Shown: positions 1 through 23,774 of the stretch, in pieces
Numbering within the stretch: the stretch's first letter is position 1
How the letters are laid out: each line of letters begins with the position of its first letter
Source of the DNA: a virus
IMG/VR virus record: IMGVR_UViG_3300010354_000661
Coordinates: 1 to 23,774 of that record
Strand: one strand, 5' to 3'
DNA length: 23,774 bases
Position numbers and translations under genes: made by a program
Notes under the pieces: model-generated
The model's database searches: none
Seen by the model: only the letters and a program-made list of their open reading frames with translations
Told to the model about the DNA's origin: nothing

Positions 1-477
1 AGGCGCTACAGCGCACTTTCGATGTGTGGCATCGCCGGGGACGATGACGATGCCGAGGAGGACCGCCGGGACCGCGAAGAGCGCAAGCCGCTGGCAACGC
101 CAACCCGGCGCACAGCCCGTGAAGCGCCCAAGGCCCCCGCACAGCCTGCCGCGCCCGCCCCAGAGGCGAAGCCGACCTTCGATGGCAAGATGGACCGCTT
201 CCCCGACGAAGGCGAAGTGACCATCACCGTGAAGCGCGTCGTGGAGCGCGGGAAAGCATTTGCGGTCCACGCCATGTCAGCAGAACACGGTGGCGCATGG
301 CTGCGCGTCCAGCAGCCCGAGATGGCGGAATGCTTGCGGCAGATGGTCAACGGGGTTGCCCGCGTCACCATCGCCCGGATTGATGTCAGCACCATTGACA
401 TCCTTGCAGTCAAGGCAAGCGCGGCAATGGCCGCAGCAGAAACCGAAACGGAGCAGGACGCCAATGTTCCCTTCTGA
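1..477 (+). CDS. ERF-family single-strand annealing protein, 3' part (5' end outside window)
   Basis: The frame is open to the left edge (158 residues visible), so the gene begins upstream. The ATG at 22 is probably internal. The first visible residues, RRYSALSMCGIAGDDDDAEE, match the end of the ERF recombinase core, where a [R]YALLxxxGIxxDDDDA-like segment is typical. ERF proteins anneal single-stranded DNA and promote phage recombination and genome circularisation. A Pro/Ala/Arg-rich linker follows. Then comes a roughly 75-residue segment with alternating hydrophobic strands (EVTITVKRVVERGKAFAVHA and VARVTIARIDVSTIDILAVK) that could be a small OB-like fold. The last residues, EQDANVPF, resemble the SSB tip (DDDIPF). 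The ERF call rests on one motif plus phage context. The OB-like reading and the SSB-tip reading are inference. Confidence 0.72.
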   Translation, partial: RRYSALSMCGIAGDDDDAEEDRRDREERKPLATPTRRTAREAPKAPAQPAAPAPEAKPTFDGKMDRFPDEGEVTITVKRVVERGKAFAVHAMSAEHGGAWLRVQQPEMAECLRQMVNGVARVTIARIDVSTIDILAVKASAAMAAAETETEQDANVPF

Positions 478-784
478 CATCTTTGACGCCATCGAAGCCG
501 ACCGCCTGAAGCACGAAGGAATGCATCGTGCCGCCCATGCCAAGTCGGCGCTGCTGGAAATGGCCCGCGACCGCGCACGGCGCATCGCACAGGAGCAAGG
601 GGAAGTAACGATGGATGACGTGATGCAACGCCTTGTCCATGAAGGCATCGACCCGACCGCGTTGGGACCAGCAGCCGGAAGCGTGTTCAAGAACGCGGAA
701 TGGGAGTTCACCGGGCGTTTCGTCAAGAGCGCACGGATCACCAATCACTCGCGCCTGCTCCGCGTGTGGAAGCGGCGCACCTGA
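464..784 (+). CDS. Conserved small phage protein, probable DNA-metabolism accessory
   Basis: This 106-residue product starts at ATG 464, inside the end of the ERF gene (14-base overlap), which implies translational coupling. The N-terminal half is helical and charged. The C-terminal half, with GIDPTALGPAAGSVFKNAEW and ending RITNHSRLLRVWKRR, has the look of a small family common beside phage replication and recombination genes. In that family an 'AGSxF...W...SxRxxNHARxxxVW' pattern recurs. No catalytic motif is visible and its biochemical role is unknown to me. The basic C-terminus could contact nucleic acid, but that is inference. An earlier in-frame start at 260 would lie deep inside the ERF gene and is rejected. 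Confidence 0.7.
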   Translation: MFPSDIFDAIEADRLKHEGMHRAAHAKSALLEMARDRARRIAQEQGEVTMDDVMQRLVHEGIDPTALGPAAGSVFKNAEWEFTGRFVKSARITNHSRLLRVWKRRT

Positions 785-795
785 CACCTTGGTTT

Positions 796-837
796 TGCGG
801 GGCAAGGGGGCGGGGTGGTCCCGCCCCTTTGCCCGCA
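796..837 (+). other. Strong intergenic hairpin without a T tract
   Basis: Arms 800-814 and 820-834 pair over 15 positions (14 Watson-Crick plus one G-U) around a 5-base loop, GTGGT. An outer TGC/GCA adds three more pairs past a single bulge. The hairpin sits between the gene ending at 784 and the start at 852. No run of T follows, so it is not a classical intrinsic terminator. It could protect or delimit the upstream message. Confidence 0.6.
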
Positions 838-851
838 GGAATGGAGACAAG

Positions 852-1238
852 ATGGACCCGGACAATGATGAATACAGGGTGCTGGAGGCGTTTGGCGACG
901 TTCCCAACACATGGGCGGTGGTCAATGACTTCCGCCAATTCGTGGCCTATGCGGCCAGCAAGAACGACGCCAATGTGTTGTGCGTTGAATTGCAGCATTT
1001 GCGGATGGATGGCGAAACCCGATACCGCAACGTCAATTCGTTGCACATCGGCTCCGTCAAGCACATGGCGGCACAGATTGCCATGCTCCGCGCCGAGCGC
1101 GACGAGGCGAGGCGGGAATGTCGTCTGCTGTTGCTCGGTCAAGAGGTGCTACGCGGTGTGCGCGACCTTCCTGCACCTCCCGACGATCTGGTGACGATTG
1201 TCCCTGTGCCACGAAAGGAGCACAATCCATGCCAGTAG
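852..1238 (+). CDS. Hypothetical phage protein
   Basis: This 128-residue protein starts at ATG 852 after a GGAGACAAG ribosome site at 843-851. The N-terminus is acidic (MDPDNDEYRVLEAF). The middle is mixed alpha/beta, and a helical Arg/Glu-rich stretch (MLRAERDEARRECRLLLLGQ) looks coiled-coil-like. No family is recognised. It is the first gene after the 796-837 hairpin and overlaps the next gene by 10 bases, so it belongs to a tightly packed run of early genes. Nothing in the sequence supports a specific function. Confidence 0.72.
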   Translation: MDPDNDEYRVLEAFGDVPNTWAVVNDFRQFVAYAASKNDANVLCVELQHLRMDGETRYRNVNSLHIGSVKHMAAQIAMLRAERDEARRECRLLLLGQEVLRGVRDLPAPPDDLVTIVPVPRKEHNPCQ

Positions 1239-1414
1239 GCGGCAGATACAAGAACACGAAGTACGGACACAACGCATCGGGCGACGATGTGTTCTTCATC
1301 CTCATCCCGATCTTCGCGGTCGTCCTGCTCATTGCGATGATCGGGGAGGCTCGGAGAGCCAAGAGCAGACCGAATCACAACACCACACAGAAGGAGACTC
1401 GCCATGTTCAGTAA
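1229..1414 (+). CDS. Small single-pass membrane protein
   Basis: This 61-residue protein starts at ATG 1229 with AAGGAG at 1215-1220. A hydrophilic N-terminus is followed by one hydrophobic helix at residues 21-39 (VFFILIPIFAVVLLIAMIG) and then a basic tail (EARRAKSRPNH). Positive residues flank the helix on both sides, with more on the C-terminal side, so topology is not certain. It overlaps both neighbours (10 and 11 bases). Possible roles for small membrane proteins in early phage operons include superinfection exclusion or host membrane modulation. Neither can be claimed here. No signal-peptidase site is visible. Confidence 0.72.
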   Translation: MPVGGRYKNTKYGHNASGDDVFFILIPIFAVVLLIAMIGEARRAKSRPNHNTTQKETRHVQ

Positions 1415-1685
1415 CACCTGCGCCATGACACTCGCACAAAAGTCCGACCGAATCCTTGCCCAGACGCGGGGTTTGAGCGGAGCGACACCGAACGCCACGC
1501 AACTCATCGAAGCATTGCGGTCAGCGTTGGAAGAGAACAGGAGAGAAGTCGAACGCATCCGCGCCGATTGCGACGAGGCAAGAAAGATGTATTGCCGCGC
1601 AATGGCCGAGAACGGTCAGGAAAGCGAAGAGCGAGAGATTGCAGAGGATCTTGACTGGGATTGCTTCAAGGAGGGCGGCAAGTGA
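1404..1685 (+). CDS. Hypothetical coiled-coil protein
   Basis: The product is 93 residues from ATG 1404, with AAGGAG at 1390-1395. An N-terminal Ser/Thr/Asn-rich part is followed by a long amphipathic helix (about residues 32-75: ALRSALEENRREVERIRADC and onward) rich in Glu and Arg, and an acidic tail. The composition predicts a coiled coil, possibly an oligomer. No family is recognised. It overlaps the preceding membrane-protein gene, and its stop codon overlaps the GTG start of the next gene. Confidence 0.68.
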   Translation: MFSNTCAMTLAQKSDRILAQTRGLSGATPNATQLIEALRSALEENRREVERIRADCDEARKMYCRAMAENGQESEEREIAEDLDWDCFKEGGK

Positions 1686-2023
1686 CCGACAATCATCAAT
1701 GGATACCGCTGGAGGACATCATTCAGGATCGGCCATCATGGGAGGAGCCCGGATGGTGGCTGCGGTGGATCTATCTGGTCATGGCGGCAATGCTCGCCAA
1801 CGACGTGGAAACGCTGGGCAAACTCCAAAACTTCGCCACCAGCCAGCGCAACGACGCAGACCGGGAGGATGTCGAAGAACTGGAAGAAGTTATCTTGCGC
1901 GATCACGGGGAAGCCGTGACCATCTGCGTGGAAAGGGTCGCAGCACGCAAAGGCAACCATGAAGCCATTGCCACGGTGACCGACACCGGGATTGACATTG
2001 ACGTAAAGGAGATCACGCCATGA
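1682..2023 (+). CDS. Hypothetical phage protein, GTG start
   Basis: This 113-residue product starts at GTG 1682, chosen because AAGGAGG lies at 1669-1675 and the GTGA overlap with the upstream stop is typical of this operon. An earlier start at 1661 would place the start before that ribosome site. The N-terminal half has a Trp-rich amphipathic stretch (WEEPGWWLRWIYLVMAAML), possibly membrane-peripheral or a buried helix. The rest is acidic and ends in alternating strands (ATVTDTGIDIDVKEITP). No family is recognised. Confidence 0.66.
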   Translation: MTDNHQWIPLEDIIQDRPSWEEPGWWLRWIYLVMAAMLANDVETLGKLQNFATSQRNDADREDVEELEEVILRDHGEAVTICVERVAARKGNHEAIATVTDTGIDIDVKEITP

Positions 2024-2217
2024 TGGGGAACGCAGAAGTAGTCGTGACGCAGATCAGGAAACGCGCCGAAGATCGCCGGGACGCGGCGAACCGACAGCCA
2101 CCCAAGTACCGCGACTTCATCGAACATTGCAACAGCGAGGCAAAATGGCTGGACAGGGTGGCTGACACCATCGAAGAACTGCAAGCCGAGTGCGTCCGCG
2201 CATGGAGGAACCAATGA
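2020..2217 (+). CDS. Small hypothetical helical protein
   Basis: This 65-residue protein starts with tandem ATG codons at 2020 and 2023, preceded by AAAGGAGAT at about 2006-2013. It overlaps the upstream stop as ATGA and the downstream ATG as ATGA. It is charged and almost wholly helical, with Arg-rich (IRKRAEDRRDAANR) and Glu-rich (DRVADTIEELQAE) segments. No domain is recognised. Its position just before the Gp157-like gene suggests a shared early role, but nothing more can be supported. Confidence 0.66.
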   Translation: MMGNAEVVVTQIRKRAEDRRDAANRQPPKYRDFIEHCNSEAKWLDRVADTIEELQAECVRAWRNQ

Positions 2218-2717
2218 GCCTGTACGCCATCGGAACGGAAATGCAAGGCATCCTTGACGCCATGCTGGAAGGCGGCGTTGACAGCCACGAAGCAATGGAG
2301 GCGCTAGACCTGCACCTGCAAGGGCTGGACGCCGCGCTTGACTCCAAAGCGGAGGACTACGCAGGGCTGATCCAAGAACTGACCATGAGGGCCGAAGCAC
2401 GAACCAAGGAGGCCCAGCGCATCCGCGCCCTTGCACAGACCGACGCCGCCTTGGCGGAACGACTGAAGCAACGTTTGAAGGAAGTCATGGAGCGCACAGG
2501 ACGCACGCGCATTGACACTAGCCGCTTCCGGTTGTCCGTCGCACAGAATGGCGGGAGGCAGTCAATTGAAATTGACGAAGGCGCATCGCTTCCGCCCGCA
2601 TACGTCAAGACCATTACCGAACCCGACAAGGACGCCATCCGCAAGGCGTTGGAGGCTGGCGAAACCATCGCTGGCTGCACCCTCCTCCCACGCGGAAGCA
2701 GCCTTCGGATACGATGA
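2214..2717 (+). CDS. Siphovirus Gp157-family protein
   Basis: This 167-residue protein starts at ATG 2214 with GGAGG just upstream and an ATGA overlap; the longer frame from 2190 has no ribosome site. The architecture matches the Gp157 family (PF05565). An N-terminal helical part contains LDSKAEDYAGLIQELTMRAE. A long heptad-like Lys/Glu/Arg helix follows and runs into RLKQRLKEVMERTGRTRIDT. The end is a beta-rich tail, FRLSVAQNG...LPPAYVKT...PDKDAIRKALEAGETI...GCTLL, finishing SLRIR. The family is common in replication and recombination modules of siphophages, often near annealing proteins. Its biochemical role is not firmly established. It is the last gene before a terminator, so it closes the early operon. 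Confidence 0.87.
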   Translation: MSLYAIGTEMQGILDAMLEGGVDSHEAMEALDLHLQGLDAALDSKAEDYAGLIQELTMRAEARTKEAQRIRALAQTDAALAERLKQRLKEVMERTGRTRIDTSRFRLSVAQNGGRQSIEIDEGASLPPAYVKTITEPDKDAIRKALEAGETIAGCTLLPRGSSLRIR

Positions 2718-2755
2718 CCGAACCATCCTGAGCAGCCGCAAGGCTGCCATGTCTC

Positions 2756-2808
2756 CCGCCCCGCAACAGGCTCCACGACGGAATGCCCTTGCGGGGCGGT
2801 TTCTATTT
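2756..2808 (+). terminator. Intrinsic (rho-independent) terminator
   Basis: A perfect 11-bp stem pairs 2756-2766 (CCGCCCCGCAA) with 2789-2799 (TTGCGGGGCGG) across a 22-base loop. It is followed by TTTCTATTT at 2800-2808. The element lies 38 bases after the stop of the Gp157-like gene and 32 bases before the next start, in the only long gap of this region. It marks the end of the early operon. Confidence 0.85.
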
Positions 2809-2834
2809 GCACCCCGGCGCGGGATGGGTACAAT
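2807..2834 (+). promoter_or_regulatory. Candidate promoter, possibly leaderless
   Basis: A TACAAT -10-like hexamer lies at 2829-2834, with a poor -35 candidate TTGCAC at 2807-2812 (16-base spacer). The start codon at 2841 is only six bases beyond the -10, and no Shine-Dalgarno sequence precedes it. The expected transcription start would therefore fall at or beside the ATG. The position directly after a terminator supports a new transcription unit. Confidence 0.5.
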
Positions 2835-2840
2835 CGCATC

Positions 2841-3128
2841 ATGCTTGAGAAGATCCCCATTGAGCATTCGTCCGATGTCCGCGTTGCGATCCTGTCCGCG
2901 CTGCATGAGCGCGAAGCAACCCCCTACGGGTTCGCCAAGGCGGTAGCCGATGCCGGGATCACGGCGCACCACACGGTCGATGCCGTGCTGGCCCCACCGG
3001 AATCGTTGACGCATTCCGTGCCCACCCTGCCCACCGCGCTGGCCCTGCTGGATGCGGCGGGCTACGACCTGATCGCCGTGCGCCGCCGGGAAGGCATCAA
3101 GATCACCGCCAAGAGGAGGAAGGGATGA
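2841..3128 (+). CDS. Small HTH-like protein, possible regulator
   Basis: This 95-residue protein starts at ATG 2841 with no ribosome site but a TACAAT box six bases before the start. Residues 28-50 (PYGFAKAVADAGITAHHTVD and onward) resemble an XRE/Cro-like helix-turn-helix: 'xxFAKAVxxAGI' followed by a second helix. After this comes a segment similar to the usual C-terminal helix (TLPTALALLDAAGYDLIAV). The tail is basic (RRREGIKITAKRRKG), fitting nucleic-acid contact. It is the first gene of its transcription unit and overlaps the methyltransferase gene by ATGA. It could regulate that gene or the packaging genes, but the HTH call is by pattern only. Confidence 0.6.
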   Translation: MLEKIPIEHSSDVRVAILSALHEREATPYGFAKAVADAGITAHHTVDAVLAPPESLTHSVPTLPTALALLDAAGYDLIAVRRREGIKITAKRRKG

Positions 3129-4324
3129 CCACCGGACTGTCAATGACCGTGCAGGACGTTGCCATTGCCGACCTGCATTTTGATCCAGCCAACGTCCGCA
3201 AGCACCCCGAAGAGAACCTCGCAGCCCTGAAAGGCTCCTTGGAACGCTTCGGCCAGCAAAAGCCCATCGTGGTGGATGCCAAGAACGTGGTCATCGCGGG
3301 CAACGGCTTCCTCGCCGCCGCCAAGGCGCTGGGATGGAAAACCGTCAAGGTGGTGCGGTCCAACCTGATGGGCGCAGAAGCGACCGCCTACGCCATTGCG
3401 GACAACCGTACCGCCGAACTGGCGGAATGGGACGAAGCCGCGCTGCAACAGCAACTTGCCGCCATTGCCATTCAGGATGCGGAACTGCTTGCAGCCACGG
3501 GCTTTGACGAAAAGGAACTGGCGCGACTGGCCGCACAGGCAATGCCGGAAGTGACCGAGGACGAAGTACCCGAGCCGCCCGCCGAACCCATCACCCAAAC
3601 CGGCGACCTATGGATGCTTGGCACCCACCGCCTGCTTTGCGGGGACAGCACCAAGGCCGAGGATGTGAAACGACTTACCGATGGCAAGCGTGTAGATCTC
3701 ATGCTGACCGACCCGCCGTACAACGTGGACTACACGGGCGGCACCAAGGACGCGCTCAAAATTGCCAACGACAGCATGAGCGACTCCGACTTCCGCAAAT
3801 TCCTCACGGCCTGTTTCAGCGCTGCGTTCGATGCCATGAAGCCCGGAGCAGCCTTTTACGTTTGGCACGCCGACAGCGAGGGCTACAACTTCCGTGGCGC
3901 AATCCGCGATTGCAAACAGTCCGTGCGCCAATGCCTGATCTGGGCAAAGAACGCTCTTGTCATGGGACGGCAGGATTACCAATGGCAGCATGAACCATGC
4001 CTGTACGGATGGAAAGACGGCGCTTCCCACGGTTGGTACAGCGACCGGAAGCAGACCACGCTGCTGCATTTCGACCGCCCCAAGCGCAGCGAGGAACACC
4101 CGACGATGAAGCCCGTGGCCATGTTCGCCTATCTGCTGGGCAACAGCACCGCGCCGCAAGGGATTGTGTACGACCCGTTTCTCGGCAGCGGCACCACCCT
4201 GATCGCCGCCGAACAACTTGGCCGCACCTGCTACGGCATGGAGATCAGCCCTGCGTACTGCGACGTGATCGTCAAGCGATGGGAAACGCTCACAGGATTG
4301 ACAGCCACGCGGGAAAAGGTGTAA
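3125..4324 (+). CDS. ParB-like/DNA N6-adenine or N4-cytosine methyltransferase fusion
   Basis: This 399-residue protein starts at ATG 3125 after a GAGGAGG-type ribosome site; the ATG at 3143 is a weaker alternative. The first ~100 residues are a ParB/Srx-like domain: IADLHFDPANVRKHPEENLA, then VIAGNGFLAAAKALGWKTV and later YAIADNRTAELAEWD. The C-terminal ~230 residues are an S-adenosylmethionine-dependent amino-methyltransferase. Motif IV DPPY lies at residues 196-199 and the SAM-binding motif DPFLGSGTTLIAAEQLGR begins at residue 350, which is the beta-class order. It would methylate phage DNA at an exocyclic amino group. A role in protection from host restriction is a reasonable inference. 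Its place directly before terminase suggests modification near the time of packaging. Specificity (adenine versus cytosine, target site) cannot be read from sequence. Confidence 0.9.
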   Translation: MTTGLSMTVQDVAIADLHFDPANVRKHPEENLAALKGSLERFGQQKPIVVDAKNVVIAGNGFLAAAKALGWKTVKVVRSNLMGAEATAYAIADNRTAELAEWDEAALQQQLAAIAIQDAELLAATGFDEKELARLAAQAMPEVTEDEVPEPPAEPITQTGDLWMLGTHRLLCGDSTKAEDVKRLTDGKRVDLMLTDPPYNVDYTGGTKDALKIANDSMSDSDFRKFLTACFSAAFDAMKPGAAFYVWHADSEGYNFRGAIRDCKQSVRQCLIWAKNALVMGRQDYQWQHEPCLYGWKDGASHGWYSDRKQTTLLHFDRPKRSEEHPTMKPVAMFAYLLGNSTAPQGIVYDPFLGSGTTLIAAEQLGRTCYGMEISPAYCDVIVKRWETLTGLTATREKV

Positions 4325-4343
4325 GATGCCCGTGGAGGCCAAG

Positions 4344-4724
4344 ATGCCTGAGGACGAATCGGGGAAAGGGGCAAGTGCGGACGCGCCGCGTTTGTGGCTT
4401 CGCGCCATCCGCGAAGGGTGGACCGTTCCCGATGTGGTCAAGCGCGCTGCCGTCAATCGGGCAGCACAGATCCTTGCCGACCCCAGCAGCACGCGCCGGG
4501 AAATCACCCGCGCCACCCAAACCCTCGCCATCCTTGAACGGCTGTCAATCGAAGCCGCCGTGCAAGAGGACCGGATGCGCCGATTGGATGACGGCATGGC
4601 AACGGAACGGGTGGAACTCACAGAAGTCATATCGGACGCACAATTGGGGGCCATTGCCAAAACGGTCGCCAACCCATGCCCCACGCCGCCAAAGACCGCC
4701 AAGCGCGCCAAGAAGCCCCGCTGA
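4344..4724 (+). CDS. Probable terminase small subunit
   Basis: The product is 126 residues from ATG 4344, chosen for GGAGG at 4334-4338 with five-base spacing. ATG 4326 in the same frame, with AAAAGG upstream, is possible and gives 132 residues. It is assigned mainly by position: the gene directly before the large terminase, overlapping it by 49 bases. The N-terminal half has short helices (RLWLRAIREGWTVPDVVKRA) that could form an HTH-like DNA-recognition fold. The middle is a coiled-coil-like oligomerisation segment, and the C-terminus is very basic (PPKTAKRAKKPR). Small terminase subunits recognise the packaging site and hand DNA to the large subunit. Sequence alone does not prove the family. 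Confidence 0.55.
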   Translation: MPEDESGKGASADAPRLWLRAIREGWTVPDVVKRAAVNRAAQILADPSSTRREITRATQTLAILERLSIEAAVQEDRMRRLDDGMATERVELTEVISDAQLGAIAKTVANPCPTPPKTAKRAKKPR

Positions 4725-6148
4725 CGCGGCAGGAAGCCGTTGAGCGGGCTCGGGACAACCCGGCGGGCTTCATCGCCCTGTGCCTTGGGAAGCCCGTGTC
4801 GGGCCTTCAGCGCGAACTCCTCGCCCATGCCCTGAACCACCACCGCTGGTACGCGGAATTGCCACGCGGCCACGCCAAGACCTCCAGCCTGTCCTATCTG
4901 GCGGCATGGTGGCTGGGGAAGCGCCCGGAAACCCGGTTCAAACTCATCGGCTCCAACGATGACGCCGCAGCTGCCACCAGCCGTTTCCTGCGCGACATCA
5001 TCCGGTCCCCGGTCTACCGGGCCGTGTTCCCGGCGATCAGCCTGAAGCCGGGGGAGGACACCGTCATGGCGTGGTCGATTTCCGCGCCGGGGATCACAGA
5101 ACGCCGCGACCCGTCCGTGCAAGCCAGCGGCATCTTCGGGCGCACGGGTGGCCGCGCCGACATCCTGTGGCCGGATGACATCTGCGACCTTCGCAACGCC
5201 GTCTTGCAGCCCGCCTTGCGGGCACAGGTCAAGGAGGCGATGGCGAACATTTGGCTGCCCATGCTGGACCCATCCGCCCCGCACCCCGGACGGCTTTGGC
5301 GGTCGGCCACCCCCTTCCACACCGATGACATCACCGCCGACTGGCGGCGCGAATGCGAACAGGCCGGAACGCTCCTGCGCCGCCCATGCGTGGGAACGGA
5401 AAGCCCGTGGCCGGAAGTGTTCACCCCCAAAATCCTTGACGAAGCGCGTGGCGCAATGGGGCCGATGGCCTACGCACGCGCCTACGAACTGGTGCCGCTG
5501 TCAACGGACCTGATGGTCTACCGCCCGGAATGGATGGCGTACTACGGCGATGCCGACCTGCCCACCTACCGCCACACGGTCGCTGCCATCGATTGGGGCT
5601 ACGGGCGCAAGCAGCAGGACCGGGACGATCCCGACTACTCCGTGTGCATCGTGGCCGACATTGACAGCGAACGCAATGCCTACCTGACCGACATCCTGCG
5701 CGTGCGGGAGTCGTTCCCCGACTTTGCCCGCATGGCACGGGAACTGGTGGAACGCCGGGGATGCAAGATGGTGCTGGCGGAATCCAACGGGCCGCAGAAG
5801 GGCGTGTTCGACCAATTCCGCGCCACCTGCCGCCAGCCCGTCGTGGCCGTGGAACGCACCACGGACAAGCACCTTCGGGCAGCAGGAACGCAGCCGTATG
5901 TGGCGGCGGGCAAGTTGCGTTTCCCAATAGGCGACAACGGCGAGATGCGTAAGGACTTCCGCCCGGTCATGGACGAGATGCTTTCGTTTCCGGCAGGGGC
6001 GCACGATGACACGGTGGACGCCATCGTGGATCTATGCAACGCGGCCAGCATGGGTGCCATCGTCACGGGCGGCGGCGCTGTCACGGTGTCAACAGGCGTG
6101 CAGCGGATGTTCGACCGACCGACACCAAAGCGTCGGATGTTCGCCTAG
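4676..6148 (+). CDS. Terminase large subunit (packaging ATPase-nuclease)
   Basis: This 490-residue protein is of typical length. A Walker A-like P-R-G-H-A-K-T is at residues 63-69 (ELPRGHAKTSS) in the packaging ATPase domain. A Walker B-like strand RADILWPDDIC follows. The RNase H-like nuclease domain starts at AAIDWGYGRK with the first acidic residue D306; a central AESNGPQKGVFDQF segment and C-terminal AHDDTVDAIV (acids at 444, 445 and 448) complete the metal site. It powers DNA translocation into the procapsid through the portal and cuts the concatemer. The ATG at 4676 lies inside the previous gene and has no obvious ribosome site, so coupled translation is likely. The motif order is intact and I see no damage. 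Confidence 0.93.
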   Translation: MPHAAKDRQARQEAPLTRQEAVERARDNPAGFIALCLGKPVSGLQRELLAHALNHHRWYAELPRGHAKTSSLSYLAAWWLGKRPETRFKLIGSNDDAAAATSRFLRDIIRSPVYRAVFPAISLKPGEDTVMAWSISAPGITERRDPSVQASGIFGRTGGRADILWPDDICDLRNAVLQPALRAQVKEAMANIWLPMLDPSAPHPGRLWRSATPFHTDDITADWRRECEQAGTLLRRPCVGTESPWPEVFTPKILDEARGAMGPMAYARAYELVPLSTDLMVYRPEWMAYYGDADLPTYRHTVAAIDWGYGRKQQDRDDPDYSVCIVADIDSERNAYLTDILRVRESFPDFARMARELVERRGCKMVLAESNGPQKGVFDQFRATCRQPVVAVERTTDKHLRAAGTQPYVAAGKLRFPIGDNGEMRKDFRPVMDEMLSFPAGAHDDTVDAIVDLCNAASMGAIVTGGGAVTVSTGVQRMFDRPTPKRRMFA

Positions 6149-6153
6149 CGCGT

Positions 6154-6165
6154 TAGACTCATGCA
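6154..6165 (+). promoter_or_regulatory. TANNNT leaderless-type element before coiled-coil gene
   Basis: TAGACT at 6154-6159 is followed by six bases and the ATG at 6166. No Shine-Dalgarno sequence is present, and I see no good -35 hexamer. This is the same arrangement as before 2841 and, with seven bases, before 9453. It is a candidate -10 for a leaderless mRNA, based on pattern only. Confidence 0.35.
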
Positions 6166-6810
6166 ATGAGCGTGCGGAAAGAAATCGAACGTCGGCTGGG
6201 AATATTTGCCCGCCCAACATTGTTCAATTGCGGCATCGGCCCCGGCGGGTTTGAGCAGGGCAACACTTGCGGAGCCGGGGGTGGCGGCGGTGGATCATCG
6301 GAATCATCCGGGGGCGCCAAGACCAGCAAGGGTTCCGAAAGTGCTGCATCCGGAATTGAACGTCGCGCAAGGGAATCGGGGCGGTCCTTTACCGATCAGT
6401 ACCTTTCCGAAACGCGACAAGCCATTGACCGCGACTACCGCGCTGAGGAACGCCGTAGCGACCGAGCCACCGAACGCGCTCAAGACCGTGCCGAAGATCG
6501 CGTTCGTCGCGCTCAGACGGCACTTGATGAAGCGAAAGCCAAAGGACCGGAAGTCAGCCCGCGAGTGCAGGCGATTGACCGCGCCACCGCTGAGATCGAC
6601 CGCAAAATTGCCGACCTCCGGGCCAAGGGCGAAGCCGAGCAGCGAAAGTATCAAGAGGACATCGCTGCCATTGATGCGCGTCGGGCCAAGATTCAAGAAG
6701 AGATCGCCAAGAGTCGGGAGCGCATCGAAGCCATCAACCGGATGCTTGGCAAGGGCAAGAAGCGCACCGCATTTCCGAAGGGTTCAAGATCGAAGCCAAA
6801 GCGGCAATGA
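6166..6810 (+). CDS. Gly/Cys-motif coiled-coil protein, head-module cargo gene
   Basis: This 214-residue protein lies between terminase and portal. Residues 1-14 (MSVRKEIERRLGIF) resemble the start of the mosaic protein at 9453. Residues 20-36, FNCGIGPGGFEQGNTCG, carry a Cys pair (C22, C35) and run into GAGGGGGGSS. That pattern recalls short 'C-x-x-G-x-GGG-x-D/E-x-x-C' segments seen in phage minor head proteins. From about residue 60 to 200 it is a long, charged helix (RYREE-, RATERAQDRAEDRVRRAQTA-type repeats) with a basic tail (KGSRSKPKRQ). The coiled coil and basic end would suit an internal virion, scaffold-like or DNA-contacting protein. No function is established. No ribosome site is visible, but a TAGACT box lies six bases upstream. 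Confidence 0.75.
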   Translation: MSVRKEIERRLGIFARPTLFNCGIGPGGFEQGNTCGAGGGGGGSSESSGGAKTSKGSESAASGIERRARESGRSFTDQYLSETRQAIDRDYRAEERRSDRATERAQDRAEDRVRRAQTALDEAKAKGPEVSPRVQAIDRATAEIDRKIADLRAKGEAEQRKYQEDIAAIDARRAKIQEEIAKSRERIEAINRMLGKGKKRTAFPKGSRSKPKRQ

Positions 6811-6843
6811 AATCGCCGCGTTTGTAGACGCAGGGAAATCCTA

Positions 6844-8334
6844 ATGGCCGAAATGCAACACAGCAATCCGCTCATGCCCAACGCCGTCCCCGGCGCGGGC
6901 CTTCCTCCTGCCAAGCGTCCGCGCAAGCCGCTGCCAGCACCAGCGCAGCGCGGGCCGACCGGGCCGCTTGCGCTGCCCGTGGAAGTGCAGCGCACCTTCT
7001 TCCGCACGGCGTCCTTGATGCTGCGGAACTCCAGCCTTGCATACAGGCTGGACCCCAACTACCAAGCGATGATGCGGGCGGATGCGGACATCGAAGGTGT
7101 CCTGCGTTCCCTGCTTGTCACGCTTGCTGGACTGGAATGGGCTGTGGTCCCTGCCGACGAGGACAACCCCCGGCTGGTTGCGCTTGCCGACCGCCTGACG
7201 CAGATTGTCAACCGCATCCCACGGCGGTCCGACCTGTTCCGCGCCTTGCATGAGGCAGTCTGGTACGGGTGCAGCGCGGCCAACATCGTGTACGAGCGCG
7301 ATGCCGAAACAGGCGTGCGCGTCAAGGAGTGGTTCCCGTTCGCGTCCGACACGCTGGCGTTCGACCAGTACGGCAACCTTGCCATGCGCGTGGGCAGCGC
7401 GTACATCAACGAACCGTCCGTGACGGATCTAGGTTTCGATTCGCTGGTCCACCTGTTCACGGAGAACGAGCGCCGGTCCGTCGTGCTGCACCGCGTGTTC
7501 ACGACCGCGCCCAACTTCATCGACCCCAACACCAGCGAAGCGGTCTACCGTGGCGTTGGTGCGCGTGACGTGTGCTGGTACATCTGGCTTCTGAAGCAGG
7601 AGATCCTGCAAAACGCCGCCGCGTATGCGGAACGGTACGCGCTGGGAATCCGCGTCGGCTACTACCCGTCAGGAAACGACGCCGCCAAGTCGGAAATGCT
7701 GACGGTGCTACAGAACCTTGTCAACGACAACAGCGTCGTGCTGCCGCGCATCGGACCCAATGAATCGCTGTACGACATTGACATCAAGGACGCGAACGCG
7801 GGCCGAGCGCAAATCTTCATGGAGATGGTGACGTGGCTGTCGGGCAAGATCAAAGAAGCGATCTTGGGGCAAAGCCTGACCAGCGAAGCGGGCAGCACCG
7901 GGCTGGGGTCGGGCGTGGCCGACCTGCACGCCGACACGCTTTCCCGCGTCATCCGCTATCACGCGGACGCGCTTGCCGAAAGTTTCACCACGGATTTCCT
8001 GCGCGTCGTGGCAAGAATGCTTGGAGCCACCGACGTTGAGGCCAACGGGGTCACGTTCACCTTTGCCCCCGAGCGAAGCAACCAGAAGGAACGTCTGGAG
8101 GCAATCAGATCGTTCGTGGATCTGGGCGGGCGCGTGTCGGAACGCGAGGTGCGCGATCTGCTTGGCCTGAGCGAACCACAGGACGGGGAAGCGGTCCTTG
8201 GAGGCGGAAACGCGGGTGCGTCGGAGAACCCGCTTTCCGCCCTCCTTGGCGCTGGCAATGAGGCCGAGTCCGACGAAGCCCCGGAACCCACGGCACCCAA
8301 GGTCAGCGCAATGCGGCGCAAGCGCAAGCGGTGA
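6844..8334 (+). CDS. Portal protein, DUF935 (Mu gp29-like)
   Basis: This 496-residue protein is of normal portal length. After a Pro-rich disordered N-terminus, it has the portal core: LRNSSLAYRLDPNYQAMMRADADIEGVLRSLLVTLAGLEW-like text, shared with DUF935 portals. A conserved aromatic/helical stem segment follows, and ILGQSLTSEAGSTGLGSGVA begins at residue 340, matching the 'ILGQTLTTE...' signature of the family. A helix (HADTLSRVIRYHADALAES) comes next. The C-terminus is low-complexity and ends in MRRKRKR. Twelve copies form the vertex channel through which terminase pumps DNA. Start ATG 6844 has only a weak GGGAAA upstream. It overlaps the MuF-like gene by GTGA. Confidence 0.9.
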   Translation: MAEMQHSNPLMPNAVPGAGLPPAKRPRKPLPAPAQRGPTGPLALPVEVQRTFFRTASLMLRNSSLAYRLDPNYQAMMRADADIEGVLRSLLVTLAGLEWAVVPADEDNPRLVALADRLTQIVNRIPRRSDLFRALHEAVWYGCSAANIVYERDAETGVRVKEWFPFASDTLAFDQYGNLAMRVGSAYINEPSVTDLGFDSLVHLFTENERRSVVLHRVFTTAPNFIDPNTSEAVYRGVGARDVCWYIWLLKQEILQNAAAYAERYALGIRVGYYPSGNDAAKSEMLTVLQNLVNDNSVVLPRIGPNESLYDIDIKDANAGRAQIFMEMVTWLSGKIKEAILGQSLTSEAGSTGLGSGVADLHADTLSRVIRYHADALAESFTTDFLRVVARMLGATDVEANGVTFTFAPERSNQKERLEAIRSFVDLGGRVSEREVRDLLGLSEPQDGEAVLGGGNAGASENPLSALLGAGNEAESDEAPEPTAPKVSAMRRKRKR

Positions 8335-9422
8335 ACAAACAGAAGTTGGACAAGCACTTGCGGAACGTACTGCGCGAGGCGCAGGAGGCGTACCGCCGCG
8401 CCATTGCGGAACAGGTCCGTGGCAATGACGAGGACGCCGCGTGGCAAGCCTTTGGGGAAGCCGCGTCTGCCCTGCTGCTGGCGTCGTGGCTGTTTGGCGC
8501 ACGCGGGATGATTGACAAGGCCAAGATCCCCGACGAGGCCGTGGAAGGCATGGTGGAGGACGGGGAGCCACCGATGGTCACCAAGTTCGACCGGGGCGTC
8601 CCGCTGTCAACGGAGGGATTTGGCAGCAAGTGGATGACGGGGATCACGTCGTGGTTTCGGCAACGCGTCCCCATCAGCCGTCAATCGTGGGAACTGCTGA
8701 TCGAAGCCGCCCGCCTGTCGGCACGGGACGTGACCAGCCACGAACGCCAGACGGCGTTGGCCGACATGAGGCGGCGCAGCCCGATCCTTGACAGCCTTCT
8801 TCGGGGAGTGACGCGAAACCCATCCGGCGGCATGACCAGCGTGAAGCGCATCGTGGATGACACCTTCTTCGTCACCGCGATGGACGCACGGCAGACCAAG
8901 CAGGTGCAAGAACTGATCGCACAGGTGATTGAGGAGAAGCCGACCAAGAGCGTGGTCGGCAAGCGCATCAAGGCCATGAACCTAGGCGATTTCGTCACCA
9001 CCGCACAGGTGCGGACGGGCACGGAATTGACAACCGCACGGCTGGAAACGGTGCTGCGGACCAACACGAACCGGGCATTGACAGAGGGGGCGGCAGAAGT
9101 GCTGCGGGAGCCGAAGGTTCAAGCCTTCGTCCCGCTGGCACAATTCAGCGCCACGAAGGACAACCGTACCCGTGACACGCATCGACGGTTTGACGGCTAC
9201 GTCGGCACGATGGATGACTTCGACCGCATCGGCTGTTCGCCCCCGGTTGGATTCAACTGCCGCTGCGCCCTGATCCCCGTTCCCTTGGCGCGTGCCATAA
9301 AGGAAGGCTGGGTGCGCCCCAACGGCACGCTGAACCGCGAGGCGATCAACAGACACAACGGTCGGCGTGTCAACCTGCTGCAATCAGGCAAGATCCCCGA
9401 CCCCGGCTTCGTGAACGCATAA
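8331..9422 (+). CDS. MuF-type minor head protein (SPP1 gp7 / phage head morphogenesis family)
   Basis: This 363-residue product starts at GTG 8331, overlapping the portal stop. The N-terminal half is helical. The C-terminal ~130 residues contain the PF04233 signature: helix LETVLRTNTNRALTEGAAEV, then T280-R-D-T-H284 followed by RRFDGYVGTMDDF, and finally PPVGFNCRCALIPV with G307-F-N-C310-R-C312. Family members sit beside the portal and enter the procapsid; they are needed for head assembly or early DNA ejection steps. Placement directly after portal matches Mu-like and SPP1-like gene order. No extra toxin domain is fused to the C-terminus, unlike many MuF proteins. Confidence 0.9.
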   Translation: MNKQKLDKHLRNVLREAQEAYRRAIAEQVRGNDEDAAWQAFGEAASALLLASWLFGARGMIDKAKIPDEAVEGMVEDGEPPMVTKFDRGVPLSTEGFGSKWMTGITSWFRQRVPISRQSWELLIEAARLSARDVTSHERQTALADMRRRSPILDSLLRGVTRNPSGGMTSVKRIVDDTFFVTAMDARQTKQVQELIAQVIEEKPTKSVVGKRIKAMNLGDFVTTAQVRTGTELTTARLETVLRTNTNRALTEGAAEVLREPKVQAFVPLAQFSATKDNRTRDTHRRFDGYVGTMDDFDRIGCSPPVGFNCRCALIPVPLARAIKEGWVRPNGTLNREAINRHNGRRVNLLQSGKIPDPGFVNA

Positions 9423-9439
9423 ACCCATCGCAAAGCAGA

Positions 9440-9452
9440 TAGGATGAATGAC
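9440..9452 (+). promoter_or_regulatory. TANNNT leaderless-type element before the mosaic gene
   Basis: TAGGAT at 9440-9445 is followed by seven bases and ATG 9453. The hexamer overlaps the alternative start ATG 9444. There is no Shine-Dalgarno site and no clear -35. It is listed because the same arrangement precedes 2841 and 6166. Confidence 0.3.
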
Positions 9453-10778
9453 ATGAGCGACATTCGCAAGGCAATCATGGAACGTCTTGGCTGGGCGGCA
9501 AATCCCGAGTCTTTCGGCGCGAAGGCGAAGATGTCGAAGTGGGAATCGACCCTGACCAAGAAGAATGGCAAGGTGATTGAGGAATACACGGCACGCCTGA
9601 AGGGTGGGCTGTTCATGATCGAAGTTGGCGATGGTGCTGGCGGCCCGTACGCCATTTTGTATCGGTGGGATGACCTTCGTGGCGCGGAGCGCATCGCTTC
9701 TGGCAACTTGCAGTCACTTATGCGGCAGGCCGAAAGCATGGGCGCAAAAGAGGCGCGTGGAGTGGCCGCTGTTGAGCGGCTTGCAAACTACTCCCGCCCC
9801 GGCGCGAAGGCGAAGATGGGGGCAAGCATTTCTCGCGGTATTGATCCCAAGAAAGGCGGTCAATGGATCACCGGAACTTGGGACGGTGGCACTTGGGGCG
9901 CGCTGGTGTTTTCAGAGCCATCCGAGGCATACGGAATCCCGGAGTTCCCGCACATTAGCAAGCTCTACATGAACCCAAAGGGAATGCCGGGGATGCGCGA
10001 CGTGGTGGTGAACTACGACCGAGGCTGGGATGTGCGTCCGAATACCACGGAACTCAAGAAGGGCTATCAAGAGATCGCCAGCGCGGCAACCGCAGCGGCA
10101 AAGAAGGCAGCGGCGGCTGGTTGGTATTCCCGCCCCGGCGCGAAGGCGAAGATGGCCGAGTCGGCCAATGGATCGCAGCAGAATCAGGCAGTCGAAGCCT
10201 ATGGCGTAAAGGGCATGAAGAGTACGCCGTGGCGAAAGGTATTCAAGAACAACGCAGCGCTCCAAAAGTGGGTGGAAGCAAATGACGCAGAAGTGCATGG
10301 CACCCGTCCTGCAAGTGGCGTGTTCTCCCGCCCCGGCGCGAAGGCGAAGTTTGCCATCAACGTGGCAAAGATCACCAAACTGTGGGATGACGCAGGACAT
10401 CCGCTCGACAATCGCCAACTCGATGCGCTTCGGCAAGTCGCTGCTCGTATCTACGACATCGAGAATGACCTGCTGCCAAACATGACATATCGAAGGCAGC
10501 GCATTGAGCGCGAACTGCAACTGGCGTCCGCTCGGATCGCGGATGGCAATACGCCATCAAGCGTGCTGGCCGATCTGGTGAAGTTGGAGGCTGCTGCGCA
10601 GTCATTCGACCGCCCCGGCGCGAAGGCGACCGCAGCAGCCGAGAAGCCCGGACAGAAGATCATGTCCGAGTCTGATCCTGCCGTGTCCCGCAAGATCAAG
10701 AAGTTGATGGACGAGGGCTACCCGCAGAAGCAGGCGGTCGCCATCGCGCTGGATATGCAGCGAAGGGGTGAACTGTGA
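9444..10778 (+). CDS. Mosaic multi-module protein joined by SRPGAKAK linkers
   Basis: The product is 444 residues from ATG 9444 (441 from ATG 9453, which better fits the upstream TAGGAT box and a shared MS-x-RK N-terminus). Five linkers, consensus [YF]SRPGAKAKM, start at residues 24 (partial, FGAKAKM), 116, 228, 294 and 388. They separate modules of unlike sequence. Module 1 has a beta-rich patch (EYTARLKGGLFMIEVGDGAG). Module 2 includes GQWITGTWDGGTWGALVF. Module 3 contains AYGVKGMKSTPWRKVFKN. Module 4 is helical (ITKLWDDAGHPLDNRQLDAL). Module 5 ends with KKLMDEGYPQKQAVAIALDM, a motif that recurs in small phage proteins. Two sample 60-base lines give 53-55% G+C against about 72% for a line of the MuF gene. 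It lies between MuF and protease, so it may be a virion or procapsid component. No activity can be assigned. Confidence 0.8.
   Translation: MNDMSDIRKAIMERLGWAANPESFGAKAKMSKWESTLTKKNGKVIEEYTARLKGGLFMIEVGDGAGGPYAILYRWDDLRGAERIASGNLQSLMRQAESMGAKEARGVAAVERLANYSRPGAKAKMGASISRGIDPKKGGQWITGTWDGGTWGALVFSEPSEAYGIPEFPHISKLYMNPKGMPGMRDVVVNYDRGWDVRPNTTELKKGYQEIASAATAAAKKAAAAGWYSRPGAKAKMAESANGSQQNQAVEAYGVKGMKSTPWRKVFKNNAALQKWVEANDAEVHGTRPASGVFSRPGAKAKFAINVAKITKLWDDAGHPLDNRQLDALRQVAARIYDIENDLLPNMTYRRQRIERELQLASARIADGNTPSSVLADLVKLEAAAQSFDRPGAKATAAAEKPGQKIMSESDPAVSRKIKKLMDEGYPQKQAVAIALDMQRRGEL
9513..10629 (+). repeat. Five dispersed in-frame linker repeats
   Basis: Copies lie at 9513-9533 (shortened), 9789-9818, 10125-10154, 10323-10349 and 10605-10629. 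The core CGCCCCGGCGCGAAGGCGA (19 bases) is identical in the last four, and the first keeps its 3' part, GGCGCGAAGGCGA. Copies two to four are identical over 24 bases, including all third codon positions. Spacing between linkers is 92, 112, 66 and 94 codons. All copies are in the same reading frame and the intervening DNA is not related. Confidence 0.9.
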
Positions 10779-11956
10779 CCCTTGCCGCGCCCGGATCGCA
10801 CGAAGTCATTGACAGCGGCGACAAGGTGACCGTGCGCCGCGTGGAACTGTTCATGGCATTCGACCCCACCATTGACGATGGCGAGGCCGACCCGGAACTT
10901 CGCAAGTTCGACAACGACCGCCTCCGCAGCATCGTCCAGCACACGCGCAAGCACATGGCACGCGGCTCCTTCCCCCGCGTGGTCATCATGCATGAGAAGG
11001 ACGGCAAGGAGCCCAAGAGCGCCGTTGGACGAATCCCCGCAATTGCTTACGAAGAACGCAATGGCGTCGGATACATTGTCGGAGACATGGAAATGGGGAA
11101 GGGCATCTTCGACAAACTCATTGCCACCAATGCGTTCCCGCGTCGGTCGGCGGAAATCTGGTCGGAGTCGGATCACCTGTCGGAGATTGCCCTGCTGGGG
11201 CGGGAGACTCCCCGCAGACCGCTCCCCGACACGCACTTCGCCCATTCGGGCGACAAGATCGTCTTTTCAAAGTCCAACCACGACCTCGCCGGGGTTGGTG
11301 GAGGGCTCAACACATTTGTCCCGGCGGAAATCAAGGAGGAGGCCAGCATGGCATCCGATGACATCCGCAAGGAGATGGAGGCCATGAAGTGCGCCATTTC
11401 CGACCTCGCGGACATGATGAAGAAGAAGTTTGCCGACCCGGCAGACGAGAAGGTGACGGCTGAGGCTGAGGAGGAGGCCGACGTTCACATCGACATCGGC
11501 TCCCACGATGCCGAGGCTCCCGGTGCGACCGCCGACATCGAAGGTGCGGAAGCCGAGGAGGAGGACGGCGAGGAGGAAGTTCTTGCCATGCGCGAGACCT
11601 ACAGCCTCCGGTCGGAGAACGCCCGCCTGAAGGCCCGCTTTGCCCGTCTGGAATCGGAGATGAAGCGCGAGAAGTTTTCGCGTGAGATCGACCAGATGGC
11701 CGCTGAGGGCTACCGCATTCCCGAGGCCCAGCGGGACAACCTGATCGCGCAACTTGACGCTGCCCGCGATCCTGTATCGCTGCTGGAGTCGTGGCGGGAA
11801 CTGTTCTCCCGTGATCCCATCGGCACCAAGATTGACATGGGCCGTGCGGCGCTTCCCAAGAGCGCCGAAACCGTGGATGTTGCTTCGCTGGTGCGCGAGT
11901 TCGCTGGCAAGCCGTCCGAGTTCACCAAGGCCATCAACAGCCGCATCAAGCGGTAA
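10775..11956 (+). CDS. Prohead protease with C-terminal scaffold region (Mu gpI-like)
   Basis: This 393-residue product starts at GTG 10775, overlapping the previous stop. Residues 1-160 form the protease-like domain: RRVELFMAFDPTIDDGEADP, PKSAVGRIPAIAYEERNGVG, then AFPRRSAEIWSESDHLSEIA (with S125) and LLGRETPRRPLP. This recalls the '...RSxE...L..vALLG..P' signature of Mu I-like proteases. After a linker comes a helical, very acidic scaffold region (EAEEEADVHIDI; AEAEEEDGEEEVLAM), a coiled coil (SLRSENARLKARFARLESEM) and a conserved-looking tail. Such proteins cleave scaffold and capsid during maturation. The catalytic residues cannot be fixed from this sequence, so the class is inferred from pattern and position before the capsid genes. 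Confidence 0.78.
   Translation: MTLAAPGSHEVIDSGDKVTVRRVELFMAFDPTIDDGEADPELRKFDNDRLRSIVQHTRKHMARGSFPRVVIMHEKDGKEPKSAVGRIPAIAYEERNGVGYIVGDMEMGKGIFDKLIATNAFPRRSAEIWSESDHLSEIALLGRETPRRPLPDTHFAHSGDKIVFSKSNHDLAGVGGGLNTFVPAEIKEEASMASDDIRKEMEAMKCAISDLADMMKKKFADPADEKVTAEAEEEADVHIDIGSHDAEAPGATADIEGAEAEEEDGEEEVLAMRETYSLRSENARLKARFARLESEMKREKFSREIDQMAAEGYRIPEAQRDNLIAQLDAARDPVSLLESWRELFSRDPIGTKIDMGRAALPKSAETVDVASLVREFAGKPSEFTKAINSRIKR
11348..11956 (+). CDS. Nested in-frame scaffold protein (Mu gpZ / lambda Nu3-like), predicted
   Basis: Inside the protease gene and in its frame, ATG 11348 (Met192) is preceded by AAGGAGGAGG at 11333-11342. This is one of the strongest ribosome sites in the window, with optimal spacing (5-8 bases). 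Translation from here gives 202 residues, MASDDIRKEMEAMKCAISDL onward, without the protease domain but with the acidic and coiled-coil scaffold parts and the shared C-terminus. Mu (I/Z) and lambda (C/Nu3) make their scaffolds in this way from the 3' part of the protease gene. The site itself is seen directly; use as a start is inference. Confidence 0.65.
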   Translation: MASDDIRKEMEAMKCAISDLADMMKKKFADPADEKVTAEAEEEADVHIDIGSHDAEAPGATADIEGAEAEEEDGEEEVLAMRETYSLRSENARLKARFARLESEMKREKFSREIDQMAAEGYRIPEAQRDNLIAQLDAARDPVSLLESWRELFSRDPIGTKIDMGRAALPKSAETVDVASLVREFAGKPSEFTKAINSRIKR

Positions 11957-11974
11957 TTCACACAAGGACACCCA

Positions 11975-12364
11975 ATGCTTCAGTTCTCTCCCAACATCGT
12001 CGCTGGCGGGGACATCAACCCCTACGCCATCGTCAAGATTTCCACCGCTGCCGACTTCACCGGACTGGCCGCTACGGCTGCTGCCGACATCGTGCTTGGC
12101 GTGGCGGATGCGTCCACCAAGCGGTTCGACTCCGCGCTGCACGCTGCGGCGGGCGACCCGATTTCCTTCCAGCCGTCGCCGTGCGTGCAACTGGTGGCGG
12201 GAACGGGTGGCGTGACCCGTGGTGCTGCGCTGATCCCCGGCGCGAACGGCACCGCCGTTGCCACCACGACTGCGACCAACGTTGCCCTGTTCACGGCTCT
12301 TCAGTCGGCTGCCGCGACCGAGGTGTTCTGGGCCTATCGGATGCCCTCCGTCAAGGCTCTCTAA
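11975..12364 (+). CDS. Head decoration-like protein
   Basis: This 129-residue protein starts at ATG 11975 with CAAGGA at 11964-11969. It is beta-rich and small-residue-rich: DINPYAIVKISTAADFTGLA, then DIVLGVADASTKRFDSA, then CVQLVAGTGGVTRGAALIPG. This resembles DUF2190 and related capsid-stabilising or spike proteins with 'Y..V.......g......d..iGV......a....V......v.ag..v..G' text. It lies between protease/scaffold and major capsid genes, the usual place for a decoration protein. It would bind the outside of the expanded shell. The family match is by pattern. Confidence 0.68.
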   Translation: MLQFSPNIVAGGDINPYAIVKISTAADFTGLAATAAADIVLGVADASTKRFDSALHAAAGDPISFQPSPCVQLVAGTGGVTRGAALIPGANGTAVATTTATNVALFTALQSAAATEVFWAYRMPSVKAL

Positions 12365-12391
12365 TCCTCCCAACCAGAAAGAAGGTTTCTC

Positions 12392-13429
12392 ATGTCTTTC
12401 GTTACTGTCGGCGGCGGGCTGAACACCTACATCCCGTCCACCAACGCCCTCGCAACGGGCGCTCTTCAGGTCGAGTTCACCCGTGCGGTGAACACCTTTG
12501 CCGTTACGCAGTATGCGCAACTGGTTCCCGTCAGCCAGATGACGGGCTACTACCTGCGCTTCAACCCGGATGACAACATCCGCGTGACGGACATCAACGA
12601 GTTCGCTTGGCCGCTGGGCAATGACCGCCCCGTGGGCAAGATGAACGAGCAGGACTTCGTGCCGTTCACCTGCTCTCGCACCGCCTATCCGTTCTACATC
12701 CCCAACGAGACTGTCAAGCAGGCTGCGTGGGATGTGGTGGCGCAGCACGCCCGCAGCAAGGCGCAACTGGCGATGACCGCCCGTTCGCTCCGCGCTGCGA
12801 CCGCGCTGACCGGATCGGCTGCTGTCACGGCGTTCACCGCCGCTGGCAACTACTACGCGACCGGCACCGCGATCAGCGGCGGCGCGTGGACCGCCGCTTC
12901 GGGCAGCAACATCCAGAAGGGCATTCAGACTGCCCTTCAGCGGATTTCGCTGTCGACTGGCGGTGCGGTGCGGTCGAACGACATCATGATGGTCATTTCC
13001 CCGACCATCGCCAACTCGCTGTCGCAGACTGCGGAAGTGCAGAACTACGTCAAGAACTACCCAGCCGCGCTGCCCTTCCTTCAGGGGCAGGAAACTTTCT
13101 CGCGGTACGGGCTGCCGCCGAGCCTGTTTGGCGTGCAGATCGTGGTCGATGACGCGGTCCGCAACACCAGCAAGAAGGGCAACGCCACCCAGACGCGTTC
13201 CTTCATCTACGGCAACAGCGCCGTGTTCGTGTCGCGCCCCGGTGGTCTGGTCGGCGTGGAAGGCTCCACGTCGTTCAGCACCATCCAGATCATGGCCTTT
13301 GAGGACATGACCGTGGAGAACTGGGACGATCCGAAGGATCGCCGCATCGAAGGTCGCGTGGTTGACAACAGCACCCCGGAACTGGTTGCTCCGGTGTCGG
13401 GCGTGCTGGTTGCCGATGTGACCACCTGA
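12392..13429 (+). CDS. Major capsid protein
   Basis: This 345-residue protein starts at ATG 12392 with AAGAAGG at 12379-12385. Its length and position (after protease/scaffold and decoration, before connector genes) fit a HK97-fold major capsid protein. Features seen: an N-terminal arm (VGGGLNTYIPSTNALATGAL), a central helix with KQAAWDVVAQHARSKAQLAM, a G-S-N-I-Q-K-G helix (IQTALQRISLSTGGAVRSND) with an A-domain-like strand DIMMVISPTIANSLS, and FGVQIVVDDAVRNTSKKGNA near the C-terminal half. The order of long helix, 'D-x-M-x-V-S-P' strand and VDDAV resembles other phage capsid proteins of the Mu-T/encapsulin-like kind. A stable hairpin follows the stop, consistent with a highly expressed message. 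Confidence 0.85.
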   Translation: MSFVTVGGGLNTYIPSTNALATGALQVEFTRAVNTFAVTQYAQLVPVSQMTGYYLRFNPDDNIRVTDINEFAWPLGNDRPVGKMNEQDFVPFTCSRTAYPFYIPNETVKQAAWDVVAQHARSKAQLAMTARSLRAATALTGSAAVTAFTAAGNYYATGTAISGGAWTAASGSNIQKGIQTALQRISLSTGGAVRSNDIMMVISPTIANSLSQTAEVQNYVKNYPAALPFLQGQETFSRYGLPPSLFGVQIVVDDAVRNTSKKGNATQTRSFIYGNSAVFVSRPGGLVGVEGSTSFSTIQIMAFEDMTVENWDDPKDRRIEGRVVDNSTPELVAPVSGVLVADVTT

Positions 13430-13446
13430 CGTAACCCCCTCAAGGC

Positions 13447-13481
13447 GTGGGGGGCGGGCTGCTTCGGCTCCCGCCCCCCAT
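13447..13481 (+). other. Very stable cUUCGg-capped hairpin after the capsid gene
   Basis: Arms 13449-13458 (GGGGGGCGGG) and 13470-13479 (CCCGCCCCCC) pair perfectly, with T13448-A13480 extending the stem. The loop region contains GC-TTCG-GC, a cUUCGg-type tetraloop. No T run follows, so it is more likely an mRNA 3' stabiliser, processing site or partial attenuator than a full terminator. It sits 18 bases before the next start codon and could also modulate that gene's translation. Confidence 0.7.
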
Positions 13482-13498
13482 TGCCATAGGAGGCAGAC

Positions 13499-13990
13499 AT
13501 GGCATACGCCACCTACGCTGATCTGGAACTGACGCTGGATACCCAGATCATCGCGCAACTCAGCACCGATCAGGGCAACCCGATGATCGGCGCGAACCCG
13601 ATCACGTCAATGGCGCTGGACCGCGCCAGCAGCCTGATTGATGCGTATGCACGGGTGGGAAGCATCTACACCAGCGCAGACTTGTCCAGCCTTGCGTCGG
13701 CCAATGACCCCATGCTGGTCATGCTGACCGTGGATCTGGCAACGGAAATCCTGTTCCACCGCCGCGCCATGCGGATTCCGCCAGCGGTGGAAGAGCGCAT
13801 CAAGAAGTCCTATGCCATCCTTGAAGCGTTGCGGGACGGCAAGATGATCTTCGGCGCGGTCGCCAAGGCGTCGGAGGCTGGGCTTCCGCAAGTCGCCGCG
13901 ACTCCCTTGCAGACGTTCGCCTACTACAACAACGTTTCCACCAGCCCGTTCTTCCCGCCCCGGAAGCCGGGGACGATGCCGGGGGCGTGA
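13499..13990 (+). CDS. Gp36/DUF1320-like head completion protein
   Basis: This 163-residue protein starts at ATG 13499 with ATAGGAGG at 13487-13494. It shows the DUF1320 (Mu gp36-like) pattern: MAYATYADLELTLDTQIIAQ, then MALDRASSLIDAYARVGSIY. A helix follows with MLVMLTVDLATEILFHRR, and a conserved-looking ERIKKSYAILEALRDGKMIF, where the 'A..(W/I)L..I..G' text is typical. These proteins form part of the connector between portal and tail. The C-terminal ~40 residues are Pro-rich and probably extended. The position directly after the capsid gene agrees with Mu-like gene order. Confidence 0.82.
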   Translation: MAYATYADLELTLDTQIIAQLSTDQGNPMIGANPITSMALDRASSLIDAYARVGSIYTSADLSSLASANDPMLVMLTVDLATEILFHRRAMRIPPAVEERIKKSYAILEALRDGKMIFGAVAKASEAGLPQVAATPLQTFAYYNNVSTSPFFPPRKPGTMPGA

Positions 13991-14676
13991 TGGGCCGTTG
14001 GTCCCGCAAGGTCGCCAAGGCGCTACAAAGCCCTGCCGTGCGTCGTGGGATCGCGGAGGCCATTGCGTCCTACGCGCAGCAGCACATCGCCACAGGGGAA
14101 GGACGGGGCGACAGCGGGGAAGCCGCGACGTTCCAGCCCCTCAAGTCGATTTCCACCCAATTCTGGACAAGCCGGAAGCCGAAGGGACTATCAGGAGTTT
14201 CGGAACGGGTGGTCACCAAGGTTCGCAAGCGCAAGCGTGCGGACGGCAGCACGGTAGCGGTCCCGGTCAAGGTGAAGGAGTACTTGGTATCGGGCGCGTC
14301 ATACCGCGAAGGCGGGCAACCGCTGCGCGACACGGGAAACCTTCTTCGGTCGCTGGGTGCCAAGGCTGCGGCGACTGGCCCCGGCACCTTGACAGTCACC
14401 CTGCGCGGTGCCAAGTATGGCATCTACCACGAACGCGGCTTCAGCACGTCCGGTCCCAACTTCATCCCGTTGACGAAGAAGGGCAAGCGAACGCACGCGA
14501 CCGGAGCCAACCCGGCATCGGAAGGGCTCCAGCGCGGCAAGGACTACACGATGGCATGGGGCGGCGTCACCGTTCCCAAGCGCCCGTTCCTCGTACCGAC
14601 GCAAGACGAATGGGTGGAGATCGGCAAAACGATTAGACTAGGGCTGGCAATGACCCTCAATGGGAGGCTTCGATAA
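13990..14676 (+). CDS. gpG-like virion morphogenesis / tail completion protein
   Basis: This 228-residue product starts at ATG 13990, overlapping the previous stop by one base (TGATG), a junction used repeatedly here; GTG 13987 is an alternative. The N-terminus is very basic (RWSRKVAKALQSPAVRRGIA). The middle has EGGQPLRDTGNLLRSLGAKA, and further on YGIYHERGF, then KRPFLVPTQDEWVEIGKTIR. 'L.dTG.L..Sl', 'yA.iHe.G' and 'RPFL' are the marks of the phage virion morphogenesis (Mu gpG) and HK97 gp10-type families. A longer insert between RGF and RPFL, with basic text (LTKKGKRTHATGANPASEGL), is not usual in short members. Its role is to complete the head-tail interface. Confidence 0.84.
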   Translation: MGRWSRKVAKALQSPAVRRGIAEAIASYAQQHIATGEGRGDSGEAATFQPLKSISTQFWTSRKPKGLSGVSERVVTKVRKRKRADGSTVAVPVKVKEYLVSGASYREGGQPLRDTGNLLRSLGAKAAATGPGTLTVTLRGAKYGIYHERGFSTSGPNFIPLTKKGKRTHATGANPASEGLQRGKDYTMAWGGVTVPKRPFLVPTQDEWVEIGKTIRLGLAMTLNGRLR

Positions 14677-15158
14677 TGGCAAGCACGATCAATGTTTCCG
14701 GTCCAACTAGAGTCATGGTCAACACCGGAGGCGGGTACGTCGAACTTGGTTTCTGCGACAACGACAACCTGCCGTCCGTGACCTTCACCGATCACGTCCA
14801 CGAAATCAAGACCAGCGCCAGCGGCAACGCGCCCGAGGAAATGGTGGTGCAGGGCGTGACCGCCACGATCACCGTGACGCTGGTGAAGTGGGATGCAAGC
14901 GTGTGGGCAAGCCTGATTGCCGCCCAGCGCGGCGCGGCCTACAACGCCACGGTTGGCAAGATGCTCTACGACAGCGGCAGCACGTTCGGCGTGCAATTGG
15001 ACCCGACCATCGCTGGCCGACCCGGCTACACGTTCAGCACTTGCTACCTGATGAACGACACCGGGGACGCGAACTTCGGCAACGTGGAACGCCGCCTGAC
15101 GATCACGTTCCGCGCCACGCAGAACCCGCAGACGCTTGTGCTTTGCACTTACTCTTGA
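14676..15158 (+). CDS. Probable major tail (tube) protein
   Basis: This 160-residue protein starts at ATG 14676 (TAATG overlap) with TGGGAGG at 14661-14667. It is predicted all-beta with few charges: RVMVNTGGGYVELGFCDNDN, then VHEIKTSASGNAPEEMVVQG, then VTATITVTLVKWDASVWASL, and ERRLTITFRATQNPQTLVLC near the end. The segment around 'V.G....I...L..wd.s....l' suits the tube fold of siphophage tail proteins. It lies directly before the frameshifting tail chaperone genes, the usual order. I recognise no diagnostic signature, so the assignment is from position and fold character. Confidence 0.65.
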   Translation: MASTINVSGPTRVMVNTGGGYVELGFCDNDNLPSVTFTDHVHEIKTSASGNAPEEMVVQGVTATITVTLVKWDASVWASLIAAQRGAAYNATVGKMLYDSGSTFGVQLDPTIAGRPGYTFSTCYLMNDTGDANFGNVERRLTITFRATQNPQTLVLCTYS

Positions 15159-15165
15159 GGAACCA

Positions 15166-15429
15166 ATGGCGATCAACCTGACCGATGACGATGACCCGCT
15201 GCTGTTCAATCTGTCCTTGCCAGAAGGCCAGTTGGTCCTGCAATGGGCCGAGGTGCTGGCGGCGCTGCAAAAGGCCAACGTGACGGGCGCACCGGAAGTC
15301 GGGCAAGTTGCCGATGCCATCCGGCGCGTTGCCCGGTCCAAGGACGTGGCGGCGTGCTGCTCCGATGAACGGCTGTTTGCCGCCTTTGCACGCATCGGGA
15401 AGGCTGCGGAAGCGTCGGGAAACGTCTAA
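15166..15429 (+). CDS. Tail assembly chaperone, short form (gpG-like)
   Basis: This 87-residue product starts at ATG 15166, supported by TTGAGGA at 15154-15160; an upstream in-frame start has none. An acidic N-terminus (MAINLTDDDDPLLFNLSLPE) is followed by helices (LQWAEVLAALQKANVTGAPE; VGQVADAIRRVARSKDVAAC). It lies between the tube and tape measure genes, where lambda has G and G-T. The frame stops at 15427-15429, four bases after a GGGAAAC heptamer. Tail assembly chaperones bind the tape measure protein and guide tube polymerisation. They are not in the finished virion. The protein sequence alone is not diagnostic; the frameshift signal makes the call. Confidence 0.75.
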   Translation: MAINLTDDDDPLLFNLSLPEGQLVLQWAEVLAALQKANVTGAPEVGQVADAIRRVARSKDVAACCSDERLFAAFARIGKAAEASGNV

Positions 15430-15680
15430 GGGGAGTCGCCATCTTCCTCGCGGAGTATGGGCGGCTCCCGTCCGAGTTCGACAGCGATACGGCAATGGGA
15501 CTTGCGCTCAACATCCCCGCGCTGGAAGCCCGTAGGACGCTGGCGATGGCTCAGGCCATCTCTATCGCGTTCGGTGACGAGAACGTAACCGAAGTGGCAA
15601 TCCGTCAGGCGACTGGCGACGAGGCGTTGGCGTATCAGGCCAAGGTCCGCATGATGCATTCCAAGGCGGTGCAGCAATGA
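15166..15680 (+). CDS. Tail assembly chaperone, frameshift fusion (gpG-T-like)
   Basis: A -1 shift at 15417-15423 joins the first 86 residues of the short form to 85 residues in the other frame, giving 171 residues. The second part starts RLRGVAIFLAEYGRLPSEFD and ends AYQAKVRMMHSKAVQQ. It has no in-frame stop from 15423 to 15678 and no own start: the first ATG (15495) lacks a ribosome site. The second frame contains helix ALEARRTLAMAQAISIAFGD and Q-A-T-G-D-E-A. In lambda-like phages the T extension recruits the tube protein while the G part binds the tape measure. The stop overlaps the next start as ATGA. Confidence 0.8.
15417..15469 (+). promoter_or_regulatory. -1 programmed ribosomal frameshift signal
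   Basis: The heptamer GGGAAAC at 15417-15423 is in the correct phase, G GGA AAC, for X-XXY-YYZ slippage. Seven bases later a hairpin begins. Arms 15431-15440 (GGGAGTCGCC) and 15460-15469 (GGCGGCTCCC) pair over 10 positions (nine Watson-Crick, one U-G) around a 19-base loop, which can form a small inner CUC/GAG stem. The zero-frame stop TAA (15427-15429) lies in the spacer. Lambda uses GGGAAAG at the same gene position. Confidence 0.88.
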
Positions 15681-16138
15681 CCGTTTCCAACGCAACGGTT
15701 TGGAACGCGCTGCGCGACGAGGTGCAGGAGTGGATGTCGGAGAACGGGTACGGCACGCAGGTCTATCTGACCGAAGCACCCGTGGACGAGGTGACGGCGC
15801 AGTACGCGGTCCAAATCATCCCGAAGGGCGACACGTCGATGCACCCTCGCAGCGGCGTCGGCTTGATGAACAGCGACATTGACATCGTGATCTGGTGGCG
15901 GAACCTGATGGACCCAACCACCACGGCTACGGAACGCATCGCCGGGGAGTTGGGCATTGAACCGTTCATTGATGGGCTTCGCAAGTTGCTGATACAGAAC
16001 GACCTTGGTGGCCTGTTGACCATTGCCTTGATGTGGCGCAACGGTGGACAGGTGGAGCAGGTGACGGATCATCCGGGCTGGATGCGTGGGACGGAAACGT
16101 TCTCTTGCGCCTTTGAGATCCCGTGGAGCGTGACGTAA
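15677..16138 (+). CDS. Tail terminator/completion-like protein
   Basis: This 153-residue protein starts at ATG 15677 (ATGA overlap). The text is mixed alpha/beta: an N-terminal helix (ATVWNALRDEVQEWMSENGY), strands (AQYAVQIIPKGD; SDIDIVIWWRN), then ERIAGELGIEPFIDGLRKLL, then ALMWRNGGQVEQVTDHPGWM, and last a strand TFSCAFEIPW. The 'short helix, v-v-W strand, long helix, G-W, f-f strand' layout is that of small tail terminator proteins (gpU and related). These cap the tube. Here the gene comes after the chaperones rather than before the tube gene, which is less usual. The family is inferred from layout and position. Confidence 0.52.
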   Translation: MTVSNATVWNALRDEVQEWMSENGYGTQVYLTEAPVDEVTAQYAVQIIPKGDTSMHPRSGVGLMNSDIDIVIWWRNLMDPTTTATERIAGELGIEPFIDGLRKLLIQNDLGGLLTIALMWRNGGQVEQVTDHPGWMRGTETFSCAFEIPWSVT

Positions 16139-17013
16139 TGGCCGAGGATCTTGGAAAACTCATCATTGACATCAACGAAGGCGGCGGCGCGGGCGTCGGC
16201 CCAGCGGGCACGCCTTCGTCCGGTCCTGCGCCCCGGCGCGTTGGCTTTGATCCGCGAGAGCAATTCAACCGGATGGTGTCGGGGCTTGAAACGCGGCGCG
16301 AGTCGGCGCGGGAGTTGGCGTCGTTCATTCGCGCCCCCACGCTGGCGAACGTCGGGCAGATCATCGGTCCGGGGAGCAGCACGGCTGGTCTGATGGGCAA
16401 GTTGCTGCCCGTGATGGGTCCGCTTGCGCTTGGCATCGCTGCGGTGGGATCGGCAGCGTCCATTGCCATTTCGGCCCTGAAAGGCGTTCGCAACATGATG
16501 CGGGCGCTGGGCGAGGAAATCGGGGGCGTGTCGCCGCAGATTCAGATGGCCAAGGCGTACGAACAGATGTTGAAGTTCCGCACGGCCATGCAAGTGAATC
16601 GGGAGTCGGGGGGCATCATTGCACGGCAAATGCGTGCCGATGCCCAAATTGAAGCGCAACTTCTGCGCTTGCGATCCAAGATCGTGGCAGAGTTCGGCCC
16701 GCTGGTCACGGCAGCCACAGCCATGCTCATCAAGGCCGTGGATGGCATGATTACGGCGTTCACCAAATTGATGGAATGGCTGGGCGGCATGGGCAACGTG
16801 CTGAAGAAGATTGGATCGTTCATGGCCAGTTACGCGCCGCTGTTTGGCGTGTTGGGTCCATCGGGCATGGCATTGGCGGCGCAATTGGGGCCGCTGCTGT
16901 ACAAGTTGGGAGTGGACGTGGAAGGCATCAAGCGCAACACCACCCCAACCGGAAAGTTTGAAACGAACGACTCCTTCATTGCAGACCTGAAGATGATGGG
17001 AGTGGTCATCTAA
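16138..17013 (+). CDS. Short tape measure-like protein
   Basis: This 291-residue product starts at ATG 16138 (TAATG overlap), with GTGGAG at 16123-16128; the GTG at 16123 is an alternative. A disordered Gly/Pro/Arg-rich N-terminus is followed by helix REQFNRMVSGLETRRESARE. A hydrophobic stretch comes at residues 86-114 (MGKLLPVMGPLALGIAAVGS onward), then a long amphipathic helix (KAYEQMLKFRTAMQVNRESG). Two more hydrophobic parts lie about residues 187-205 (GPLVTAATAMLIKAVDGMI) and 225-260. Position after the chaperone pair and hydrophobic-helix composition suggest the tape measure. It is much shorter than siphophage norms (often 700-1500 residues), so the tail would be short, or this may be a non-tape-measure membrane-active tail protein. 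Confidence 0.6.
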   Translation: MAEDLGKLIIDINEGGGAGVGPAGTPSSGPAPRRVGFDPREQFNRMVSGLETRRESARELASFIRAPTLANVGQIIGPGSSTAGLMGKLLPVMGPLALGIAAVGSAASIAISALKGVRNMMRALGEEIGGVSPQIQMAKAYEQMLKFRTAMQVNRESGGIIARQMRADAQIEAQLLRLRSKIVAEFGPLVTAATAMLIKAVDGMITAFTKLMEWLGGMGNVLKKIGSFMASYAPLFGVLGPSGMALAAQLGPLLYKLGVDVEGIKRNTTPTGKFETNDSFIADLKMMGVVI

Positions 17014-18851
17014 TGACGCAGATCGTCGGCTACACCCCCCAAAGCGCCTATGTGACGTTGGTGATTGCAGCACAGCAGATCACGCTTCCGTTTGCAACGC
17101 TGACGCGAGTGGAGGAGCGACCGGAATACGCCGAGGATGACCGGGCGCAGGTCTATCGACACCTGACCGTTGAGGGGCATTGCGTGCTGGCGGATGACGC
17201 CGACGTAGCCGCCGTGCTTGACTTGGTGAATGAGAACTCCGGTGTCGTGGATTCGTGGACGGTGGTGGTTTCAAACTCCAACATTTCGGAACTTACGTCC
17301 ACCAACGATGCCAAGCGAACGCCAAAGGTGTCCATCAGCGTCACGCAATTGACAGGCAAGCGCGTGGCAATGGCGACGTTCACGCTGGAAGGTTTCATCG
17401 GTCGCGGCGCTTCCGATTACCCCGTGCTGACGCATCGGTGGGTGCAGTCATTCGCGCTGGATGCGTCCGGGCATCTGACGCGCACGGTGCGTGGCAGCAT
17501 CATGGTGGATTTGGCTGCGACCGGGGCCACGTTGACCGTTGCGCCAAACGGCACGGTCGGCAACGTAAGCAATCGCGCCCCATACGCCGACCTGTTGCGG
17601 TATGCCATCCTTCCCAACGTGCCGGATGACGGGACGGTCTGGCGCAGGGAATCGCAGACCTACGCCTACAACGAGCAGGGCACCGGGCTGGTGTACGAAA
17701 TCACCGACGTGCAAGGCCGTGTGGACGTGCCCGATGGTGCGTACACAGGCACGGCAAACTTCACCTACGAACGGTCACTTGCCAATCTGGGCTACGCGGT
17801 CGTGCGCTTTGACTGCGAGTTGGAGGGACCGCCCAATGGCGACGTGCGCCGCCTGATTTGGGGCGCTGTTTCGCTGGCGCAATCGCGCTTGCCGATCCGG
17901 CAGGTGTTTGTGCAGCGGATGATGGTGCAGGAAATGGAAATGCTCCGCAAGGCGAAGATTCGCTTTGAGATGGAAGCATGGGCCATGTGTACGGAGGCCG
18001 AGAACGGCGCAGCAAATTCCACCGTTGCTGCCGTGCCGTTGGCCGCGTATGTCGGCAAGAACTTCACCGTGACGCGGACGTGCGATGCCATCATGCCGCC
18101 CTACGGCGGTTCGGGCATCGGGTACTACGGCATTCCGCATTGGAAGGACAACCTGACTTCTGCCAAGTTGGTGACGCCGCAGAACTTGAAGGTTGCCAGC
18201 ATGACGAAGGTGGTGGAACCGGGCGAAAGTTGCACGCCCGGAAATCCAGCCATCGTGTTCGTCACCACCGATGTTGGTTTGACGGTCATCAACAGCGCCT
18301 TGGTGCAGGGGCCGTTTGCCAACACGCAGCAGGTGACAGGTGGAACAGATGGGGAGCCGCAAACGACGGCAGCGTCATCGGCGCACACCCATGTCCACAC
18401 CAAGACCCGGATGCATCGCTTGCAAACGCTGTACACGGAGGGGTCAGACTTCGTGTTCCAAGTCGGCAAGCCCATCGTGGTGGTAACCGAGCGCAGCGAA
18501 TCCAAGCGCCTGAACGTCCCGCCCGCCCGCACGTTCCGTCCCATCCCGGCTGGGTTCGTGGTGGTGGAGGACGATTGGAAGGTGAACTTCGGCACCGTTG
18601 ACCAGAGCGGCAACCGGGCATTCACGGGTATGTACACCCGCGTGCTGGAGGCGTATGACACGGGCGGGCCGATCAGCAACGGCTACTACACGCAGACGGG
18701 TGTGCGGCATTGGTGGGCACCGGGCAACGTGGTGAACACGCCGCTGGCGCGTGGGTACTCCAACAGCACGCAGAGCGTCAGCAATAGCGTGTTCCCGTCT
18801 GGTGGCACGACGCAGACCTACGACGTTGGCACGCCGCAGAACTACTCATGA
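17013..18851 (+). CDS. Large tail-tip structural protein
   Basis: This 612-residue protein starts at ATG 17013 (TAATG overlap) with GGGAGTGG upstream. It is beta-rich, with few helices and many Thr/Val/Gly/Asn residues. The N-terminal ~150 residues (GYTPQSAYVTLVIAAQQITL; VYRHLTVEGHCVLADDADVA; VSISVTQLTGKRVAMATFTL) and a second domain (HRWVQSFALDASGHLTRTVR) look like repeated baseplate-type domains. The C-terminus is aromatic and Ser/Asn-rich. One helical part (RQVFVQRMMVQEMEMLRKAK) interrupts. It comes directly after the tape measure-like gene, where distal tail or hub proteins lie. I recognise no named family; a structural role in the tail tip is inference. Confidence 0.6.
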   Translation: MTQIVGYTPQSAYVTLVIAAQQITLPFATLTRVEERPEYAEDDRAQVYRHLTVEGHCVLADDADVAAVLDLVNENSGVVDSWTVVVSNSNISELTSTNDAKRTPKVSISVTQLTGKRVAMATFTLEGFIGRGASDYPVLTHRWVQSFALDASGHLTRTVRGSIMVDLAATGATLTVAPNGTVGNVSNRAPYADLLRYAILPNVPDDGTVWRRESQTYAYNEQGTGLVYEITDVQGRVDVPDGAYTGTANFTYERSLANLGYAVVRFDCELEGPPNGDVRRLIWGAVSLAQSRLPIRQVFVQRMMVQEMEMLRKAKIRFEMEAWAMCTEAENGAANSTVAAVPLAAYVGKNFTVTRTCDAIMPPYGGSGIGYYGIPHWKDNLTSAKLVTPQNLKVASMTKVVEPGESCTPGNPAIVFVTTDVGLTVINSALVQGPFANTQQVTGGTDGEPQTTAASSAHTHVHTKTRMHRLQTLYTEGSDFVFQVGKPIVVVTERSESKRLNVPPARTFRPIPAGFVVVEDDWKVNFGTVDQSGNRAFTGMYTRVLEAYDTGGPISNGYYTQTGVRHWWAPGNVVNTPLARGYSNSTQSVSNSVFPSGGTTQTYDVGTPQNYS

Positions 18852-20653
18852 GCGTCCAAGCGTTCATTAACGTGGGCGGTGTGAATGAAGGCACGGTCAT
18901 ACCCGTGCTGCTGCCCGATCAGTTGATGGTGGAAACGGCGCGGCAGTTGGGGATGGCAACGTCGGACGTGTTCAGCGTCGATGTCCCGGCGGGCATGACG
19001 CAGCACACCAGCGCGAAGGTGCTGATTGCGTCCACGCAAGTGCAAGCGTTGTACCAGTCGGAGTCCTGCACGCTGACGCTGGCGGATTCCAGCGGGATCG
19101 TGTTGCAGTTGACGAACCTGTACGCACGTCCTCCGCAGCCGTTCTTTTGGGGACAGGGCGGCGGGGCCGTGCTGGTGGAGTTGGTGGACCAGCGGTGGTG
19201 GTGGCAATTCAGCAGCGCAGCGCAGTTGAACAACGCCTACGCCTTCACCTATTCGTCGGACGGTCGGTGGCAGGTCAACGGGTACACGACCTACGACGAG
19301 TTGATGGCCGACATCACGACGGCAGCGACAAACGACAACCTGCCGATGCCGTACAACTTCGTCGCACCGGACCCGCAGTACCCGCGTCGGTTGGCGGATC
19401 TGTTTGGATCGCCAAACGTCAGTTTGGCGATGGTGCTTGATGCGATTGCCGTGACCAGCAAGCAGGTGATCCTGTACACGGGCGTGTCGGGCGGCGCGAC
19501 ATCGTGCTTCCGTTTCGTTTCGCGCACCAACCTGCAAGCGCAGTACGACGCCTCAATGAACGACTACCGTTGCACCCTGCGCGGCGGGGGGCAACCGACG
19601 AATGGCGCGGCGGGCGGGACGGACCCGTTGGTGAACCTATGGAACCAGCAGGGCTTCCAAGCCCGTGCCCCGCAGTCCTGCACGCTCATCATGCCGCAGC
19701 GGTCGGTGGAGGGCTTGACGGTCTACGACAATTGCTCCCTTGCCAACACGCCGATAAGTCAGCGCAACGCGACTGTCAATCAGGTGTACACCGCCGGGTC
19801 CAGCCCCACATGGACCCGGACTCCACGGGACATTGGCAGCGGGTACGTCACGGAGGCCGCTGTGGTGGCACAGGATGCCACAGGAGCCGTCCTGACCACC
19901 ACCCCCGGCTGGAACCCCACCCCGATGTCGGCGGCCATACGGGACGATTACGCCAGCCGTTACCAAAACACGCCATTTGGCCGCACCCTATGGGCGGGCT
20001 GGGTGCCGTGGTACACGTCGGGCGGTGTCAATCTGGGACAGGTTGGCAAGGTGTGCTACCGCTTGTCGGTCATTGACGGGGAGGTCTCCCCGCACACGAT
20101 CAGCGAATGCCGGGAGGACGATTGGCGGTTCGGGCTGCAAGGCACGTCGTGGAACGACCCGGCGCAGGTCATCACCGCCAAGGGGCTGGGGCAGACGTAC
20201 CGCAATTGCATCGGGGCAACGATCATTGACGTTCCGCCGCCCAACACGCGAGTGTTCCCGGCACGCATCGTGGGCGCGGAGCAGTTGCAAACGTGGAAGT
20301 GGGTGTACTCGTTTGAGGAGGTTGAGCCCAACCCCAATCCGCTGACCGTTGCTCCGAGCGTGTCAATCGGCGCGTATGCGCGGGTCGGCACTCTGAAGGC
20401 CCGCAACATGGCCGAGAACGGCAACATCTACATCGGTGCTGGCAATGCTGGCAACGTGATCGCTCCGGGCGTGAGTCAAGGCGTCTACACCAACGCGACC
20501 ATCACGGCGCTTCCGATCAGCAACGACACCATCGTGGAGATGGTGGAGCAGTTCCCGACTTCAAACACGGCAGGATCGCCACCCTTCGGACCCAAGTACT
20601 GGTTCTCAATGCCAAATGCGGTGCGCGTAGAATGCATCGTGGGTGGCGTGTAA
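18848..20653 (+). CDS. Large tail-tip structural protein, probable hub component
   Basis: This 601-residue protein starts at ATG 18848 (ATGA overlap). It is rich in Trp/Tyr/Thr/Asn and beta-strand. The N-terminal part (AFINVGGVNEGTVIPVLLPD; LTLADSSGIVLQLTNLYARP; PFFWGQGGGAVLVELVDQRW) resembles the start of tail hub-type proteins by general character. A domain with FTYSSDGRWQVNGYTTYDEL, then LMADITTAATNDNLPMPYNF, and a later ASVSIGAYARVGTLKARNMA-like region (residues about 500-530) follow. No enzymatic motif is visible. Together with the gene before it and the adaptor-like gene after it, it probably builds the tail tip or adsorption device. The specific family is not recognised. Confidence 0.58.
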   Translation: MSVQAFINVGGVNEGTVIPVLLPDQLMVETARQLGMATSDVFSVDVPAGMTQHTSAKVLIASTQVQALYQSESCTLTLADSSGIVLQLTNLYARPPQPFFWGQGGGAVLVELVDQRWWWQFSSAAQLNNAYAFTYSSDGRWQVNGYTTYDELMADITTAATNDNLPMPYNFVAPDPQYPRRLADLFGSPNVSLAMVLDAIAVTSKQVILYTGVSGGATSCFRFVSRTNLQAQYDASMNDYRCTLRGGGQPTNGAAGGTDPLVNLWNQQGFQARAPQSCTLIMPQRSVEGLTVYDNCSLANTPISQRNATVNQVYTAGSSPTWTRTPRDIGSGYVTEAAVVAQDATGAVLTTTPGWNPTPMSAAIRDDYASRYQNTPFGRTLWAGWVPWYTSGGVNLGQVGKVCYRLSVIDGEVSPHTISECREDDWRFGLQGTSWNDPAQVITAKGLGQTYRNCIGATIIDVPPPNTRVFPARIVGAEQLQTWKWVYSFEEVEPNPNPLTVAPSVSIGAYARVGTLKARNMAENGNIYIGAGNAGNVIAPGVSQGVYTNATITALPISNDTIVEMVEQFPTSNTAGSPPFGPKYWFSMPNAVRVECIVGGV

Positions 20654-20668
20654 CGACAGGAGCGGAAC

Positions 20669-21004
20669 GTGGCAGTCTGGAACATCAACATCCACAAGGG
20701 CGCGACCTATCAGGTCACGCTGACCATTGACGGCGTGGCCGACATCGGGGCGGCTACGGAATGGCGGCTGACGTGCGCCCAGCCAAACGGCACGGTGTTC
20801 CTGACGGCGTCCAGCATCGGGGCCAGCCCGATGTTCGTTGCCACGGCGCTTGCCAAGACCAAGATCCTCGCCATTCCGTCTGCCACGACGCTGACGCTTC
20901 CGCAGGGCAACGGGCGGTACGACTTTGAGGTGCATTGGACGGGCGGCGTGGTGCGGCGCTACATCGCAAACGGTTCGGTTCAGGTCACTTCGGAGGTCGG
21001 CTGA
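20669..21004 (+). CDS. Small beta-sandwich tail adaptor-like protein
   Basis: This 111-residue product starts at GTG 20669 with ACAGGAG at 20656-20662. Text such as VWNINIHKGATYQVTLTIDG, then GAATEWRLTCAQPNGTVFLT, then LPQGNGRYDFEVHWTGGVVR followed by YIANGSVQVTSEVG, matches a small phage family common just before tail fibre genes. In that family 'i.i..G.ty...l......p.dlsg.....q.r......G.Y.ydl........v..l..G.v.v...V' recurs. It is probably an Ig-like or beta-sandwich adaptor for the fibre. The role is inferred from the context. The stop overlaps the fibre start as TGATG. Confidence 0.68.
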   Translation: MAVWNINIHKGATYQVTLTIDGVADIGAATEWRLTCAQPNGTVFLTASSIGASPMFVATALAKTKILAIPSATTLTLPQGNGRYDFEVHWTGGVVRRYIANGSVQVTSEVG

Positions 21005-22782
21005 TGTCGGCAGCGAAAATCACCATCAGCGGCGATGACGTGACGATTTCGGTGGCGCAGGGCCAGCCCGGTCCCGGCGTCCCGGCGGGCGGCACCACCG
21101 GACAGTCTCTTGTCAAGACCAGCAACGCGGACTACGCGACCGCGTGGACGAACGCGGGAAGCGGCACGGTCACCAGCATCACCCCCGCTGCCGACAACGG
21201 GCCGGGAACCGCCATCACGGGCAGCGGCACGATCACGGTCGCCGGGACGGTCAATGAGGTCACCACGGCGGTTGCGGGCACCACGATCACGGTGGGCTTG
21301 CCGGATGAAGTGACTGTCATCGACCTGAACACCGAGCGGTTGGACTTTGACATCACGCCGACCACCCCGACCGACGCCGTTGGCCGTCAGTATTGGGACG
21401 CAACGTATTCCACCCTTTCGTTGGGTATGGATGCGAATGTCAACCTGAAGCATGGACAGGCGTTGTACAAGCGTGGCCGCAACGTCAGCAACACCACGCC
21501 GATCCCAAAGGGTGCGGTGGTCTACGTTGCTGGGTCGCACGCGGCAACCGAGTTGATGATTGATCTGGCTGATGCGGACGCCGAGGCGACCAGCGCATAC
21601 ACCATTGGCGTTGCTGCGGAAGCCATTGCCGCCAACAGCACCGGGTTCGTGCAGGTGTTCGGCTACCTGACGGGCTTGGCCACTATTGGGTATTCAGGAA
21701 ACGAAGGCACGGCGCTTTACCTGTCCAGCACGGCAGGGGAAATGACATCGACGCTCCCGACGCAGCCCAAGCACGGCGTGCGGGTCGGCTTCCTTGTCAA
21801 GAAGGCGGGCGCGGGCGCGGGCAGCATCTTCATCAACATTCAGAACTATCAGGAGTTGGAAGAACTTTCCGATGTCCTCCTCAGCAGCCCCGTGACGGGC
21901 GACCTGTTGCGCTGGAACGGGACCAGCGGCGTGTGGCAGAATGCCAGCCTTGATGGCGACAAGGGGGACATCACGGTAAGCGTTGCGGGTGCGACGTGGA
22001 CGATTGACAATCAGGCGGTCACCTACGCCAAGATTCAGAACGTCAGCGCGACGGATCGGCTGCTTGGCCGATCTTCGGCGGGTGCGGGATCGGTGGAGGA
22101 GATCACCTGCACGGCAGCGGGGCGGGCGTTGTTGGACGATGCATCGGCCTTGGCGCAGCGCACGACGTTGGGCTTGACTCCGATTTCCACGCTTGGCGAT
22201 GGAACGTATGTGGACATCGCGCTGTCCTCAAACCAGACCGTATGGACGGTGGTGAACGGGGCGATCACGCCAGCCAAACTCAGCACGGGTGCGCCTTCGT
22301 GGACGGCTGGCGGCGACGTGACCACCACGGGCGATGTCATCATTGGCGGAAACGAGATCCGTAGTTCGGGCACGACGTTGGCGATCACCCTTTCCGGCGC
22401 GGACGTGTCGATGGCCGGGGCGCTGTCGGTGTCATCGGGCAACACGACGGTCAAGGGCGTGAGCGAAACCGTCAACGCCATCGGGACCGTCACTTCATCC
22501 CACACGTTCGACATCACCACGGGCACGATTCAGACGGCGACCTTGACGGCATCGACCGCTTGCACTTTCACGATGCCGACCGCGACGGCTGGCAAGTCCT
22601 TCATGCTGTTGCTGAAGCAAGCGGCGGCGACAGGCAACGGAACGGCGACGTTCACGGGCGTGAAGTGGCCCACGGCGGGCGCACCGACGATCACGGCGGC
22701 AGCGGGCAAGATGGACGTGCTGGTGTTCGTGGCGGATGGCGTGAATTGGTATGGCACCTACACGCAGGGGTTCACGCCGTAA
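21004..22782 (+). CDS. Tail fibre protein
   Basis: This 592-residue protein starts at ATG 21004 with GGAGG at 20992-20996. The N-terminus has a short collagen-like/spacer part (QGQPGPGVPAGGTTGQSLVK) and a repeat-like GTVTSITPAADNGPGTAITG segment typical of fibres. Next comes a module (VGRQYWDATYSTLSLGMDAN, VNLKHGQALYKRGRN) that also occurs in other phage fibres. A strand-rich region with 'LSDVLLSSPVTGDLLRWNGT' and GVWQNASL follows, then Gly/Ala/Thr-rich repeats. The C-terminus (TACTFTMPTATAGKSFMLLL; GVKWPTAGAPTITAAAGKMD; VFVADGVNWYGTYTQGF) is a common fibre end, built to pack as a trimer. It would bind the host surface or carry the receptor-binding protein encoded next. Confidence 0.8.
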   Translation: MSAAKITISGDDVTISVAQGQPGPGVPAGGTTGQSLVKTSNADYATAWTNAGSGTVTSITPAADNGPGTAITGSGTITVAGTVNEVTTAVAGTTITVGLPDEVTVIDLNTERLDFDITPTTPTDAVGRQYWDATYSTLSLGMDANVNLKHGQALYKRGRNVSNTTPIPKGAVVYVAGSHAATELMIDLADADAEATSAYTIGVAAEAIAANSTGFVQVFGYLTGLATIGYSGNEGTALYLSSTAGEMTSTLPTQPKHGVRVGFLVKKAGAGAGSIFINIQNYQELEELSDVLLSSPVTGDLLRWNGTSGVWQNASLDGDKGDITVSVAGATWTIDNQAVTYAKIQNVSATDRLLGRSSAGAGSVEEITCTAAGRALLDDASALAQRTTLGLTPISTLGDGTYVDIALSSNQTVWTVVNGAITPAKLSTGAPSWTAGGDVTTTGDVIIGGNEIRSSGTTLAITLSGADVSMAGALSVSSGNTTVKGVSETVNAIGTVTSSHTFDITTGTIQTATLTASTACTFTMPTATAGKSFMLLLKQAAATGNGTATFTGVKWPTAGAPTITAAAGKMDVLVFVADGVNWYGTYTQGFTP

Positions 22783-23774
22783 TGCTTGCCGCCCGCAAGT
22801 TCTGGTTCATCTATTCGGCGGGCGGCATCCCTGCCCCAGCGTTTGACTCGGACTTCACCACGATGTCCACGCTGGATGATGTCACCAACGCAGGGTGGAC
22901 GTACAGCCGCAGCGGTCTTGCGACCTACATCGACACCACCGGAACGGTTCGATACGGTCGGCACAACCTGTGCCTGCAAAGCGAAACGATGGGGTCGTGG
23001 AGTCTTGCGGGAGCAACCGTCACTTCAAACGCCACTACCGACCCATTTGGCGGAAGTAATGCTGATCGTATTGATGAAAATACGGGTTTGGGTGGTCAAC
23101 ACGGCATCAATAGCCTCAATGCGGGTGTCACCAGCGTTCGTGATTACGTTTGCACTTACAGCGTGTACGTCAAGGAGGACACTTCATCAAGTCCTGTTCG
23201 TCCGACCGTCATACTGACTTTTGGTGCTGGCTCGGCATCCAACATCAGCATGGCGTTTGATCTGCGAAACGGAGTGACGCTTGGCAGTCCGTCCATCCGT
23301 GCAGGAACCGCGTACACCGATTACGGCATGACTTCGGTTGGTAATGGGTGGTATCGCTGTTGGTTGCGGATGCAGGTGTCTTACCTTGCCGCAGCAAACA
23401 CGTTGATTGGTGGCATTTTTCTAACAAACACGGGTGTTGGTGTTGCGCCTACGTTGATTGCCAACGGTGGAGCGGTTCAATACAATGGGGCCGGATCAAC
23501 GGCTGGCCTCTTTGCGTTCGGTGGACACATCGAAGTATGCAATGCCCCGCAAAGTTACATTGGGCCGACAACGACAAGCGCCATCTATTGGCCGCGCCTC
23601 AATGCAACCTACGGCCTGTTGGTGGAGCAGGGTTACACCAATCTTCTGAACTGGTCGGAGACATTTGCAAGTTCTGGTGGGGCAAACAACAACTGGAACA
23701 ACCTTAGTCTGACTGTGACTACGGGTTCTGTGTCACCAAACGGGGTGACAAACGCGCTGCAATTCACGCACAAC
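22782..23774 (+). CDS. Receptor-binding-type tail protein, 5' part (3' end outside window)
   Basis: ATG 22782 overlaps the fibre stop (TAATG) and 331 codons are open to the right edge. The N-terminus (MLAARKFWFIYSAGGIPAPA) is short. Then comes a first module with FDSDFTTMSTLDD, NLCLQSETMGSWSLAGATVT and SNATTDPFGGSNADR. A Tyr/Ser/Gly-rich lectin-like stretch follows (SVYVKED; ISMAFDLRNGVTLGSP; GNGWYRCWLRMQV). A second module begins YGLLVEQGYTNLLNWSETFA and continues SLTVTTGSVSPNGVTNALQF. The repeated 'NLL-x-SE-x-F/W ... T-x-x-PxG-x-x-A' pattern is widespread in phage tail proteins and resembles carbohydrate-binding modules. From about 23000 on, the DNA is AT-richer than its neighbours. Ligand and oligomer state are unknown. 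Confidence 0.72.
   Translation, partial: MLAARKFWFIYSAGGIPAPAFDSDFTTMSTLDDVTNAGWTYSRSGLATYIDTTGTVRYGRHNLCLQSETMGSWSLAGATVTSNATTDPFGGSNADRIDENTGLGGQHGINSLNAGVTSVRDYVCTYSVYVKEDTSSSPVRPTVILTFGAGSASNISMAFDLRNGVTLGSPSIRAGTAYTDYGMTSVGNGWYRCWLRMQVSYLAAANTLIGGIFLTNTGVGVAPTLIANGGAVQYNGAGSTAGLFAFGGHIEVCNAPQSYIGPTTTSAIYWPRLNATYGLLVEQGYTNLLNWSETFASSGGANNNWNNLSLTVTTGSVSPNGVTNALQFTHN

Follow-up and report, generated by a model that had tools for sequence, protein, structure and literature searches.

The internal proteins of phage T4 are unlike one another, bear one targeting tag and are injected, and the restriction enzyme that is blocked differs from one protein to the next (PMC12373910, PMC9026906). In Mu-like phages, the region past the MuF gene and ahead of the head protease gene is a plasticity site for anti-CRISPR genes, and the flanks of the anti-CRISPR loci are reported to contain no common sequence suggesting a recombinase target (PMC4378225). 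Other systems in which units are exchanged include the gene cassettes of integrons, with a common joint (attC), PeSL elements, in which short repeated DNA provides homology for the shuffling of unrelated units, and phage proteins between which domains have been shuffled (PMC10684548).

The locus described here lies in a stretch of viral DNA of 23,774 nucleotides (IMG/VR record IMGVR_UViG_3300010354_000661, positions 1 to 23,774), hereafter called the window. Like T4 Ip1-Ip3, its array gene and the relatives of this gene encode small, unlike units behind one N-terminal tag, are found among head genes and vary between close phages, but T4 has one gene per protein, whereas the array joins many modules in one chain through an in-frame linker conserved as DNA. 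The T4 Ip cargo is injected and blocks restriction enzymes, while packaging and injection of the array product are only inferred, and no similarity to T4-type Ip was seen among the matches listed from 50,697 phage records. The site of the array, past MuF and ahead of the protease, is that of AcrF2 in D3112, where small, variable, strain-specific genes likewise sit between MuF (and G) and the head protease; these are, however, separate genes without a linker. The requirement of short repeated DNA as homology is met by the array at its exchanged boundaries, but PeSLs are intergenic promoter/terminator elements, whereas the array linker is coding, in frame and without a stem loop or promoter. With integron cassettes the array shares the order, the common joint and the open pool of exchangeable units; it lacks an integrase and an attC-like fold, and its units are parts of one protein. 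A term search of the domain mosaicism study (PMC10684548) found neither a repeated DNA adaptor nor a multi-module array. An open-access literature search gave no account of such arrays and the linker peptide string was absent, although an earlier description cannot be excluded. The novelty is in the architecture; homologous recombination, tags and mosaicism are already known.

Organization of the array gene

The ORF at 9444-10778 (+) corresponds to 444 amino acids, including five in-frame linkers with the consensus [FY]SRPGAKAK[MF]. The likely start codon of the protein is the ATG at 9453 (MSDIRKAI...), not the 9444 position given in the initial annotation, and relatives share the corresponding start MSxxRKxIxxRLG. 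The gene is part of a Mu-like head module, between a MuF-like gene and a probable protease/scaffold gene. The features of the window referred to below are as follows.

1..477 (+), ERF single-strand annealing recombinase, C-terminal part, cut by the contig end
6166..6810 (+), GxGPxGF coiled-coil protein gene with an array-type N-terminal tag (MSVRKEIERRLG), otherwise unrelated
8331..9422 (+), MuF-like head protein, upstream neighbour (PF04233, E 8e-15)
9453..10778 (+), array gene, probable start ATG 9453 with AGGA upstream; ORF from 9444
9453..9491 (+), constant N-terminal tag MSDIRKAIMERLG, in array loci common to many ORFs
9507..9530 (+), linker 1, diverged, ESFGAKAK, 24-nt core
9531..9791 (+), module 1, family 0, found in 21 distinct arrays and at 6 positions
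9792..9815 (+), linker 2, consensus DNA, 24-nt core
9816..10127 (+), module 2, DUF7678 (PF24726, Pfam E 1.1e-14), family 31
10128..10151 (+), linker 3, consensus DNA, 24-nt core
10152..10325 (+), module 3, GVKGMKSTPWRK domain, with standalone 58-aa relatives in other viruses
10326..10349 (+), linker 4, consensus DNA, 24-nt core
10350..10607 (+), module 4, orphan, without a relative in a search of viral contigs
10608..10631 (+), linker 5, DRPGAKAT, 24-nt core
10632..10775 (+), constant C-terminal unit, phrog_2423 (PHROGs E 7e-11), in 34 of 66 arrays
10775..11956 (+), next gene, probable prohead protease fused to a scaffold, on weak evidence

The initial annotation described the gene as a mosaic of unlike modules on near-identical linkers, and this is what was found: the units without linkers have 87, 104, 58, 86 and 48 amino acids, and the four internal modules belong to four separate families (0, 31, 112 and 113). 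The identity over 24 bases that had been claimed for three linkers was seen in the middle three, linkers 2, 3 and 4 (TCCCGCCCCGGCGCGAAGGCGAAG), while linker 1 has diverged upstream, with GGCGCGAAGGCGAAG retained and an ATG directly after it. With at most one mismatch, GGCGCGAAGGCG occurs in six copies in the window, five of which are the linkers of the array gene, compared with 0.55 copies expected (maximum of 100 shuffles, 3). Two modules had also been thought to occur alone elsewhere; these are the GVKGMKSTPWRK domain, present as a 58-aa protein, and the last unit, which elsewhere is the phrog_2423 protein of 55-96 amino acids of many phages. In an unrelated virus (L291, 1713-2480), one protein fuses phrog_2423-like and GVKGMKSTPWRK domains. 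A copy of module 2 with 82 % identity is carried by another array. For module 1, AlphaFold2 predicted a helix and five strands (pLDDT 77), for which Foldseek gave no match with E < 0.6 and the top VIA Z of 6.5 was under the meaningful level.

The assignment of the next gene as the prohead protease received only weak support. His73 and Ser125 of its product are invariant, and the structure gave weak viral-fold matches, to prohead serine proteases at E 7e-3 and to a scaffolding protein at E 4.9e-5; no match was obtained with Pfam, PDB or hhalign.

Relatives of the array gene and the module pool

The linker DNA (TCC CGC CCC GGC GCG AAG GCG AAG) was matched exactly over 21 nt (CGCCCCGGCGCGAAGGCGAAG) in 116 other viral stretches, with up to five in-frame copies per gene, and a codon-degenerate scan for RPGAKAK[MF] gave further loci among the matches listed. 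In the loci examined, the linker copies share one frame within a single long ORF. The 135 loci yielded 154 array ORFs, which begin with the constant N-terminal tag, continue with 1-10 exchangeable modules and in most cases close with a constant C-terminal unit. A second array gene, often 5' of the portal gene, is present in some phages, and several of these second genes end with a bare linker and a stop (RPGAKAKA*). Array genes with this ending, found in L021, L014, L056, L087, L162 and others, look as though they were ready to receive a further module. In L118 (3171-5195), the portal protein is fused with a RKHGRGGTEVGVARARDLSNR domain, a domain encoded ahead of many arrays either in an ORF of its own or in fused form.

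The 489 complete internal modules (median 74 amino acids) formed 154 families, almost all of them orphan and 68 with a single member. Clustering was restricted to complete internal modules, the terminal units having merged families falsely, and the family numbers are approximate because module boundaries depend on the linker threshold. There were 117 different module strings, and rarefaction was unsaturated, rising from 27 families for 10 arrays to 154 for 117, with a Chao1 estimate of about 300. Family 0, for example, has 13 left and 12 right neighbours in its 21 arrays. Most modules are basic (median pI 9.1) and nearly cysteine-free (0.17 % Cys). A family was repeated within the array in 3 of 117 arrays, compared with 5.9 ± 2.2 if modules were dealt randomly, i.e. 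without clear avoidance. Tandem duplication followed by divergence was ruled out as the origin of the arrays, adjacent modules being unrelated.

The linker is common to 11 MuF lineages (clustering at 70 % amino acid identity), which are down to 24 % identical, and 25 of 127 module families span more than one of them. The data are mostly metagenomic contigs, and all the arrays come from such contigs; no array was found in isolate phages, in which there were matches only to single units. In bacterial genomes the degenerate linker matched 105 stretches, nearly all by chance. The sole real-looking match, L204 (OMJK01000020.1, binned as Nitrospiraceae), combines the linker with a relative of the gene that follows the array, and may be either a hint of the host or a binning error.

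Conservation of the linker

Linkers from the degenerate scan were counted separately, since the exact-match scan is biased to exact linkers. Among the degenerate-scan matches listed, 79 of 111 distinct RPGAKAK linkers had the exact 21 nt, compared with 0.5 expected from the codon use of the same genes, although the counts are not independent, related arrays sharing linkers. This codon identity rules out purely protein-level conservation.

The pN/pS ratio was 0.65 for the linker and 0.36 for its core. At P3, G4 and A5 the ratio of changes was near neutral, yet both kinds of change were rare, a pattern that marks DNA-level conservation. As residues, too, R2 and in particular K6 are constrained, Lys-6 having 3 non-synonymous and 11 synonymous changes where 8:1 are possible, and S, A and the second K vary freely at the protein level. 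As judged from these substitutions, linker conservation works largely on the DNA, but both levels act and the linker cannot be regarded as a DNA element alone; a peptide role, e.g. as a cleavage site, thus stays possible. Within module families the median dN/dS was 0.09, by which measure the modules are under strong purifying selection, the linkers being far less constrained when set against their silent sites.

Exchange of modules at the linkers

The array strings differed in 373 of 400 pairs of arrays whose 1-kb flanks could be aligned on both sides. Different strings occurred on flanking genes of 95-100 % identity, in some pairs 99-100 %, and examples at 97-100 % flank identity are L055/L078, L019/L038, L045/L116 and L055/L104. 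L055 and L078 coincide as far as position 662 and once more from 633 onward; the two identical parts overlap by 30 nt, which are the linker at 634, and the difference between L055 and L078 is a single module with a single linker. Of the alignment breakpoints, 294 of 355 were inside a linker (83 % vs 13 % at random; 93 distinct string pairs), and the 17 % outside linkers included many that recur at one place, the border of the constant C-terminal region. At junctions with the same right and another left module, identity was approximately 27 % upstream, 89-99 % in the linker core and 65-86 % downstream; junctions sharing only the left module had the mirror-image profile, with identity switching within the linker. 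The stretch conserved at junctions was about 28-30 nt. The first residue of the module was Met in 252 and Phe in 211 of 489 modules and was mostly constant within a family, from which it follows that the crossover sits upstream of it.

Modules have also moved between diverged phages. A 100 % identical module is present in L089 and L083, with MuF proteins 40 % and portals 65 % identical, and the same holds for L065 and L009, with MuF proteins 38 % identical; in these cases taken together, the MuF proteins were 38-40 % and the portals 64-65 % identical. These comparisons demonstrate conserved linker DNA, module exchange, breakpoints in linkers and movement of modules between diverged phages.

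Both parts of the initial proposal about the linkers held up in the relatives. It stated that protein-level selection alone does not explain them, as the count of exact codons confirms, and that they are recombination adaptors, which is supported by relatives holding other modules on the same linker DNA with breakpoints in the linkers. A fixed module order with diverged linkers, which would have refuted the adaptor, was not found in the linker search.

Proposed mechanism and alternative explanations

The ERF fragment at the start of the window, with tblastx E values of 2e-19 and 6e-16 to ERF-gene stretches of two relatives, is likely recombination machinery. The 18 near-complete relatives included 12 with ERF and two with RecT; a Rad52-type protein was found neither in the four without ERF/RecT nor in the window. 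RecA and Red have a minimum homology of about 30 bp (PMC2327257). Homologous recombination is the simplest mechanism, since ERF/RecT is present, no integrase or linker fold was found and the linker is approximately 30 nt long. The data strongly suggest homologous rather than site-specific recombination at the linkers, as an inference, recombination itself not having been observed.

Every module boundary would have the same in-frame coding sequence of approximately 30 nt, making the module coding sequences interchangeable. Linkers of two array phages co-infecting one cell, or two linker copies of one genome, could then align, and a crossover in the linker by homologous recombination, most likely ERF/RecT single-strand annealing, would add, drop or swap whole modules with the reading frame intact. 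We consider it quite likely that this gene represents an intragenic cassette array in which shuffling takes place through homologous recombination of the phage.

A dedicated site-specific recombinase acting on the linker, as on attC in integrons, would equally account for the short, sharply conserved DNA, the exact cassette boundaries and the open cassette pool. None of the 18 near-complete relatives, however, had a tyrosine integrase (PF00589) or a serine recombinase above the cut-off, linker DNA folded no better than shuffles (z 0.06 to 0.95), and linkers that have diverged (15-20 of 24 matches) continue to function as joints, making such a recombinase improbable. More weight has to be given to the linker being primarily a processing site at which the prohead protease frees separate peptides, exchange being a by-product. 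The gene is among head genes, the next gene is weakly protease- or scaffold-like and Lys-6, the only hint in the sequence, is held at the protein level, but peptide selection leaves the exact codons unexplained and S, A and the second K vary freely as residues. Processing as the primary role is considered unlikely, cleavage being neither shown nor excluded, and it is a partial rival only, as it is compatible with a recombination adaptor.

The GAAGG 5 nt upstream of the first codon of the module, together with the ATG there in about half of the modules, could provide internal sites for ribosome binding and initiation (GAAGG...ATG) from which modules would also be made alone; this is very doubtful when 211 of the 489 modules start with Phe under the same linker consensus. 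No promoter was found in the linker. The modules might also be no more than neutral material filling the prohead core, exchanged without adaptive meaning. This would fit their being mutually unlike, interchangeable and mostly basic, as expected of proteins packed with DNA, but the low dN/dS indicates that every one of them is maintained as a functional protein, and we regard this reading as improbable also. Chimeric contigs assembled across repeats have to be considered with metagenome contigs and repeated 24-30 mers. The same strings recur, however, in independent datasets (4-15-6 in L006, L011 and L103; 10-3-14-0 in L040, L063 and L084), and an assembly artefact is hardly credible.

Possible function of the array product

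The tag MSxxRKxIxxRLG heads three unlike gene types, the array, the GxGPxGF gene and a third type, and was present in the first 40 amino acids of 122 of 3065 ORFs of array loci, compared with 0.25 expected after shuffling. From the head position, the shared tag, the basic, cysteine-poor modules under purifying selection and the T4 precedent, it can be inferred that the product may be anti-defence cargo packaged in the head and injected. This inference is tentative, with the odds slightly against it, as packaging, injection and activity are all inferred. Comparison of the modules with Pfam, PHROGs and NCBIfam revealed no known inhibitor, and comparison with the defence proteins of PADLOC gave stray matches only. 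Recombination, packaging, injection and activity are all without experimental evidence. If the inference holds, the product would be packaged via its tag and then injected, and the modules would counter varied host defences like the T4 internal proteins.

It is conceivable, though not quite an even chance, that diverged phages draw, through one 30-nt coding adaptor, on a population-wide and open pool of small effector domains, probably several hundred in number, which provides each of them with a capsid-delivered, reshufflable arsenal of anti-defence polyproteins, i.e. an integron-like system in a single ORF, run by ordinary phage homologous recombination. It would amount to a natural, combinatorial form of protein shuffling that uses a defined adaptor and acts in environmental phages at the level of strains. 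It also brings to light about 150 small-domain families (estimated 300) that known libraries hardly contain. If the cargo is an injected anti-defence protein, the arrays list candidate inhibitors of bacterial immunity, and the old question of the in-frame exchange of such functions by phages becomes testable. The adaptor would also serve as a tool in modular protein engineering.

Two further observations concern other genes of the window. A DNA methyltransferase with a ParB-like N-terminal domain (phrog_498) is encoded at 3125-4324, just 5' of the terminase region. The GxGGFxxGNTC motif of the GxGPxGF protein recurs as a module in the arrays of L008 and L016.

Follow-up and report, generated by a model that had tools for sequence, protein, structure and literature searches.

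A conserved slippery heptamer and a covarying RNA stem point to programmed -1 frameshifting in a candidate tail assembly chaperone gene of uncultured phages

In an uncultured-virus record of 23,774 bases (IMGVR_UViG_3300010354_000661, positions 1 to 23,774), called the window hereafter, the heptamer GGGAAAC near the end of a short open reading frame is very probably the place where ribosomes that translate a tail assembly chaperone gene are programmed to slip into the -1 frame. This reading draws on the anatomy of the site, its conservation among relatives, selection on coding sequence in both halves of the gene, covariation in a downstream RNA stem and the gene neighborhood, from which we infer the slippage itself, its efficiency and the chaperone role of the products. 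The locus is placed between a tail gene (14676-15158) and a gene for a 153-aa protein beginning at 15677.

All the elements of the site lie on the plus strand. The zero-frame open reading frame (15166-15429), preceded by GAGGA and opening with an ATG codon, encodes the 87-aa G-like half, a candidate tail assembly chaperone. Near its end, the slippery heptamer GGGAAAC (15417-15423) is in phase with the ATG at 15166 and is therefore read as G GGA AAC. It is followed by a 7-nt spacer, GTCTAAG (15424-15430; 6-7 nt in relatives), which includes the zero-frame stop codon TAA (15427-15429), located 3 nt past the heptamer. Downstream, a 5' arm, GGGAGUCGCC (15431-15440), and a 3' arm, GGCGGCUCCC (15460-15469), identified by folding and by covariation, form a stimulatory stem of 10 bp, one of them G-U, with a minimum free energy of -25.7 kcal/mol (z = -2.9, with 2 of 200 shuffled sequences folding as well). 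From its opening at 15369, the -1 frame is devoid of ATG, GTG and TTG codons before 15495. From the slip point onward (15423-15680), it encodes the T-like half, delimited by its conservation and coding pattern, with 85 aa plus a stop codon fused after Asn86, and the predicted -1 fusion is a 171-aa protein with an Asn-Arg junction, ending at 15680. The first-pass annotation had described a GGGAAAC heptamer in this phase, a 7-base spacer holding the TAA and a 10-bp hairpin, and the coordinates and spacer length proved right, as did the 85 open codons of the -1 frame and the product sizes of 87 and 171 residues. Its statement that the second frame has no start of its own holds for codons 1-24 of the second half, while an in-frame ATG does occur at 15495 as codon 25.

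When the window is considered by itself, neither the number of heptamers nor the length of the open frame exceeds what chance would give: GGGAAAC is present in four copies versus 3.4 expected, and an 85-codon open frame is found at 36% of random window positions. An in-phase XXX(AAA/TTT)Z heptamer within the last 10 codons is obtained in 0.7% of codon shuffles. What sets the site apart from chance is its conservation, for each of the 25 distinct site sequences, the window among them, has kept it. These were assembled from loci retrieved by a search with the capsid protein (42 loci) and with a profile built from seven fusions (79 loci from viral contigs), which together gave 100 loci with both halves, counting the window and some contigs fetched twice; of the 25 distinct sequences, one is truncated and 24 are full-length. 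As a single query, the fusion protein found no match in viral contigs or cultured phages, the fusion profile found none in bacterial genomes, and the 612-aa product of a downstream gene, used as a query for relatives, found none either.

Across these 100 loci, the second half is invariably in the -1 frame, and the first half always ends with an in-phase heptamer, either GGGAAAC (73 loci) or GGGAAAA (27 loci). The zero-frame stop directly follows the heptamer in 91 loci and lies one codon (3 nt) further in nine, including the window, a distance that changed once on a tree inferred from five neighboring proteins. GGA represents 12.5% of the glycine codons and AAA 13% of the lysine codons in this phage group; both being rare, codon choice at the slip site is constrained. 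Among the 24 representatives, the zero-frame ORF shares 39-60% identity with that of the window and the -1 half 46-61%. No Shine-Dalgarno-like stimulator is claimed upstream of the heptamer, since the common AAGG falls within a conserved Lys-Ala coding stretch and is itself missing in several relatives. Another in-phase GGGAAAC of the window (14334-14340), located in the neck gene and associated with a 98-codon open -1 frame, was rejected as a further frameshift site; it is probably there by chance because it is not conserved, relatives often keeping Gly-Asn at this place but mostly by means of other codons.

Many, but not all, frameshift sites of the lambda G/GT type have a stimulatory RNA structure downstream. 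Here, the 24 full-length site sequences could be aligned without gaps, and this alignment supports the stem. Stem cells are paired in 83% of cases, versus 74% after shuffling of the partners and 47-69% when the register is slid, and the covariation score of 0.303 was reached in none of 500 shuffles (mean 0.136, sd 0.017). Three pairs of the lower stem vary on both sides. By parsimony, and with positions numbered from the first base past the heptamer, both-sided changes occurred three times at pair 10-44 and once at pair 12-42; in one clade, the arms read GGCATCC and GGATGCC at the place of GGGAGTC and GGCTCCC in the window. The upper stem is looser, column pair 23-45 forming in 6 of the 24 sequences, and one relative (L019) prefers a different fold. 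A pseudoknot between the loop and downstream sequence was also considered and rejected, since the best candidate was found in only 7 of the 24 sequences and none was conserved. With the slip site and the frame relation kept in all relatives that have both halves, and with a stem that covaries, the initial interpretation of the locus as a probable -1 frameshift is supported.

The neighborhood is that of a tail gene cluster. Immediately upstream, the gene at 14676-15158 (plus strand) encodes the major tail tube protein: the tail tube family PF25681 matches 20 of 24 family members (best E-value 2e-7), and the structural model (pLDDT 83) matches phage tail tube proteins, lambda gpV and the tube protein of a gene transfer agent included, with Z-scores of 9-11 (9.3 for lambda gpV). 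Compared by sequence profile with the PDB, this protein gave no meaningful match. Downstream, on the same strand, comes the gene for the 153-aa protein (15677-16138), which is conserved in 23 relatives (45-69% identity) and has no match in PHROGs or the PDB, and then a 296-aa tape-measure candidate (16123-17013). The latter is found at the same place in 20 relatives, in which it spans 251-348 aa with conserved ends and a variable middle; PHROG tape-measure matches to this family are scattered and weak, so that its assignment, based on its place and on these matches, is that of a candidate. At 0.15 nm per residue, these lengths suggest tails of about 38-52 nm, which is short for a siphophage. 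The first-pass annotation cited a position between tube and tape-measure genes for lambda and many siphophages; here the tube gene is directly adjacent on the upstream side, and on the downstream side one gene separates the locus from the tape-measure candidate.

By sequence, the two halves resemble no known family. Searches of Pfam and PHROGs with both halves and with the 24 members of the G-half alignment gave no useful match, hhalign comparisons of both halves with lambda G and T gave probabilities under 1%, neither half aligned with the proteins of the Burkholderia phage KL1, and the sequence profile of the G half found no meaningful match in the PDB. The structural model of the G half (pLDDT 86.6) consists of two beta strands followed by helices. 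Among viral proteins, the fold most similar to it is that of a protein without a name (E-value 2.5e-3, TM-score 0.78), and annotated tail assembly chaperones are among its matches at a weak level (E-values 0.5-2, TM-scores 0.43-0.55). Compared by fold with the PDB, the G half gave only helical proteins such as histones (Z-scores up to 4.4), which were set aside as unspecific. The locus appears to work like lambda G/GT; by sequence, no homology with the lambda proteins was detected.

One may ask whether the second half is made by ribosomes that have slipped or as a separate gene begun inside the -1 frame, at the ATG at 15495 or elsewhere, by reinitiation or with a ribosome binding site of its own. 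The ATG of codon 25 (15495-15497 in the window) is kept in 99 of the 100 loci, it is preceded by a Shine-Dalgarno-like stretch in 12 of the 24 representatives, and some relatives have starts further upstream in the -1 frame, such as a GTG at +18 in 17 loci. Yet the -1 half has no conserved start at its beginning, this ATG being the first conserved one, and the residues of the second half with the highest conservation, namely the invariant F8, Y12, G13, R14, P16, F19 and D20, precede it, so that an internal product cannot explain this upstream part. Moreover, 45 of the 100 loci, including the window, have no start before codon 8, no start position is common to all, nothing resembling a Shine-Dalgarno sequence precedes 15495 in the window, and an internal start would leave the conservation of the heptamer and of the stem unexplained. 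Over codons 1-24, third positions vary 2.5 times as much as first and second positions, and the -1 frame is free of stop codons while the zero frame always contains one. These sequence patterns support a coding role for the whole of the second half, beginning at the slip point, and a separate gene is a quite improbable substitute for the frameshift; an additional short internal product initiated at codon 25 is possible in some relatives.

The other explanations concern the origin of the fusion or the function of its products. A frame change within a conserved pair of proteins is what an indel would give, whether by sequencing error or in a decaying gene, but the relatives refute this explanation and leave it with next to no probability: in 100 loci, which come from many metagenomes, the two frames are related in the identical way and the change falls at the same heptamer every time. 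Slippage of the RNA polymerase rather than of the ribosome could be invoked for the 27 loci in which GGGAAAA provides four consecutive A. Stretches of 3-4 A are much shorter than the runs known for transcriptional slippage, and since the XXXYYYZ form, the codon phase and the downstream stem are all kept, such an origin is highly improbable. Less remote, though still unlikely, is that the frameshift is real and that its products fulfill a role in the tail or the head other than chaperoning tape-measure assembly. The lack of a sequence match or strong fold match to known chaperones and the presence of the tape-measure candidate one gene further on would be in line with such a role; against it stand the position right after the tube gene, the type of frameshift, the similarity in fold, albeit weak, with annotated tail assembly chaperones and the fact that a tail gene also lies between chaperone and tape-measure genes in HK97, SPP1 and KL1 (PMC3483164). 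A tail assembly chaperone gene with a programmed ribosomal frameshift is the reading retained here.

This reading is reminiscent of phage lambda, in which the chaperone gene is also located between the tube and tape-measure genes and ribosomes that slip by -1 on a GGGAAA heptamer late in the first ORF add a long product to the short one (PMC5009743). In lambda, gpG and gpGT are produced at about 30:1, with gpG as the binding partner of the tape measure and the T part as that of the tube protein (PMC5009743). The two systems differ in that the lambda heptamer is GGGAAAG with the stop 15 nt further on, whereas here GGGAAAC is combined with a stop 3 nt on and with a strong GC-rich stem, and in that the lambda tape-measure gene follows directly, whereas here one gene intervenes. 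In the gp18/gp19 pair of KL1, an in-phase GGGAAAC stands directly before a TGA stop codon, as the heptamer does before the stop in most of the relatives analyzed here (PMC3483164; checked in the KL1 sequence). In contrast, the downstream structure of KL1 is weak (-6.8 kcal/mol) and its tape measure is of about 1270 aa, versus 296 aa for the candidate in the window. GGGAAAC has also been predicted, according to the publications, as the -1 site of the equivalent gene in members of other phage groups, namely Caulobacter phage Colossus (PMC3556154) and the haloarchaeal virus HCTV-1 (PMC5009743), in addition to KL1 (PMC3483164). With Colossus, HCTV-1, KL1, HK97 and SPP1 as precedents, the heptamer, the tight stop and the gene order are each known elsewhere.

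A mechanism can be proposed on this basis. Ribosomes would translate the G-like ORF from 15166 until the downstream stem causes them to pause at G GGA AAC. A minority would then step back by a single base, pair with GGG AAA and go on reading the -1 frame as far as 15680, leading to the 171-aa fusion, while the remaining ribosomes would stop at the TAA at 15427 and release the 87-aa form. If lambda is a guide, the short product, made in abundance, may bind the tape-measure protein, and the T-like half of the rarer long product may serve to recruit tail tube subunits. Given that the zero-frame stop is held 0-3 nt from the heptamer in this phage group, termination may compete with slippage at a single place, and the ratio of long to short product could vary with the state of the host or with the amount of release factor available, a suggestion that we regard as speculative and rather doubtful.

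Other genes of the window gave further observations. The head-side genes encode a Mu-type portal, a Mu F-like protein, a Gp36-like protein and a terminase, and they are accompanied by genes for the major head protein and a neck protein, after which the tail genes begin. Between the Mu F-like gene and the gene at 10775-11956, a 444-aa protein (9444-10778) contains the motif [SD]RPGAKA(K/T)(M/F) at about residues 120, 232, 298 and 392, with a partial copy near residue 25. Several relatives have 1-6 copies at the same place (six in L044, five in L014, four in L016 and L029), and none is present in the available part of the protein from L010 and L040. The short stretches flanking the motif look as if they had been swapped among relatives. 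The protein seems to be built of modules joined by a fixed linker, which is perhaps a cleavage or packaging signal; no mention of the motif was found in the literature searched. Closer to the start of the window, a 399-aa protein (3125-4324) associates a ParB-like N-terminal domain, below the Pfam cut-off, with an N6/N4 DNA methylase domain.

Frameshifting in tail chaperone genes is itself a familiar device, known in lambda as in many other phages. The present analysis adds to it a family of uncultured phages that searches of cultured-phage and bacterial-genome collections did not find, and the RNA stem of this family comes with support from covariation. For annotators, the gain consists of two proteins without a match in Pfam or PHROGs, which would otherwise be taken for the products of two orphan genes.
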